A stretch of 64,000 nucleotides of DNA from Anaeropeptidivorans aminofermentans (GTDB lineage Bacteria > Bacillota > Clostridia > Lachnospirales > UBA5962): the NCBI RefSeq assembly GCF_940670685.1, contig NZ_OW711693.1, forward strand, positions 2,852,001 through 2,916,000. Reading direction: 5' to 3'. Positions within the stretch are counted from its first letter, which is position 1, and every line of letters begins with the position of its first letter. Made by a program: the position numbers and the translations under genes. Under the pieces are notes generated by a model. The model had not been told where the DNA came from. It saw only the letters and a program-made list of their open reading frames with translations, and made no database searches. Below are positions 1 to 64,000 of this stretch, one piece after another.

Positions 1-581
1 TCGCCCACCAAAGAGCCTGCTTTTACCTTTAAAGAAGCATCCTTATCTACCGGGGCCGATTCCCCCGTAAGCGCCGCTTCTTCGGCCTTTAAATTTATGC
101 TTTCAATAAGCCTTGCATCTGCCGGAACCATGTCTCCGGAATGCACTATAATGATATCCCCAGGGACTAAAAGCTTGGTGCTTAGCTTAACCAGTTTTCC
201 TCCCCTTATTACTGTAGCTTCGGGGGCGGAAAGCTTCTTGAGGGCCTCAAGAGATTTCTCTGCTTTAAGCTCTTGAAAAAGCCCCAGAAAAGCATTGAGT
301 ATTACAATCATTAATATAATGATAGGGTCGATAAAATCTCTTTCTCCGTTTAGCAGGCTGATTCCCATGGAAACCCCTGCCGCAATAAGCAAGATAAAAA
401 TCATAAAGTCATTAAACTGCATAAAAAATCGAGTAATCGGGCTAACTCTTTTTTTCTCTGTAATTTCATTGGAACCATACTGCTCTCGTTTTTCCTCTGC
501 CTGCCGGTTTGATAAGCCGAAGCTTATATCGCTATCAAGTTCCTTTATTGTTTCTTCAAAAGACATATTATGCCAGTACAT
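1..581 (-). CDS. P-type cation (Ca2+-type) ATPase, N-terminal part, cut by window edge
   Basis: Reading leftward from an ATG at 581, the frame stays open to base 1. It gives about 193 residues that match the start of a P2A-type ATPase: an N-terminal cation-ATPase region, two transmembrane segments (around residues 65-105), and the actuator domain with PGDIIIVHSGDMVPADAR and the dephosphorylation loop LTGES. The phosphorylation (DKTGT) and nucleotide-binding domains would lie beyond base 1. AGGAG lies eight bases before the ATG; a second in-frame ATG at 566 is less well placed. Such enzymes export Ca2+ (or Mn2+) across the cytoplasmic membrane using ATP. Family assignment is firm. Ion specificity is inferred. 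Confidence 0.88.
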   Translation of the reverse strand, partial: MYWHNMSFEETIKELDSDISFGLSNRQAEEKREQYGSNEITEKKRVSPITRFFMQFNDFMIFILLIAAGVSMGISLLNGERDFIDPIIILMIVILNAFLGLFQELKAEKSLEALKKLSAPEATVIRGGKLVKLSTKLLVPGDIIIVHSGDMVPADARLIESINLKAEEAALTGESAPVDKDASLKVKAGSLVG

Positions 582-726
582 TTTACATCTCTCCTTAGCT
601 AATGTAAGAGCCTTTCCATAACCTGTTCATTTGGAAAGAAGCTCTGATATTTTTATATAATATATTTAGCTTGTCCGAAATATATGCAAATTCTTTAAGG
701 CTAAAAAAACACTTATTTTGCCCATA

Positions 727-800
727 CAGTAAATTTACTTTTATTCTGAAGTGAATATTAAATTAAGATGAGTTAAATAAGAGAACAGCAAATTCACGGC
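727..800. repeat. Family B intergenic repeat, copy 1
   Basis: The left end reads GTAAATTTACTTTTATTC, and the right side has a run close to AAATAAGAGAACAGCAAATTC that matches the right half of the copies at 53977 and 62703. It lies in the P-type ATPase/TPR spacer, about 125 bp before a family A copy. Confidence 0.5.
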
Positions 801-924
801 GCTGCAATTTCGTATTGATTTAATCATAAAATTATTTTCTTAAGAATAAAAAATTCATAATTAACTTATATTGAAATTAGTACCTAATAATGATAGACTT
901 AAACAGTATGACCGCTGAGCTTTA

Positions 925-1006
925 TATAGTAAATTTAAAGTTAAACAGTGGCAAAGCCGTATATTCACAAAGGCTTTCACTGCTTCTTTATAATAAATTC
1001 ACTATA
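925..1006. repeat. Family A intergenic repeat, internally shortened copy (82 bp)
   Basis: Begins TATAGTAAATTTAAAG and ends with an imperfect inverted copy (AATTCACTATA). The middle of the 138-bp full element is missing, leaving GCAAAGCCGTATATTCAC and its partner. With the family B copy at 727 it accounts for the structure seen in the 582-1069 spacer. Confidence 0.6.
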
Positions 1007-1069
1007 AAAGAGGGATAAGATTCTATCCATTGATTTAAGGCTTACCGGCTTATAAGAAAGGTGATTGTA

Positions 1070-1897
1070 TTGCAGATTAAAAGCGGAAAATCCTTGCGTT
1101 TCATAATTATTTTTTTATATCTTATTGCATTTATATATATGAGGATCATTCAAAAATATCCCATAACATGGCTTCTTTTAATATACATTATAATAGCGGT
1201 AATTTTATTGGGCCTGTTTTATACAAATATCCTCGGCCTCTTGGGAAATTATTTCTATGCAGTGGGAGATTATCAAAGGGCTGAAAAATATCTTAAAAAA
1301 GCAATAAAAAAAGAGACAATCCAGCCCACAGTTTATCTCAATTACGGCATTATTCTATTATTCAGAGAAAATTATGACGAAGCGCTGAAATATTTTGAAG
1401 AAGCAAGAAATCACAATAAAAGCGCCGCCATTGATAAAAATTTAAGCCTTACTATGGGCAGCTGCTATATCGCAATGGGTAAAAATGAAGAAGCCATCAA
1501 AGAGCTTGAAGCCCTTAAAAACGGCTATTCCGAAGGGCGGGAAAGAGTTTTAAACGTTCTGGCCTATGCCTATTTAAAAGAAGGCAATATTAAAAATGCC
1601 CTCTCTAATATCAATCTTTCCCTTGAAAAAAATCCTTCTGCCGCAGCAGCTTATGAAATTAAAGGCCTTATATATTATAAGCTGAATGATTTTGAAACGG
1701 CAAAAGCGGCCCTTCTGAAAGCGTTGGAGGCCGACAAATCTCTTCTCGACAGCAATTTTTATTTAGGGCTTATCTATGAGCATGAAGATAATACTGCTCT
1801 TGCCAAAAAATACTTTATGGCGGCTTCTTTATGCAATGCCACAAAGCTCAACAGCACCACAAAAGAAGAAATCGAAATGAAGCTTTCTAAGTATTAA
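1070..1897 (+). CDS. Membrane-anchored tetratricopeptide repeat protein
   Basis: About 275 residues. Two hydrophobic segments at the N-terminus (around residues 9-24 and 31-52) are followed by roughly six TPR units (for example residues 60-95 with NYFYAVGDYQRAEKYLKKAI), so the repeats probably lie on one face of the membrane as a protein-protein interaction platform. Start: AAAGGTGAT is a good ribosome binding site for the TTG at 1070. The GTG at 1061 lies inside that site and is less likely. A strong bidirectional terminator follows. Partner and pathway cannot be told from sequence. Confidence 0.8.
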   Translation: MQIKSGKSLRFIIIFLYLIAFIYMRIIQKYPITWLLLIYIIIAVILLGLFYTNILGLLGNYFYAVGDYQRAEKYLKKAIKKETIQPTVYLNYGIILLFRENYDEALKYFEEARNHNKSAAIDKNLSLTMGSCYIAMGKNEEAIKELEALKNGYSEGRERVLNVLAYAYLKEGNIKNALSNINLSLEKNPSAAAAYEIKGLIYYKLNDFETAKAALLKALEADKSLLDSNFYLGLIYEHEDNTALAKKYFMAASLCNATKLNSTTKEEIEMKLSKY

Positions 1898-1927
1898 AAA
1901 ACCCCGGCATTTAAGCCGGGGTTTTTA
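1896..1927. terminator. Bidirectional intrinsic terminator
   Basis: ACCCCGGC-ATTTAA-GCCGGGGT stem flanked by an A-run on the left and a T-run on the right, between the converging TPR gene and serine hydrolase gene. It should end transcription from both sides. Confidence 0.9.
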
Positions 1928-1936
1928 GCATGAATA

Positions 1937-3949
1937 TTATAAGCCTGTATCAACCTTTACGGCCTTTATGCCATATACTTCAAGAAACTGAAGGCCGTTT
2001 TCTTCATAGAATTTAAGGACCTTGCCATGGTTTCTTGCTGTTCCTAAAATATAATACATGTCTTTTTCCAAGGTGTTTCCTAAAAGCATTCTGGAACTTT
2101 CCTGATTATCCGTGGTAGTAAACTTCACCGCTCCATAGCCTTCTTCGGTACGGCCTACTTTAAAAAGCTTAAGTACCGGGCAGTCATATTCCTGCTGGTT
2201 GTAGGGAATGTAGCTGCCTTCCCATTTTGAAAAATCTTCGTCTATTTTTTCAGGTGTTATGCCTTCTCCTAAAACAGTTTTCGGCCCGTCTCCAAGAAGC
2301 ATAAGATTAATACCCTTGACAGTTTCAAATGTGATTCGTCCAAGGCTTCCTGAATAAAAGCTTCCGTCGTCTTGGCTTATAAGCTGTAAGCCGTAATCAT
2401 TTATTAATAAGCTTTCATCATCAAATACACTTATTTTGCCTATATTGGTAAAATACCCCTCGTATTTTTTAAGGGCTTCTGCTCCCGGCTTAATAGGTTT
2501 TGTGCTTTTGATAAGCCCTTGTTCAGGCTCTGCCCCTATTTTTTCGTCAACGGCACTGTTTAATGCATAAGCCGTTAAGGCAGAACTTAAAAGCACTGAG
2601 GAAGAGCTGTTGGCAGATGCGAAAACCCCTATTTTATTGTCAAGAGAAAGCTGCATATCAGAATGGTAATGGGCCACATCGCCTCCGTGGCCAACCATTT
2701 TTACGCCTAAAAATTCAGTTATATACATGCCTTTACCCATAATAAGCTGGGGATTAAGGCCCATATCGTATCCGGAAGGGCTGGTCATAACGGAAACACT
2801 GGTATCTGTAAGAAGGCTTTTTTCACCGTAGGAACCGTTATTAAGAAATATTTTCATAAATTCGGACATATCCTCTGCAGTTGAGTATAATCCCCCTGCC
2901 GGAAGGGCATTCACTATTAAATTGCTTTTTTCCTTTGGCTCCGATGCTCTGGAATAAGGAGCCGCAAGCTTTGATTTAATATTTTCATCGGCGAAAAAAG
3001 AAGTGTTTTTCATCCCTGTTTTTTCAAAGATATTCTTCTGTGTATATTCTATAAAGCCGTTAAAATCGTCGTCAAAGCCTGCGGCCCTTGATGCGATGAT
3101 ACCCAAAAGGACATAGCTGCTGTTAGAATAGCTCCATCTTTCAAGAGGCTTATTGTCCATATATTCTTTATTGATGTTTTCAACGAACTTATTCATATAA
3201 TCCTTATTATAAGTGTCTTTCGTATAGAAGCTATCAAATAAATCACCGGGTATACCGGAAACATGGCTTAAGAGCATATTTACAGTGATATCCTTAAAAT
3301 CTCCTCCGTATATTGGGTGGGGGGCTATATTAAGCTCCGGAACATAATGCGTTACTTTTTCATTGAGGTTTATTTTTCCAAGCTCCGCAAGCTGCATCAC
3401 AGAAATAGCCGTAAATACCTTTGAAATAGACGCAAGATTAAATGCTGTATCTTTCTCTACTTTTATATTATTTTCAATATCGGAATAGCCGAAGCCTCTC
3501 GTCCATGTATATCCTGTATCCCCGTCTGTAAGGGTAAAAACCGTCCCCGGAACATCATAGGTATCCATAAGGCTATAGGCTAAGGTTACAACCGTCTTTT
3601 TGGTCTCTTTATAGCTGTCGTTTTCTTCTGTAAACAAATAGGCCACATCGTCATAATGGGCGTAGCTCTTTCCTTTTCTTATAATTACGGGATATGAAAG
3701 CTTGATTTCATTTTCACCGGTATAAGCATCAAAGCTTTCCTGCTTATATTTATAAGTAACGCCTTTATATTCTACAATAACGTATTCCCCTTCTGTGAAA
3801 ACATTTGCCCCTGAAATTTCCGCGGCATTTCTTAAAGGAATATACCCCGCTGGAATCATATCCGAGCCATAATCGGTATCTGCTCCAAAAACCGAAATAG
3901 GATTTAAAAGAAGCGTAAGCGACAGTAAAAAAGCCCATATTTTTTTCAT
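1937..3949 (-). CDS. Exported serine hydrolase, class C beta-lactamase/penicillin-binding fold
   Basis: 670 residues from the ATG at 3949, which has AGGAGG seven bases upstream. A Sec signal peptide (residues 1-23, ending VFGA) is followed by a region resembling the copper-amine-oxidase N-terminal (stalk-like) domain (about 30-105). The beta-lactamase-type domain (about 130-470) has SxxK (S174-K177), YxN (Y274-N276) and HGG (421-423, the KTG equivalent). The C-terminal 190 residues resemble the accessory beta domains of this family. Likely a cell-surface peptidase or esterase acting on peptidoglycan peptides or D-amino-acid substrates. The substrate cannot be assigned, and true beta-lactamase activity is not implied. 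Confidence 0.85.
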   Translation of the reverse strand: MKKIWAFLLSLTLLLNPISVFGADTDYGSDMIPAGYIPLRNAAEISGANVFTEGEYVIVEYKGVTYKYKQESFDAYTGENEIKLSYPVIIRKGKSYAHYDDVAYLFTEENDSYKETKKTVVTLAYSLMDTYDVPGTVFTLTDGDTGYTWTRGFGYSDIENNIKVEKDTAFNLASISKVFTAISVMQLAELGKINLNEKVTHYVPELNIAPHPIYGGDFKDITVNMLLSHVSGIPGDLFDSFYTKDTYNKDYMNKFVENINKEYMDNKPLERWSYSNSSYVLLGIIASRAAGFDDDFNGFIEYTQKNIFEKTGMKNTSFFADENIKSKLAAPYSRASEPKEKSNLIVNALPAGGLYSTAEDMSEFMKIFLNNGSYGEKSLLTDTSVSVMTSPSGYDMGLNPQLIMGKGMYITEFLGVKMVGHGGDVAHYHSDMQLSLDNKIGVFASANSSSSVLLSSALTAYALNSAVDEKIGAEPEQGLIKSTKPIKPGAEALKKYEGYFTNIGKISVFDDESLLINDYGLQLISQDDGSFYSGSLGRITFETVKGINLMLLGDGPKTVLGEGITPEKIDEDFSKWEGSYIPYNQQEYDCPVLKLFKVGRTEEGYGAVKFTTTDNQESSRMLLGNTLEKDMYYILGTARNHGKVLKFYEENGLQFLEVYGIKAVKVDTGL

Positions 3950-4014
3950 ATTTACCTCCTTAAGCTTATATGCATCATACAAGCTTATTCATATTCATTT
4001 GATACGCTAAAAAT

Positions 4015-4152
4015 ACTACAGTAAAACAATAGCAAAGAAACGGCATATATCTATTCTCCATAATTCAAAAACACAGCTTTCCTTCAGAAACGGTATATTT
4101 TTGAATTATTCCGAATATAAGTTTTTTGCAGCATTTATTTGTTTTACTATAT
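4015..4152. repeat. Family A intergenic repeat, divergent copy
   Basis: Termini ACTACAGTAAAAC and GTTTTACTATAT are inverted. The core shows the family hallmark CTTTCCTTCAGAAACGGTA, equivalent to TTTCCTTCGGAAA of the best copies. It is followed 40 bp later by a family B copy and, with it, fills the spacer upstream of the serine hydrolase. Confidence 0.65.
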
Positions 4153-4191
4153 ATCTTAATTGCCGTCTTTTCTTCACAGTCCTTTTATATC

Positions 4192-4265
4192 GTCAATTTA
4201 CTTTTATTCCGGCTGTATAAAAACAGGCGGATAGGGCATGAAATAAAGTAAAAGTAAATTGATAA
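4192..4265. repeat. Family B intergenic repeat, copy 2
   Basis: GTCAATTTACTTTTATTCCG at the left and AAAGTAAAAGTAAATTGAT at the right form inverted ends of a 74-bp element. It lies just downstream of the DUF3048 lipoprotein gene, where it could act as part of its transcript end. Confidence 0.7.
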
Positions 4266-4304
4266 ATACGATTGTTTTATTTTATCAAGTATAAGTGAAC
4301 TTTA

Positions 4305-5438
4305 TTAAGGTCTTGGGGATTCCTGCGGTTTTTCGCTTCCGTCTTCAATTATAATTTCAGAGCCCTTTTGAAAAACACATATCCAGGTTTTGCCGGGGTT
4401 AAGCTTTATTTTATCTCCCTTTTCATCTGTCCATAAGGTAGGCTCAAGCTTTCCCGCCTTAGACCATTTTATGGGATAGGAAACTCCCTTTGTAATTAAA
4501 AGACCGTCTCCGCTTCCAATATTATCGAATTCTCTTCTTCCCTCATTGTCTATTACTTTCATGCCGACGTATTGAATAATTATATTATTTACCTTAAGCT
4601 GCTCATTATTCTCGCTGTCTATATGCTTATTTCCATTTTGAAACCTTAAATACTTTTCTTCTTCCTTGTCATATTCAAAATATCCCACCTGGCTTTGAGG
4701 AGCAAAAGGCACGGTTATATTGAACGCTGCATCTCCTTTAGGCATCTCCTCAGTTTCTGAATAAAAATCAAAAGGCGCCTCGTATTCTTCTTTAAGCTCG
4801 AGGCGAAAACCCTTTGCGGAAGCTTCGCTCTTAAGCAATTCCGCTGCGGTAAAGGAAGAATGCTCGTACATTCCGGGCTTACTGAGCCTTTCTTTATCTC
4901 TTACAAAGGTTTTTCCGTCAAGCTGCATTCCGTCTAAATGGTCGTATCCCAAACGGCGTATATCGGCATATCCCTGCTCGCTTCCCCCGTGATGGACAAA
5001 AATAGCATCATTATCTATGGCAAAGTCAAGAAAATACGGTCTTGTGCTTCGTACAGAGCCTATTTTTTTACTGTCAAAATCTTTAAATATGGCTATCAGG
5101 CGGGTTATTCCCCCTTCTGCCAAAACCTCATATAGAATATCCGCCTGAGATATTCCGCTTTGTGGGAGGGCCTTAGGCAAATTATTTATTACAACGGCAT
5201 AGGGTCTTTTTCCGGTTTCTTTTTCATCTATGTAAAGACCTGTAAGGGGATCTATGGCAAGGCCTGTTAAATCTGGGCCTTCTTCCTTAGGCTCCTCAGG
5301 AACTTCCTCTTTATCTCTTGAGACTCCAGATGCTTCCTCTGAAGGTGCAGAAGGATTATCATCTTCTTTTCCTTCCCTGCCGCATGCTGAAAAAACAAAA
5401 ATTGATGCAATAACTACTGCTAAAATCCGCTTAATCAT
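4305..5438 (-). CDS. DUF3048 (YerB-like) lipoprotein
   Basis: 377 residues from the ATG at 5438, which has AAGGAGG just upstream; an ATG at 5453 lies before that site and is rejected. The N-terminus is a lipoprotein signal with lipobox VFSAC (C19), then a low-complexity acidic/proline linker, then the two DUF3048 regions: the N-terminal part with RPYAVVINNLPKALPQSGIS and DILYEVLAEGGITRL, and the C-terminal part with GSGDGLLITKG and TWTDEKGDKIKLNPGKTWI. YerB-type proteins are anchored outside the membrane; their function is unknown. The gene appears monocistronic. Confidence 0.87.
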   Translation of the reverse strand: MIKRILAVVIASIFVFSACGREGKEDDNPSAPSEEASGVSRDKEEVPEEPKEEGPDLTGLAIDPLTGLYIDEKETGKRPYAVVINNLPKALPQSGISQADILYEVLAEGGITRLIAIFKDFDSKKIGSVRSTRPYFLDFAIDNDAIFVHHGGSEQGYADIRRLGYDHLDGMQLDGKTFVRDKERLSKPGMYEHSSFTAAELLKSEASAKGFRLELKEEYEAPFDFYSETEEMPKGDAAFNITVPFAPQSQVGYFEYDKEEEKYLRFQNGNKHIDSENNEQLKVNNIIIQYVGMKVIDNEGRREFDNIGSGDGLLITKGVSYPIKWSKAGKLEPTLWTDEKGDKIKLNPGKTWICVFQKGSEIIIEDGSEKPQESPRP

Positions 5439-5490
5439 ATTTTCCTCCTTCATTTACCGTCAACTATTCTATTGACAGTTTTATAAAACC

Positions 5491-5623
5491 AATTTGACTA
5501 TATAAAGCAAAACAACTTTAAGGTAGTAATAAAACCTATTTTTCATAAACGTCCTAAATATATAAAACCTCTGTATTTAAGCCATTCATCTTTGACAAAG
5601 ATAAAAACTCTTTGTTGACTATA
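5491..5623. repeat. Family A intergenic repeat, sub-type A2, worn copy
   Basis: TTTGACTATA at the left and TTGACTATA near the right border a region whose middle (ACCTATTTTTCATAAACG, ATATATAAAAC, AAGCCATTCA) matches the A2 copies at 22162 and 58413. It stands 26 bp before a full A1 copy; the same A2-then-A1 order occurs at 58413/58581. Confidence 0.55.
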
Positions 5624-5649
5624 AGGGAATGTTCACCTGAAAACAATTT

Positions 5650-5787
5650 TATAGTAAATTTCACATAAAGAAGTAACAAAAACCTATTCACAAGGGATTC
5701 AAAACACGGATTTCCTTCGGAAACAGTACATTTTTAAATCCCCGTGAATATACGGTTTTGTTACCGTTTAACTTTAAATTTACTATA
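5650..5787. repeat. Family A intergenic repeat, sub-type A1, best-preserved copy (138 bp)
   Basis: Perfect 12-bp inverted termini TATAGTAAATTT / AAATTTACTATA. Internally GTAACAAAAACC pairs with GGTTTTGTTAC, and TTTCCTTCGGAAA forms a small inner hairpin. The whole element can fold as one long imperfect stem. It lies in the spacer between the DUF3048 gene and the ABC operon terminator. No reading frame is present. Confidence 0.8.
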
Positions 5788-6044
5788 TAGCTTCATTGTA
5801 AGTGCTTTCAGGTTCACTAAGTATAAAATATATGTTTTTTATTACTATTTATTAATTTCTTTACTATAGTCAGCAAACCTTAAAAGAATCATTTGGAAAC
5901 TAAGATTCATTTGATTTTAAACTTGCCTGCTAATATTTTCTAAATATGCAAAAGTTAATTCCCTATATATTCTAACAAGCTTTATATGCAATAGGCAACA
6001 TAATTATTTCTTAAATGTAGCGTCATTTATCTCTTTAAAAGGCA

Positions 6045-6081
6045 CAAAATAAGGGCGAAGTTAATTTCGCCCTTATTTTTA
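6045..6081 (-). terminator. Terminator of the Gld-like ABC operon
   Basis: AATAAGGGCGAA-GTTAA-TTTCGCCCTTATT stem located 38 bp past the DUF4340 stop codon on the minus strand, with A/T-rich flanks on both sides. Confidence 0.85.
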
Positions 6082-6118
6082 CAGTAAGTTAATGTTTAAT
6101 TTAAATTTACTTGAAGCC

Positions 6119-7588
6119 TTATTCGCCCTTTTCCATAAGAAGCTCTGTTCTTTCAACAATATCCTTCATATGTCTCTTATTTACAAGGAAGGTATCCTCA
6201 AATCCGCTTCTTTTAACTGCATAGTAATTCTCGTTATAATTATAGAATTGAATCTCTACTTCATATGCTTTTCTTTCCCCTGCTCTGTCGAAAAGTTCTG
6301 AAGCCCTTCCGTCGTTAATTTCTTTATTTATGCTTTCAGCAGGTATTTCAGCATAATATTTTATAACTGCCGCAGGCTCCCCGCTTGCTTCAAAATCATT
6401 TATTCTGCCGTCCCAGGGCATAAGCTTTAATATCTCGTAATACTTTTTATATTCCGTTTCATTCACAGGCTTATTGTTTATGGTAGGCTTATAAGCCGCG
6501 CTTTTTACGTCTCCTTTTACTTCCTCATAATAGTTGGGGATAATCTCGTATTTTTTGTCTAAAGCGCTTATTACGGCCTTTTCGACATAGGCTATGTCCA
6601 CAAAGGATAAATGCTTCGATAAAAGGTCATCCTTTTTCATTTGCATCACAGGAAGTACAAGGGATTTATCTATCGTGTAAATATAAGGCTCAGAAGCATA
6701 TTTAAAATAGACTTTATTGCCTTCCGCCTCTTTTCCGATGAGGAAATTAAGCTCGTCCTTTTCGGTTTTAAGGCTTATTTCAAGGGAAGGTGCCAAAAGA
6801 CCGTATTCTTCAAGATTATTGTCGTTGAGCGATATGATTTCATCAAATTGCAATGCCCCCAAAGGCCCCAATATAGTGTTAATGCTCGCCTTGGCAAGTA
6901 ATATTCCATCTTCGGGGCTTATTAAAGAAGGACTTAACCTTGTAATATACTCTATTCCCTTGGGATAGCCCTCATAGTATTTCAGGGCCTCTTCTCCTTG
7001 CTTCTTTATATATATTTCCTTTAAGGAGCCGGTGTCTATGGTTTTTGCCTTGTGGTCTATAAGGTCATTAAGGGACTGCTCAAACCTTCTGCCTTCCACC
7101 ATATCAATAAGGTAAATTCCATCTTTACCGTCAACGGAAGCATAATAATACTGTTCATCGGGGGTACGCTTTCCTACTTTAATATTTACAACATTTCCGT
7201 CGGTAAAGTGGATTTCTGCAGACGAAGAATTATTCAGGCCGTATTCTTCGGGGCTTCCCGCTTCTTCAAGCTTTCTTCCCCTTAATTCCGCCGCCGTTCT
7301 CATAAATACGCTTACAAGGGAATCGTCAAGCTTAAGACTTTCGCTTCCGGAAACATTCCATCTTATATCCCCTGTTCTGTCTGCTGCAAAGTCAATTTCT
7401 CCTTTGCTGTTTCTGATGATAGCCCTATCAATATCTTCTCTTGTTTTTTGAGTAAGGTAAACGAGATTGGCCGTCGGGTCCTCTTTCATATCTTCTTCCT
7501 TATTTTCATTGCCTACGAAAAAATATACGGCTATAAGGGCTATTAAGATTACTGCGGAAATACCTAAGGTCATAGCTCTTTTCTTCAT
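6119..7588 (-). CDS. DUF4340 domain membrane-anchored protein of ABC exporter operon
   Basis: 489 residues with a single N-terminal transmembrane segment (about 8-25) and a large extracytoplasmic portion containing DUF4340 repeats (for example AEIHFTDGNVVNIKVGKRTPDEQYYYASVDG, given here as residues of about 127-157). Last gene of a four-gene leftward operon: its ATG shares one base with the stop codon of the GldG-like gene (TAATG), which indicates translational coupling, and AGGAGG lies upstream. DUF4340 proteins regularly accompany GldA/F/G-like ABC systems; the exported substrate is unknown. Confidence 0.85.
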   Translation of the reverse strand: MKKRAMTLGISAVILIALIAVYFFVGNENKEEDMKEDPTANLVYLTQKTREDIDRAIIRNSKGEIDFAADRTGDIRWNVSGSESLKLDDSLVSVFMRTAAELRGRKLEEAGSPEEYGLNNSSSAEIHFTDGNVVNIKVGKRTPDEQYYYASVDGKDGIYLIDMVEGRRFEQSLNDLIDHKAKTIDTGSLKEIYIKKQGEEALKYYEGYPKGIEYITRLSPSLISPEDGILLAKASINTILGPLGALQFDEIISLNDNNLEEYGLLAPSLEISLKTEKDELNFLIGKEAEGNKVYFKYASEPYIYTIDKSLVLPVMQMKKDDLLSKHLSFVDIAYVEKAVISALDKKYEIIPNYYEEVKGDVKSAAYKPTINNKPVNETEYKKYYEILKLMPWDGRINDFEASGEPAAVIKYYAEIPAESINKEINDGRASELFDRAGERKAYEVEIQFYNYNENYYAVKRSGFEDTFLVNKRHMKDIVERTELLMEKGE

Positions 7589-9033
7589 TATTTGTTACGC
7601 CTCCTGATATAGACGGTAATCCCTGAAACAATTATGATTACAGGAAGAACTACAAAGCTTACTATGAATATTTTTAATATTTCGTTATAGGAAGTAAAGT
7701 TAAGGGCACTGTTTAAAACAGGCTTTCCGGGTATATAAATATCTTCCTTTTCGTCTTGAAGCCAGTTAAGCATGTTCATCATCAAAAGAGAATTTGCCCC
7801 GTTGTTATAGGAATCGTTAATAAGGGAGGTAGAGCCTAAAACAATAATCTTTGTGGTTTCTTTCGTAAGAGAGGCTGAGTAATTTTCCGTTATGGCATAT
7901 CCAAGGTCAAAAGGCCCTTTCGTATCTCCCGTTTCATAATTAAGGGTGGAGATATTTCCGCTCAAATCCTTTATATAAGACGAGTCGGAGCTTACCATAA
8001 GTTTTTCTATGTTTATGGTATCTCTTTTTACATCAAGCATCTTAAGGGGCCTTGTTTCAGGCATCAGCACAGAATAGCCTGAATCCATAACAGAATTGTT
8101 TATGCCGTGCTGTAAAAGCTTCGGCGCAATATAAAGGGGATTATAGGACCCGTTCATAGGAATCATATGGGCCGTATCGCCTTCAATTACAATATTATCT
8201 TCCAAATCAACGCCATAAGAATTCACGACGCTTTTTAAAGCCGGAAGAGCCGTATTCGTAAAATCAACAAAGAAAATTGCCTTCCCGCCGTATTCAAGAT
8301 AGGTTTTAACAAGCTCCGCTTCTTCCAAGGCCCAGTCCATAGCCGGCGTCGTAACAAGAAGAATGGACGCATCTTCCGGAATGGCGCCTGTGCTGTAGAG
8401 GTTCAGCTCTTTCAGGTCGAAGTTAGATGAGGAAATCTGTTTTTTGTAGTTTTCGCTAAGGTCTGATTCGCCGTGGCCTGTTATTTTATATATATTATAA
8501 GTATTTTCCGAAGTAACATATTTTATTGCGCTTGTGATTCTTGGTTCAAAATCTATGGTAGAAACAGTTTCCGATAAAGTATAGTAGTCAAAGGTCGTTG
8601 AAAAAAGCTCGCTGGCATAAATTACCTTGCTTTTTGAAGGCCCTTGGACGATTACGCTGTTAACCGGAATATCCTTTCCTTCTTCTTTATACTTTTCAAT
8701 AAAGGCAACGTTTAAATAAGGGTCTTTGTTTTCAACTGTTATATGGGGAAGGGCTTCGTATTCCTCAAGCATCTGAGAATACATGGCAACTTCTTCTCCT
8801 GTTTTAAAAAGAGTATAGATGGTTACATCCTTATCATTTTCTGAAAGTACCTCTTTTGTTTTATCGGAAACGGAATAAAATCTGTCGGGAGTCAAATCCC
8901 AATTTAAATTGACTTTTTCCATCACAAGGTTTATAACGATTAAAATTGCTATGACAAATACAGCCGTTAAGGTTGAAAATGCGCCGTATCTTGTTTTTCT
9001 GGATTTAAATGTGCTTTCACCGGATTTATTCAT
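7588..9033 (-). CDS. GldG-like ABC transporter auxiliary protein
   Basis: 481 residues. A transmembrane helix near the N-terminus (about 20-42), a long extracytoplasmic region resembling the ABC-type uncharacterised transport/GldG domain (SVSDKTKEVLSENDKDVTI, ITGHGESDLSENYKKQI, IPEDASILLVTTPAMDW), and a second helix near the C-terminus (about 450-473) before IRRRNK. Start: the ATG at 9033 has AGGAGG eight bases upstream; an earlier ATG at 9054 overlaps the permease gene end. In Bacteroidetes GldG works with GldA/GldF. In Clostridia the role is unknown, so only the family is assigned. Confidence 0.85.
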   Translation of the reverse strand: MNKSGESTFKSRKTRYGAFSTLTAVFVIAILIVINLVMEKVNLNWDLTPDRFYSVSDKTKEVLSENDKDVTIYTLFKTGEEVAMYSQMLEEYEALPHITVENKDPYLNVAFIEKYKEEGKDIPVNSVIVQGPSKSKVIYASELFSTTFDYYTLSETVSTIDFEPRITSAIKYVTSENTYNIYKITGHGESDLSENYKKQISSSNFDLKELNLYSTGAIPEDASILLVTTPAMDWALEEAELVKTYLEYGGKAIFFVDFTNTALPALKSVVNSYGVDLEDNIVIEGDTAHMIPMNGSYNPLYIAPKLLQHGINNSVMDSGYSVLMPETRPLKMLDVKRDTINIEKLMVSSDSSYIKDLSGNISTLNYETGDTKGPFDLGYAITENYSASLTKETTKIIVLGSTSLINDSYNNGANSLLMMNMLNWLQDEKEDIYIPGKPVLNSALNFTSYNEILKIFIVSFVVLPVIIIVSGITVYIRRRNK

Positions 9034-9044
9034 TCTGTTCCCTC

Positions 9045-9908
9045 CTAAGCCCATCTTCTTTTTTCAATTACGTTTATTGTAAAGTAATTAAACGCAAAAG
9101 CAAAAGTAAAATAATATATTAAATCCGAAAGGCTTATTACCCCCATAGAAAAGCTGCCGAATCTTGACATAAGGGATATAAATTTAAGCGCCTTTACAAT
9201 AAGGCCGTCGTATAGTTCAGGGCCTAAATAATATACAGCACCGCATATTCCGCAAATAAGCAAAAACAGAATAAGGGCAAGCTTTATATTTTTTGTACTG
9301 TCATAAAGAACATAGGAAATAATTAAAGTAAGGATTGCAATAAACACAATCGAGCTTATCCTGTCTGAAGGAAGGTTTGCAATAAAGCCGTCGGATACAT
9401 AAAAGCCGAATACGGCTGCAAAGGTTCCTATGGCGGCGGTTATCTGGCTGTTTGTAAGGACCGATATAAATATCCCTACAGAAATAAAACATGTTCCCAG
9501 CAGAAAATAGCCTAAATAAGTACCTAAAATCCTGCTTACAGGAAGTGTGCCGTAAGGGTTCAGCATCAAAGGAAATAAGCCTGTTATTATAAGGGCTATG
9601 CCAAGAAGGATTACCGCTGCAAAAAACTTTCCCAAAACGATACCGGATACGGAAATAGGAGAGGTATATAAAAGCTGGTCTGTTTTCTGGCTTTGCTCTT
9701 CTGCAAAAAGCCGCATGGTAATCATGGGAATCATAATAAGGAATAAAATAGTCGTGCTTATGATGGTGATATAATAATCTCCGTTTCCTGCGAGAACATT
9801 ATTCATAAAATAAAAAACCGCAGTAAGAAGGACAAAGAAAAATAAGAAAATATAACCTGACATATTTGTAAAATAAGACTTAAGTTCTTTTTTAATTATT
9901 GCCGTCAT
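9045..9908 (-). CDS. ABC-2 type permease (GldF-like)
   Basis: 287 residues with six predicted transmembrane segments and the ABC-2 signature region (MITMRLFAEEQSQKTDQLL at about 77-95, followed by SPISVSGIVLGKF). The N-terminal KKELKSYFTNMSGYIFL is typical of GldF-like permeases. The ATG at 9908 has AGGAGG at proper distance; an ATG at 9917 abuts the site and is rejected. The start lies inside the end of the ATPase gene (17-base overlap), so the two are coupled. It should form the membrane pore for the ATPase encoded upstream. Confidence 0.88.
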   Translation of the reverse strand: MTAIIKKELKSYFTNMSGYIFLFFFVLLTAVFYFMNNVLAGNGDYYITIISTTILFLIMIPMITMRLFAEEQSQKTDQLLYTSPISVSGIVLGKFFAAVILLGIALIITGLFPLMLNPYGTLPVSRILGTYLGYFLLGTCFISVGIFISVLTNSQITAAIGTFAAVFGFYVSDGFIANLPSDRISSIVFIAILTLIISYVLYDSTKNIKLALILFLLICGICGAVYYLGPELYDGLIVKALKFISLMSRFGSFSMGVISLSDLIYYFTFAFAFNYFTINVIEKRRWA

Positions 9909-10974
9909 TTTTTTCATCCTCCTCTTGGTTATTTTCCTGCACAAAATCTTCTTCTATTTCAGAAACTGCCTCTTCTGTTTCTCTTTCATTATCTAAAGAA
10001 GCTTCTTCATATTCTTCTACTGTATCAACGTCTATTCTTGAGGAATCTGCTGTAATTTTAAGGAATGTTTCTTCTAAAGTAAGGTCCAGAGGCTTCAGCA
10101 TAAGAACTGTAATCCCATTTTCTGCCATGAGCTCAAAGGCCTTTTCTCTTATGTCCATTCCTTCTTTGCCCGATACTTCTATGTCGGCTGTTCCTTCTTC
10201 TTTTGGCGGCTTAACAGAAGCTGAAGATATATCAGGGCATTCTTCAAATATTTTAAGGGCATCTTTGCCGTCGCCTTTTACTCTTAATAAGATATTGTGA
10301 TTGCCTGAAAGGCTTGCGGAAAGTTTGTCCGGCTCTCCGCTGGCAACGATTTTGCCTTTATTCATAATAATAATTCTTGAGCATACCGCCGAAACCTCAG
10401 ATAAAATATGGCTTGATAAAATGACTGTATGCTTTTTACCAAGCTCCTTTATAACCTCTCGCATCTCTATAATCTGCTTAGGGTCAAGACCTGATGATGG
10501 TTCGTCAAGAATAATAACATCGGGGCTTCCTATCATGGCTTGGGCAAGGCCTACTCTTTGTCTGTAGCCTTTGGATAAATTTTTCAAAATCCTTTGTTTT
10601 ACCTCGGATATTTTGACCGTTTCCATGATATGGTTTAGATGCTCTGCTCTGCCTGCTTTTTTGACCTTTTTTATGTCGCAGACAAATTCAAGATATTCCT
10701 CCACAAACATATTGCCGTATAAAGGCGGCACATCAGGCAGATATCCGATATTCATCTTCGCCCCAATGGGGTCATCTAAAATATCCTTTCCATTGATAAC
10801 GACTGTGCCTTCCGTCGGGGAAAGATAGCCTGTCATAATGTTCATGGTGGTCGTTTTCCCTGCACCGTTAGGGCCTAAAAAACCTACAATCTCGCCGTCT
10901 GAAACAGTAAAATTCAAATCATCTATGGCTAAATTGCTTCCATACCGTTTAGTGAGGTTTTTAACTTCAATCAA
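9892..10974 (-). CDS. ABC transporter ATP-binding protein (GldA-like) with acidic tail
   Basis: 360 residues, TTG start with GGAGGG upstream. Walker A GPNGAGKTT (34-42), signature LSKGYRQR (133-140), Walker B VIILDEP (153-159), D-loop SGLDP and switch His in VILSSH. After the usual 300-residue ATPase there is a strongly acidic tail of about 45 residues (EEYEEASLDNERETEEAV and on), which the family does not usually carry. First gene of the operon ATPase-permease-GldG-like-DUF4340. It drives export or surface assembly of an unknown substrate. Confidence 0.92.
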   Translation of the reverse strand: MIEVKNLTKRYGSNLAIDDLNFTVSDGEIVGFLGPNGAGKTTTMNIMTGYLSPTEGTVVINGKDILDDPIGAKMNIGYLPDVPPLYGNMFVEEYLEFVCDIKKVKKAGRAEHLNHIMETVKISEVKQRILKNLSKGYRQRVGLAQAMIGSPDVIILDEPSSGLDPKQIIEMREVIKELGKKHTVILSSHILSEVSAVCSRIIIMNKGKIVASGEPDKLSASLSGNHNILLRVKGDGKDALKIFEECPDISSASVKPPKEEGTADIEVSGKEGMDIREKAFELMAENGITVLMLKPLDLTLEETFLKITADSSRIDVDTVEEYEEASLDNERETEEAVSEIEEDFVQENNQEEDEKNDGNN

Positions 10975-11200
10975 AATGATCCCTCCAAATTTAATGTTAT
11001 TATTTTAAGCCTTTTCAGAAAGCTTAAATTAAATTTGTTATAAATTGCCATCATAAGAATCCTCAAATATTTTAATTCTTATTAATGAATATTGTGTGAA
11101 TAAACTGTGAATCTAATACATTTTCAGGAAAAAGTAATAGAAAGTGCTGCAGATTAGGTAAAATTTTTCTAGAGTGTGTCCGAAAACAGTCACACCAACA

Positions 11201-11236
11201 AAAATATAAAATAAACATTAGTTTATTTTATATTTT
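11201..11236. other. Perfect AT-rich stem-loop
   Basis: AAAATATAAAATAAAC and its exact inverted copy are separated by ATTA, making a 16-bp stem in the divergent spacer between the ABC operon and the coat genes. There is no gene whose end it obviously serves. Confidence 0.7.
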
Positions 11237-11384
11237 ACATCAGAGATACATTTTTTATCTTTAAAGCTAAAAAAATCTTTGCAAGAAAACCTATTTCAAG
11301 TAACTTCGATGATGAAGTCGCATTTCCATGGCAAAATAGACTTTTTATTGGGCTTCATACTCTAATGGAAAGTTTTGTATAGCA

Positions 11385-11478
11385 TTATATCATAAACTTA
11401 GGCTCTGCTCATACATTTCACGAAGTGAAATGTATTCGTGGATAAAACCAAGCAAAGCTTAGTTTTATCCACATTATA
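11385..11478. repeat. Family C hairpin repeat, single unit
   Basis: Contains CATACATTTCACGAAGTGAA followed by ATGTATTC, then GGATAAAACCAAGC / GCTTAGTTTTATCC: two adjacent hairpins in the same order as the 88-bp tandem units at 50083. ATTATAtCATAAA-like words flank it on both sides, and a decayed second unit follows to about 11530. Together with the stem-loop at 11201 this is what the 10975-11654 spacer holds. Confidence 0.65.
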
Positions 11479-11654
11479 ACATAAACATGGTTTTTGCTCA
11501 TACTTTTCTTTCGTAAATATATATTTACAATTGGGCTTGGTAAAATGGTAAAAAAAGGATAGACAATTTTAGAAATATATGCATATTTATATGAAAAATA
11601 ATCCAGAATAACATCGAAACATATCATTGCATAGTGAAAGGAGATTCGTAACAG

Positions 11655-11837
11655 ATGACAAATTTAAACCAAATGGAGCTTAATGCGATCAGAGAAGTAG
11701 TAGGCAACCATATTACATCTGCTGCAAAGCTTATGGAATACGCTGAAAGATGCCAGGACCCTCAAATTAAGCAGATGTTCCACCAATCTTCAATGGACGC
11801 GGCTAAAAACGCTCAAGATTTAATTAATATGTTATAG
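11655..11837 (+). CDS. Small CotF-like spore coat protein
   Basis: 60 residues, all-helical, ending QSSMDAAKNAQDLINML. It resembles the short partner proteins of the Coat_F family. GAAAGGAG lies 11 bases before the ATG. It sits 10 bases before a second CotF-family gene, so the two form an operon. In Bacillus, CotF is processed into two small polypeptides of the spore coat; here the two chains appear to be encoded separately. Sporulation-specific expression is likely but the promoter was not identified. Confidence 0.72.
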   Translation: MTNLNQMELNAIREVVGNHITSAAKLMEYAERCQDPQIKQMFHQSSMDAAKNAQDLINML

Positions 11838-11847
11838 GAGGCATAAA

Positions 11848-12114
11848 ATGCAGGAAAAAGACATGGTATACGATATATTAGGCGGATTAAAGTCAAGCTT
11901 GGGAACCTATGCCAAGGTAATCAGCGAATGCTCAAATCAGAATTTAAGACAGAAATTCCAGCAGATGAGAGACAGCGACGAAAAAGGCCAGTATGATTTA
12001 TACAAAATAGCTGAACAAAAAGGCTATTACAACCCATCACCGGCAGCAACCCCCATGCAGTGTGATGAAATAAAGGGAAAGCTTGCAATGTCCGGCAATA
12101 CATCTCTTGGTTAA
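11848..12114 (+). CDS. CotF-family spore coat protein
   Basis: 88 residues with the Coat_F pattern (KDMVYDILGGLKSSLGTYAK, LRQKFQQMRDSDEKGQYDLY, AEQKGYY). TAGGAGG overlaps the end of the preceding gene and places the ATG at 11848. The helical bundle fold is ferritin-like in shape but lacks obvious metal ligands. It probably pairs with the 60-residue protein encoded just upstream in the spore coat. A strong terminator follows. Confidence 0.8.
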   Translation: MQEKDMVYDILGGLKSSLGTYAKVISECSNQNLRQKFQQMRDSDEKGQYDLYKIAEQKGYYNPSPAATPMQCDEIKGKLAMSGNTSLG

Positions 12115-12123
12115 AAACTATGA

Positions 12124-12165
12124 CAAGAGCCTTGAAAAACTTATGCTTTTCAAGGCTCTTTTTTA
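12124..12165 (+). terminator. Terminator of the coat gene pair
   Basis: AAGAGCCTTGAAAA / TTTTCAAGGCTCTT stem followed by a T-run. Confidence 0.92.
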
Positions 12166-12173
12166 TTAATTAT

Positions 12174-12230
12174 AAAGAAGCACGAACTTAGAAAGCAGGG
12201 CAGATGGTTTACAAATACCCTGCGCTTAGG
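12174..12230. repeat. Family D short repeat, copy 1
   Basis: AAGCACGAACTTAGAAAGCA then GGGCAGATGGTTTACAAATA-CCCTG. A near-identical string occurs at 45428 (AAGCACAAACTTAGAAAACA). CAGGG and CCCTG can pair. Confidence 0.5.
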
Positions 12231-12280
12231 TCCTAACTCTTTGGATTACGAACAATCCAAAGTTTATTATAAGGATATTT

Positions 12281-12907
12281 TTACCCTCTTCTTTCCAACA
12301 GGGTTTTTAAAGGCCTGCATACTGCTGAAGAAAGTATGGCGCTTACAATAGCTTCAGGAATGCCGCTTGTTAAAATTGTAATCCCGATAATATAAATCAT
12401 GGTCTGTCCTGCAATAGAGGCATATTGATCTCCAAAAAAGAGCCATATGCCGCCCATAACGCCAAATGTATTTGCAAGGCTTCCCAAGGCTGCGCTTATG
12501 GAAATAGAAAATACAGCTTTTTTATGAAGGGCCTCTGAAAAGTATTTATAGGAAACCCCTGTTACTGTACCTACTAAAATACGGGGAACAAAGCAAATAA
12601 GCAGACTGCCGAAGTTGCCCGAAAACTCTCCCAATGAATAAAAGGGGGTAAATATAAATGCCATTAAAGGCATCGGCGGCATGAATGTCCAAACTAAGAA
12701 ACTGAACAATCCGGCAAAAGCTCCCATCATTGTGCCGGCTTTCGTACCCAAAAGTACAGCCGTAATAGATACAGGAACCATTGCCAAGGTCGCTACAATA
12801 GGGCCTAAAGCCGGAAGCGATCCTAAAGGTGTAAAGCAAAATATTGCTTCTATGGCTAAAAGAACGCTAAATTGCACAAGGAATAATGTCTTGTTTTTGC
12901 TTGTCAT
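12281..12907 (-). CDS. ECF transporter substrate-binding (S) component
   Basis: 208 residues, almost entirely hydrophobic, five to six transmembrane helices. The N-terminal LVQFSVLLAIEAIFCFTPLG and the region PVSITAVLLGTKAGTMMGAFAG match ECF-type S components, which bind a vitamin or similar small molecule and share a common energising module (EcfA/A'/T) encoded elsewhere. GAGGAGG stands before the ATG at 12907. No riboswitch was recognised upstream (that spacer holds a family A repeat), so the ligand cannot be named. Confidence 0.82.
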   Translation of the reverse strand: MTSKNKTLFLVQFSVLLAIEAIFCFTPLGSLPALGPIVATLAMVPVSITAVLLGTKAGTMMGAFAGLFSFLVWTFMPPMPLMAFIFTPFYSLGEFSGNFGSLLICFVPRILVGTVTGVSYKYFSEALHKKAVFSISISAALGSLANTFGVMGGIWLFFGDQYASIAGQTMIYIIGITILTSGIPEAIVSAILSSAVCRPLKTLLERRG

Positions 12908-12957
12908 TGAAAGGCCTCCTCTTTTTAAGAAAATATCCTATGATATAGAATCTCCAT

Positions 12958-13094
12958 TATAGTAAATTTCTAGCAAAGAAGTAACAAACCCAGCCCGCTA
13001 TAGACTTAAGAATACGGCTTTTCGCAGGAAACAGTGCATTTTTAAGCCAAAGCAAATATACGGTTTCATACTGTTTGATTTTAAATTTACTATA
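12958..13094. repeat. Family A intergenic repeat, sub-type A1 (137 bp)
   Basis: Begins TATAGTAAATTTC, ends AAATTTACTATA; contains GAAGTAACAAACC, GGAAACAGTGCATTTTTAAG and AATATACGG as in the copy at 5650. It fills most of the spacer upstream of the ECF S gene. The rest, to 13351, is AT-rich with a GCCTAAAGCG/GCCTTAGGCG hairpin near 13212-13240 that may end the cyuA transcript. Confidence 0.78.
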
Positions 13095-13351
13095 TATTGA
13101 TTTTAAGTTTTTATGCTCTAGGAGCTATTTATAACAGTATAACAAATTATTGTTTTATAGTATTGCCCTTATACTGTTTTGTCAATAATCATTTTAAATT
13201 ATTTTTAAAAACGCCTAAAGCGCTTAAAGGCCTTAGGCGTGATAAATAAATTAAAAATTATCCGTTTCTATGTGTAAAAAATGGATTATTCCTTGAAATT
13301 AACGGCATATTTAGTAAAATAGCCTTGAAGTGATAAAAATCTATTTTACTA

Positions 13352-14635
13352 TTAACAATGCCCGGCAGTCATCATATCGAGTATTACCTTATCTGTTTCT
13401 CTCATGCCTTCGCTTCCAAGGCGGCCGATACCATCAATGGTTTCTTCAATATCTTCTTTTATAATGCCCGTATCCTTTTCAAGCACCTGATTTTTCATTG
13501 CAAGCTTATGAGCTATAGCGCCTGCATCAAGAGCAGAGGCTATTTTCAGTGCACAGGATATTTTCGCTCCGTCGCAGACTACGCCGGAGACATTGCCAAG
13601 CATATTTTTTATGGTATATTCTATCTGCTGCTTTCTTCCGCCCTCTATATAAGTTATGGCTACAGCGCTTCCGCAGGCGGCGCTTACTGCTCCGCAGAAT
13701 GCCGAAAGCTTGCCTATGCCTATTTTTATCCTTATTGCCATGAGATTGCTTAATGTAAGGGCCCTGTAAAAAGTATCTTTATCTATATTTTTTTCCCTGG
13801 CATATATAATTACAGGTACGGATACAGTAATCCCCTGATTTCCGCTTCCTGAATTGGTAACGATTGGCAGATTGCAGCCGCCCATTCTCGCTTCGCTTGC
13901 GGCTGCGGCATAAGCCTTGGCAAGCTCAAAAACATTCGTAGCACCTTCTTTTAAGGTGGCGCCTACGGTTATACCGTAATTATTTGAAAGGCCTTCATTA
14001 GCGCTGTTTATATTGAATTCTATCTGTCTTTCAAGAATTTCTTTTACATCGTCAAGATTTACATTGTCTGAAAAATCAATAATATTATCAAGGCAGAATT
14101 TATTTTTATCGTATGTATCGCTTTCAGACTTCAAGTCACTGGATTCATCGTCAAAAAGAATTTCGCCGTTTTTAACTATTTTAACGATATGGGTATGGGA
14201 ACCATATATAGAAACTTCGCAGATATGGTCGCCTTTTATCGCATTAACTATGATATAAAGCTTTTCTTCCGTATCTAAAAGCTCTACTGAACAATAGTCC
14301 GTGTCAACAAGCTCATGTATCTTTTTAATAACTGCATCGCTTATATTGGATATTACTTCAAGCTTCTTCTCGTGGTCGCCCCCTAAAGTTCCAACTATGG
14401 CGGCAGCCCGAACGCCTTTAAGGCCTCCTGTATTGGGAACAGTTACGCCCTTAACGTTTTTAATAACATTTCCCGAACATTTTACTGTGAGCTTTTCCGG
14501 CTCTTCTCCAAGATAAAATCGAGCTGTAGCAGCAGCGTATGCTATTGCTATAGGCTCTGTGCAGCCGCTGGCAGGAACCAGCTCTTTTTTAAGAACACTA
14601 AGTATATACTTGTAGTCACTTTCACTAATATTCAT
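13352..14635 (-). CDS. cyuA: L-cysteine desulfidase / serine dehydratase-alpha family (UPF0597)
   Basis: 427 residues, full length for the CyuA/YhaM family. C25 in VPASGCTEP and further cysteines in SAFCGAVSAACGS and GVVCDGAKISC fit the pattern of cysteines that hold a [4Fe-4S] cluster in this family. Glycine-rich NSGSGNQGITVSVP is also typical. The enzyme breaks L-cysteine down to pyruvate, ammonia and sulfide, so it serves cysteine catabolism or sulfide supply in anaerobes. GGGAAGAG precedes the ATG. No linked cysteine transporter is present, and the exact substrate is inferred from the family. Confidence 0.82.
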   Translation of the reverse strand: MNISESDYKYILSVLKKELVPASGCTEPIAIAYAAATARFYLGEEPEKLTVKCSGNVIKNVKGVTVPNTGGLKGVRAAAIVGTLGGDHEKKLEVISNISDAVIKKIHELVDTDYCSVELLDTEEKLYIIVNAIKGDHICEVSIYGSHTHIVKIVKNGEILFDDESSDLKSESDTYDKNKFCLDNIIDFSDNVNLDDVKEILERQIEFNINSANEGLSNNYGITVGATLKEGATNVFELAKAYAAAASEARMGGCNLPIVTNSGSGNQGITVSVPVIIYAREKNIDKDTFYRALTLSNLMAIRIKIGIGKLSAFCGAVSAACGSAVAITYIEGGRKQQIEYTIKNMLGNVSGVVCDGAKISCALKIASALDAGAIAHKLAMKNQVLEKDTGIIKEDIEETIDGIGRLGSEGMRETDKVILDMMTAGHC

Positions 14636-14742
14636 ATTCGACTCTTCCCATCTGATAAAATTATCTTAAATATAATTCTAAGCTCTTTATGGTAATACAA
14701 TTTAAAGAAATATGGATATTCTTGAAAAAATCGGCTTAAGGC

Positions 14743-14856
14743 CTATTTCCCTTTGAACTCTCCCGGAATATCCGAAATGCAGCCCCCAGAAAAGACCATA
14801 AAAGCCTTCCCGGAACCTTCGGCATAGGGGTAAAATTTGTAATATTCTAAAGCCAT
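14743..14856 (-). CDS. Candidate 37-residue small protein
   Basis: A short frame beginning MALEYYKFYPYAEGSGKAF and ending EFKGK before TAG. Codon choice (GCC, GGC, TCC, CCG) is like nearby genes and unlike the AT-rich spacers, and the stop is followed by GGCCTTAAGCCGATTTTTT, a terminator-like hairpin with a T-run. The ribosome binding site (AAGAG) is weak. It lies between nadE and cyuA, transcribed towards cyuA. It may be a real small protein, a regulatory leader peptide or the remnant of a larger gene. No function is assigned. Confidence 0.4.
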   Translation of the reverse strand: MALEYYKFYPYAEGSGKAFMVFSGGCISDIPGEFKGK

Positions 14857-15387
14857 ATACTCTTGTTTTCAACCAATCACATTATAGTACACGAAAAAAA
14901 CATAGTCAATACTGGCTAAAGCGCTATTGCTCCCTGGATATATTCCGAAGTATCATTAAATCCATTTTAGTGAAATATTAAATATCAAAATATACTAAAT
15001 TTGTTAGATGAATTCTTGAGCTTGCAATCTTATTATGCAAAGTGTCGGTAAAACAGAGATTATTCCCATTATTTTTTCTATATAGAATTTATTGGTTTAT
15101 ATATGTATAAGCCTGCATATAAGAGGAGTTATAAGGATTTATTTTAAAAAATAAAATTTTATGGCCTATTGTTCCCTTTGTTAAAACCGCGCATACTTGT
15201 CCGTAATTCAGATACATATTCTGGTAAAGATTTATGACCTGTTCTTTTGAAAATACCTGATTTCAACATAAAATAAATATTTATTTTATGTTACGCCAAT
15301 ACTTCTTAAATATTTAGTAATTTCTTTATATTAACGGCTTTATATGCTATAATTAGCATGACTTTATTAAAAAATGTGAGGTGTATT
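14857..15387. other. Spacer upstream of nadE with a 28-bp perfect palindrome
   Basis: No gene seen. At 15265-15292 AACATAAAATAAAT is followed directly by its exact inverted copy, an operator- or stem-like feature 120 bp before the nadE start. A TATAAT at 15348-15353 is a plausible -10 for nadE. The rest is AT-rich and unassigned. Confidence 0.5.
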
Positions 15388-17358
15388 ATGCTCAATCTAG
15401 TCAGAGTCGGTGTGGCGGTACCTAAAGTTAAGGTTGCTGATTGCAGCTCGAATATTGAAGAAATAATTAATTTAATATATCAGGCGGAAGAACAAGGCGT
15501 CAATGTGCTGGTTTTTCCAGAGCTTTGCATCACAGGATATACCTGTGCTGATTTGTTCTTCCAAAGCACTTTGATTTCAGGTGCGGAAAAATCCCTTGGA
15601 ATGCTTTTAGAAGCCACAAAGGATATTGATATGGTAATCGCTACGGGGCTTCCCATCAGCGCTAAAAATCAGCTTTTTAACTGCGCTGCCATTTCCCATT
15701 TAGGAAAAATCATGGGTATTATACCGAAAACTTATCTTCCCAACAGTGAAGAGTTTTACGAAAAGCGCTGGTTCTCCCCAGCCTATGACATGCCTTGGAA
15801 AACCATAGAACTTTGCGGGCAAACGGTTCCCATGGGTTACGATATCTTATTCAACTGTAACAATGGCGGCCCTATCATAGGCGTTGAAATATGCCAAGAC
15901 TTATGGGAGCCTATTCCTCCAAGTTCTTATCAGGCTCTTGCAGGCGCAAACCTTATCCTGAACCTTTCCGCAAGCAGTGAAATATTTGCCAAGCAAAACA
16001 CAAGGCGTGCCATCGTAACAGGCCAGTCCAGCAGAACTATATGCGCCTATGCCTACTGTGCCTCAGGAATCGGAGAATCTACTACGGATATGGTTTTCAG
16101 CGGCCACAGCCTTATTTGTGAAAACGGCTCGGTTTTAAGAGAAAGCAGCCGTTTCAATAAAGACCCTTATATTTTAATCGCCGACCTGGACTTTGAGCTT
16201 ATCAGAAAAGAAAGGCAGAAAAATAACGGTTTTATGGCATGCTCCCAAAACGGCGGAAGAAAGGATTTCCGCTTTGTAGACATTCCCTTAACATTATCAG
16301 ACCCAGCGGAGCTTTTACGCCCCAATCCCCAAAATCCCTTCCTCCCGGACGACCCTGAAGAAAAGTCCAAATGCTGTGAGGATATGTTTCATATTCAATA
16401 TATCGGCCTTGCAAGAAGGCTTGAGCATACAGACATAAAAAAATCCGTCATCGCCATATCGGGAGGCCTTGATTCAACACTAGCCCTTTTAACCGTGGTA
16501 AAATCTCATGACTTTCTGGGCTTACCCAGAGAAAATATAATAGGAATAACAATGCCGGGCTTTGGAACCACCGGCAGGACCTATAATAACGCAAAAGAGC
16601 TTGCTCTTTCTCTTGGCATAACCTTAAGAGAAATCAGCATTAAGGATGCCTGTATAGAGCACTTTAAAAATATAGGCCATGATATCAATACTCATGACGC
16701 TACCTTTGAAAACGCCCAGGCGAGGGAACGCACTCAAATAGCTATGGACATCGCAAATATGGAAAACGCCATTGTTGTAGGCACAGGGGATTTAAGCGAG
16801 CTTGCCCTTGGCTTTACCACATATAACGGAGACCATATGAGTATGTATAACGTAAACTGCGGAATTCCCAAAACATTAGTAAGAATCATCGTTACATGGC
16901 TTTCCAATTCGGAATATTTTTCCGGCAATACTTCAAAGATACTTCTTGATATTGTAGATACACCCGTAAGCCCCGAGCTCCTTCCCCCTTCTGAAAACGG
17001 AAACCCCGTACAGATAACCGAAGAAATCATGGGGCCTTACGAAATAAACGACTTTTTCCTTTATTACATGCTGAATTACGGCTTCTGCCCAAAGAAGATT
17101 CTTTTCCTTGCGGAAAGAGCCTTCGGCGATAAATATTCAAAGCTTCAATATTTATCCATGCTTAAAAATTTCTATGTTCGCTTCTTTACCCAGCAGTTTA
17201 AACGTTCTTGCTCTCCTGACGGGCCAAAGGCAGTTGAAATCGGCCTTTCCCCAAGAGGCGACTGGCGTATGCCAAGCGACGCTTCTTACAGCTTATGGAT
17301 TCAACAGCTTGAAGATATAAAAATGAGCCAGGAATTTACAAAGTTCTATAATATTTAA
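15388..17358 (+). CDS. nadE: Glutamine-dependent NAD(+) synthetase
   Basis: 656 residues. The N-terminal nitrilase-type glutaminase has E45 (FPELC), K114 (PKTYLP) and C169 (VEICQDLW) as catalytic triad. The C-terminal synthetase has the PP-loop SGGLDST (358-364). It amidates nicotinic acid adenine dinucleotide to NAD+ using ATP and ammonia channelled from glutamine, the last step of NAD synthesis. The ATG at 15388 has GTGAGGTG upstream; the earlier ATG at 15358 lacks a site and would add ten atypical residues. Monocistronic, with a terminator directly after. Confidence 0.95.
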   Translation: MLNLVRVGVAVPKVKVADCSSNIEEIINLIYQAEEQGVNVLVFPELCITGYTCADLFFQSTLISGAEKSLGMLLEATKDIDMVIATGLPISAKNQLFNCAAISHLGKIMGIIPKTYLPNSEEFYEKRWFSPAYDMPWKTIELCGQTVPMGYDILFNCNNGGPIIGVEICQDLWEPIPPSSYQALAGANLILNLSASSEIFAKQNTRRAIVTGQSSRTICAYAYCASGIGESTTDMVFSGHSLICENGSVLRESSRFNKDPYILIADLDFELIRKERQKNNGFMACSQNGGRKDFRFVDIPLTLSDPAELLRPNPQNPFLPDDPEEKSKCCEDMFHIQYIGLARRLEHTDIKKSVIAISGGLDSTLALLTVVKSHDFLGLPRENIIGITMPGFGTTGRTYNNAKELALSLGITLREISIKDACIEHFKNIGHDINTHDATFENAQARERTQIAMDIANMENAIVVGTGDLSELALGFTTYNGDHMSMYNVNCGIPKTLVRIIVTWLSNSEYFSGNTSKILLDIVDTPVSPELLPPSENGNPVQITEEIMGPYEINDFFLYYMLNYGFCPKKILFLAERAFGDKYSKLQYLSMLKNFYVRFFTQQFKRSCSPDGPKAVEIGLSPRGDWRMPSDASYSLWIQQLEDIKMSQEFTKFYNI

Positions 17359-17365
17359 TTCGTTT

Positions 17366-17403
17366 TAAAACCTGCCTTGTACAAGGCAGGTTTTATTTTT
17401 TTG
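17366..17403 (+). terminator. Terminator of nadE
   Basis: AAAACCTGCCTTG / CAAGGCAGGTTTT stem followed by ATTTTTTTG. Confidence 0.92.
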
Positions 17404-17427
17404 TGGTAAAAAGACCTAAACTTAGGG

Positions 17428-17565
17428 CATAGTAAATTTAAAGTGAAACAGCGGCAAAGCCACCATATCTACTCATGTTCAAAATGTACCTTTCCGAAGA
17501 AAATCCCTGTTTTGAGCTTGACGGGAATAGGCTTTTGCTACTTCTTCATAATTAATTTACTATAT
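17428..17565. repeat. Family A intergenic repeat, sub-type A1 in opposite orientation
   Basis: Ends CATAGTAAATTTAAAG and TAATTTACTATA. The inner hallmark appears reversed (AAAATGTACCTTTCCGAAGA). Directly abutted by a family B copy at 17566. Confidence 0.72.
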
Positions 17566-17602
17566 AGTGAATTTGCTTTTATTCCGGCAAATTCACAGCG
17601 CT
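17563..17602. repeat. Family B intergenic repeat, short copy 3
   Basis: GTGAATTTGCTTTTATTCCG followed at once by GCAAATTCACAGCGCTGC, the same right end as copy 1 near 790 (GCAAATTCACGGCGCTGC). The middle seems deleted. Confidence 0.55.
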
Positions 17603-17736
17603 GCGATTGCATGTTTATTCGGGTATAAGACCGATATAATAAATAAATTTAGGAAGTAACGGGTTAAACTTTAAGCAAGCTGAATCTTATTAAATAATAT
17701 TAAATATATAATCTTAAAATAATTTTGATTATCTTA

Positions 17737-17765
17737 TTGACAATTATAAGAAATGCTGGTATATT
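17737..17765 (+). promoter_or_regulatory. Promoter of the ilvBN T-box transcript
   Basis: TTGACA and TATATT separated by 17 bases, about 25 bases before the first conserved T-box helix. Confidence 0.75.
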
Positions 17766-17784
17766 TTAATGCAATATATTAAAA

Positions 17785-18054
17785 TGCAGTGACAGGGAGG
17801 AGTACATATAGCTTCCGCTTTCAGAGAGAAGGCAAGGAGCCCGTAAGGTTCTAAGGTGAAAGTCTTTAGCAGGTTATATGGAAGGTAGCCCTCGAGCAGC
17901 AAACCGAACGTTTTTATCAGTAGGCCTTGCCGGGTTCTCCCGTTATAGAGAAGGGGCATAGTATTTTTGTGCTCTATAAAGGGATTTTAATCTAAATTTA
18001 GGTGGTACCGTGATATTATTCACCCTAAGCATATGCTTAGGGTGAATTTTTTAA
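17785..18054 (+). promoter_or_regulatory. T-box riboswitch (deduced Val, GTA specifier) of ilvBN
   Basis: Stem I shows AGTA (17801-17804), AGAGAG (17823-17828), AAGGTGAAAGTC and, on the 3' side, GGAAGGTAGCCC. By analogy with the glyQS leader, where GAAA precedes the specifier, the specifier is GTA at 17885-17887 (valine). The T-box AGGTGGTACCGTG (18000-18012) offers UGGU for a tRNA ending ACCA. It is followed by the terminator stem TTCACCCTAAGCAT / ATGCTTAGGGTGAA and a T-run (18019-18054). Uncharged tRNA-Val should block termination and turn on the branched-chain amino acid genes. Confidence 0.9.
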
Positions 18055-18061
18055 TATTGTA

Positions 18062-18161
18062 CAGTTAATTTACTTTTATTCCGCCATATAGCCAGATTGC
18101 TTTTATCCCGTTTCAAGTATCTTGCTTTAAATACCATAAAATAAGGAAAAAGCAAATTGAT
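18062..18161. repeat. Family B intergenic repeat, copy 4, within the ilvB leader
   Basis: Left end CAGTTAATTTACTTTTATTC, right end AAGGAAAAAGCAAATTGAT. It lies between the T-box terminator and ilvB, so it is transcribed in the antiterminated mRNA. Confidence 0.65.
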
Positions 18162-18284
18162 AATGCTGCTGTTTCATATTTGTTCAAATATAATATTGAA
18201 TCGCAGAAGACTTAAAATAAAGTAAACGTAAATCGGCAGTACTATCAGTTCATCATAATTCAAATATAAAAGGAGGCGCGTCAT

Positions 18285-20009
18285 ATGAAATTAAAAGGGA
18301 CGGAGATGTTTGTAAAATCTCTCGTAGAGGAAGGTGTTGACACTCTATTTGCCTATCCCGGGGGATACGCCATAGATATTTTTGACGAGCTGTATAAGCA
18401 GGATAAAATAGATATCATTCTCCCAAGGCATGAGCAGGCCTTGGTTCACGCAGCGGACGGATATGCAAGAAGCACCGGAAGACCCGGTGTATGCCTCGTT
18501 ACAAGCGGCCCGGGAGCAACAAACCTTGTTACGGGCATAGCAACTGCAAATTACGATTCTGTACCTCTTGTATGCTTTACAGGGCAGGTTCCCATGCACC
18601 TTATAGGAAACGACGCTTTTCAAGAGGTGGACATTATCGGCATCACAAGAAGCATCTGCAAATACGGCGTAACCGTAACCGACAGAAACGACCTTGGCAG
18701 AATCATAAAAGAAGCATTTTATATAGCCGCTACGGGAAGGCCCGGGCCTGTGGTAATAGACCTTCCAAAAGATATTATGCTTGCCTTAGGAAGCGACGAA
18801 TACCCTGAAAGCGTTTCCATAAGAGGCTATAAACCCTCTACTTTGATACATATAGGGCAGCTTAAAAAGTCTTTGGAATTTCTTGATGATGCTAAAAAGC
18901 CCTTATTTCTCATCGGCGGAGGGGTCAATATATCAGGGTCCAAAAAAGAATTCACCGCCCTTGTGGAAAAAACAAAAATCCCCGTAGCAACAACAATTAT
19001 GGGAAAAGGCGCCATAGACAGCATAAGCCCCTATTACATCGGCAATATCGGTATGCATGGCTCTTACGCGGCAAACAGAGCCGTATCGGAATGCGACGTT
19101 CTTTACTCCATAGGAACCCGATTTAACGACAGAATCACAGGGAAAATAAGTGAATTTGCAAAAAACGCGAAAATTGTTCACATAGATATTGATCCTTCTT
19201 CCATATCAAGAAATATATCCGTTGATATTCCCATCGTAGCAGACGCCAAAAATGCCATAAACGCCCTTTGGGAATACGCCGGAGAATATGAAACAACCGA
19301 ATGGCTTAAGGATATAAAAAGCTGGAAGGATAGCTTCCCCCTTGCTACAGTAGAAAAGGAAGGCTTAACCCCTAAAAAAATAATCGATAAAATAAACGAG
19401 ATGTTTAAAGACCCTGTTGTAGTAACAGACGTAGGGCAGCATCAGATGTGGGCTTCCCAGTTTATCAGCATGGATGGAGACACAAAATTCCTTACTTCCG
19501 GCGGCCTTGGCACAATGGGCTATGGTTTTCCTGCAGCCATGGGGGCAAAATTCGGAAACCCCAATAAAGACGTAATCTGTATCTCCGGCGACGGCGGCAT
19601 GCAGATGAACATTCAGGAGCTTGCCACGGCAGTATCTTATGAGCTGCCTTTGATATTATGCATATTCAATAATTCCTATCTGGGCATGGTTCGCCAGTGG
19701 CAGCAGCTTTTCTTTTCAAAGCGCTATTCCTCTACCTGCATAAGAAGAAGAAAATCCTGTGAATTAAGATGTGAAGGCCCGGGAAATGCATGCCCGCCTT
19801 ATACGCCGGATTTCGTAGCCCTTGCCGAAGCCTATGAAGCTTATGGCATTCGCGTATCCGATCCTTCGGAAATAGAAAATGCATTTAATTTCGCAAAAAG
19901 CAATAAAAACGCTCCTACCATCATTGAATTTATTATTGATATGGATGAAATGGTTTTCCCTATGGTACCCGGCGGAAATGCTTTAAGCGATATGATTTTA
20001 GATATATAG
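18285..20009 (+). CDS. ilvB: Acetolactate synthase, large (catalytic) subunit, with Cys-rich insertion
   Basis: 574 residues. Catalytic glutamate E50 in LPRHEQA; thiamine-diphosphate motif GDGG (435-438) to FNN (461-463). It condenses two pyruvates, or pyruvate and 2-oxobutyrate, in valine/leucine/isoleucine synthesis, with IlvN. Between QQLFFSKRYSST and PDFVALAEAY, where most homologues have only a few residues, there is an insertion with four cysteines (C485, C492, C496, C503) containing SCELRC and NACPPY. AAGGAGG precedes the ATG. Expression is under the upstream T-box. ilvN follows after 11 bases. Confidence 0.95.
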   Translation: MKLKGTEMFVKSLVEEGVDTLFAYPGGYAIDIFDELYKQDKIDIILPRHEQALVHAADGYARSTGRPGVCLVTSGPGATNLVTGIATANYDSVPLVCFTGQVPMHLIGNDAFQEVDIIGITRSICKYGVTVTDRNDLGRIIKEAFYIAATGRPGPVVIDLPKDIMLALGSDEYPESVSIRGYKPSTLIHIGQLKKSLEFLDDAKKPLFLIGGGVNISGSKKEFTALVEKTKIPVATTIMGKGAIDSISPYYIGNIGMHGSYAANRAVSECDVLYSIGTRFNDRITGKISEFAKNAKIVHIDIDPSSISRNISVDIPIVADAKNAINALWEYAGEYETTEWLKDIKSWKDSFPLATVEKEGLTPKKIIDKINEMFKDPVVVTDVGQHQMWASQFISMDGDTKFLTSGGLGTMGYGFPAAMGAKFGNPNKDVICISGDGGMQMNIQELATAVSYELPLILCIFNNSYLGMVRQWQQLFFSKRYSSTCIRRRKSCELRCEGPGNACPPYTPDFVALAEAYEAYGIRVSDPSEIENAFNFAKSNKNAPTIIEFIIDMDEMVFPMVPGGNALSDMILDI

Positions 20010-20020
20010 GAGGGCTCATA

Positions 20021-20542
20021 ATGAAGAAAAGATGGATTGCCTTATATGTAGAAAACGACCCGGGAGTTCTGGCAAAAATAGCAGGCCTTTTCTCCGGAAA
20101 GTCCTATAATCTGGATTCTCTCACCGTAGGGACCACCGAAGACGAAAGTGTATCCCGGATGACAATATCCCTCTACGGAGACGATGCAACCTTTGAACAG
20201 ATAAAAAAACAGCTGAACCGCTGTATAGAGGTTATCAAGGTTATAGACCTTTCAAATGTAAGAATTCATATGAAGGAAATACTCTATATGAAAATAAAAG
20301 GGCTTACGGAAAGCAATAAAGATGAACCTTTCAGAATAGCCAAAGCCTTTAATCTTACGGTAAAAGATTACAATAAATCGGAAATACTTCTTGAATCTAT
20401 TCATACGGCTCAGAAAAATGATGATATCATTTATGCAGTAAAATCCATATTTCCTTCTCTTGAAGTTGTAAGAGGCGGAAGTGTCGCCATAGAATCCATT
20501 AATACCTCTACGAAGAATTTTTCTAAGACGCTGCCTTATTAA
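20021..20542 (+). CDS. ilvN: Acetolactate synthase, small (regulatory) subunit
   Basis: 173 residues. An N-terminal ACT domain (about 4-78; YVENDPGVLAKIAGLFSGK, YNLDSLTVG) binds valine for feedback inhibition, and a C-terminal ALS small-subunit domain ends near residue 160. AGGAGG lies before the ATG, 11 bases after ilvB, so both are in one mRNA. Full length for the family. The absence of ilvC/leu genes next door means the rest of the pathway is elsewhere. Confidence 0.94.
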   Translation: MKKRWIALYVENDPGVLAKIAGLFSGKSYNLDSLTVGTTEDESVSRMTISLYGDDATFEQIKKQLNRCIEVIKVIDLSNVRIHMKEILYMKIKGLTESNKDEPFRIAKAFNLTVKDYNKSEILLESIHTAQKNDDIIYAVKSIFPSLEVVRGGSVAIESINTSTKNFSKTLPY

Positions 20543-20555
20543 ATATCACAAGAAA

Positions 20556-20592
20556 TAAATCCTGCAAAATAAATTTGCAGGATTTATATATT
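20556..20592 (+). terminator. Terminator of ilvBN
   Basis: AAATCCTGCAAA-ATAA-TTTGCAGGATTT stem with a weak T-rich tail. Confidence 0.75.
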
Positions 20593-21060
20593 TCAGAATA
20601 TTCTTGCCTAACTAAGGGAATTTAAAAAGATAAAGATATAGGCTATACAGGCCACAGGTTGTGTTTTTATGGGCATTCTTCTTATACTGAATAAAATTCT
20701 TGAATTCAAATAAAATAAGATTGATTTTCCATCCTAGAGCAAGGCCTATAGCCGCACATACTTGGGTTTCATAGAAATTTTAAATATCTACCCTATTATT
20801 TATACGCAGCGAAGATGAAAAATAATAGAAACGTAAGCTTATAAGTCGTTTTTAAGTGAACGTCTCCTTATAATCGATAAATTTTATCTTGATTACCTAT
20901 AACCCCCCTGCTTGCTCCTTTAAAATCAGAATTCTCTATTCATATAAAACTTTTGATTTTTGTAGCTTTTAAGTATAAATTTATTTTTCCATGTGATATA
21001 CTGTTAAAAGTATTTATCTCTATGAATTATAAGTAAATTCCAAACAACAGGAGTGATATA
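20593..21060. other. Spacer between ilvN and the TraX gene
   Basis: No gene seen. It contains an inverted pair CTATTATTT / AAATAATAG (around 20791-20829) and otherwise AT-rich sequence. A TATACT at about 20997 may be the -10 of the TraX gene. Confidence 0.4.
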
Positions 21061-21960
21061 ATGACAGGTTTTTCCCTTAAAATGCTTGCCCTCATCACTA
21101 TGATAATAGACCATATAGGCGCTACTTTCAGTTCCGTAGCAGGTACTCGTTCCTTAAGAATTATAGGAAGGCTTGCTTTCCCCATATACGCTTTTCTTAT
21201 AAGCGAAGGGTGCAGGCATACGAGAAATTTCAAAAAATATCTGTTAAGGCTTTTTATATTCGCCTTTATTTCAGAGATACCGTTTAATTTTCTTTTTAGA
21301 AATATCGAAAGACTTGCCTACGGAGGCGAATTTAAGCCTGTTATATTTGGCGCTCATAATGTTTTTTTCACGCTTTTCTTAGGAGCTTTTTCCGTATATG
21401 TTCTTGAGGCCCTTAAAAAGCATTTGCCCGGCCCCAAATATATGATATACCTTATATCCTATATTTTTGCTTCCTTTGCGGGTTTCTTCATTGCAAACGG
21501 CCTTGGTACAGATTACGGCGCATGGGGAGTTCTGATGATATTTTTCACTTATGTTTCCAGAGAAGAAACAAATGATAAAATATTATCTATCATAACCCCT
21601 ATTTATATGTCTGTTCTCTACTGCATGTATTACGCTTATGCAGGTGAAATATTACCGCTCATTATACTTTCTGTGGTTTTTACGATTTCTTATATAGGGC
21701 CGGAGCTTTTTAATCTTCCTAAAATAGAAAAGTACAGAGCTTATATAGTAATTGCCTTCTATATAAACGCAATATACGGCGGCATTTATCACCTTAGTAC
21801 CTTATTTATTGCAGCCCTTGCAAGCCTTCTGTTTATCAGCAAATATAACGGACAGGAAGGGAAAAAAGCCACTTATCTTTTCTATGCCGCCTACCCTCTT
21901 CATATCATTATATTAGGCGTAATATGGTATTTCTTTATATTTAAATCAAATGGGATTTAA
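21061..21960 (+). CDS. TraX family membrane protein
   Basis: 299 residues, eight to nine transmembrane helices. The opening SLKMLALITMIIDHIGA and RIIGRLAFPIYAFLISEG are hallmarks of the TraX family. Plasmid TraX acetylates F pilin, while chromosomal Firmicute members are of unknown role and resemble membrane acyltransferases. There are no conjugation genes nearby, so a pilin role is not supported. CAGGAGTGATATA precedes the ATG. Monocistronic with its own terminator. Confidence 0.88.
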   Translation: MTGFSLKMLALITMIIDHIGATFSSVAGTRSLRIIGRLAFPIYAFLISEGCRHTRNFKKYLLRLFIFAFISEIPFNFLFRNIERLAYGGEFKPVIFGAHNVFFTLFLGAFSVYVLEALKKHLPGPKYMIYLISYIFASFAGFFIANGLGTDYGAWGVLMIFFTYVSREETNDKILSIITPIYMSVLYCMYYAYAGEILPLIILSVVFTISYIGPELFNLPKIEKYRAYIVIAFYINAIYGGIYHLSTLFIAALASLLFISKYNGQEGKKATYLFYAAYPLHIIILGVIWYFFIFKSNGI

Positions 21961-22014
21961 AATAAGCATAGAAATAAAATTCTTTATGGATAACTGTCAA
22001 TTAAAATGTTTGAA

Positions 22015-22051
22015 AGAGCATATCGTTTTAAATGGACGATATGCTTTTTTA
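22015..22051 (+). terminator. Terminator of the TraX gene
   Basis: AGCATATCGT / ACGATATGCT stem followed by six T residues. Confidence 0.9.
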
Positions 22052-22161
22052 TTTCTCTGCCTTGGGCAGTAATTGAAAATATGAATTAAAAGAAAGAAAT
22101 GCAGAAACAGCAATGCCATTTCGGATATTTTTGATGAAGAAGTCACGCTTTCACGGTAAAT

Positions 22162-22291
22162 TATAGTAAATTTCACAGAAGGATGCAATAAAAAGCTATT
22201 TTCCATAAACGGCTTAAACATATAAAATCCTTAAGTTTAATCCATTCAAAATATACGGTTTTTATTACTGTTTCATTTGAAATTGACTATA
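22162..22291. repeat. Family A intergenic repeat, sub-type A2 (130 bp)
   Basis: TATAGTAAATTTCACAGAAG at the left, TTTGAAATTGACTATA at the right, with the A2 core ACGGCTTAAACATATAAAA. Fills the TraX/MerR spacer with no overlap of either gene. Confidence 0.75.
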
Positions 22292-22385
22292 AACTGAGCT
22301 TTGGACTTTTGAGCCGCACCCTAATAAGCAGAACAAGATAAATAGAGTTGTTAGTGGAAGGGCAAAATAAGACAATGGCTAGAAA

Positions 22386-22414
22386 TTGTAGTTTCGCAAT
22401 ATACACGGTATAAT
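22386..22414 (+). promoter_or_regulatory. Likely promoter of the first MerR gene
   Basis: TTGTAG, 17 bases, TATAAT; the -10 ends 18 bases before the start codon. Confidence 0.45.
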
Positions 22415-22432
22415 ATCATAGAGGTGTTAAAA

Positions 22433-23248
22433 ATGTTTAAGATAGGTGAATTCTCCAAACTGACACAAGTATCAATTCGTATGCTCCGATACTATGATGA
22501 AACAGGTTTGCTGAAACCTGCGGAAATTGATAAATTTACGAATTACAGGCTATATTCAACCGATCAGATTCCTCTATTGAATAAAATTCTATTCCTGCGG
22601 GATTTAGGCTTTAATGTTTCTGAAATTGCCCTTGCTCTTAGTCAATGGAGTGATAACTTTATTGCTGATTTACTTGATAATAAACGCCTGGAAATTGAAA
22701 ATATAATTAAAACTGAGCAGGATAAACTCTCTAGGATTGAACTTGCAAAAAGGGATATTCAGCAAGAAAAAATAACAATACATTATAATGTTTCAATTAA
22801 ATCCATTCCCAGTTATCAAGTTTTTTCTTTAAGGCGGGTTGTTCCCGATTATTATGCCGAAGGGTTATTATGGAAAGAAATGTCGGCTTTTGCTGATAAG
22901 AACAATATACCCGTTTCAAATAATACCTTTACCATTTATCACGATACGGATTATAAAGAAAAAGACGTTGATATTGAAATATGCGCGCCTGTGGCACGAA
23001 TGGGTGAAAATATAGGCGGTTTTACATATCGAAATATCGAGCCTGTTCCAATTATGGCATGTACTATGGTATATGGGCCATTTGAAAATATTGCAGGCGC
23101 ATACCTTGCCTTTGCGGGCTGGTTGCAGGAACACAGTCAATACAAAATGACAGGGCAAAGCCGGCAAATCGTTCATCGTGGGCCGTGGAACGAAGAAACC
23201 CCTGATAAATATTTGACTGAAATACAAATCCCATTGAGAAAGATATAA
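22433..23248 (+). CDS. MerR-family regulator with GyrI-like effector-binding domain
   Basis: 271 residues. MerR winged-helix domain at 1-70 (FKIGEFSKLTQVSIRMLRYY, then YRLYSTDQIPLLNKILFLRD), coiled-coil dimerisation helix (about 75-115), and a C-terminal GyrI/BmrR-type small-molecule domain (about 120-271). GAGGTG seven bases upstream supports the ATG at 22433. BmrR/BltR-like proteins sense hydrophobic compounds and activate efflux genes, but no exporter is adjacent; the next gene is a TrmO-like protein, separated by a terminator. Target unknown. Confidence 0.88.
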   Translation: MFKIGEFSKLTQVSIRMLRYYDETGLLKPAEIDKFTNYRLYSTDQIPLLNKILFLRDLGFNVSEIALALSQWSDNFIADLLDNKRLEIENIIKTEQDKLSRIELAKRDIQQEKITIHYNVSIKSIPSYQVFSLRRVVPDYYAEGLLWKEMSAFADKNNIPVSNNTFTIYHDTDYKEKDVDIEICAPVARMGENIGGFTYRNIEPVPIMACTMVYGPFENIAGAYLAFAGWLQEHSQYKMTGQSRQIVHRGPWNEETPDKYLTEIQIPLRKI

Positions 23249-23251
23249 AAG

Positions 23252-23288
23252 GAAGCGTTTTGCAGCTTTGCTGCAAGGCGCTTTTTTA
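23252..23288 (+). terminator. Terminator of the MerR gene
   Basis: AGCGTTTTGCAGC / GCTGCAAGGCGCT stem with one mismatch and six T residues. Confidence 0.85.
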
Positions 23289-23362
23289 CTATTGACTCTC
23301 ACATGATGTGAGGGTCTAAGATGGATTTACAGGCAAATAAAATCATATGGAGGAATGAAATT

Positions 23363-23839
23363 ATGCAAAAATTTAATGTCAATCCCATTGGAAAAATCAG
23401 TATAAACAAGGATGGAATGTTTATTAAACTTGAGCGGAAATATATTCCCGCCCTCAAAGCTTTAAACGGTTTTAGCCACCTCAATGTCATTTGGTGGTTT
23501 AGCGGCTTTGACAATGAAGAAACAAGAAATATCCTCGAAACACCGCAGCCATATAAAAATGCTCCAGAGGTAATGGGTATTTTTGCCACAAGGTCACCTG
23601 TCCGTCCCAATCCCATTGCCTTGACAGCGGTAGAAATTATCCATATTGACTATGAAAACGGTACTATTCAAATTGCGTATATTGATGCCAACGACAACTC
23701 GCCTGTGCTTGACATAAAACCATATACGCCAAGCCTTGATAAGGTGGAAAACCCCAGTGTACCGGAATGGTGTTGCCATTGGCCCAAGAGCTTAGAAGAC
23801 TCCGCAAATTTCGATTGGGAAAATGAGTTTAATTTCTAA
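23363..23839 (+). CDS. TrmO/TsaA-like (YaeB family) tRNA methyltransferase homologue
   Basis: 158 residues from the ATG at 23363, which has TGGAGGA upstream. Family marks: PIGKI near the start, ALNGFSHLNVIWWF, the ATRSPVRPNPIALTAVEI core and LDIKPYTP. TrmO uses S-adenosylmethionine to methylate N6 of threonylcarbamoyl-adenosine at position 37 of some tRNAs. Many Firmicute members are short, single-domain and may have other methylation targets, so the exact reaction is inferred. Confidence 0.85.
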   Translation: MQKFNVNPIGKISINKDGMFIKLERKYIPALKALNGFSHLNVIWWFSGFDNEETRNILETPQPYKNAPEVMGIFATRSPVRPNPIALTAVEIIHIDYENGTIQIAYIDANDNSPVLDIKPYTPSLDKVENPSVPEWCCHWPKSLEDSANFDWENEFNF

Positions 23840-23873
23840 TGCTCCTATGATACGGTGAAAATGAACAAACCTT

Positions 23874-23976
23874 TATAGTAAACTTAAAGTGAAACAAGAA
23901 GAAAACCGTATATTTACTTAGGCTTAAAATGTACTATCTCCTGCGAAAATTCTTATTTTTAAGCCTATAAGCAAAT
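23874..23976. repeat. Family A intergenic repeat, truncated copy in opposite orientation
   Basis: Starts TATAGTAAACTTAAAGTG and holds GGCTTAAAATGTAC and TTTTTAAGCC, but the right terminus is absent; the sequence passes straight into the hairpin at 23978. Confidence 0.6.
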
Positions 23977-23977
23977 G

Positions 23978-24012
23978 AAGCATGGCGCAGCTTTTAGGCT
24001 GTGCCATGCTTC
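23978..24012. terminator. Strong hairpin between converging genes
   Basis: GAAGCATGGCGCAG / CTGTGCCATGCTTC (one G-T pair) with a CTTTTAGG-type loop, between the converging TrmO and second MerR genes. There is no T-run, so termination efficiency is uncertain. Confidence 0.6.
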
Positions 24013-24065
24013 TAAACGGATACTGTTTTATGACAGACGGCCCTATACCATCCTTTTTTATTAGA

Positions 24066-24980
24066 TTATATAAGCTTTATGGGGCATAAAAGATCAAGCT
24101 TTCGCTCTCCTTCTTCTTCCGAAATAAATGTTTCATAATCTACACATTCTTCAAGCCATTGAGCCTCCGCTTCAAATGCATATTTTTCGCTTTCCATAAC
24201 CCAGTTATAAAGCAGAGCCCATTTCTCGCCTATTTCCTTTACCTTTGAAGAAATAGACGCATATAAACCGCCTTCAAAATTCTTTCTAATAAAAGGCTCC
24301 GGAATTTCAAACCCTTCGGGCACAGCAATCCATATTTCATATCCATATACCGGATTATTTTCCGTAGGACTGGGATTGTTAAAGCCAAAATGCCTGAACC
24401 CTCCCTTTTTATGAAGAGAATTTTCAAGAACAAATTTATCCACCTCCTTAGAACAATCCATCTCCGGCATTTCACTTTCAGCACAATAGGAAGCCACCGT
24501 CATTTCAGGAATTCTTACAATCCTTACATCGTTTATATTGCTCATATCCATATTCCTTTCAGAGAGCAGAATTTGAAGGGCTGCATTTTCCTTAGATAAA
24601 TGATTTATTGTCTGATTTTCAAGATATAAAAACCATTGGTCAAGGCTTCTTTCCTTTTGCAAATTAAGAATCAGCCGTTCAATAATGTAAGACAAGCCGT
24701 CAAATAAATCCTTTTTTCTTCTTAATTTCATAAGATTATTTTTCATAATTTCAACAGATATATCAACATCATTGAAGGTAAACATTTTTTCAATATCCCC
24801 TATGGGAATTTCGAGCTTCCTTAGCAATGCTATCTGCTTAATGCGAATGATATTTTCATCATCATATAAGCGATATCCGCTGTCTGTTCTAAAGCTCTTA
24901 AGTATGCCTTTTTCTTCCCAATGCCTAAGGGTTCTGTTGGAAATATCAAATAATTTAGCCGTCTCTCCTATTCTAAGCAT
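24066..24980 (-). CDS. MerR-family regulator with C-terminal effector-binding region
   Basis: 304 residues from the ATG at 24980 (GAGGGG seven bases upstream). MerR DNA-binding domain at 1-70 (LRIGETAKLFDISNRTLRHW, GYRLYDDENIIRIKQIALLR), helical linker (about 75-140), then a GyrI-like domain (about 155-290) with a conserved GFNNPSPTENNPVYGYEIW region. The promoter has the 19-bp spacer and a perfect palindrome typical of MerR-controlled promoters (25006-25036), so autoregulation is very likely. The inducer is unknown. Confidence 0.9.
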   Translation of the reverse strand: MLRIGETAKLFDISNRTLRHWEEKGILKSFRTDSGYRLYDDENIIRIKQIALLRKLEIPIGDIEKMFTFNDVDISVEIMKNNLMKLRRKKDLFDGLSYIIERLILNLQKERSLDQWFLYLENQTINHLSKENAALQILLSERNMDMSNINDVRIVRIPEMTVASYCAESEMPEMDCSKEVDKFVLENSLHKKGGFRHFGFNNPSPTENNPVYGYEIWIAVPEGFEIPEPFIRKNFEGGLYASISSKVKEIGEKWALLYNWVMESEKYAFEAEAQWLEECVDYETFISEEEGERKLDLLCPIKLI

Positions 24981-25005
24981 TTTACCCCTCCTCTCTCTGA
25001 AAGAT

Positions 25006-25036
25006 ATCATAATACTTTACGCCGCGTAAAGGTCAA
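25006..25036 (-). promoter_or_regulatory. MerR-type promoter with 19-bp spacer and palindromic operator
   Basis: TTGACC (25031-25036) and TATGAT (25006-25011) on the minus strand, separated by 19 bases; the 17-bp perfect palindrome CTTTACGCCGCGTAAAG (25015-25031) fills the spacer. This is the classic geometry that MerR proteins untwist to activate transcription. Confidence 0.85.
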
Positions 25037-25056
25037 TACCTCTCGTAATTTTATCA

Positions 25057-25087
25057 CAAAAAAAGAAGAAGCTATAGCTTCTTCTCT
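25057..25087 (-). terminator. Terminator of the rRNA-tRNA operon
   Basis: AGAAGAAGCTATAGCTTCTT stem followed, on the minus strand, by CTTTTTTT. Confidence 0.88.
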
Positions 25088-25105
25088 AAATTTTCGCATA
25101 AAAAA

Positions 25106-25177
25106 CTCCCCGAACAGGATTCGAACCTGTGACCCTCCGGTTAACAGCCGGATGCTCTACCGCTGAGCTATCGAGGA
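25106..25177 (-). tRNA. tRNA-Asn (GTT)
   Basis: Minus-strand cloverleaf: acceptor TCCTCGA / TCGGGGA (one T-G pair), D arm with AGCTCAGCGGTAGAGC, anticodon loop CTGTTAACC with anticodon GTT, T arm GGTTCGAATCC, discriminator G. CCA is not encoded. It is the last gene of the rRNA operon. Confidence 0.95.
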
Positions 25178-25459
25178 ATATTAGAAATACAAGTAGTTAG
25201 TTCTATAAATCATACACGACTCTCGTATGGTTTATAGAACGATATTTTACGAAGTAAAATTAAACTTCCTTAATAAAAACTCTTATATTTTTAAACTTTA
25301 TTCAGTTTACATTTTATTCCGGCTATTGTCAATACCCTAAAAACTAAATAGAGAAAGAAGGATCTGAAACGATTGTGATGCTTAACCATAGCGTAAGCTA
25401 TCTTTCGATAAGCTGTTTTCTTTAGCTTTGCATCTTTGATATATTTTCATATACCCTTT
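25178..25459 (-). other. 23S-tRNA spacer, no 5S rRNA gene
   Basis: No sequence resembling a 5S rRNA (no GAACACGGAAGTTAAG-like core) on either strand. It holds a hairpin TTCTATAAATCATACACGA / TCGTATGGTTTATAGAA (25200-25240), probably an rRNA processing stem. Confidence 0.7.
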
Positions 25460-30354
<4,895 letters not shown>

Positions 30355-30586
30355 CCTTGTCCACTCTTGTCTAAAAGCAAGCTTTTAGACTGTCAAACGG
30401 ATATTTCATATCCTTTTTGACTATCTGGCATTTTTTATCTCGTATTACTTTTCTTCGTTAGCCTTAAAGCTCTCAAAGTTTATTTCTTTTCGGGTTGGTT
30501 CTTTCCTTATTATTCAGTTTTCAATGTTCTGGTTTTTGCTTCTCGTGCTTGTTTTCCTGCGCTGTCCTCTCTCGGACGCAAAATCT

Positions 30587-30615
30587 AGTTTACCACAGCA
30601 TCCCCTTTATGTCAA
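30587..30615 (-). promoter_or_regulatory. rRNA operon promoter
   Basis: TTGACA (30610-30615), 17 bases, TAAACT (30587-30592) on the minus strand, about 230 bp before the 16S 5' end. The leader between holds hairpins but no gene. Confidence 0.8.
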
Positions 30616-30663
30616 CATCTTTTTTAAATTATTTTTCGCTTTTTTTATTTCCCTTAATTTATT

Positions 30664-30687
30664 AAGGCCGGAAAGCTTTCCGGCCTT
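30664..30687. terminator. Perfect 24-bp palindrome after the GGDEF-EAL gene
   Basis: AAGGCCGGAAAG is followed directly by its exact inverted copy, 36 bp past the stop of the diguanylate-type gene on the minus strand. The tail (AATAAATTAAG) is not a clean T-run. Confidence 0.6.
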
Positions 30688-30722
30688 AGGCAATACTTTA
30701 TTTTATATGGTTCTACGGTCTA

Positions 30723-32378
30723 TCAATGATGTCTGAAATTATAGATATTTCTATCCATTTCCTCGTGTGAAAGAGGTCTGCTGTAAAAATAGCCCTGGAG
30801 ATAATCAACCCCGTATCGAACTAATAATTCTTTCTGGCTGTTTCTTTCTACTCCTTCGGCTATTATCCTTTTATCCGTAAAGTGTGCCATATCTACTATA
30901 GTTTTCAAAAGATACTGCAGATATGAATCGCTTTCAATATTATCTATAAATGATTTTTCTGTTTTTAGTATCTTTGCAGGAAGCTTGGCCAAATTATTAA
31001 ATGAACTATATCCCGTTCCAAAGTCATCAAGAGATATTTTTATTCCTTTATCGCTAAGTATACTTAAATATTTCAAATTAGAACCGGAAAAATCAAACTT
31101 ATTGCTTTCCGTTATTTCAAGATTCAGCTTTTCAGGCGGAAAGTCATATCGCTCCAAAGCGTCAAGAAGATTATTGACATAACTGTCGTCTAATATCTGA
31201 GCAGGGGACATATTCACATCAAGGAAGAACTCGGCTTTGTCAAGGCTCCATTTTTTGCAGGCTTTAAGCGCCTGCTCCATAACCCAGTTATCCAATATAT
31301 CTATAAGGTCCAGCTGTTCAAGATAAGATATAAAAACCTGCGGCGAAACCCATCCAATTTCAGGGGAATGCCATCTGCAAAGAGACTCCATACCTTCCCA
31401 AATTTCTGTTCTGGCGTTTATTACCGGCTGATAATAAACAGAAAAACCTTTCATGTCCTGCTGTACACAGCTTATAAGGCTTTGCCGAAGCAGAAAAGAA
31501 TCCTTTATCTGCTTATCCATATTAGAATCATAGGAAATAAGCTTTTTTGATTTTTGAGAAGCCTGAAGAGTTCTGTAAAGAAGGTTCCGAATGTCCTTTG
31601 TTATATATCTTCCGAAAACAAGCCCAACCGATATGGTGCAAAAAAGCGGCAGCGAATTAAGCTGTGTTTTGGATTTCCAAGGCTCTTTAAACCGTTCTAT
31701 TATTTCATTGGCTCTGTTTCTTGCTTCCTGATATGTAACATTTCTTACGAGTACGCAGAAATCTCCGTCACCGATACGATAAAGCTGAAATTCTGTATGA
31801 GCAGTATCTATCATCCATTCCTTTATTTGTATTAAAAGATATTCTACCGTTTCCCAGCCGTATAAATCTGCAAGAGAGTTATAATTATTTATTTTAAAAT
31901 TAATGATAGCTGTATTTTCATAAGAGCCAAGCTCTTCTATGTCCTTTTCAAGCTTTATGCCGTTTGGTATATCCAAATGCATGTCATAATATGTAAGGCG
32001 CTGATACTGAAGCTCCGACTTTCCTATATCACTTATATCCATCATAGATACGCATATATATTCTTTTCCGTCAAAGGTTTTAAATCTCTTGGTTGATATT
32101 TTCCCCCAGACGCCTCTTTCACCCCAGTAATAAAGCTGGGTAATTTCTTTTTCTCCGTGATGCTTTTTTATAATAAGGTTTAATACCCTTTTAAACTCTC
32201 CGTAAAATACCTCGTCAATAGTTTTTCCGGCTATCTCTTCTAAATTTATTTTTAAATCTTTTGTAAGCTTATCATTTGCTATTACGATCTTATTGTCATT
32301 CTCGTCAATTACAATTACCGAAACATCAATACAGTCCGCAACTTTTTGTTTTATTTCGTTTTTGTACTCAAGTTCCAC
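30723..32378 (-). CDS. PAS-GGDEF-EAL cyclic-di-GMP signalling protein (probable phosphodiesterase)
   Basis: 551 residues, GTG start with AGGGAGG. N-terminal PAS-like domain (about 10-120), a degenerate GGDEF domain (about 125-285; IGDGDF at 202-207 replaces GGDEF, so cyclase activity is unlikely) and a C-terminal EAL domain (about 295-548). The EAL motif is ESLCR (331-335), and the other metal/catalytic residues are present: FLDVN, NLEIT, LDDFGTG, EKSFI, IAEGVE and LQGYF. It should hydrolyse c-di-GMP to pGpG. There is no transmembrane segment, so it senses a cytoplasmic signal. Monocistronic. Confidence 0.9.
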   Translation of the reverse strand: MELEYKNEIKQKVADCIDVSVIVIDENDNKIVIANDKLTKDLKINLEEIAGKTIDEVFYGEFKRVLNLIIKKHHGEKEITQLYYWGERGVWGKISTKRFKTFDGKEYICVSMMDISDIGKSELQYQRLTYYDMHLDIPNGIKLEKDIEELGSYENTAIINFKINNYNSLADLYGWETVEYLLIQIKEWMIDTAHTEFQLYRIGDGDFCVLVRNVTYQEARNRANEIIERFKEPWKSKTQLNSLPLFCTISVGLVFGRYITKDIRNLLYRTLQASQKSKKLISYDSNMDKQIKDSFLLRQSLISCVQQDMKGFSVYYQPVINARTEIWEGMESLCRWHSPEIGWVSPQVFISYLEQLDLIDILDNWVMEQALKACKKWSLDKAEFFLDVNMSPAQILDDSYVNNLLDALERYDFPPEKLNLEITESNKFDFSGSNLKYLSILSDKGIKISLDDFGTGYSSFNNLAKLPAKILKTEKSFIDNIESDSYLQYLLKTIVDMAHFTDKRIIAEGVERNSQKELLVRYGVDYLQGYFYSRPLSHEEMDRNIYNFRHH

Positions 32379-32921
32379 ATTAAGTCCTCCCTGTTAAAAA
32401 CAGCAGAAACAAATGATATGCCGTAGTTTTGCGAAATTAAGTAAGCCTATGCAAAATTAAAGATAAAAACCCTGTAATAATATTTGTCTAAACAAGAAAA
32501 ACTAAATATTACATTCACATCAAAAAACAGAAGATTCCTCTGTCTTTTACTATAATATTATATCAAGCCGGTTTTTGCTTTGACAAAAGAGCTTTTTAAG
32601 GGCTTTTTGCTTTTAAATACTTGACTTTTAACAATGATTCCTATTAAATACAAGGCTCTATATTTGTATTGCGAGGTCTTCATTTTTGATTATAGATGTT
32701 TTTCTTTCATGTGTACAGTATATTTAGTTTTTTATATAATTTGGTTTTCTTAGTAAAACCCTATATTTTTTATGTTATTTCATAAGTATTACTTTTCTGC
32801 TGGAAGCTTAGACTGCATTTTAATTCATCCACGAATCAGAAAGCTTATAAAGTAGAATTATTTTCCGTTATATAGCAGATTTTCACTTGTAAAAAATTAG
32901 CGTTTTTCATCATTTTATATA
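32379..32921. other. AT-rich divergent spacer
   Basis: Between the GGDEF-EAL gene and the small XRE gene. No reading frame, repeat family member or RNA motif recognised here; the operator pair follows at 32922. Confidence 0.4.
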
Positions 32922-32987
32922 ACCCATATTCGGGTATATAAGGATATGATAACAAAGAATAATCATAACGTCAACCCGAATATGGGT
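32922..32987 (+). promoter_or_regulatory. Paired inverted operator upstream of the small XRE gene
   Basis: ACCCATATTCGGGT (32922-32935) and its exact inverse ACCCGAATATGGGT (32974-32987), centres 52 bp (five helical turns) apart. Each is itself a near-palindrome. A half-site like ACGGGTAAT follows at about 33040. Probable binding sites for the regulator encoded at 33074. Confidence 0.75.
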
Positions 32988-33073
32988 AATTTCTTATAGG
33001 CGAATTGTTATCATTAATATAAACCTGAACAAGTCTTAGCACGGGTAATACTTATGATAATGAGGTTGATAAA

Positions 33074-33334
33074 ATGCAATATTCCGAAATAATTGTAATG
33101 AGAATCACCACCTTATGCAAGCAGCGGGGCATCGCCTATAATAAGCTTGCATCTATGAGCGGGCTTAACCAGTCCACAATTGACAATATCGTAAGGGGTC
33201 TTACTAAAGATCCGCGCATAAAAACCCTGCACCATATAGCCATTGCTTTTAATATGACCTTAGCCGAATTCCTCGATTTTAAAGAGCTTAACGAAGTCTC
33301 CTTTGATGATGAAGGTGATACAGCCGCAAACTAA
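33074..33334 (+). CDS. Small XRE-type helix-turn-helix regulator
   Basis: 86 residues, essentially a lone HTH domain (about 8-66): RITTLCKQRGIAYNKLASMS, GLNQSTIDNIVRG, then TLHHIAIAFNMTLAEFLDF. The acidic tail is short. GAGGTTGAT precedes the ATG. The two palindromes upstream suggest that it represses or activates itself. No gene follows in the same direction, so any other targets are elsewhere. Confidence 0.85.
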   Translation: MQYSEIIVMRITTLCKQRGIAYNKLASMSGLNQSTIDNIVRGLTKDPRIKTLHHIAIAFNMTLAEFLDFKELNEVSFDDEGDTAAN

Positions 33335-33535
33335 CTCTTATATTTTTTCATAAGCTGTTGCTTTGATTTTATGATTCTCTATAGCTTTGAACTTTGTTAA
33401 AATTCAGGAGACCCCATTTTTAAAAGGTTTGCAAATCCTTCTGTAAATTTGCTTTACCCAATTTATACAGAAATTTAGTGCCTAAAATCGCAGGGTAAGT
33501 TTACAATATTGCATTATACTTCTGCTGGATATAAA

Positions 33536-33572
33536 AACAAAAAGGGCATCGAATTTCTTCAATGCCCTTTCC
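33536..33572 (-). terminator. Terminator of the DUF1292 gene
   Basis: AAAGGGCAT / ATGCCCTTT stem with, on the minus strand, a TTTTTGTTTTTA tail. Confidence 0.85.
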
Positions 33573-33589
33573 TCTTTTACAAGATAAAA

Positions 33590-33943
33590 TTATTCTTCGT
33601 CTTCCTCAATATCTTCTTCATCGTACTCTTCATCTTCGTCTTCTTCCACTCCGTCAAAAAGCTCAAAGAACGCCGCAGAAACCTCTTCAAACTCAGCCTC
33701 GTCTTCTATCGTGTTCAGCTGAAGCTCTCCATCTAAATCCTCAAAATTATAGATAAGTACATCTTCATCATCAACAGGAAGAAGAGCAATATAGTTTTTC
33801 TCGTTTAAGTCAAAAGTTCCTATTACTTCACATTCGATTTCGCTGTCGTCTTCAAGCGTAAGCTTTACCGTATCATGCTCATGGCAACCGCATTCACAGT
33901 CATGATCATGGTTGTGGTCATGGTCGTGGTTATTATTCTCCAT
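33590..33943 (-). CDS. DUF1292 family protein with His/Asp/Cys-rich N-terminus
   Basis: 117 residues. Residues 1-25 are a histidine-aspartate-cysteine cluster (HDHDHNHDHDCECGCHEHD). Residues 26-90 are the DUF1292 domain (VKLTLEDDSEIECEVIGTF, YIALLPVDDEDVLIYNF). The tail is nearly all Glu/Asp (EEDEDEEYDEEDIEEDEE). The function of DUF1292 is unknown; the first segment looks able to bind transition metals. AAGGAGAACAAAG precedes the ATG at 33943. Monocistronic here, whereas in Bacillus the related yrzB lies with yrrK/yrrL. Confidence 0.85.
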   Translation of the reverse strand: MENNNHDHDHNHDHDCECGCHEHDTVKLTLEDDSEIECEVIGTFDLNEKNYIALLPVDDEDVLIYNFEDLDGELQLNTIEDEAEFEEVSAAFFELFDGVEEDEDEEYDEEDIEEDEE

Positions 33944-34148
33944 CTTTGTTCTCCTTAAGTATATTGAATTTTTACTTCTAAATCATTATAGCATAGCTGA
34001 GATGTAAATTCATACACTTTACTCAGTAAAATTAAATTCTTTTTTCTATCTATTATGCAAAAAAATCTAAAAGTTATACATATTTTAATATGCCGCTATT
34101 TTTTCTTAAAATTATAATATAGCTAAATTCAAAAGAAATAATAGCATT

Positions 34149-34217
34149 GTCAATTTGCTTTTTCTTATTTTATACCCTCTAAAACTGAATTATTACAGTG
34201 GTATAAAAGCAAATTAA
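34149..34217. repeat. Family B intergenic repeat, copy 5
   Basis: GTCAATTTGCTTTTTC at the left, GTATAAAAGCAAATTAA at the right (69 bp). A family A copy follows directly. Confidence 0.72.
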
Positions 34218-34218
34218 A

Positions 34219-34350
34219 TATAAAACAAAAGCAAAATAGCTGCAAAGTTCCATTCTTCATAATTCAAAAACACGGCTTTCTTTCAGAAATGGTACACTTT
34301 GGAATTATTTCGAATATAGTTTTTTGCAGCATTTATTTATTTCACCATAT
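34219..34350. repeat. Family A intergenic repeat, divergent copy
   Basis: Close to the copy at 4015: CATAATTCAAAAACACGGCT, TTCTTTCAGAAATGGTACA and TTTTTTGCAGCATTTATTTA. Ends near CACCATAT. Lies against the 3' end of the amidase gene. Confidence 0.65.
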
Positions 34351-34356
34351 TACAAT

Positions 34357-35097
34357 CTAATTTACTTCATGGCTTGGTGCATTAAAATAATCAACTACGC
34401 CCATATAAATTGACCATGCTATTTTTTCAATATAATCATCCTGAGTAAGAAGCGCTCTTTCGGAAGGATTTGATAAAAATCCGCATTCGACTATTACGGC
34501 AGGTATCGCCGTCTGTTTAAGGATGTAGTAATTATCATTTGCCTTTGCAAGCCTGTTGCCTTCCTGGCTTAAAAAGGTTCTCATACTGCCTTGGATTTTC
34601 TCTGCCAGAACTTTGCTTTTTTCCGATGTTTTATAATAAAATACCTGAGAACCTTTCACCTTTGATGAAGGAAAGGAATTCTGATGTATGCTTATAATAA
34701 CGTCTGCACCCATATTATCTGCTATATCTTTTCTATTATCCATATCCTCTCTTTTTTTGCTTCCCAAGGCCTCATCGGAGGCTCTGGTAAGCAAAACATA
34801 GCAATCCCCTTGCTGTAAGTACTGCTGAAGCTTTAAGGCAATTTTTAAGTTTATGTCCTTTTCATAAATATCGTTTTCAGAAACCTTCCCCGGGTCCCAG
34901 CCCCCATGCCCTGCATCAATGACTACAATCTTTTTTGAAAGGGGCATGGCAAAAACACTTTGAACCTCCTCGTCTGCCGGAAAAGAAGTAATAATTCCTG
35001 AAATTAAAATTGCTATATACACAAATATCAATATCCTGTTTTTTATTTTAGCCGATTCTTCCCTATTTGCCGGCCTTTTAAGGTTTTTTCGTCTCAT
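34357..35097 (-). CDS. cwlD: N-acetylmuramoyl-L-alanine amidase, CwlD type
   Basis: 246 residues. A signal anchor (about 21-39) and an Amidase_3 domain with zinc ligands H64 (DAGHGG), E79 (IYEKDIN), H138 (SIHQN) and catalytic E204 (VIVECGF). It cleaves the bond between muramic acid and L-alanine. Length, lone catalytic domain and the sporulating host point to CwlD, which makes muramic delta-lactam in spore cortex so that germination enzymes can recognise it. TCGGAGGGG precedes the ATG. A vegetative Amidase_3 enzyme remains possible. Confidence 0.82.
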   Translation of the reverse strand: MRRKNLKRPANREESAKIKNRILIFVYIAILISGIITSFPADEEVQSVFAMPLSKKIVVIDAGHGGWDPGKVSENDIYEKDINLKIALKLQQYLQQGDCYVLLTRASDEALGSKKREDMDNRKDIADNMGADVIISIHQNSFPSSKVKGSQVFYYKTSEKSKVLAEKIQGSMRTFLSQEGNRLAKANDNYYILKQTAIPAVIVECGFLSNPSERALLTQDDYIEKIAWSIYMGVVDYFNAPSHEVN

Positions 35098-35122
35098 AAG
35101 CCCCTCCGAATAAAAAATTATA

Positions 35123-35261
35123 TATAGTAAATTTTATATAAAGAAGTAGCAAAAGCCTATTCCCATCAGGCCCAAAAACACGGATTTCCTTCGGAAACAG
35201 TACATTTTTGATCCTGTGCGAATATACGGCTTTACTACTGTTTAACTTTAAATTTACTATA
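35123..35261. repeat. Family A intergenic repeat, sub-type A1 (139 bp)
   Basis: TATAGTAAATTT-type left end, AAATTTACTATA right end, with ACGGATTTCCTTCGGAAACA identical to the copy at 5650. Lies 25 bp upstream of cwlD. Confidence 0.78.
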
Positions 35262-35321
35262 AATCACCGGCAGGATTTATTTTCTTCATCATAAAATAAG
35301 AGCACTTTAAAAAAGTCCCTT

Positions 35322-35371
35322 GTCAATTTACTTTATTTCGGGGTATAGAGTCGCTATAAAAGTAAATTAAC
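35322..35371. repeat. Family B intergenic repeat, copy 6 (50 bp)
   Basis: GTCAATTTACTTTATTTCGG and CTATAAAAGTAAATTAAC. About 60 bp after a family A copy. Confidence 0.65.
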
Positions 35372-35609
35372 GATACAAGAGAATAAATTTGCCATATATA
35401 ATAATATGAGGGTTTTATTCTTTATATGAAATTTATGCCTTCCAATTAAGTATCTATGGTTAACAAAATTGAAACCCTGTTTATTAGCCCTAAGAAGATG
35501 CCCGCTAAAAATTTTTACAAGCTTGTGCCTTTATCATTTTTCAAGTTGATTTCTATATGCTATACTGTATACGGCATTAACAATTTTTATTCTAAAGAGG
35601 AGATTTACA

Positions 35610-36311
35610 GTGGAAAAAGAAAAAATACTCAATTATCTTTCAAAAAATCCGCTGCTGTACATAGGTATCATTGAGGTTATAAAAAGAAATACAGCAGAAA
35701 TCATAGAATTTAGCAAAGACGGGCTTTTAATTCTTGAAAAAGAGAGCATGGCCTATATGATGGTTTCAGAAAGCCCCCAAAGCGCAAAGAATTTAATTAA
35801 GAACATAGAAAAGCCGCTGTTATTTGCAGCATATGAAGATTATGTTCCTGAAATTATAGAGCATATTTTTAGTATAAGCCCCAGTCGTACCTGCCTTCAG
35901 GCGGCATATTTTAAGGATGCCCCTCCTTCTTGGGAAAAGGACATTGATATCAGAAATATTGACGAAAGCTGTTTGGATTTTATAAGCGCTCATTATAACG
36001 ACGGAGAGAACAGCAAAGAATACGTAAAAAGCAGACTTGCTTCCGGAGCTGTATACGGGGCCTTTATAGATAATCATATTGCAGGATTTATTGGAACCCA
36101 TGAAGAAGGTGCCATAGGAATGCTGGATATTTTAAAAGAATACAGAAGAATGGGGATAGGGCAAAAGCTTCTGGGATTTATGACAGATAAATTTCTTAGC
36201 GAAAAGAAAATCCCCTTTTCTCAAATAATGGTAGGAAACGAAGCTTCTTACCAGCTTCATAAAAAACTTGATTATGAAATTTCCAAGGAATCCATGATAT
36301 GGTTTGAATAA
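35610..36311 (+). CDS. GNAT-family N-acetyltransferase
   Basis: 233 residues, GTG start with AGAGGAG. The C-terminal GNAT core (about 135-230) has IGMLDILKEYRRMGIGQKLL (acetyl-CoA pyrophosphate loop R-x-x-G-I-G) and ends KLDYEISKESMIWF. The N-terminal 120 residues resemble the extra domain of two-part GNAT enzymes. It transfers an acetyl group from acetyl-CoA to an amine; substrate unknown. Shares a bidirectional terminator with the converging SDR gene. Confidence 0.85.
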   Translation: MEKEKILNYLSKNPLLYIGIIEVIKRNTAEIIEFSKDGLLILEKESMAYMMVSESPQSAKNLIKNIEKPLLFAAYEDYVPEIIEHIFSISPSRTCLQAAYFKDAPPSWEKDIDIRNIDESCLDFISAHYNDGENSKEYVKSRLASGAVYGAFIDNHIAGFIGTHEEGAIGMLDILKEYRRMGIGQKLLGFMTDKFLSEKKIPFSQIMVGNEASYQLHKKLDYEISKESMIWFE

Positions 36312-36315
36312 TACT

Positions 36316-36349
36316 AAAAAGAGCCCTATAAATATAGGGATCTTTTTAT
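36316..36349. terminator. Bidirectional terminator between GNAT and SDR genes
   Basis: AAAAAGAGCCCTATA / TATAGGGATCTTTTT stem with A- and T-rich sides. Confidence 0.82.
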
Positions 36350-37044
36350 GAGTTTTTAGGTTTTCTTTCAATTTTATTATATTGGGGCCTTATAGTAATA
36401 TCCGTTATCAAAGCGTGATCTTTATTGTCTATAATAAAGCCTGTGATTTCTCCTATTTTTTCCGCCTGCAAATACATACCTTCTTCTTTTGCCGGGGTAA
36501 AATCAGAATAATGGTAAAAATCCGTCATAGTCATATCAGGGCTTATATTTATTACCTGAACGCCGTATTTTCTTACTTCTTCAAAAAGGGAATTGGAAAA
36601 ATGAATAAGCCCTGCTTTTGCGGCACCGTATGCCGCTCCTCTGGGAGCGTCCTTTATGCCTGAAACAGAGGAGATATTGATGATGGTTCCTTTATTTCTT
36701 TTTAAATTTCTTAAAAGCATATTGGTCATAATCATCGGTGCTTCCAGATTTACACTGACCATCTCATGAATTTCCAAAGGGCTTAAATGCTCATGCAAAT
36801 CAAAATAGCCTACCCCTGCATTATTTATAAGAAGGCTTATTTCATATTCCTTATCTATTTCCTTGATTTTATTTGAAAGCGCTTTATAGTCTTTTAAATC
36901 AATCTCAATGAAATGAAAGCTTCCTTCTATATCCGCATGGAAGCTTCTGCCGATTCCTAAGACCGTATATCCTCTTTTTAAAAACGCCTTGGCTATTTCT
37001 TTTCCTATGCCTTTTGTGGCTCCTGTAATGATTGCTGTTTCCAT
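36346..37044 (-). CDS. Short-chain dehydrogenase/reductase (SDR)
   Basis: 232 residues, classical SDR: TGATKGIG (7-14) for NAD(P) binding, NNAG (74-77), catalytic S126 (INISSVSG), Y139 and K143 (YGAAK). IGRS after strand two leans towards NADPH. Substrate cannot be inferred. AAGAGGAG lies upstream of the ATG, and the gene begins 12-19 bases after the SPL-like gene, so it may be the third gene of a leftward operon with the nucleosidase and SPL-like protein. Confidence 0.88.
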   Translation of the reverse strand: METAIITGATKGIGKEIAKAFLKRGYTVLGIGRSFHADIEGSFHFIEIDLKDYKALSNKIKEIDKEYEISLLINNAGVGYFDLHEHLSPLEIHEMVSVNLEAPMIMTNMLLRNLKRNKGTIINISSVSGIKDAPRGAAYGAAKAGLIHFSNSLFEEVRKYGVQVINISPDMTMTDFYHYSDFTPAKEEGMYLQAEKIGEITGFIIDNKDHALITDITIRPQYNKIERKPKNS

Positions 37045-37055
37045 TTTATCTCCTC

Positions 37056-38063
37056 TTATATAAAAATCCTCTTTTTATCCACATAGAAAGACACAAGATG
37101 ATATACATAATCTATCATTTCCCCGGCAATTTTCTCTTTAAAGCTTGAAACTTTGTCACAAGTTTCATAGGGGTAATAAAGCACCAAGGAATCCGGCCTT
37201 TCTTTACGCATCTTCTTTAAATAATCTTTTGAGGTTCTAAAAACCCCGATGCTTACGTCGAATATACGCTTTCCGTCTATAGTTTCAAAAACATGTTTTA
37301 TAAAATCCCCGTAAATATCTTCAAAGCTTTCAGTGTATAAAAGAGGATCGAAGCAAAGCCTTACGGGAAAGCCTGCATCTAAGGCCATATTTATATTTTT
37401 AAGCCTTAAATCAAGACAAGGCGTACCATGCTCAAAGTTTTGAATAATGGATTTTGGCGAAAGTGTCCAGGCAAATATAATATTATCCGAAGGCGCTTTA
37501 TTTTTCAAGTAAGAAAAGTCTGCGCTTTTCGTTCTGATTTCTATTTTCAAAGAAGGGTTTTGCCTGGCAAATTCCATCCATTTTTCAGTAAGGGAAACTA
37601 TTTTTTCAAAGCCCAATATATCCGTATCATAAGATATACATAAATATAGGGGCCCTTCCTGCAAAAGCTTTTTCACCTCATTAAAATAATCCTCGTAATT
37701 GACAAAGACAACACAGTTTGCCGATGAATACATTCCCTGAAGGTAACAGTATTCACAGTCATAAAAGCAGTTCATAATATTTGAAGTATAGAAAAAGCGG
37801 CTGTTTCCAAAATCCTCGCACATAGGGGAGCCTTTATAAATCAGCTGATTTTCCTTTTTTGCTATAATAAGCTTGGGGCTTTTCTTCTGGGCTGAAAAGC
37901 TTTGCCTGCTTCTTGAAAAAATATCCTTATAATGCTTTATTTCTATTATCTTTGAATTTGGGAGCCTTTTTAATATTTCCTCAGTAACAGGGCTTGAAAG
38001 AACCTCTTTTTCAATATAAATATGGGAAAAATAATTATTTAACAATCTTTTCTCTGATTTCAT
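37056..38063 (-). CDS. splB: Spore photoproduct lyase-like radical SAM protein
   Basis: 335 residues. The radical SAM cluster motif is C99-x3-C103-x2-C106 in NCFYDCEYCYLQG, the spacing and YLQ ending seen in SplB. Other SplB-like stretches are SRFFYTSNIMNC, VRLCFDPLLYTESFEDIY and EIRTKSADF. SplB repairs the thymine photodimer specific to spore DNA using an S-adenosylmethionine radical. The B. subtilis hydrogen-donor cysteine (C141) region seems altered here (LCISYDTDIL). ATG 38063 is chosen; a GTG at 38093 with AGGTG before it would add ten residues. Overlaps the upstream nucleosidase gene. Confidence 0.82.
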   Translation of the reverse strand: MKSEKRLLNNYFSHIYIEKEVLSSPVTEEILKRLPNSKIIEIKHYKDIFSRSRQSFSAQKKSPKLIIAKKENQLIYKGSPMCEDFGNSRFFYTSNIMNCFYDCEYCYLQGMYSSANCVVFVNYEDYFNEVKKLLQEGPLYLCISYDTDILGFEKIVSLTEKWMEFARQNPSLKIEIRTKSADFSYLKNKAPSDNIIFAWTLSPKSIIQNFEHGTPCLDLRLKNINMALDAGFPVRLCFDPLLYTESFEDIYGDFIKHVFETIDGKRIFDVSIGVFRTSKDYLKKMRKERPDSLVLYYPYETCDKVSSFKEKIAGEMIDYVYHLVSFYVDKKRIFI

Positions 38064-38856
38064 TAAATATTTTCTTCCCCTCTCTTTTTTCACCTAATTT
38101 TTCACCTCTATAGGCTTTAAGCATGTCCATAGGCTCATATCCCTTAAGCCTATAAAAAGTCATAAGGGACAGAAGCTCGTTTTTCATGGTTTCCGTAAAG
38201 CCCATAGAATCGGAAAATTCAATGATTTCATTCAGCTCTTCTTTTGTAAATATTTCTTTTGGGGATAGGTTGGCGTTTGCGAGTGTCTCTAGCCATTGAG
38301 ATATTTTGTCTATATTTTTTGAAACAATATTTTCTATAAAATCCCCTTTAATAATGGATTTATCCCCGTAATCAGAAACTATTTTAATAAAGGATATTTG
38401 ATGCTCATGAAAAAAAAGCTTTGCCGTCTGATATAATGCCGCCGCCTCCATATCAAAAAGAGGCTCCGTAACTTCTTTGGCATCGTAAACCATATGAGCA
38501 AAGCTTTCAATGCCTTCTTCGTTAAAAGGGCTTTTCAAAAGCATATCTATGTAAAACACTCTTCCTGAATAATTTTCATATATTTTATTGCACAAAAAGG
38601 GCGTACCTAAAGGTATTTCCTTGATTTTAGAACCGCATACCCCTATGTTCACAAAAAAATCTTCTTTATTTACCCCTGATGAAAGCAAAAAGCTTAAGCT
38701 TGCGGCAGCTTTAATCGGTCCTGTTCCTGTGATTATAAGCTTAATCCTATTGCCTTCAAAAACCTCAAAGCCTTTTATCTTCGTATTCTTTTTTAAGCCA
38801 AAAGCCTTTATGAGCGGGGCCGCCTCCCAGTAAAGGGAAGAAGAAATATAAATCAT
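38035..38856 (-). CDS. Nucleoside phosphorylase/nucleosidase family protein (MTAN-like)
   Basis: 273 residues. Phosphorylase-superfamily marks: TGTGPIKAAASLSFLL, FVNIGVCGS, and LFDMEAAALYQTA, which holds the ribose-binding Met-Glu pair. The SD in IKIVSDYGDK fits the purine-binding Asp. A helical tail of about 70 residues (from about 200) is extra. Such enzymes cleave N-glycosidic bonds of purine nucleosides. The gene overlaps the SPL-like gene by 29 bases, so it could remove 5'-deoxyadenosine or a related product made by radical SAM chemistry. That link is inference. Confidence 0.8.
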   Translation of the reverse strand: MIYISSSLYWEAAPLIKAFGLKKNTKIKGFEVFEGNRIKLIITGTGPIKAAASLSFLLSSGVNKEDFFVNIGVCGSKIKEIPLGTPFLCNKIYENYSGRVFYIDMLLKSPFNEEGIESFAHMVYDAKEVTEPLFDMEAAALYQTAKLFFHEHQISFIKIVSDYGDKSIIKGDFIENIVSKNIDKISQWLETLANANLSPKEIFTKEELNEIIEFSDSMGFTETMKNELLSLMTFYRLKGYEPMDMLKAYRGEKLGEKREGKKIFNEIREKIVK

Positions 38857-38980
38857 AAAATCATATCCCTATCATCAAAGTTTAAATTTATCCTTCGTAA
38901 ATTCATTTTTATTTGATTTCAAGTTGATTTTTCAATATCTGCCGAAGTGTATAAACGTCATTTACTATATGGTTTAAATG

Positions 38981-40261
38981 CTATTCAACCATATTATCAT
39001 CTATGGATTTATAAATCTCATGGAGAAGCTTCTCCAGAGACTCAATATCATAATTAAGAAAGGGCTCCATGTCAAAATTGAAATCCACCCTGTCCGTATG
39101 AAGGTATATCTTTGCAAGAGAGGTCATATCCTCACTGAATAAATACTCATTATCCTCCAGAAGACTCATGATAGAGGAGGTCATTTCTATGGTTTTGGTA
39201 AATTGCCTGTCTTCAAAGTAAAAAGAGCTTAAAAGTATGAAATCTTTAATATAGCCCACATTATTTTCACCTATGAGCCCTCTTTTTATATTAAGAGCTT
39301 CAGAAGTATAAAAAATTGCTTTTTTAAAATTCTTGCGGTTTTTATATAAAAGGGCTATGGAAACCATAACGTTGGCAACATAAATATGGTTTCTGCCGAT
39401 GCTTTTTTCAGCCAAAGCCAAAAGGCGTATTTTAGCGTTTATGGCTTCGTCAATATTACCCTGTATCCTATGAATTTCAGAGATTTCGTTCATACACATG
39501 ACGCAATAAGGGTGCGCACTATCTATAACCTCGGCACTGATATCCATGAATATTTGAAAGCAGTCTAAAGCATTGCTGTATTGCTGGGTTTTTATATTAA
39601 ACATTCCCAGATAGTAGAGATTGCTTAAATATTCGTGGGATGCCTTGCCTTCAATATTTTTAATAAGAAGAAGGGCCCTGCTTAAATATTGGATAGCGCC
39701 TTCGTTATTGCCTACGGCTTCATACACATAGGCTATGGAATTTAGATTATCGGCATAATCTTTATCTTTTTCGCTTCTAAGGCTCAAGGCTTTTTTAAGC
39801 TGCCGAAGGGCATTTTCATAATCGCCGCTATCAAAAAGGGCATTTCCTAAGTTATAGATGGCGTCTATTCCTTGTCTGCTGTTTTCTCCGTAAAGCCTTA
39901 AAGATATTTCGTAAACGTCTCTGTAAAGCTTCAAAGCCTCGTTATAGACCATTTTTCTGCTGAATACCGTCGCCATATTATTGGCCCGCAAAGCATAATC
40001 CGCATTTTTTCCCTTTAGTCTTTTTACAATAGTCATAGATTCCATATAAAGTCTTATGGCTCTGCTAAGATCCCCTGCTTCGTCGTAAACATAAGCAATG
40101 GCGAAAAGATCGTCTGCATACCGCATGGATTTACTCATATTGTTCTGCTTGTATTTATATATAATATAATCTCCTACGCTCATGGCATCGTATAAATTAT
40201 TTTCCTCCACAAGCTTATGAAAGCGCTTTCTGAGTTTTGAAATTTCATCGTAAATATCCAC
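38981..40261 (-). CDS. Tetratricopeptide repeat protein, kinesin-light-chain type
   Basis: 426 residues, GTG start with AGGAGGG. At least eight TPR units of about 40 residues span residues 20-370, with the kinesin-light-chain flavour (LYRDVYEISLRLYGENSRQG, LDCFQIFMDISAEVIDSAHP). No signal peptide or membrane segment, so cytoplasmic. Probably a protein-binding scaffold or peptide-sensing regulator lacking its DNA-binding domain. Function unknown. It stands 76 bases past recX on the same strand. Confidence 0.82.
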   Translation of the reverse strand: MDIYDEISKLRKRFHKLVEENNLYDAMSVGDYIIYKYKQNNMSKSMRYADDLFAIAYVYDEAGDLSRAIRLYMESMTIVKRLKGKNADYALRANNMATVFSRKMVYNEALKLYRDVYEISLRLYGENSRQGIDAIYNLGNALFDSGDYENALRQLKKALSLRSEKDKDYADNLNSIAYVYEAVGNNEGAIQYLSRALLLIKNIEGKASHEYLSNLYYLGMFNIKTQQYSNALDCFQIFMDISAEVIDSAHPYCVMCMNEISEIHRIQGNIDEAINAKIRLLALAEKSIGRNHIYVANVMVSIALLYKNRKNFKKAIFYTSEALNIKRGLIGENNVGYIKDFILLSSFYFEDRQFTKTIEMTSSIMSLLEDNEYLFSEDMTSLAKIYLHTDRVDFNFDMEPFLNYDIESLEKLLHEIYKSIDDNMVE

Positions 40262-40337
40262 AAAAAGCCCTCCTTTTTACATCTACGAAAATGAAACTTA
40301 AGCTATGGTACTCATACAAATTATGTTTGTGCAGTTT

Positions 40338-40976
40338 TTACTCATCTTCCGGATATTCGTCATATCCTTCAAAATATAAAGAAAAGCCCTGATTGATATC
40401 GTTATAGGAAAACCCTTTTCTTACAAGATAATTATACACTTTTTGCTTATCTTTTTCATCATAATCATCTCTTGAAAGCTTTTTTGATATGGTTTTTATG
40501 ATATTATCCAAAGGCATATAGTCTGCTTCGCTGAAGGCTTCGTCAATAATTTCTCCTGATATTCCCTTTAGCTTTAAATCGTATTTTATTTTATACGCCC
40601 CTTGATATTTATATTTTGTTTTATCGGAAATATACTTTCTGGCATAATTTAAATCATTTATATAATCATATCTTTGAAGAAGCTCTATTACTTTATCTAT
40701 TATATTCTCAGGATAATCATAAGTAGATAGCTTATTACGCATTTCTTTTTCCGTTCTTGGGCCATAGCCTAAATATCTTGCGGCTCTCCCTTTGGCCTCT
40801 TGATAAATTACATTTTCAAGTATATTATCATATTCTTTTTCAGAAATATCCATGTCTTCTTTAAGCCTGTAAAAGAGAACATCCTCTCCGCTCATGCCAA
40901 ACTTAAACTTTCCGTCGATAAAGATAGAATATCTTTTGTTGTTCTTTTTCTGCCGTTCTATTTTTGTTATGGTCAT
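40338..40976 (-). CDS. recX: RecX regulatory protein
   Basis: 212 residues with the three tandem three-helix RecX repeats (AKGRAARYLGYGPRTEKEMR; YARKYISDKTKYKYQGAYKI; the last at about 150-200 with VYNYLVRKGFSYNDI). RecX binds RecA filaments and limits or modulates strand exchange. AAAAGGTGATTTT precedes the ATG. It follows recA on the same strand, but a hairpin and two repeats fill the 526-bp gap, so it may depend on read-through or its own promoter. Confidence 0.9.
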   Translation of the reverse strand: MTITKIERQKKNNKRYSIFIDGKFKFGMSGEDVLFYRLKEDMDISEKEYDNILENVIYQEAKGRAARYLGYGPRTEKEMRNKLSTYDYPENIIDKVIELLQRYDYINDLNYARKYISDKTKYKYQGAYKIKYDLKLKGISGEIIDEAFSEADYMPLDNIIKTISKKLSRDDYDEKDKQKVYNYLVRKGFSYNDINQGFSLYFEGYDEYPEDE

Positions 40977-41138
40977 AAAATCACCTTTTAAAAAGCCTAA
41001 TAAAATATATACTTATGAAACTTGAAAAAAGCCTCTTTGTTTTAAGTTTCATAAGTTTAACTTCGGTCTATAGTAAATAAACTTAATCTTTTTCAAGCTT
41101 ATTTACTGTACTTGAATTCATATAAAATAGCAGCATAA

Positions 41139-41209
41139 TCAATTTACTTTTCTCTTATTATATATTCTTTATAATCTACTGCCTGCAGCGGTATAAAAGC
41201 AAATTGACT
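41139..41209. repeat. Family B intergenic repeat, copy 7 (71 bp)
   Basis: ATCAATTTACTTTTCTC and GGTATAAAAGCAAATTGACT. The outer flank TATAAAATAGCAGCAT recurs inverted beside other copies (62860s). Confidence 0.7.
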
Positions 41210-41303
41210 ATCTATCCTATAGCCATTTTACTTACACATTTTCTTTCTGAAAATATATTCATAGCTAAAACTAAACTTCATTTGGTTTTAGTTATATTAT
41301 AGA

Positions 41304-41332
41304 AATAGCCGGATTATCCGGCTATTTTGTAC
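41304..41332 (-). terminator. Hairpin between recA and recX
   Basis: AAATAGCCGGATTATCCGGC-TATTT stem in the recA-recX gap; on the minus strand it is followed by CTATAAT rather than a long T-run, so partial read-through is plausible. Confidence 0.65.
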
Positions 41333-41357
41333 TATATTAAATTATTCACTCTTTATA

Positions 41358-41496
41358 AGAAATTTGCTTTTCGCTTATTATCTAAATAGGTTTAAGGAAA
41401 ACTTACTAAATTTAAAACTTAAAAGATAATTTTCAATTTTTATAAGCATATCCTCCAAAGCCAGATGCTTACAGCAGTATAAAAGCAAATACACAA
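41358..41496. repeat. Family B intergenic repeat, long copy 8
   Basis: AAATTTGCTTTTCGCTTATT at the left and GCAGTATAAAAGCAAATACA at the right, about 138 bp. Ends 7 bp from the recA stop. Confidence 0.55.
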
Positions 41497-41502
41497 TCTG
41501 TC

Positions 41503-42723
41503 TTACTCATCATCAGATAAATCAAGCTCCGGCATTTCTTCATCGTCTGCATACATGAGTTCTTCTTCAAAGACGAGATCTTCTGAGAAAGCCTCGTCTT
41601 CTTTTGCTTTAGTATTTTTTTTGCCTTTTCCTTTAGGTTCGTCAGGCTTTTCCGTATTATCTTCTTCGCCGTTTTCTTCATCGGGAAGAACAGGAAGAGC
41701 ATAATGCTCTCTTACGGCGTTTTCTATTTCTCTTCTTTCATGCGGGTGCTCTTTTAAGAAGTTTTTCGCCGTTTCACGGCCTTGGCCTATTTTAGCATCT
41801 TTATAAGAATACCATGAGCCGCTTTTTACAACGATGCCAAGGTCCGCCCCAAGGTCAAGAATATCGCCTTCTGTTGAAATACCCTGTCCGTACATGATAT
41901 CAAACTCGCAAACCTTAAAGGGGGGAGCAAGCTTATTCTTTGCCACTTTAACTTTTGTTCTGTTACCGATAAAGTCATTCCCCTGTTTGATAGTTTCTGC
42001 CCTTCTTATATCTATTCTTACAGAAGCATAGAATTTAAGGGCCCTTCCGCCTGTGGTCGTCTCATTGCTGCCATAGGTTACGCCTATTTTTTCTCTCAGC
42101 TGGTTAATGAAAATAACGGTACAATTGGTTTTACTGGTAACAGCCGTAAGCTTTCTTAAAGCCTGGCTCATAAGCCTTGCCTGAAGACCCATATGGCTAT
42201 CTCCCATATCTCCTTCTATTTCTGCTCTCGGAACAAGGGCCGCAACAGAGTCAATAACGATAATGTCAATGGCACCTGAACGAACCATGGATTCTGCTAT
42301 TTCAAGAGCCTGCTCTCCGTCATCAGGCTGGGATATGTACATTTCGTCAATATCTACGCCAAGCTTTTTGGCGTAAACCGGATCAAGCGCATGCTCCGCG
42401 TCTACGTAAGCCGCTATTCCTCCGGCCTTTTGAACCTGAGCAACAATATGAAGGGCGACGGTGGTTTTACCTGATGATTCAGGGCCGTAAATTTCTACGA
42501 TTCTCCCCTTGGGTATTCCGCCTATGCCTAAAGCTATGTCAAGGCTCAAGGAGCCTGTAGGAATAACGGGAACATCTACCGCCGTCTTTTGGCCGAATTT
42601 CATCACAGAACCTTTTCCAAAGTTTTTTTCCAATTGGCTGATGGCGTTTTCAAGGGCTTTCATCTTTTCGCTCTCTGACTGAGCATCATAATTTATTTCA
42701 GGTCTCCTTTTATCTTTGGCCAT
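41503..42723 (-). CDS. recA: Recombinase RecA
   Basis: 406 residues; Walker [10 protein letters not shown] (80-88), RecA signature [14 protein letters not shown] and loop regions [21 protein letters not shown] (about 176-196) intact. It forms ATP-dependent filaments on single-stranded DNA for recombination and SOS co-protease function. The C-terminus is unusually long and acidic: about 60 residues past the normal end, with a Lys-rich patch [19 protein letters not shown] followed by an Asp/Glu-rich end. AGGAGGATATA precedes the ATG. No clear LexA box was seen upstream. Confidence 0.97.
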
Positions 42724-42829
42724 TATATCCTCCTAATTTATAATTCCTTTTCTATGGATACACTCTGTTTTAATTATATTTCTTATATTAAAAAATCACA
42801 AGTTAAATTATTTTTTACACGACTACGGC

Positions 42830-42958
42830 TTACAGTGAAACAAATGAATTACAGCAACGAAAAGCATGTACTTTAAATGGCTTCAATAATAGCGCTTTCA
42901 TCTATTTAAGCTGTTTATAAAAATAGATTTTTGTTACTGCCTTGATTTTGTTTTGCTT
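42830..42958. repeat. Possible decayed family A repeat
   Basis: CTTACAGTGAAACAA, GAAAAGCATGTACTTTAAAT and AAATAGATTTTTGTTACTGC resemble parts of A copies, but the termini are not clear. It occupies the spacer between recA and the EamA gene. Confidence 0.35.
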
Positions 42959-43036
42959 ATCGCGTTTACGTATTACCAAAATGATTAATCTGCCTTTTTA
43001 GAAGAAATTACTCTTTTTATGCTTCTGTATCCTTAT

Positions 43037-43963
43037 TTACGCTTCCCCTTCGGCAGCCTTTGGGGCATTCTCCTTTTTCCTGTCAAAAATAAAGGAAAGC
43101 TTTGTTTCCGATATGATGATAGCAGCAAAGATTATAACACAGCCTGTAAGCATTCTGCCTGTGAACTCTTCCTTAAATATAAGGGCTGAAAATATTGCAC
43201 AAAATACGGATTCCAAAGAAAGCAGTATAGCGGCTTTTACGGCAGAGGTATATTTTTGCCCTATATTCTGAAAAAGAAAGCATATAAAGGTACAAAGGAT
43301 TCCCATATACAAAAATGACATCGTACCCTTTAGGGTTGTCTTAGGCACATTATGAAATAAAATGGCTGAAATAAGACATATGCCAAGACTTACAATACCG
43401 CTGAAATTAATCATGGCGATGGTAAGATTTATAGGGTCGTATTTTCTGGTGTATTTTTCCGTAAAAATAAATTGCAAAGCGTAAAATACAGCACATATGA
43501 AAGTTAAAAATGCACCGAAGGAAATATCAAATCCGCTTGTAAGGGAAATAAGTCCTATCCCTGTAACGGTCATAACTGCGCTTATATTTGAAAATATATC
43601 AAGCTTTGTTCTATCCTTTAAATACTTTAAAAAAGGAATTAGTACAACATACGACGCCGTAACAAAGGCATTCACCGAAGGTGTAGAATATTTCAAGCCG
43701 AACATTTGAAATATAAAGGCACTTAGCATCATAATCCCCAGTACAGAGCCTGCTATGATTTCCTCTTTCTTCATTGAAATCAGTCTTTTGTAGAAAAATA
43801 TATTAAGGCATATGGCTGCAATACCCATTCTTCCGCCGATTACCTGCATAGGCGTGTAATGAAGATCAAGGGCTATCTGGCTTGCTATAAAACCTGTTCC
43901 CCAGATAATCGCCGTTAGAAAAAGCATTGTTGAAGACATGCCTTGAGATAAACCTTTATTCAT
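43037..43963 (-). CDS. EamA/DMT-superfamily transporter
   Basis: 308 residues with ten transmembrane helices arranged as two EamA repeats (AIIWGTGFIASQIAL near the start; FTEKYTRKYDPINLTIAMI between the repeats). A basic tail follows. Members export metabolites or amino acids. Its ATG lies within the last codons of cinA (8-base overlap, AAGAGG upstream), so it is translationally coupled to cinA. Substrate unknown. Confidence 0.88.
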   Translation of the reverse strand: MNKGLSQGMSSTMLFLTAIIWGTGFIASQIALDLHYTPMQVIGGRMGIAAICLNIFFYKRLISMKKEEIIAGSVLGIMMLSAFIFQMFGLKYSTPSVNAFVTASYVVLIPFLKYLKDRTKLDIFSNISAVMTVTGIGLISLTSGFDISFGAFLTFICAVFYALQFIFTEKYTRKYDPINLTIAMINFSGIVSLGICLISAILFHNVPKTTLKGTMSFLYMGILCTFICFLFQNIGQKYTSAVKAAILLSLESVFCAIFSALIFKEEFTGRMLTGCVIIFAAIIISETKLSFIFDRKKENAPKAAEGEA

Positions 43964-45191
43964 TTATAATACCTCTTCTTAATATGTCGAGCGCATTTAC
44001 AGCTGTTCTCGTTCTTATTCTTTGTCTGCTCCCTTTAAATTGAAATTCATAGGAGCTTACTTTGCCTTTTATGCAAAGGCCTATATAAACAAGGCCTACA
44101 GGCTTTTCGTCGGTTCCTCCTCCGGGGCCTGCGATACCTGTTGTTGAAATACCAATATCAGCGCCTGAAGAAACGCATACGCCCTCCGCCATTTCTCTTG
44201 CGGTTTCATGGCTTACGGCGCCGTACTTTTCAAGGGTTTCAGCCTTTACGGAAAGTCTTTTTATTTTAGATTCATTGGCGTAGGTCACGACACCTTCAAG
44301 AAGAACTGCCGATGCTCCGGCACAGTCTATGAGCTTTGAAGTAACCATTCCCCCCGTGCAGGATTCTGCAACGGCAAGCTTCAGGCCCTTTTCATTCAGA
44401 AGGCGAATAATGACTTCTTCAAGGCTTGTTTCCCCTTCGCCGTAAATACTCGTTCCGAATCTTCTGTAAAGCTCGTCTATTACAGGCTGCATTATTTTTT
44501 CAGCTTCTTTTTCATCATGGGCAGAAGCGGTTATTCTAAAAAGCATTTCGGAATTTTTCGCATAAGGCGCTATGGTAGGGTTAGACTGGCTTTCTATTAA
44601 ATCGCTTATAACTTCCTCTGCCTTGCTTTCCCCGACGCCTATAATGCGAATGCTTCTGGAAATATATTTATGGTCACTTTCAGCCATAAGATATTGAGCG
44701 ACAAAATCCTTAAACATAGGCTCCATTTCAAAAGGAGGGCCGGGAAGCATAACAAGCCTTTTACCGTTATTTTCGATAATGCAGCCCGGAGCGGTTCCGT
44801 TATTGTTGGGTATAGCAATGGCCCCTTCGGGAAGATAAGCCTGTTTTTCATTATTTTTCGTCATTTGTCTGCCAAGGCCGTCAAAATAAGATTTAAGCTC
44901 TTCCATAGCCTTTTCGTTTAATACCATTTTTCTGCCGAAAAATTTAGCGCCTGTTTCCTTTGTTAAATCGTCCTTCGTAGGGCCAAGGCCACCGGTGGTG
45001 ATTACCATATCAGCTCTTTCAAAGGCCTGCTCTAAAGCTTTATAGAGCCTATCCGGGTTATCGCCTACAACAGACTGATAATAAACGTCGATCCCCATTG
45101 CCGCAAGCTCCTTTGAAAGAAACTGGGCATTGGTATTTATAATATCTCCAAGCAAAAGCTCTGTTCCCACAGCCATAATTTCAGCTTTCAT
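43956..45191 (-). CDS. cinA: CinA: competence/damage-inducible protein, NMN deamidase
   Basis: 411 residues from the ATG at 45191 (AGGAGGATACAA upstream); an upstream in-frame ATG at 45302 has no site and would add 37 atypical residues. N-terminal MoaB-like domain (1-170; EIMAVGTELLLGDIINTN, TTGGLGPTKDDLT) and C-terminal PncC domain (about 250-411; AVAESCTGGM, GIAGPGGGTDEKPVG). The enzyme recycles pyridine nucleotides by deamidating NMN. In Firmicutes cinA is often next to recA, and here it is separated from it only by the EamA gene. Confidence 0.94.
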   Translation of the reverse strand: MKAEIMAVGTELLLGDIINTNAQFLSKELAAMGIDVYYQSVVGDNPDRLYKALEQAFERADMVITTGGLGPTKDDLTKETGAKFFGRKMVLNEKAMEELKSYFDGLGRQMTKNNEKQAYLPEGAIAIPNNNGTAPGCIIENNGKRLVMLPGPPFEMEPMFKDFVAQYLMAESDHKYISRSIRIIGVGESKAEEVISDLIESQSNPTIAPYAKNSEMLFRITASAHDEKEAEKIMQPVIDELYRRFGTSIYGEGETSLEEVIIRLLNEKGLKLAVAESCTGGMVTSKLIDCAGASAVLLEGVVTYANESKIKRLSVKAETLEKYGAVSHETAREMAEGVCVSSGADIGISTTGIAGPGGGTDEKPVGLVYIGLCIKGKVSSYEFQFKGSRQRIRTRTAVNALDILRRGIINE

Positions 45192-45332
45192 TTGTATCCT
45201 CCTATTTGTCTGCCGCCGAAAATAATTTCCGGCGAAATTTCTTAAGTCTTTTGGCAACGGTGTTGCCGGCGTGTTTTCACAAAGGGCAAATACCCTTTTC
45301 ACCTATACTCGAATAAAAGTAAGACAATAGCG

Positions 45333-45410
45333 TTGTACATTTGCTTTGCCTTGATTTTATGCCTTCTTAGAGCCCGTTTCTTACTGCGGAAGAAAAGCAA
45401 ATTTACTATA
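45333..45410. repeat. Family B intergenic repeat, copy 9
   Basis: TTGTACATTTGCTTTGCC at the left, GGAAGAAAAGCAAATTTACT at the right, upstream of cinA. Confidence 0.6.
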
Positions 45411-45423
45411 TCCGCTTATTATG

Positions 45424-45482
45424 ATGAAAAAGCACAAACTTAGAAAACAGGGGAGATTTTGTTTCAAAATGCCCTGTAAGTC
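45424..45482. repeat. Family D short repeat, copy 2
   Basis: AAGCACAAACTTAGAAAACA then GGGGAGATTTTGTTTCAAAA-TGCCCTG; matches the element at 12174 in about four fifths of positions by eye. Confidence 0.5.
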
Positions 45483-45518
45483 CAGAAAGTGCCGGTTTAA
45501 ATTACCTTAATCCAAATT

Positions 45519-46055
45519 TTATTTTAATACAGCTTTATTTTTATAGATATAATCCACCGCAGATAAAACTGTAAAGAATACGGAGGCCATGATTAAAATA
45601 TTCCCTATAGAAAGGGCTAAATCTCCTTTAAGGCCCAAAAGAAGGTAAATTACCATAATCATCTGGGTTATGGTTTTTATTTTTCCCCACATGCTTGCGG
45701 CAATAACAATGCCTTCATCGGAAGCCACAAGGCGAAAGCCTGTGATAATAAACTCTCTTGCTATTATTACTATGACGGCAAGAGAAGGAATGTCACCCAT
45801 TTCTATCATTGCTATCATGGCGGAGCATACAAGAAGCTTGTCTGCAAGAGGGTCCATGAACTTTCCGAAATTGGTAATCAGGTTATACTTTCTGGCAATA
45901 TATCCGTCTAAAGCGTCTGTGGAAGATGCGATAATAAAAATACTAAGCGCTACATAACGGCTTATAGGTTCCCCCATGGGGCTTGCCAAAAGAAAGAAAA
46001 GAAAAACAGGTATCAGGCATACTCTTAAAACCGTAAGCTTATTGGGCAAATTCAT
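45519..46055 (-). CDS. pgsA: CDP-diacylglycerol-glycerol-3-phosphate 3-phosphatidyltransferase
   Basis: 178 residues, four to five transmembrane helices, with the CDP-alcohol phosphotransferase motif D-G-x2-A-R-x8-G-x3-D-x3-D in DALDGYIARKYNLI and FGKFMDPLADK. It makes phosphatidylglycerol phosphate for membrane phospholipids. The ATG lies inside the end of rimO (17-base overlap, AGGAGAG upstream), so rimO-pgsA are co-translated, a common Firmicute arrangement. Confidence 0.95.
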   Translation of the reverse strand: MNLPNKLTVLRVCLIPVFLFFLLASPMGEPISRYVALSIFIIASSTDALDGYIARKYNLITNFGKFMDPLADKLLVCSAMIAMIEMGDIPSLAVIVIIAREFIITGFRLVASDEGIVIAASMWGKIKTITQMIMVIYLLLGLKGDLALSIGNILIMASVFFTVLSAVDYIYKNKAVLK

Positions 46056-47397
46056 AACTAATCTCTCCTATCAAATCATAATCGGAGCTTTCTTTAATCA
46101 GGATATCTTTAAAGTCCCCTGCTATTATTTCCTCGCCGCTATTGAAAAATACAAGGCCGTCTATTTCGTAGCAGTCCATATAGCTTCTTCCGCAGTATAC
46201 GCCGTCCTCAACCTTTCCTTCAACGATGACTTTAAGGGTTTTCCCTATTTTTTCGCTGCATTTTTCCGCGGAAATACCCTTTTGAATTTCAAGGATAAAT
46301 TCCTTGCGTTTTATTTTTTCTTCCTCTTCTATTTGGTCTTCCATAATGCTTGCAGGTGTTCCTTCTTCCTTGGAATAAGTAAATACCCCAAGCCTGTCAA
46401 ACTTTATCTCCTGTACAAATTCACAGAGGCCGTTAAAGTCTTCTAATGTTTCTCCGGGGAAGCCCACAATCAAAGTAGAGCGTATCGCAATATCCGGAAC
46501 CTTTGCTCTAAGCTTATGAATTACTTCTATAAGCTTCTTTCGGTTGCTCTGTCTTTTCATGCTGTTTAATATTTTATCTTCGCTGTGCTGAACAGGCATA
46601 TCGATATAGTGGCATAATTTAGGGTTCCTGGCCATTTCGTCGATAAATTCGTCTGTAATATGCTCGGGATAAGCATATAATACTCTTATCCATTCAAGGC
46701 ATTCTATCTCGGAAAGCTTTTTAACAAGCTCATGAAGCATGGATTTTCCATATAAATCTCTTCCGTAAAGGGCCGTATCCTGGGCCACGAGAATAATTTC
46801 TCGAACCCCCTTCATCACAAGGCCTTCCGCTTCTTTTATAAGGCTTTCCATGGTTCTTGAACGGTATTTTCCTCTTAAAGAAGGTATAGTACAGTAAGTA
46901 CAGCGGTTGTCACAGCCTTCCGCTATTTTCATATAAGCAAAATAAGGCGGCGTGCTTAAAAACCGATTGATACTATTTTGTTCGTTGATGAGATTATTAA
47001 TATCCGTAACAAGCTTTACCTTTTCACCGCCGAGAACAGATTTGATGACGCTTGCGATGGCTTCAAAATCTCCCGTTCCCACAACACCGTCAACTTCCGG
47101 AAGCTCGTTGAATATTTCGTCTCTATATCTTTGAGCCATACAGCCGGTTACGATAAGAGCCTTGCAGTTGCCCTCTTCCTTATACTTTCCTGCATCGATT
47201 ACGCTTTCTATTCCCTCGTCGGTAGCTTCCAGTATAAATCCGCAGGTATTTACAATGATTACGTCGGCTTCCTCTTCCGCATTGGTAATGGTATATCCCT
47301 CACGGTCTATGATGCCAAGCATAACCTCGCTGTCTACTAAATTTTTGTCGCAGCCCAAAGATACAAAGGCTATTTTTATATTTCTATTGTCTGACAT
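46039..47397 (-). CDS. rimO: Ribosomal protein S12 methylthiotransferase
   Basis: 452 residues. N-terminal UPF0004 domain (AFVSLGCDKNLVDSE; three cysteines for the auxiliary cluster), radical SAM domain with C-x3-C-x2-C in EGCDNRCTYCTIPSLRG, and a C-terminal TRAM domain (about 385-450). It adds a methylthio group to an aspartate of ribosomal protein S12. GGAAAGG precedes the ATG at 47397; the earlier ATG at 47415 lacks a site. Follows ftsK across a 17-bp tandem array. Confidence 0.93.
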   Translation of the reverse strand: MSDNRNIKIAFVSLGCDKNLVDSEVMLGIIDREGYTITNAEEEADVIIVNTCGFILEATDEGIESVIDAGKYKEEGNCKALIVTGCMAQRYRDEIFNELPEVDGVVGTGDFEAIASVIKSVLGGEKVKLVTDINNLINEQNSINRFLSTPPYFAYMKIAEGCDNRCTYCTIPSLRGKYRSRTMESLIKEAEGLVMKGVREIILVAQDTALYGRDLYGKSMLHELVKKLSEIECLEWIRVLYAYPEHITDEFIDEMARNPKLCHYIDMPVQHSEDKILNSMKRQSNRKKLIEVIHKLRAKVPDIAIRSTLIVGFPGETLEDFNGLCEFVQEIKFDRLGVFTYSKEEGTPASIMEDQIEEEEKIKRKEFILEIQKGISAEKCSEKIGKTLKVIVEGKVEDGVYCGRSYMDCYEIDGLVFFNSGEEIIAGDFKDILIKESSDYDLIGEISYEFAQ

Positions 47398-47437
47398 AGT
47401 TGTTCCTTTCCGCATTAAAGTTTAAATTTATTTCTAT

Positions 47438-47541
47438 ATTTATACAGGCTCTTCATTTATACAGGCTCTTCATTTATACAGGCTCTTCATTTATACAGGC
47501 TCTTCATTTATACAGGCTCTTCATTTATACAGGCTCTTCTT
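47438..47541. repeat. 17-bp tandem repeat array, six copies, at the end of ftsK
   Basis: TATACAGGCTCTTCATT repeated with exact 17-bp period (ACAGGCT begins at 47444, 47461, 47478, 47495, 47512, 47529). The copy nearest ftsK holds its last codons and stop; the others lie in the ftsK-rimO gap. Confidence 0.95.
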
Positions 47542-49975
47542 CTGTCTCATAAGGGCCGTTTTTCATTTCATTCCACTGGCTGTAGGTTATCAGAACCTTT
47601 CTCGGCTTGCTTCCGTCCTCGGGGCCTACGATGCCCTTTAGCTCCAAATCTTCAATAAGCCTTGCGGCCCTGTTATAGCCTATTCTGAACTGTCTTTGGA
47701 GCATTGAAGCCGAAGCCTTTTCTTTTAATATGACAAATTCCACAGCCTGCTCGAAAAATTCATCCGCCTCATCGTTAATTTCTAAAGTTTTAGAAGAAGA
47801 CGTAATATTATCTATCATTTTCTGGTCGTACTGATGGTCGCTCATTTCCTTTAAGAATTCCACGATGGATTCTACTTCCTTATCGGAAATAAAGGCCCCT
47901 TGTATTCTCACCGGCTTATTTTTACCTACGGGGTAAAAGAGCATGTCTCCTCTTCCCAGAAGCTTCTCGGCACCAACCATATCAAGGATGGTTCTTGAAT
48001 CCGTTCCCGAAGAAACAGAAAAAGCAAGTCTAGAAGGGATATTTGCCTTTATAACTCCTGTGATAACGTCAACAGAGGGCCTCTGGGTCGCTATAATCAA
48101 ATGAAGGCCCGCTGCCCTTGCCATCTGGGCCAAACGGCAGATGCTGTCTTCAACCTCTCCCGGAGCCGCCATCATAAGGTCCGCAAGCTCGTCTATGATA
48201 ATGATGATTTGAGGTTCCATCTGGATTTCGTCATTTTCTTCCGCAAGCTTATTATATCCCTTTAAGTCTCTTACAGCGTTCTGGGCAAATAAATCATACC
48301 GGCGGAGCATTTCCCGAACTGCCCAATTCAAAGCGCCCGCCGCCTTTTTGGGGTCTGTCACTACAGGGATTAAAAGATGGGGGATTCCGTTATAGATGCT
48401 TAATTCCACAACCTTCGGATCTACCATAATAAGCTTTACCTCTTCCGGAGAGGATTTATACAATATGCTTGCAATCAAAGTGTTGATACAAACGCTCTTT
48501 CCTGAGCCTGTAGCTCCCGCTATCAAAAGATGAGGCATTTTAGCTATGTCTGCTACAACAGCCTTTCCGGCAATATCCTTCCCAAGGCCGAAGGCAAGCT
48601 TCGACGGGAATTTCTGAAAGGCCTCGTCTTCTATAATCTCACGGAAAAATACCGTTTGGGTTTCTTTATTGGGAACCTCTATTCCCACAGCCGCCTTTCC
48701 GGGGATAGGCGCTTCTATTCTTATGCCGTTCGCCGCAAGGTTCAGGGCCAAATCATCAGCAAGGCTTGAAATACGGCTTACCTTTACCCCTTGGCCCGGG
48801 GAAAGCTCATACCTTGTTACGGTAGGGCCCTTGCTTACTTCTATAACTTTCGCTTCCACGCCAAAGCTTTTAAGGGTTTCCTCAAGCTTTTTGGAGTTTT
48901 CCAAAATCATCTGCTTAGAACTTTCCCGTCCCGTTTCCATATTCTCCTGCAAAAGAGTAATGGGCGGAAATACATATTCCTTATTTTCCCCATCGGAGGT
49001 GCTTTTAATATCCATTGCAGAATGGTCTTCCTTTGGTTTCTCCGGCATTTTTTTAGGAATTGTCTCTCTTATGGTGATTACGGGGATTTCCTCTTCCTCA
49101 GACTCCTCATGCTCTAAAAATTTATTCATAGATTCTTCTGATTTTTCTTCTATATCAAATGTTATTATTTTGCTGTCTATAACCGGCTCTTCAACAGGCT
49201 CAAACTCTGTTTTAACCGCCGCCTTGCCTCCGTCCTCGGATTTATCTCCGGGAAGAAGTATTTTAACCTCTTTTTTCGTTCTCTTATCCTCGTCTATAAT
49301 AAAGTCAACTTCTCTTTTCTTCTTGTATCTGGTAGGCTTTTTTTCTTCTTCGTAATATTCCTCTTCCTCATAATAAGCATCGGCTATTTTATCCCTTACG
49401 GTTTCAAAGGATTTGGAAACGCCTTCAAAAAATGATTTTCCTGTAATTAATATAATAAATATAATAGAAAGAGCGATTAAAAGGACATAAGAAAAAATCC
49501 TTCCGAAAATACTCAATATGCAGTTTCCTAAAAGAGCGCCAAAAAGCCCTCCGTTATTTATGGAACCGGAGGTATAATTGGATTTTATATAATCCAGTGC
49601 CCCTGCATAAGTGCTTGTCTCGTCTACCTGTAAAATATGGGTAAAGCTTATAAAAATCAAAAAAAGCCCTATGCCCATGGCGATTTTATAGGTTGCTATT
49701 TCTTTTTTCTTATCAAATATTATGTATACACTTAATGCAATAATTAAAAAAGGAAGAACAAAAGCCCCGACTCCTAAAATCCCTTTTAGGAAATTTCCAA
49801 TAAAATAGCCTAAAGCTCCCGAATTTGATTTGCTGAAAACGCTTAGTATCATTAGTACGCTAAAGGCAATGGCGGCTATGCTGATAATCTCTTTCACTAT
49901 TAGGTCATTTACATTCTTCTTTTTACTTGTGTTCTTTCCTGAATACTTCATATTCTTTTTGTTTTTAACAGTCAT
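47525..49975 (-). CDS. ftsK: DNA translocase FtsK/SpoIIIE
   Basis: 816 residues. Four N-terminal transmembrane helices (about 28-178), an acidic/charged linker (200-340), the FtsK alpha/beta motor with Walker A GATGSGKS (487-494) and Walker [12 protein letters not shown], and a C-terminal winged-helix gamma domain (about 750-805; [20 protein letters not shown]) that reads polarity sequences. It pumps DNA through the division or sporulation septum. AAGGTGCCAA precedes the ATG. The last codons (EEPV, stop) lie within a 17-bp tandem array. Confidence 0.94.
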
Positions 49976-50082
49976 TTGGCACCTTCTATCAGTTTTGCTT
50001 TAGTTTGTTGTGGAAATCTATAATACACGATTAAAAGGTTTGTGTAAAATGGTATAAGAAATTTTTATGGTCGATTGATTTT

Positions 50083-50408
50083 GCCGAACTTTCTCTCTGG
50101 CCAAGTATACATTCCTACATTTCGTTTCGCAAATGTATTCATGAATAAAATCAAGCTCTGCTTGATTTTATCGAACTCTTTCTCTAGTCAAGTACACATT
50201 CATACATTTCGCTTCGCAAAATGTATTCATGAATAAAATCAAGCTCTGCTTGATTTTATCGAACTCTTTCTCTAGTCAAATACACATTCATACATTTCGC
50301 TTCGCAAAATGTATTCATGAATAAAATCAAGCTCTGCTTGATTTTATCGAACTCTTTCTCTAGTCAAATACACATTCATACATTTCGCTTCGCAAAATGT
50401 ATTCATAG
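50083..50408. repeat. Family C tandem array, 3.7 units of 88 bp
   Basis: Units begin at 50083, 50171, 50259 and 50347. Each contains CATACATTTCGCTTCGCAAA followed by ATGTATTCATG, and then AATAAAATCAAGCTCTGCTT followed by GATTTTAT: two consecutive hairpins. Units 2 and 3 are almost identical; unit 1 is slightly diverged. It fills the spacer upstream of ftsK. Confidence 0.93.
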
Positions 50409-50577
50409 TATACCACAAATATATTATTTTCTCATTAAATAATTTATAGCAGCGAATGAAATTTAGATTGCAAATTAATCCAAACCGCCGCTATCTAAGT
50501 TCGCACCTTAAGCAATTTTTGAAAACACCCTGGAACTTGATATTTGCATTATTTAAGCAAATTACTATGATTAAGCT

Positions 50578-51753
50578 CTAGGGCTCTATATATCCGTTTT
50601 CTGCATTGATGATACATCTGTAATTAGGGTTCAGATTTTTTATAACTATGGTTATCTCTTCCTTTATGCTTTCTGTTTGCTTGTTTGAATATTCATAGGG
50701 AACTACAAGGTCGAATATTACATTGGCGTCTTCTTCCAAATCGACTATTCTGAAATCATGGGCTTCAAGGGGCAAATTCTTTTCATTTATATAGGAAATA
50801 ACAGCATTGCAGACACATGATACTCTGTCGTCTTCAATATCCACAGGATCCATATGAATAACAAGCTCTATGCCAAGGGCCTCCCCTATTTCTTTTTCGG
50901 CTCTGTCTATTACTCTGTGGCTTACAAGTATGGGAACATCAGAGGGAACTTCCGCATGTATCGTCGCCATGCTGTAATTAGGGCCGTAATTATGAACCAC
51001 AAGGTCATGGGTGCCTGTTATGCCGTCATAGCTTTCAACAAGCTCTATTATTTTTTGTGCAAATTCTTTTGAAACAGGCTTTCCAAGCAAGCATGATAAA
51101 ACCTCTTTAGATATGGAATAGCCGGAATACAGAAGAAATATGGCAACAAATACCCCTGCATATCCATCGATTTCAAACCCTGTGAAATAGGCAACAAATA
51201 TGGAAATAACTGTCGCCGTCGTAATAAATACATCATTTATGCTGTCCTGGGCTGTGGCGAGCATAGCAGGAGAATCGATTTTTCTTCCAATTTTTTTGTT
51301 AAATACTGAAAGCCAAAGCTTCACCGCTATCGTAAAAAACAAAAAAACGATGGAAATTAAATTAAAAACGATTTCTTCGGGATTAAATATTTTTGTAACA
51401 GATGTTTTTAGAAATTCATATCCAAGCAAAAGAATAATAAATGAGACTATAAAAGCAGAAATATATTCTATTCTTCCATGCCCGAAGGGATGCTCGGCAT
51501 CGGCAGGCTTATTCGCCATTTTAAAGCCGATGAGGGTTATTATGGAACTTCCGGCATCTGAAAGATTATTAAAGCTATCTGCCATTACCGCAACTGATGA
51601 AATCATGATTCCTATAATAAGCTTTATTAAAAACAAAACTGTATTGCATATAATCCCCGTAAGACTTACAACAACTCCGTAGCTTTCTCTTACACTGGAT
51701 TTTTCTATACTTTCGTAATCCCTTATAAAGGTACGAACAATTATTTCAGTCAT
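50578..51753 (-). CDS. Cation diffusion facilitator (CDF) family efflux protein
   Basis: 391 residues. Six transmembrane helices (about 25-210) with metal-site residues in MADSFNNLSDA and ATAQDSINDVF, and HPFGHGRIEY in between; the C-terminal cytoplasmic domain (about 215-300) has DLVVHNYGPNYSMATIHAEV. About 90 residues after that form an extra C-terminal part. It exports divalent metals (Zn2+, Mn2+ or Fe2+) by proton antiport. AAAAGGAG precedes the ATG. Metal specificity is not evident. Confidence 0.92.
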   Translation of the reverse strand: MTEIIVRTFIRDYESIEKSSVRESYGVVVSLTGIICNTVLFLIKLIIGIMISSVAVMADSFNNLSDAGSSIITLIGFKMANKPADAEHPFGHGRIEYISAFIVSFIILLLGYEFLKTSVTKIFNPEEIVFNLISIVFLFFTIAVKLWLSVFNKKIGRKIDSPAMLATAQDSINDVFITTATVISIFVAYFTGFEIDGYAGVFVAIFLLYSGYSISKEVLSCLLGKPVSKEFAQKIIELVESYDGITGTHDLVVHNYGPNYSMATIHAEVPSDVPILVSHRVIDRAEKEIGEALGIELVIHMDPVDIEDDRVSCVCNAVISYINEKNLPLEAHDFRIVDLEEDANVIFDLVVPYEYSNKQTESIKEEITIVIKNLNPNYRCIINAENGYIEP

Positions 51754-51862
51754 ATAAAACTCCTTTTTACAAATCCAATATCACAATTACTTATATCTTA
51801 TAAAATACCACTATCGTATACCATAAGTATAGGTTTGACAAATATATTTCCTTCCCAGAAGG

Positions 51863-52040
51863 TCTCTTTAGTCAAATGTACATTCATACATTTTGCTTCG
51901 CAAAATATATTCATGACTAAAATCAAGCTTCCCTTGAGTCTAAGGGCAATGTCTCTTTAGTCAAATATACATTCATACATTTTCCTTCGCAAAATATATT
52001 CATGACTAAAATCAAGCTTCGCTTGATTTTAGTCACATTA
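51863..52040. repeat. Family C tandem array, two units of 89 bp
   Basis: Units start at 51863 and 51952 (TCTCTTTAGTCAAAT). Same two-hairpin design as at 50083: CATACATTTTGCTTCGCAAA then TATATTCATGA, and CTAAAATCAAGCTTCGCTTG then ATTTTAG. Located upstream of the CDF gene and downstream-facing to purK. Confidence 0.88.
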
Positions 52041-52266
52041 TACCATAATTATTTATCTTTGTAATAGGATAACAAAGCTAAAATATATTTTATGCTGTGT
52101 GTGCTTCTTAAATATAGCCCTGTTTTAATAATTATGAACTGCCTGTAATTAAAACTATAGGTTTGTTATCAAAGATGCCTATAAGCATCATTTTTACTGT
52201 AATCTTGCAAAATTAAGAACTTTGTTTTATATTATTAGGTAAAAGAATTCTCATGGGGGAAATACC

Positions 52267-53445
52267 TTGAAAAAAGACATATCAAATACAACAATTGGTT
52301 TAATTGGCGGCGGCCAACTGGGCAAAATGATGATAATGGAAGCTAAAAAAATGGGCTTTAAGGTCATTGTTCTTGACCCGGCGAAGGATTGTCCTGCCCA
52401 TAGCATATGTAACGAGCATATTCCTTTATCTCTTAACGATGAATCTGCTATAAGGATTTTAAGCGAAAAATGCGATATAATAACATATGAGTTCGAGCAT
52501 ATCAATGTAGATGCGCTGCTTAAGCTTGAGGAAGAAAATGTTAAAATATACCCTTCCCCTAAAAGTCTTAAAACCATTCAAAATAAGTATACTCAAAAAG
52601 CGGCCCTTTTAGATGCCGATATACCCGTTCCCGATTTTATATATGTCGAAAACTTTGAAAGCCTTGAAGAAGCCGGAAGAAAATTCGGTTATCCTTTTAT
52701 TTTAAAAACATGTACCGGCGGATATGACGGAAAGGGTAATTTTGTAGTAAATTCTTCTGATGATTTAGAAGAAGCCTATCATTATCTTGGAGGAAGCAAA
52801 GCCGGATTATTGGCCGAAAATTTCGTTAATTTCAATATGGAGGTTTCCGTCATTGCATGCAGAGGGATTGACGGCAGCCTTTCTGTTTTTCCTGTGGCAA
52901 AAAATACCCATGTAAACAATATATTGGAAGAAACCCTTGCACCGGCTCCCGTAGATAAAAACATTTCCGACAGAGCAATGAATATTGCAGGCAAAGCCCT
53001 TAATCTCTTGGAAGGAGTTGGGATATTCTGTATAGAAATGTTCATTACCGAAAGCGGAGAGGTTCTTGTAAACGAAATAGCCCCAAGGCCCCACAACTCC
53101 GGTCATTATACCATCGAGGCCTGCGCAACAAGCCAATTTGAACAGCACATCCGTGCAATAACAGGCTTGCCTTTGGGAGATTCAAGCCTTATACGGCCTG
53201 CCGCTATGAGAAATCTCTTAGGAGAGCCGGGCTTTTCAGGACCAGCTGTCGTAAAGGGTATGGAAGATGCCCTTAAAGTAAAAGGTGCAAAGGTACATAT
53301 TTACGGAAAGGCTCAAACAAAGCCCCATAGAAAGATGGGTCATGTGACTGTATGCGCTGAAACCCTTTCAGAGGCTGCCGAGCTTTGCAAGAAAGCTAAG
53401 AATCTGATTAGGATTGTATCCGAAAAGGAGGATAATTATGAATAA
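52267..53445 (+). CDS. purK: N5-carboxyaminoimidazole ribonucleotide synthase
   Basis: 392 residues, TTG start preceded by GGGGG. ATP-grasp enzyme: [20 protein letters not shown] at the start, [17 protein letters not shown] and [19 protein letters not shown]. It carboxylates aminoimidazole ribonucleotide with ATP and bicarbonate in purine synthesis, passing N5-CAIR to PurE, whose gene overlaps by 8 bases. No purine riboswitch or PurR box was recognised upstream. Confidence 0.95.
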
Positions 53446-53947
53446 AGTGGGCATAATTATGGGAAGCGATTCCGATCTTCCCGTTATGAAAAGCTGTGCC
53501 GAATTTTTTGACCGTATGGGTGTAGATTACGAAATAGACATCGTATCTGCCCATAGAACTCCTGATAAGATGTACGAATATGCAAAAAGCGCCAAGCATA
53601 GAGGCATCGGAGTAATTATAGCCGGGGCCGGCGGGGCCGCGCACCTGCCAGGTATGGTCGCATCTCTTACTTCTGTTCCCGTAATTGGCGTTCCCGTAAA
53701 AACCGCATCTCTAAGCGGTGTAGATTCCTTATATTCTATCGTTCAGATGCCGGGAGGAATCCCCGTGGCAACGGTTGCAATAAACGGAGGGCTTAACGCG
53801 GCAATCCTTGCCGCTGAGATACTTGCCATTTCAGACGGCCTCCTTTATTCAAAACTTGAAGAATATAAAAAAGACCTTAAAGAAACGGTAGAAAAAAAAT
53901 CTGAATCTCTTAAAGAAAAAGGCTATATAAAATATTTGGAATCATAA
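53438..53947 (+). CDS. purE: N5-carboxyaminoimidazole ribonucleotide mutase
   Basis: 169 residues, class I Pur[33 protein letters not shown] with the catalytic His, and [16 protein letters not shown]. It moves the carboxylate of N5-CAIR to give CAIR. AAGGAGG precedes the ATG at 53438, inside the end of purK. Presence of PurK confirms the two-step bacterial route. No further pur genes follow, so this is a detached purKE unit. Confidence 0.96.
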
Positions 53948-53976
53948 TTATTTTTTAAATCCGCTTCAATAATATA

Positions 53977-54046
53977 GTCAATTTGTTTTTATGACTTTAT
54001 AAATATTTGGCTGCGAGGGCATAAAATAAGAGAAAAGCAAATCGAC
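53977..54046. repeat. Family B intergenic repeat, copy 10 (70 bp)
   Basis: GTCAATTTGTTTTTATG and GGGCATAAAATAAGAGAAAA then GCAAATCGAC. Lies 30 bp after purE. Confidence 0.7.
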
Positions 54047-54795
54047 AATGTAACTATTTCATGTGAATTCAGGTTCAAAAGCATTTGAACATACTTGCGA
54101 CTATTTTAATAATACACCATATCCATAAACCTAAGCTTTAGCCGTAATTTAGAAGATTTCCGCCCACAAATATCGGAGGAAATCCCAAGGGGAAACCTGC
54201 TTTTAAAATCAATAGCTAAAGAGCCGCTCTATATAAAAAGGCTTATATTGAAAGGCTTTCCTATAAAGCTATAACCCTGCTGACACACTTTAAAATACTT
54301 TTAATATGGCTTTATATTGTTTACCTTATTGAGTCCTTATGGTAATATATTATTATACGTTTAGTATATATTTAAGTTATTTATTTAAGCTTATTTGCAA
54401 TTTCCCCGTTCTCCCGTTTCTGATGATAATTTCAGTTTTATTAAATTATGCTTACATTACAACTTATTTGCATGATAAAAAATTAAATTTGGTTATAATA
54501 ATAGTAAATCAAAAATACTTTAAGGAAGCTAAATTTTTGGAAGATCAGCTTAGAATCTAATTTTTATTAAAATTCTGCCTACTTAAAATTCGTTCCTTTA
54601 ATGTTTTCGCTGATTTCTTAGCGAATTATCCAATATAAGCCTTTATAGAATATCGGAAGCAGATTTTCTCTCATGTTTTTTCATAAGCTTCCATTCATAC
54701 CTTAATAATTAAATAATGCTCAGCACTATATTTATAATATTAGTTTAACGATTATATTTTGAAAGTTAATTATACTTAAAACGGGAGAGATGCAT
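54047..54795. other. AT-rich spacer between purE and the XRE gene
   Basis: About 750 bp. One 73-codon frame (54339-54560) has no ribosome binding site and a composition typical of random AT-rich DNA, so it is not called. No RNA motif was recognised. Confidence 0.4.
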
Positions 54796-55209
54796 ATGCC
54801 ATCATACAAAAAAATAATTGGTGCAAATATAAAGCGGGAAAGAATCTCCAGAGATATGTCTGTTGATGAGCTTGCAAAAATGCTTAAGCTTTCTTCTGCT
54901 TTTATCGGTTTGATTGAACGAGGCCAAAGGGGGGCAAAGCTTGAGAATTTAATAAAAATAGCTGATATTTTCGGCATAACGGTTAATGACCTGATTTATA
55001 ACCAAAGTGTTTCTGGAAAAACCGAAGTTGCCGAACCTAAATACAAAAGCAGCGCTGACTCCAAGCGCTCGGCCATATCAAGCCTTTTATTTGATTTTGA
55101 TGAAAGTGAATTGGATTTTCTTATATCAACCATTAGGAATTTAAAAACCCTTCGCAATGAAGCAAAGGATTATTCAGAAATGGATTTGGAAGAAGATCTT
55201 GAGAAATAG
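54796..55209 (+). CDS. XRE-family helix-turn-helix regulator
   Basis: 137 residues. HTH domain at about 5-65 (IGANIKRERISRDMSVDELA, KMLKLSSAFIGLIERGQRG, LENLIKIADIFGITVNDLI), then a variable linker and an acidic C-terminal helix (FDFDESELDFLISTIRNLKT). GGGAGAG stands six bases before the ATG at 54796; the ATG at 54790 touches it. Resembles small chromosomal repressors rather than phage CI. Converges on aroK across a terminator. Target unknown. Confidence 0.87.
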   Translation: MPSYKKIIGANIKRERISRDMSVDELAKMLKLSSAFIGLIERGQRGAKLENLIKIADIFGITVNDLIYNQSVSGKTEVAEPKYKSSADSKRSAISSLLFDFDESELDFLISTIRNLKTLRNEAKDYSEMDLEEDLEK

Positions 55210-55278
55210 CATTCATGTTTAAATATGATACCATAAGCGTAAGCTTATTCATATTACACTTGAGCCGTTATTATATGC

Positions 55279-55313
55279 AAATAAGCCCATCCGCCTGGAG
55301 GGCTTATTTTATA
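55279..55313. terminator. Bidirectional terminator between XRE and aroK genes
   Basis: AAATAAGCCC / GGGCTTATTTT stem-loop between converging genes. Confidence 0.82.
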
Positions 55314-55340
55314 TTTCCTTACTATGTTAAAATATTATGA

Positions 55341-55859
55341 TTATAAAATTTTATTCTTCTTCGCTTCATTTATTATGGCAGCTGCAATTTCATCTATAGT
55401 CTTATAATCCGTTTCTATTTCTATATCTGCCGATTTAATGTATAAAGGTCTTCTAAGACACATCATTTCCTCTATATCTTCTATCTTTTTGCCTTTTAAT
55501 AAAGGCCTTTCATTGTTTTTAGAGGCTCTTTCAAAAACCGTTCGGGGCTTTGCAGACAAAAGAACAACAAAACCTCTTTCTTTCATCATTAAAACATTCT
55601 CCTGCCTTATTACGGCCCCGCCGCCGCAAGAGATTATATTTCCCTTTTCACTTAAAGCCTCTTTAAGCACAAGGCTTTCCATATCCCTGAAATAGTCTTC
55701 TCCGTATATTTTAAATATATCTTTTATGCTCATTTTGCTTCTTTCGGAAATAATATCGTCCATCTCAATTGTTTTCCTTTGAAGTATTTCTCCAAGCCTT
55801 TTGGCAACAGATGTTTTGCCGCAAGCCATATATCCTATTAAAACGATGTTTTCTTTCAA
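55341..55859 (-). CDS. aroK: Shikimate kinase
   Basis: 172 residues from a TTG at 55859 with GGAGTGA just upstream. ATG codons at 55883/55880 lie before that site and would add eight residues. P-loop GYMACGKTS (9-17), substrate-binding D in EMDDIISE, and the glycine-rich SCGGGAVIR are present, plus the adenine-site lid NNERPLLKG. It phosphorylates shikimate at the 3-OH for chorismate synthesis. Divergent from aroE, which starts about 160 bp away, so the spacer likely holds both promoters. Confidence 0.93.
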   Translation of the reverse strand: MKENIVLIGYMACGKTSVAKRLGEILQRKTIEMDDIISERSKMSIKDIFKIYGEDYFRDMESLVLKEALSEKGNIISCGGGAVIRQENVLMMKERGFVVLLSAKPRTVFERASKNNERPLLKGKKIEDIEEMMCLRRPLYIKSADIEIETDYKTIDEIAAAIINEAKKNKIL

Positions 55860-56016
55860 TTTATCACTCCGTGCAATCATCATGGGTTTTTGATTATTTA
55901 TTTACCGAATTACATATTTGAAATTTTATCAGCTTTCATGTAATATGTAAACAAGAATTGTTATATTAATTAGTTCCATTTAACTACAATGCTTATTAAT
56001 TTTTCAGGAGGAAATT

Positions 56017-56832
56017 ATGAAACTCTACGCTTTAATCGGTGAAAAGCTCGGCCATTCCCTTTCTTGTGAAATCCATAATTATATATTTCAAAAACTGTCT
56101 TTAAATGCAAACTACTGCCTGATGCCAATACTTAAAGAAAATATCCCCAATACAATTTCTTCTCTTAAAACATTAGGCTACAGCGGCATAAACATAACCA
56201 TACCTTATAAAGAAAGCATTACTCCTTATCTTGATGAAATATCTAAAGAAGCAAAGGCCATAGGCTCTGTCAATACCGTTAAGTTTACCGGCAATAAAGC
56301 CATAGGCTTTAATACGGATTATTTCGGCTTTGGTGCAATGGTTGAAAGAGCCGGAGTGACCATAGAAGGAAAAAAGATATTGATTTTAGGAAGCGGAGGC
56401 GCCGCAAAAGCACTGATTGCTTATATTATTGATAATAAAGCTAAGTCTGTTACTGTGGCCGCAAGAAACCCGGAAAAGGCAGGCGCCTTAAAAGTGCTTT
56501 TTCCCTTCTTAGAAATAATTCCCTATGATGCTATTGATGCTATAAAAGGGGACTTGCTTATAAACGCCACTCCCATTGGAATGTATCCCAATATAGACGG
56601 CTCACCGGCCGATAAAAATATTCTGTCTAATTTTTCCGCATGTGCAGATATTGTCTATAATCCTCTTGAAACAAAATTCCTGAAAACCGCAAAAAGCTGC
56701 GGCTGTAAAACCATCAATGGCCTTTATATGCTTATAGGGCAAGCCTTAAAAGCTCAGGAAATATTTCAGGAAACTTCTATTGATAAAAACATAGGAGAAG
56801 AAATATACGATTATCTGAAAATCAGATTTTGA
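56017..56832 (+). CDS. aroE: Shikimate dehydrogenase (NADP+)
   Basis: 271 residues. Shikimate-binding S14/S16 (GHSLS) and catalytic K65 in NITIPYK, FNTDYFG for the second shikimate contact, NADP loop ILGSGGAAKA and basic AARNPEKA. It reduces 3-dehydroshikimate. CAGGAGGAAATT precedes the ATG. Divergent neighbour aroK does the next step, so the pair is functionally linked. Confidence 0.94.
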   Translation: MKLYALIGEKLGHSLSCEIHNYIFQKLSLNANYCLMPILKENIPNTISSLKTLGYSGINITIPYKESITPYLDEISKEAKAIGSVNTVKFTGNKAIGFNTDYFGFGAMVERAGVTIEGKKILILGSGGAAKALIAYIIDNKAKSVTVAARNPEKAGALKVLFPFLEIIPYDAIDAIKGDLLINATPIGMYPNIDGSPADKNILSNFSACADIVYNPLETKFLKTAKSCGCKTINGLYMLIGQALKAQEIFQETSIDKNIGEEIYDYLKIRF

Positions 56833-56981
56833 TTTATACATAAATTCAACTCTTTCCATTATGAAAGTTTATATTTAAAATTCATTATATCGTATATTAA
56901 AATGCCTCCTTTATTGACAATATCTCCTGTGAAACCCTATACTTATCTGGCAACAATTATTTATAAATGGGGGTATTGAAT

Positions 56982-57440
56982 ATGACAGATAAAATCGATA
57001 TTCAAAAAGTAAAATCAGACGCCGAAGAAAATTTCAGATGCGGTAATTTTTATTGCTCAGAATCAATCATTTCTTCCATAAGAAAAAATATTGACCCAGA
57101 TATGCCGGAGGCTTTTATTGCAGCGGCATCTGGCTTTCCTATTGGCGTGGGGCGTTCAAAATGCATGTGCGGAGCAATATCAGGGGCAATTATCGGCCTT
57201 GGATATTTCTTCGGAAGAACAGAAGGCAAGGACCCAAAAGTAAATAAGACTCTTGAACTTGCCAATGAAATTCAAATGAGCTTTCAGGAAAAGCATAAGG
57301 TTTCCTGCTGTAAAATTTTAACAAAGGGTATGGATATGGCCTCTGGAGAGCATAAAGCTCAATGTATTCAGTTTACAGGGGAAATGGCTGAAAAGGTTGC
57401 TGAGGTAATAGCAAGAGAGCTTAATATAGAAACTGTATAG
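56982..57440 (+). CDS. C_GCAxxG_C_C family putative redox-active protein
   Basis: 152 residues from the ATG at 56982 (ATGGGGG upstream). Cysteines are arranged as in this family: NFYCSE, then RSKCMCGAISGAIIGLG, KVSCCKIL and KAQCIQF. No signal peptide, so cytoplasmic. Thought to be a redox or Fe-S protein of unknown partner. It stands 7 bases before a TDT transporter gene and both share one transcript, hinting at a role with sulfur or oxyanion transport. Function is not assigned. Confidence 0.85.
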   Translation: MTDKIDIQKVKSDAEENFRCGNFYCSESIISSIRKNIDPDMPEAFIAAASGFPIGVGRSKCMCGAISGAIIGLGYFFGRTEGKDPKVNKTLELANEIQMSFQEKHKVSCCKILTKGMDMASGEHKAQCIQFTGEMAEKVAEVIARELNIETV

Positions 57441-57447
57441 GTGGCGT

Positions 57448-58368
57448 ATGAATAGAATAATCAAACGGACATTTTTACCCATGTCGGGCATGGCTCTGGG
57501 CTTTGCAGCATTAGGGAATGCTTCCGCTGCCATGTTCCCTTTTCTTAAACCCATATGCGGCATTATATCTGCCGTACTTATGGTATTGATAATAATAAAG
57601 ATTTTTTCTGATTTAAAAGGCTTCATGGAGGAGCTAAAAAATCCCATTGTGGTCACAAGCTTCGCAACCTTTGATATGGCTCTTATGGTTTTATGCACCT
57701 ATACGGCGGCGTCTTTGAATCAGCTTTCTTTTATCCTATGGTGTTTAGGCATCATAATGCATTTTATCATTTTAGCTTATGTTACATATGCATTTATACT
57801 TAAATTTGATATTAAAAAGATATTTGCAAGCTTTTTTATCGTATATGTAGGATTTGTTGTAGCTTCAGTAACGGCTCCTGCCTTTTCTATGCAAGGCATA
57901 GGACAGATACTCTTTTACATAGGCCTTTTACTTTACGCAGTTTCTCTTCCTGTAATACTTTACCGTATATTTAAAACAGACGGCATACCTGAACCTGCAA
58001 GGCCTACAAACGCCATTGTAGCCGCCCCTGCAAGCCTTTTATTGGCAGGCTATCTGAATAGCTTTCCTGCCGTAAACGGCACCTTGACGGCAATACTTCT
58101 TGCAGTTGCTTTAATAATGACTTTAATGGGATATTATTTTTTTATAAAGACCAACGGGAAGAATTTTTTCCCAAGCTATGCAGCTTACACCTTCCCATTT
58201 GTTATAAGCGCCCTTGCCCTTAACAGAACTGCGGCTTATGCCGTAAATGCTTCCTGGGGTATTGCCGGGTTTCTTGGAATTCTAGGGAAAATTGAGCTTC
58301 TTATAGCCATCGCTTCCTGTTTTTATGTTTTAATACGATATTTATCCAAATACGCTTCAAAAGAATAA
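57448..58368 (+). CDS. TDT (tellurite-resistance/dicarboxylate) family transporter
   Basis: 306 residues, ten transmembrane helices. FLPMSGMALGFAALGNA at the start and PVILYRIFKTDGIPEPARPTNAI-like central region (about 170-192) are typical of TehA/Mae1/SLAC-type channels, which pass small anions such as sulfite, dicarboxylates or chloride. Start codon 7 bases after the redox protein gene (TAGGTGG upstream). A hairpin terminator follows. Substrate not determinable. Confidence 0.87.
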   Translation: MNRIIKRTFLPMSGMALGFAALGNASAAMFPFLKPICGIISAVLMVLIIIKIFSDLKGFMEELKNPIVVTSFATFDMALMVLCTYTAASLNQLSFILWCLGIIMHFIILAYVTYAFILKFDIKKIFASFFIVYVGFVVASVTAPAFSMQGIGQILFYIGLLLYAVSLPVILYRIFKTDGIPEPARPTNAIVAAPASLLLAGYLNSFPAVNGTLTAILLAVALIMTLMGYYFFIKTNGKNFFPSYAAYTFPFVISALALNRTAAYAVNASWGIAGFLGILGKIELLIAIASCFYVLIRYLSKYASKE

Positions 58369-58372
58369 AATT

Positions 58373-58410
58373 AAAGGCTATGACGCATGAAAACTGCATT
58401 ATAGCCTTTT
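58373..58410 (+). terminator. Terminator of the redox protein-TDT operon
   Basis: AAAGGCTATGACGCA / TGCATTATAGCCTTT imperfect stem followed by TGTT. Confidence 0.7.
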
Positions 58411-58412
58411 GT

Positions 58413-58543
58413 TATAGTAAATTTCACACAAGGATGTACTAAAAATCTATTTTTCACAAACGGCTTAAACATATAAAACTCCCTATGTTCAAGCCATTCA
58501 AAACATACGATTTTTATTACTGTTTAATTTGAAATTTACTATA
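58413..58543. repeat. Family A intergenic repeat, sub-type A2, well preserved (131 bp)
   Basis: Inverted ends TATAGTAAATTTCA and TGAAATTTACTATA; centre GGCTTAAACATA / TATGTTCAAGCC. The whole element pairs as a single hairpin with few mismatches. Confidence 0.8.
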
Positions 58544-58580
58544 ATCATATAAAGGTATACTCATAAGCTTGATTTTTATT

Positions 58581-58700
58581 TACAGTATATTTCTTTTAAA
58601 GAAGTAACAAAATCCTATTCACTAAAGGCTAAAAGCACAAGCTTTTTCTGAAAATGGTACATTTTGAACTATTCCCAATATACAGTTTTTGTTACTTATA
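58581..58700. repeat. Family A intergenic repeat, sub-type A1, right end lost
   Basis: Begins TACAGTATATTTCTTTTAAA, contains GAAGTAACAAAATCCTATTC, AAAATGGTACATTTTGAAC and CAATATACAGTTTTTGTTAC. Only 37 bp after an A2 copy. The remaining spacer to 58943 shows nothing else. Confidence 0.6.
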
Positions 58701-58943
58701 GCCGAATTACCTTGAACCCAAAGTAACAAAGTGCTGCAAAATATCAGAGGATATTTTGTGGTTTAAGCGATAGGCACTTCGGACTGAAATGAATTCCACT
58801 ATATGCATATATTTAATCGATTCTATACATACATCGCAGAATAAACTATCAGAATGTTGCTATTGCAACAGATTTATCTTTTCAAATAGAGTATCCTTAT
58901 AGATAGTTAGCTAATTCAAATCATAAGGAGATGATAAAAGCTT

Positions 58944-59684
58944 ATGAAAAACGAATCAGGGAACAGTTTTAAATTTAAAGGTATCGCTGCGGGCGCAAAA
59001 CAGCTTGTTTCAGATTTTCTTCCCTTATGCCCCCATCAGGTAATAAGCCATCAGCTCATAAGCCGCGAAAGCGTATCTGTTACAGGCTTTTTCTTCGACA
59101 AAGAAGAAGGTATAAGCACAGATATTCAGCACCAGGACATCTTATATATTGTTCATAAAGGCAGCGCAAAAATAACAGTTCAGAAGAAGCCCCTTATCCT
59201 TGGAGAAGGCGAATGCATCTTTGTTCCTTCGGGATATGCCCATTCCATTGATGCAGAATCAGCCTTATGGCTCATACAAATATCGGCGGGAGACATGCCG
59301 GAAAAAGATACTGAAAGTAGAGGTTCAGCCATGGAAAAGAAAGACTATATTAAAAATATCGAAAAAGCACAAATCAAAGTATTATCAGACCTTGTAGGCT
59401 ATCACGCAGGAAAGGTATCAAGCCTTACGCTGATTCAAAGGGATATTTTTACAACCACTGTTATGGCTATGGATAAAGGCACAGGCGTAGGCCCCCATAT
59501 CTGCGAAGGAGACGCCATGGTAATTGCCCTTGACGGGGAAGGCGACGTAATGATCGGCGATGAGCATCATACAATCAAAAAAGGCGAGTGTATCGTAATG
59601 CCAGCAGATATTCCTCATGCCGTAAGAGGAGAAAACCATCAATTCAAAATGCTTCTTATTGTATCTAAGCCGGAGATAAATTAG
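58944..59684 (+). CDS. Double-cupin protein
   Basis: 246 residues with two cupin_2 barrels: about 60-120 (LYIVHKGSAKITVQKKPLIL, GECIFVPSGYAHSI) and about 175-240 (GPHICEGDAMVIALDGEGDV, KGECIVMPADIPHAV). His and Glu residues that could bind a metal are in both. Cytoplasmic. Cupins range from enzymes to sugar or metabolite sensors, so no function is assigned. AAGGAG precedes the ATG at a long distance (13 bases). Confidence 0.8.
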   Translation: MKNESGNSFKFKGIAAGAKQLVSDFLPLCPHQVISHQLISRESVSVTGFFFDKEEGISTDIQHQDILYIVHKGSAKITVQKKPLILGEGECIFVPSGYAHSIDAESALWLIQISAGDMPEKDTESRGSAMEKKDYIKNIEKAQIKVLSDLVGYHAGKVSSLTLIQRDIFTTTVMAMDKGTGVGPHICEGDAMVIALDGEGDVMIGDEHHTIKKGECIVMPADIPHAVRGENHQFKMLLIVSKPEIN

Positions 59685-59848
59685 TTTAATAAAATATTCT
59701 ACAAATACACATTTACTGACTTTTAAATGTTTTACCTTCAGGTATAAACCGCGACAATAATTATAATTTAAATTACTGGCATAGCGTTCGCCAATTTAAT
59801 TGCCTTATTAATTAAGCCCACAGTGCTAATAGTTTCTACCTCCCTCCT

Positions 59849-59874
59849 AAGCCTTCTTAATCGAAGGCTTTTTC
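59849..59874 (+). terminator. Terminator after the cupin gene
   Basis: AAGCCTTC-TTAATC-GAAGGCTTTTT, 165 bp past the stop. The rest of the 59685-60045 spacer is AT-rich and should hold the spoIIA promoter, but no clear sigma-H site was recognised. Confidence 0.75.
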
Positions 59875-60045
59875 AATGCAAATATTCCCTTAAAAAAGCA
59901 CTTATATTTAAAAAACCTCCGACTTTCACATTCATTTTCTATAAATTTTTTAAATGGCTTGATTTTTTATAAAAAATTATATATCATATTAGTGTATTTA
60001 CATTTTATGGAATTTATTCTAAAATTATGAAGAGGAGGACTCCTA

Positions 60046-60390
60046 TTGGATATTGCAACCAAGACGGTCAACCGCAACCTAATCGTAAATATCACTGGAG
60101 ACATAGACCATCACAGCTCCGATGAAATAAGGAATAAAATAGACAAGGATATTAAACGCAATAATATTAAAAACATTATTTTTGATTTTTCCAACGTAAG
60201 CTTTATGGACAGCTCCGGCATCGGAGTAATTATCGGAAGGTACAAGCTTGTTGAAAAGCAGGGCGGCCAGGTAATAGCATGCTGTATTGACGGGAATATA
60301 AAGCGTATATTTGATGTTTCCGGCCTTAGCTCCATTTTAAAGACATATAAAAGCTGCGCTCTTGCATTAGAAGCCTTAGGAGGGAAGTAA
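60046..60390 (+). CDS. spoIIAA: Anti-sigma F factor antagonist
   Basis: 114 residues, TTG start with AGAGGAGG. STAS domain with the phosphorylatable serine in [13 protein letters not shown] (S57 by alignment with the Bacillus protein). In the forespore, dephosphorylated SpoIIAA binds SpoIIAB and frees sigma F. First gene of spoIIAA-spoIIAB-sigF. spoIIAB starts one base after its stop codon. Confidence 0.95.
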
Positions 60391-60391
60391 T

Positions 60392-60829
60392 ATGTTATAT
60401 GAAAATGAAATGACTCTCATTATGGCAAGCTGTTCAAGGAACGAAGCCTTTGCCAGAGTTTCTGTAGCCGCATTTATCGCCCAGCTTGACCCGAACCTTT
60501 CCGACCTTTCGGATATTAAAACGGCAGTTTCAGAGGCCGTTACAAATTCTATCATCCACGGATATGAAGGCAGAACCGATGGCTTCGTTACCTTAATATG
60601 CAAATATAAAGGGGACGAAGTCTACATAGAGGTTTCCGACGAAGGGCGGGGTATTGAAAATGTAGAAGAAGCCCGCAGACCCCTTTATACCTCAAAGCCG
60701 GAAATGGAGCGCTCTGGAATGGGTTTTACCGTCATGGAAACCTTCATGGATAGTCTTGAGGTAATTTCTACTCCGGGAAAGGGCACAAAAATAATAATGA
60801 CTAAAAAAATATCCCTTGGCAGTGTTTGA
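60392..60829 (+). CDS. spoIIAB: Anti-sigma F factor, serine kinase
   Basis: 145 residues. GHKL-type ATPase/kinase: N box [14 protein letters not shown]1 box VSDEGRGI, G2 box [12 protein letters not shown]. It holds sigma F inactive and phosphorylates SpoIIAA. AGGAGGG overlaps the spoIIAA stop. The gap to sigF is 149 bp, much wider than the tight Bacillus operon; no hairpin or frame is evident in it. Confidence 0.95.
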
Positions 60830-60978
60830 AAATAAACAAGCCATAAGCATTTAGATTTTCAGACAGGCCGTATATATGGAAAGGAATTAAAGACGTAAAT
60901 AGATTCCGATGCTTTTTAAACAATTGCCGTCTTTCTATTAACTTTTCATAGCTCAAAGATAAAAAAGGAGTTGGGGGT

Positions 60979-61710
60979 ATGGATCGAGCCATAGAGCTTG
61001 TAAAAAAAGCCCAGGCAGGGGACGAAAGCGCAACCCAGATGCTCATAGAAGAAAATATGGGCCTCATATGGTCCGTTGTAAAGCGCTTTACGGGAAGAGG
61101 CTATGACCAAGAGGACCTTTTCCAAATAGGTTCCATGGGGCTTTTAAAATGCATACAGAAATTTGATACATCTTACGACGTGAAATTTTCCACTTATGCC
61201 GTTCCCATGATCATGGGAGAAATTAAACGCTTTTTAAGAGATGACGGGATGATAAAAATTTCAAGGCCCCTTAAGGAAATGGCTGTAAAAGCAAGATATA
61301 TGCAGGATGAGCTTACGAAGAAAAGCGGGCGCTCCCCTACGATATCAGAGCTTGCGGCAGCTCTTGAGGTAGAGCGTGAAGAGCTTGTCATGGCTTTAGA
61401 CGCAAGCCGCGAAGTGGAAAGCCTTTATGCAACCGTATATCAGGGAGACTCTACTCCCGTTTATTTAATAGATAAGCTTGACGTAAGCGAAGATAAAAGT
61501 AATGAAACAATAGATATCATAGCGCTTAAAGAGGTCGTAGGAAAGCTTGCCCCAAGGGATCGGCAAATCATCATTCTTCGCTATTTTGAAGAAAAAACCC
61601 AGTCGGAAATAGCAAAGGAGCTTGGCGTATCCCAGGTACAGATCTCCCGTATAGAAAAGAAAATAATCCAAAAAATAAGGGAAAGCCTGCAATGGGGCAA
61701 AGAACCGTAA
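60979..61710 (+). CDS. sigF: RNA polymerase sporulation sigma factor F
   Basis: 243 residues. Region 2 at about 35-105 (GYDQEDLFQIGSMGLLKCIQ, KFSTYAVPMIMGEIKRFLRD), region 3 about 110-175 and region 4 HTH about 195-237 (TQSEIAKELGVSQVQISRIE). Directs the first forespore-specific transcription. AAGGAGTTGGGGGT precedes the ATG. Terminated by a strong hairpin overlapping the stop region. Confidence 0.96.
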   Translation: MDRAIELVKKAQAGDESATQMLIEENMGLIWSVVKRFTGRGYDQEDLFQIGSMGLLKCIQKFDTSYDVKFSTYAVPMIMGEIKRFLRDDGMIKISRPLKEMAVKARYMQDELTKKSGRSPTISELAAALEVEREELVMALDASREVESLYATVYQGDSTPVYLIDKLDVSEDKSNETIDIIALKEVVGKLAPRDRQIIILRYFEEKTQSEIAKELGVSQVQISRIEKKIIQKIRESLQWGKEP

Positions 61711-61750
61711 GGAGGGTATATTGGAAATCAATATACCCTCCTTAATTACA
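61711..61750 (+). terminator. Terminator of the spoIIA operon
   Basis: GGAGGGTATATTG / CAATATACCCTCC perfect 13-bp stem followed by TTAATT. Confidence 0.88.
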
Positions 61751-61806
61751 TTAGTATAACAACCGATTTTTAAAATCCTTTTCTGCATCTTCGTCGAAGC
61801 ATTGCC

Positions 61807-62529
61807 CTACGCTTTAAGCTTACTTTCTATAATTTCTTTAACTTTTTCTGGAAGCGCTGTAAGCTCTTCTTTTGAAAGCGCATTTACGTAAATGGGCTTA
61901 TGTATTGTTACGTTTACATCTGCAGGCTTAATTTTATTGTTATTTTCTTCCATGATTTTATAGGTTCCGTCAATGGTAACCGGCACAATGGGAACCCCTG
62001 ATTTTGTGGCAAGCTTAAAGCTTCCCGCTTTAAATTCACCTAAGGTATTTCCTTTGCTCCTCGTTCCCTCCGGAAAAACAACCATGGAATATCCGCTTTT
62101 TAAAATTTCTATTCCTTCCAAAATGGCCTTTGCCGATTTTTTTATATCAGACCTATCCATGAATACACATCTTAATTCCGTCATCCAGTCTCTTAAAAGA
62201 GGAATTTTAAGCATTTCAGTTTTTGCAATAAAACCCTTATCCTTATTGATACAGGCTATAAATACGGCGATATCAAAATTGCTTTGATGGTTGCTTACGA
62301 ATAAAACATGCTCTTTCGGTATATTCTCTTCCCCGGCTACTTTTATTCTTGCGCCGGAATTTCTTATTTGCTTTTTCGCCCATTTTACGACTACTTTATT
62401 TATGAGAGCCTCATATTCTCTTTGTTCCATATTGTTCTTTTGCTTTCTTACTTTGTTCAATTCAGGAGTTTTGAATAAAAGGCTTACGGCAAAATAAACA
62501 TACCAGTAAACAGTTCTCAATATTGTCAT
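61807..62529 (-). CDS. plsC: 1-acyl-sn-glycerol-3-phosphate acyltransferase
   Basis: 240 residues. An N-terminal hydrophobic segment (about 5-20) and the acyltransferase motifs VSNHQSNFD (H-x4-D catalytic pair), FPEGTRSKG and VPIVPVTI. It adds the second acyl chain to make phosphatidic acid at the membrane. AGGGGG stands before the ATG at 62529. Monocistronic. Confidence 0.93.
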   Translation of the reverse strand: MTILRTVYWYVYFAVSLLFKTPELNKVRKQKNNMEQREYEALINKVVVKWAKKQIRNSGARIKVAGEENIPKEHVLFVSNHQSNFDIAVFIACINKDKGFIAKTEMLKIPLLRDWMTELRCVFMDRSDIKKSAKAILEGIEILKSGYSMVVFPEGTRSKGNTLGEFKAGSFKLATKSGVPIVPVTIDGTYKIMEENNNKIKPADVNVTIHKPIYVNALSKEELTALPEKVKEIIESKLKA

Positions 62530-62702
62530 AAAAAATACCCCCTGTTATAATAGCTTTCCAGTGCATAAATAAAAAATTCATCTTACTATATTAACATGGT
62601 TTATGCATGGTTTACAATACCCCTGATTTGCCTAAGAAACGTAATTATGATATACTTATAAAATCAGTAGGTATTAAAACTGTTTAAGCGTTAGCCATGT
62701 AC

Positions 62703-62767
62703 AGTCAATTTGCTTTATAACCCTGTAAGGATTGCTTTAAAGGGCATAAAATAAGAGAAAGGCAAAA
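62703..62767. repeat. Family B intergenic repeat, copy 11
   Basis: GTCAATTTGCTTTATAACCC and GGGCATAAAATAAGAGAAAG then GCAAAAA. The right terminus is worn. ATTGACTATGCTGCTGTTTT at about 62860 repeats the outer flank of other B copies, so the element may extend to there. Confidence 0.6.
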
Positions 62768-63015
62768 ATGGCTCAGAATTTTCGCTTCATGAAAATCATA
62801 TTTTGTATGTTTGGATATTTTTCTGATTCTGTCTTCGAGCCGAAGGATTTTTCCGTTCCAATTGACTATGCTGCTGTTTTATATGAATTCAGTTATATTA
62901 TTTAAATTTCTTAATACTGTATTTTATAAGAAAATCTTGAAATATCGAACCCTCCCTGAGTCATGATAAGCGCTTATCTATTTTTATAGACCCGTGATGA
63001 AAAGGAGTTGTTACA

Positions 63016-63666
63016 ATGAAATCCCCAGGAAAGGGACGTTTAAAGGCCCTTTACCCTTATTTTGTAATTGCCTTGGGAACCGCAATCTCAACCTTCGGCA
63101 TACGCAATATTCATTCAAGAACCCATATTACAGAGGGCGGCGTTTTAGGCATGGTACTTCTGCTGAATTACTGGCTTAAAATTTCCCCGTCGATTGTAAC
63201 ATTGATTCTTGACGGAATATGCTATGCGATGGGCTTTAAATATCTCGGAGGCAAATTTTTAAAACTTTCGCTTTTTGCTACATGCTCCGTATCATTTTTC
63301 TACTGGTTTTACGCCTTATTTCCTTATGCTTTGCCGGACTTATCGGGCAATCCCCTACTGGCTTCTATTTTAGGCGGATTATTTATCGGTGTAGGAATCG
63401 GCCTTGTGGTTCGCACAGGGGCCGCCGCCGGCGGTGATGATGCTTTAGCGCTTATTATAAGCCATTTGACAAAATGCCCTATATCAAGAGCCTACCTTGC
63501 AACAGACCTGATTGTTCTTGTTTTAAGCTTAAGCTATATTCCTTTTGGGAAAATTATATTCTCTTTGATAACAGTTACTGTTTCTTCATTGGTAATCGGT
63601 GTTGTAGATAATCTTGGAAAGCAGAAAGCCAAAGAAATAAAAAATATCGCAGAGCAGGCAGTATAG
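63016..63666 (+). CDS. YitT family membrane protein
   Basis: 216 residues, five transmembrane helices: FVIALGTAISTFGIRNIHSR, then TEGGVLGMVLLLNYWLKISP, GLFIGVGIGLVVRTGAAAGG and a C-terminal pair. This is the YitT/DUF161 family; the DUF2179 domain that usually follows is absent, so it is a short version. Function unknown. AAAAGGAG precedes the ATG. Confidence 0.87.
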   Translation: MKSPGKGRLKALYPYFVIALGTAISTFGIRNIHSRTHITEGGVLGMVLLLNYWLKISPSIVTLILDGICYAMGFKYLGGKFLKLSLFATCSVSFFYWFYALFPYALPDLSGNPLLASILGGLFIGVGIGLVVRTGAAAGGDDALALIISHLTKCPISRAYLATDLIVLVLSLSYIPFGKIIFSLITVTVSSLVIGVVDNLGKQKAKEIKNIAEQAV

Positions 63667-63699
63667 TTATATTCAACATGATATTAAATAAAATAGTTT

Positions 63700-64000
63700 A
63701 AATCATGACCACCCTTAAAAGGGTGGTTTGAGCTAGGCCTGTAAGGCCTTGTTACCGGCCAGCATCTCAAGATGCTAGCTTTCACTTAAGTTCAAGCCCC
63801 TATGCCCTTGCCTCTTTTGCTTAGCCCTTAAGGGCTATTTGTATTACCAGCTAACCCCTAAAGGGGTCTTCATATTCTTTGACACTCAGCTTATCTAGAG
63901 CAATGTCATGTTGCTCTTATTCTCTGATGTATTTCTGGATGGTAGCTTCGTTCAGTCCTACCGTACTGACATAATAGCCAACTGACCAAAAATGCCGATT
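63700..64000 (-). mobile_element. IS200/IS605-type insertion sequence, right end, cut by window edge
   Basis: Comprises the 3' end of a TnpA gene and about 215 bp beyond it rich in small hairpins: ACCACCC/GGGTGGT (63708-63727), AGGCC/AGGCCT (63735-63749), AGCATCT/AGATGCT (63761-63776), TAGCCCTTAAGGGCTA (63822-63837), ACCCC/GGGGT (63854-63867). The outermost is probably the subterminal hairpin that TnpA recognises. Confidence 0.8.
63917..64000 (-). CDS. tnpA: IS200/IS605 transposase TnpA, C-terminal end (partial)
   Basis: Minus-strand frame open from the window edge to TAA at 63917-63919; residues RHFWSVGYYVSTVGLNEATI then QKYIRE. The string RHFWSVGYYVSTVG is characteristic of the Y1 transposase C-terminal helix region. 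The catalytic His-hydrophobic-His and Tyr lie outside or at the window border. Completeness of the element cannot be judged. Confidence 0.88.
   Translation of the reverse strand, partial: NRHFWSVGYYVSTVGLNEATIQKYIRE

Follow-up and report, generated by a model that had tools for sequence, protein, structure and literature searches.

Palindromic repeats of the window

The window, by which we mean the whole 64,000-nucleotide stretch of Anaeropeptidivorans aminofermentans DNA analysed here, carries between its genes a series of short palindromic repeats (Table 1), of which the focal copy (5650-5787) is itself nested within a different palindromic repeat of 231 bp. A preliminary description had read these as about 13 copies of a single family. 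A search of the window with nhmmer profiles, built from 44 aligned copies of the type here called A1 and 11 of A2, returned 13 matches (E ~1e-40 to 3e-9), which coincide with the 13 positions so named, the doubtful one at 42830 included, and the family was also recovered by repeat finding within the window. Thus, the homology of all 13 positions stands, and the single family does not: there are at least two families with common ends, A1 of 139 bp and A2 of 130 bp. The window set comprises four intact A1 copies (137-139 bp) and two A2 copies (130/131 bp), the rest being variants or truncated, with the position 5491 belonging to a different repeat. The copies at 4015, 34219, and 42830 bear a different end, TA(T/C)AGTAAAACAA-like.

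Table 1. Repeat copies of the window, with the host repeat of the focal copy.
Feature	Position	Strand	Support and remarks
Internally deleted 82-bp A1-type, both ends, no core	925..1006	-	other 82-bp members exist
A1-like core, variant end TACAGTAAAACAA/TTGTTTTACTATA	4017..4151	+	nhmmer 4018-4131, E 1.3e-12
Host repeat (family E), palindromic, 231 bp once the insert is removed, TA-bearing inverted ends	5501..5868	.	interrupted by the focal element
Focal A1, intact, 138 bp, both 12-bp TIRs	5650..5787	+	nhmmer E 1.2e-36; sits in TA of host repeat 5501-5868
A1, 137 bp	12958..13094	+	nhmmer E 4.3e-28
A1, 137 bp	17428..17564	-	nhmmer E 6.5e-29
A2, 130 bp, TA-duplicating insertion in another repeat	22162..22291	+	nhmmer E 8e-36; empty-site alignment
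Truncated A1, right two thirds	23874..23972	-	nhmmer E 3.5e-15, model 40-139
A1-like core, variant decayed ends	34219..34349	+	nhmmer 34233-34330, E 3.3e-9
Canonical A1, 139 bp	35123..35261	+	nhmmer E 2.4e-40
Diverged A2-type, GAAACAA-type ends (doubtful copy)	42831..42959	-	nhmmer 42841-42945, E 2.8e-13
A2, 131 bp	58413..58543	+	nhmmer E 7.8e-36
A1 without right end	58581..58696	+	nhmmer 58582-58696, E 3.9e-14

The elements have the architecture TAGTAAATTT...AAATTTACTA, with imperfect terminal inverted repeats (TIRs) of ~34 bp around a short palindromic core, so that the whole unit folds as one hairpin. Their 12-bp ends are paired in 97.5% of cells across 44 copies, and the focal unit folds as a single long hairpin (z = -5.5 as DNA, with 0 of 200 shuffles equally good), in agreement with the palindromic unit with inverted 12-bp ends first described. 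Inferred changes per column amount to 4.4 in the terminal and 7.3 in the interior columns. The elements are short (130-139 bp) and non-coding, are found in both orientations, and survive between genes: although ORFs of at least 300 nt make up 74% of the DNA, 191 of 197 copies avoid them and 6 overlap one. An intergenic placement in both orientations, with no protein frame, had already been noted within the window.

Abundance and lineage restriction

The exact 12-bp end, TATAGTAAATTT, occurs 513 times in the 3.76-Mb genome (255 forward and 258 reverse), as against 0 + 3 occurrences for a letters-reversed control, so that the predicted copies beyond the window are indeed present. The distances between paired ends, taken over 864 kb of the genome, show two sharp peaks, 139 bp for A1 and 130 bp for A2, and the genome holds 84 pairs with the perfect paired-end pattern. 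An unselected 644 kb, taken regardless of matches, contains 105 A1 and 62 A2 matches, with 43 and 11, respectively, near full length. Extrapolation from it yields ~250 full-length A1 copies, about 60-64 full-length A2 copies, and ~975 recognisable pieces in the genome, figures that are rough because the density is patchy (144 matches in one 400 kb vs 23 in 244 kb). All 150 scored candidates match the model. The density is higher in the chromosome half around the contig start (noted at 0-0.6 Mb), which accounts for 97 of the 150 best copies (chi-square over quarters, p = 0.0014). Given a gene near the contig start that we take, by eye, to be recF-like, this denser half is probably near the origin. 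A neighbour at least 95% identical exists for 28 of 84 copies, pointing to fairly recent amplification.

Beyond this genome, the covariance model was run against 38 relatives, of which six belong to the same family, and gave no A1 match, and the perfect end pair occurs in none of 294 other genomes of the same order. Phage, plasmid, and viral collections likewise had no match, and the 12-mer TATAGTAAATTT was not found in the literature on bacteria that was searched. Across the GTDB collection, the paired-end pattern is present on only two other contigs. One, from Lapin-027, has the same ends around an unrelated interior. The other belongs to a different genus, UBA11329 (L062), whose assembly includes contigs 98-99.7% identical to the present genome; its elements sit on contigs picked for having matches, with none on 34 contigs taken by number alone. 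The presence in UBA11329 at first resembled horizontal transfer, a reading we rejected since the near-identical contigs and the element-free 34 make a mixed bin likelier, and on this sequence comparison its public assembly (G039) appears to be one. In the same assembly, NN joins replace stretches of up to ~340 bp. Accordingly, the copies are lineage-restricted among the genomes searched, and conservation at the same loci in distant genera was not encountered in them.

Insertion at TA and the question of RNA or DNA

The focal copy provides a direct view of the insertion site, with position 5491, formerly counted as a copy in its own right, being the left arm of its host. When the insert is removed and one TA kept, the host is 80-84% identical over 226-227 bp to L026:11108-11339 and L035:16236-16466, with a gapless junction: the empty site reads CTTT-TA-CAGCTTC and the filled site ATTT-TA-[insert]-TA-TAGCTTC. 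More generally, the two flanks of every intact copy were brought together, either directly or with TA, TATA, or TATATA between them, and matched against the remaining sampled DNA. Gapless joins, with 15 bp on each side, were obtained for 67 pairs with TA, 19 with nothing, 7 with TATA, and 6 with TATATA, where the 67 TA joins are not all independent because many comparisons share host families. The TA join clearly prevailed for several elements, among them L013:5067-5196 (26 of 28 comparisons) and window:22162-22291 (15 of 17); as a counter-case, at some loci, such as L025:9697-9835, joining without TA succeeds almost as frequently as joining with it. Hence, the comparison of filled and empty spacers that had been suggested did reveal the TA duplication, with paralogous repeat copies, rather than the orthologous locus of another strain, serving as the empty sites. 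No insertion polymorphism was seen, all five testable copies being common to the near-identical contigs of another assembly. The insertions are also layered, with A1 copies themselves split in the core by other palindromic repeats (L011:3462-3702, L038:11011-11354, and L028:7814-8044).

Nested insertions with single-TA empty sites identify the copies as TA-targeting MITEs, and we consider it very probable (about 0.93) that they are non-autonomous DNA transposons inserted at TA. The non-autonomous MITE of the preliminary description is thus sustained by the TA target duplication of filled versus empty sites, the hundreds of copies, and the lack of an A1 match in the 38 relatives. The genome houses a dense, lineage-specific MITE population, in which a recognisable copy is met every ~3-11 kb, the spacing varying between regions.

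The other possibility raised from the window, a transcribed structural repeat, would make the unit an RNA or a cis-regulatory hairpin, such as a terminator or processing site, that was kept for its function and spread by duplication. The strong hairpin (z -5.5 as DNA) and the intergenic placement would suit such a role, as would the pairing of 92% of stem cells and the 63 double-change cells, compared to 31 in shuffles. However, sub-families inherit such differences: a tree-based count gives 26 double changes on the same branch, compared to 16-24 for slid controls, and so no excess, with half of these changes keeping the pairing. Neither this count nor that of G-U and A-C lends support to selection. 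Moreover, there are 46 G-U vs 81 A-C cells on the modelled strand (97 vs 111 as inferred changes); as G-U is not commoner than A-C, neither strand displays a clear RNA pairing constraint. Between tandem genes, 43 copies run in the same direction and 45 in the opposite one, counts that are approximate as the genes were called by a simple longest-ORF rule. Further, the elements match no Rfam family at the gathering threshold, with matches in the window being confined to rRNA, T-box, and tRNA, and a structural RNA leaves the TA-duplicating insertion unexplained. The tests of strand asymmetry, orientation, and branch-wise covariation thus lend no support to a transcribed structural repeat, which we regard as highly improbable: the pairing and orientation pattern is that of palindromic mobile DNA, not of an RNA gene. 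MITEs account for a part of the repetitive spacers of this genome, and caution is warranted against calling them RNA genes.

The presumed mobilising enzyme and related elements

If the elements are mobilised in trans, a transposase would recognise their ends, cut out or copy the unit, and place it at a TA, with the TA being duplicated. The IS630/Tc1-mariner enzymes use TA. The TA duplication together with the symmetric ends indicates a DDE transposase, and we favour, with some reserve, one of the IS630/Tc1-mariner type, as the TA target duplication by which the MITEs of this group are recognised is present. However, domain searches recovered none of the DDE_3 (IS630), DDE_Tnp_1 (IS4/IS5), or IS1595 domains genome-wide. 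The hoped-for transposase with the same ends was likewise missing from between matching ends in the ~1/3 of the genome where such ORFs were read, and these look like host genes. Of 36 other genomes, 8 have IS630 matches; at the loci checked in relatives, the IS630 genes are not surrounded by exact TATAGTAAATTT ends. Given the lack of DDE_3 in the genome and of these ends at the IS630 loci of relatives, we do not file the elements as IS630-derived MITEs but only as working like them. As no transposase with matching ends was found, the mobiliser could be lost, unread, or of another family; we infer that it has now been lost from this genome or goes unrecognised in it, with an extinct or divergent IS630/mariner-type enzyme being our best guess.

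Much less probable, though worth entertaining, is that one TA-specific transposase outside IS630, IS4/IS5, and IS1595 drives in trans a whole swarm of at least A1, A2, the 231-bp family, and chimeras, and, in addition, the 34-47-bp palindromes that retain only the TATAGT ends; if so, the ends would act as modules swapped among distinct hairpin cores. We consider it very unlikely that the elements are REP-like palindromes and that a Y1 (IS200/IS605, RAYT) transposase moved them: the genome has 26 Y1_Tnp matches, many of them identical, and the elements are palindromic, but the IS200 ends that were compared (ATTGTATCTCATACAATAAACC... / ...GGTAGTTATGATT) have nothing in common with TATAGTAAATTT. 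Moreover, the elements have symmetric ends of ~34 bp and a duplicated TA, whereas Y1 elements are not known to duplicate their target or to carry symmetric terminal inverted repeats. On the unrelated end sequences of the compared copies, we rejected an IS200 origin of the elements. The IS200/IS605 TnpA genes lie at 26 places on the chromosomal contig (G000:C1), one of them across the window end at 63920, and their many identical scores suggest that they were probably recently active.

The preferred reading, TA-inserted MITEs, places the elements among well-described bacterial repeats, for which TA at the ends, A+T-richness, TIRs, and target duplications (TSD) are typical (PMC2229807). They resemble RUP, Correia/NEMIS, and ERIC, which are A+T-rich, <200 bp, hairpin-forming, and TA-ended with TSD (PMC2229807, PMC3049150; reviewed in PMC10969869), and are a new case of this known kind. 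RUP, the repeat unit of pneumococcus (~107 bp, ~110 copies), is likewise intergenic, A+T-rich, and non-coding, with TIRs and a TA target, and its proposed mobiliser is IS630-Spn1 (PMC2229807, PMC3049150). It differs from the present elements in length and, as far as known, in sequence. Further, a candidate transposase with matching ends accompanies RUP in its own genome, whereas none was found here, and RUP is over-represented between convergent genes, unlike these elements (31 of 174, compared to 81 of 447 spacers). Correia/NEMIS of Neisseria, a hairpin-forming MITE of 107-155 bp with a TIR of ~24 bp, TA ends, target duplication, and sub-families with common ends (PMC2229807), is by description alike in its hairpin, TIR, TA duplication, and shared-end sub-families; however, an IHF site and promoters are described for it, and its host belongs to a different phylum. 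The enterobacterial ERIC/IRU (127 bp) also has TA at its termini and a target duplication, with a TIR of 7 bp (PMC2229807), whereas, comparing by description, the ends of these elements match over ~34 bp. Ends in common with an autonomous transposon are usual for a MITE without being obligatory: for bacterial repeats, RUP excepted, such a similarity either had not been looked for or had not turned up (PMC2229807). A swarm for which no matching transposase was found raises anew the recurring question of how such swarms originate. The most unusual part is the swarm itself, with its families with common ends, chimeras, and tiny palindromes. Owing to the shared-end sub-families and the readable nesting, the order of amplification and the choice of targets can be derived from a single genome.

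Several other repeats share the spacers with A1 and A2. The tiny palindromes of 34-47 bp, with TATAGT...ACTATA ends and almost nothing else (L013:2603-2640, L012:19786-19828, L019:1893-1934, L033:11564-11606, L009:18291-18331, L025:15104-15137, and L022:7883-7929), may represent either derivatives reduced to the ends or a minimal family of their own. Another family, with TATAGTCAATTTGCTTTTATACC... ends, occurs at 17563-18200, 34145-34220, and 41100-41500 of the window, and 143-bp chimeras combine the left half of this TATAGTCAATTTGCTTTTATACC family with an A1 right end (L026:19145-19288 and L024:19774-19916). A further family of ~110 bp, TATAGTAAATTTGCTTTTCTTCCGCAGTAAG...ACTTTAATTCGAGTATA, with a right end resembling that of A1, is found at L022:1812, L042:3432, window 45410, and elsewhere. 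The window also holds 88-bp near-tandem repeats with a TTCGCTTCGCAAAATGTATTCAT core (50044-50434 and 51859-52031) and a 17-bp tandem repeat (47416-47551). Finally, at L020:6551-10626, A1 copies flank genes of a probable prophage that, named by eye, we take to be portal- and terminase-like.
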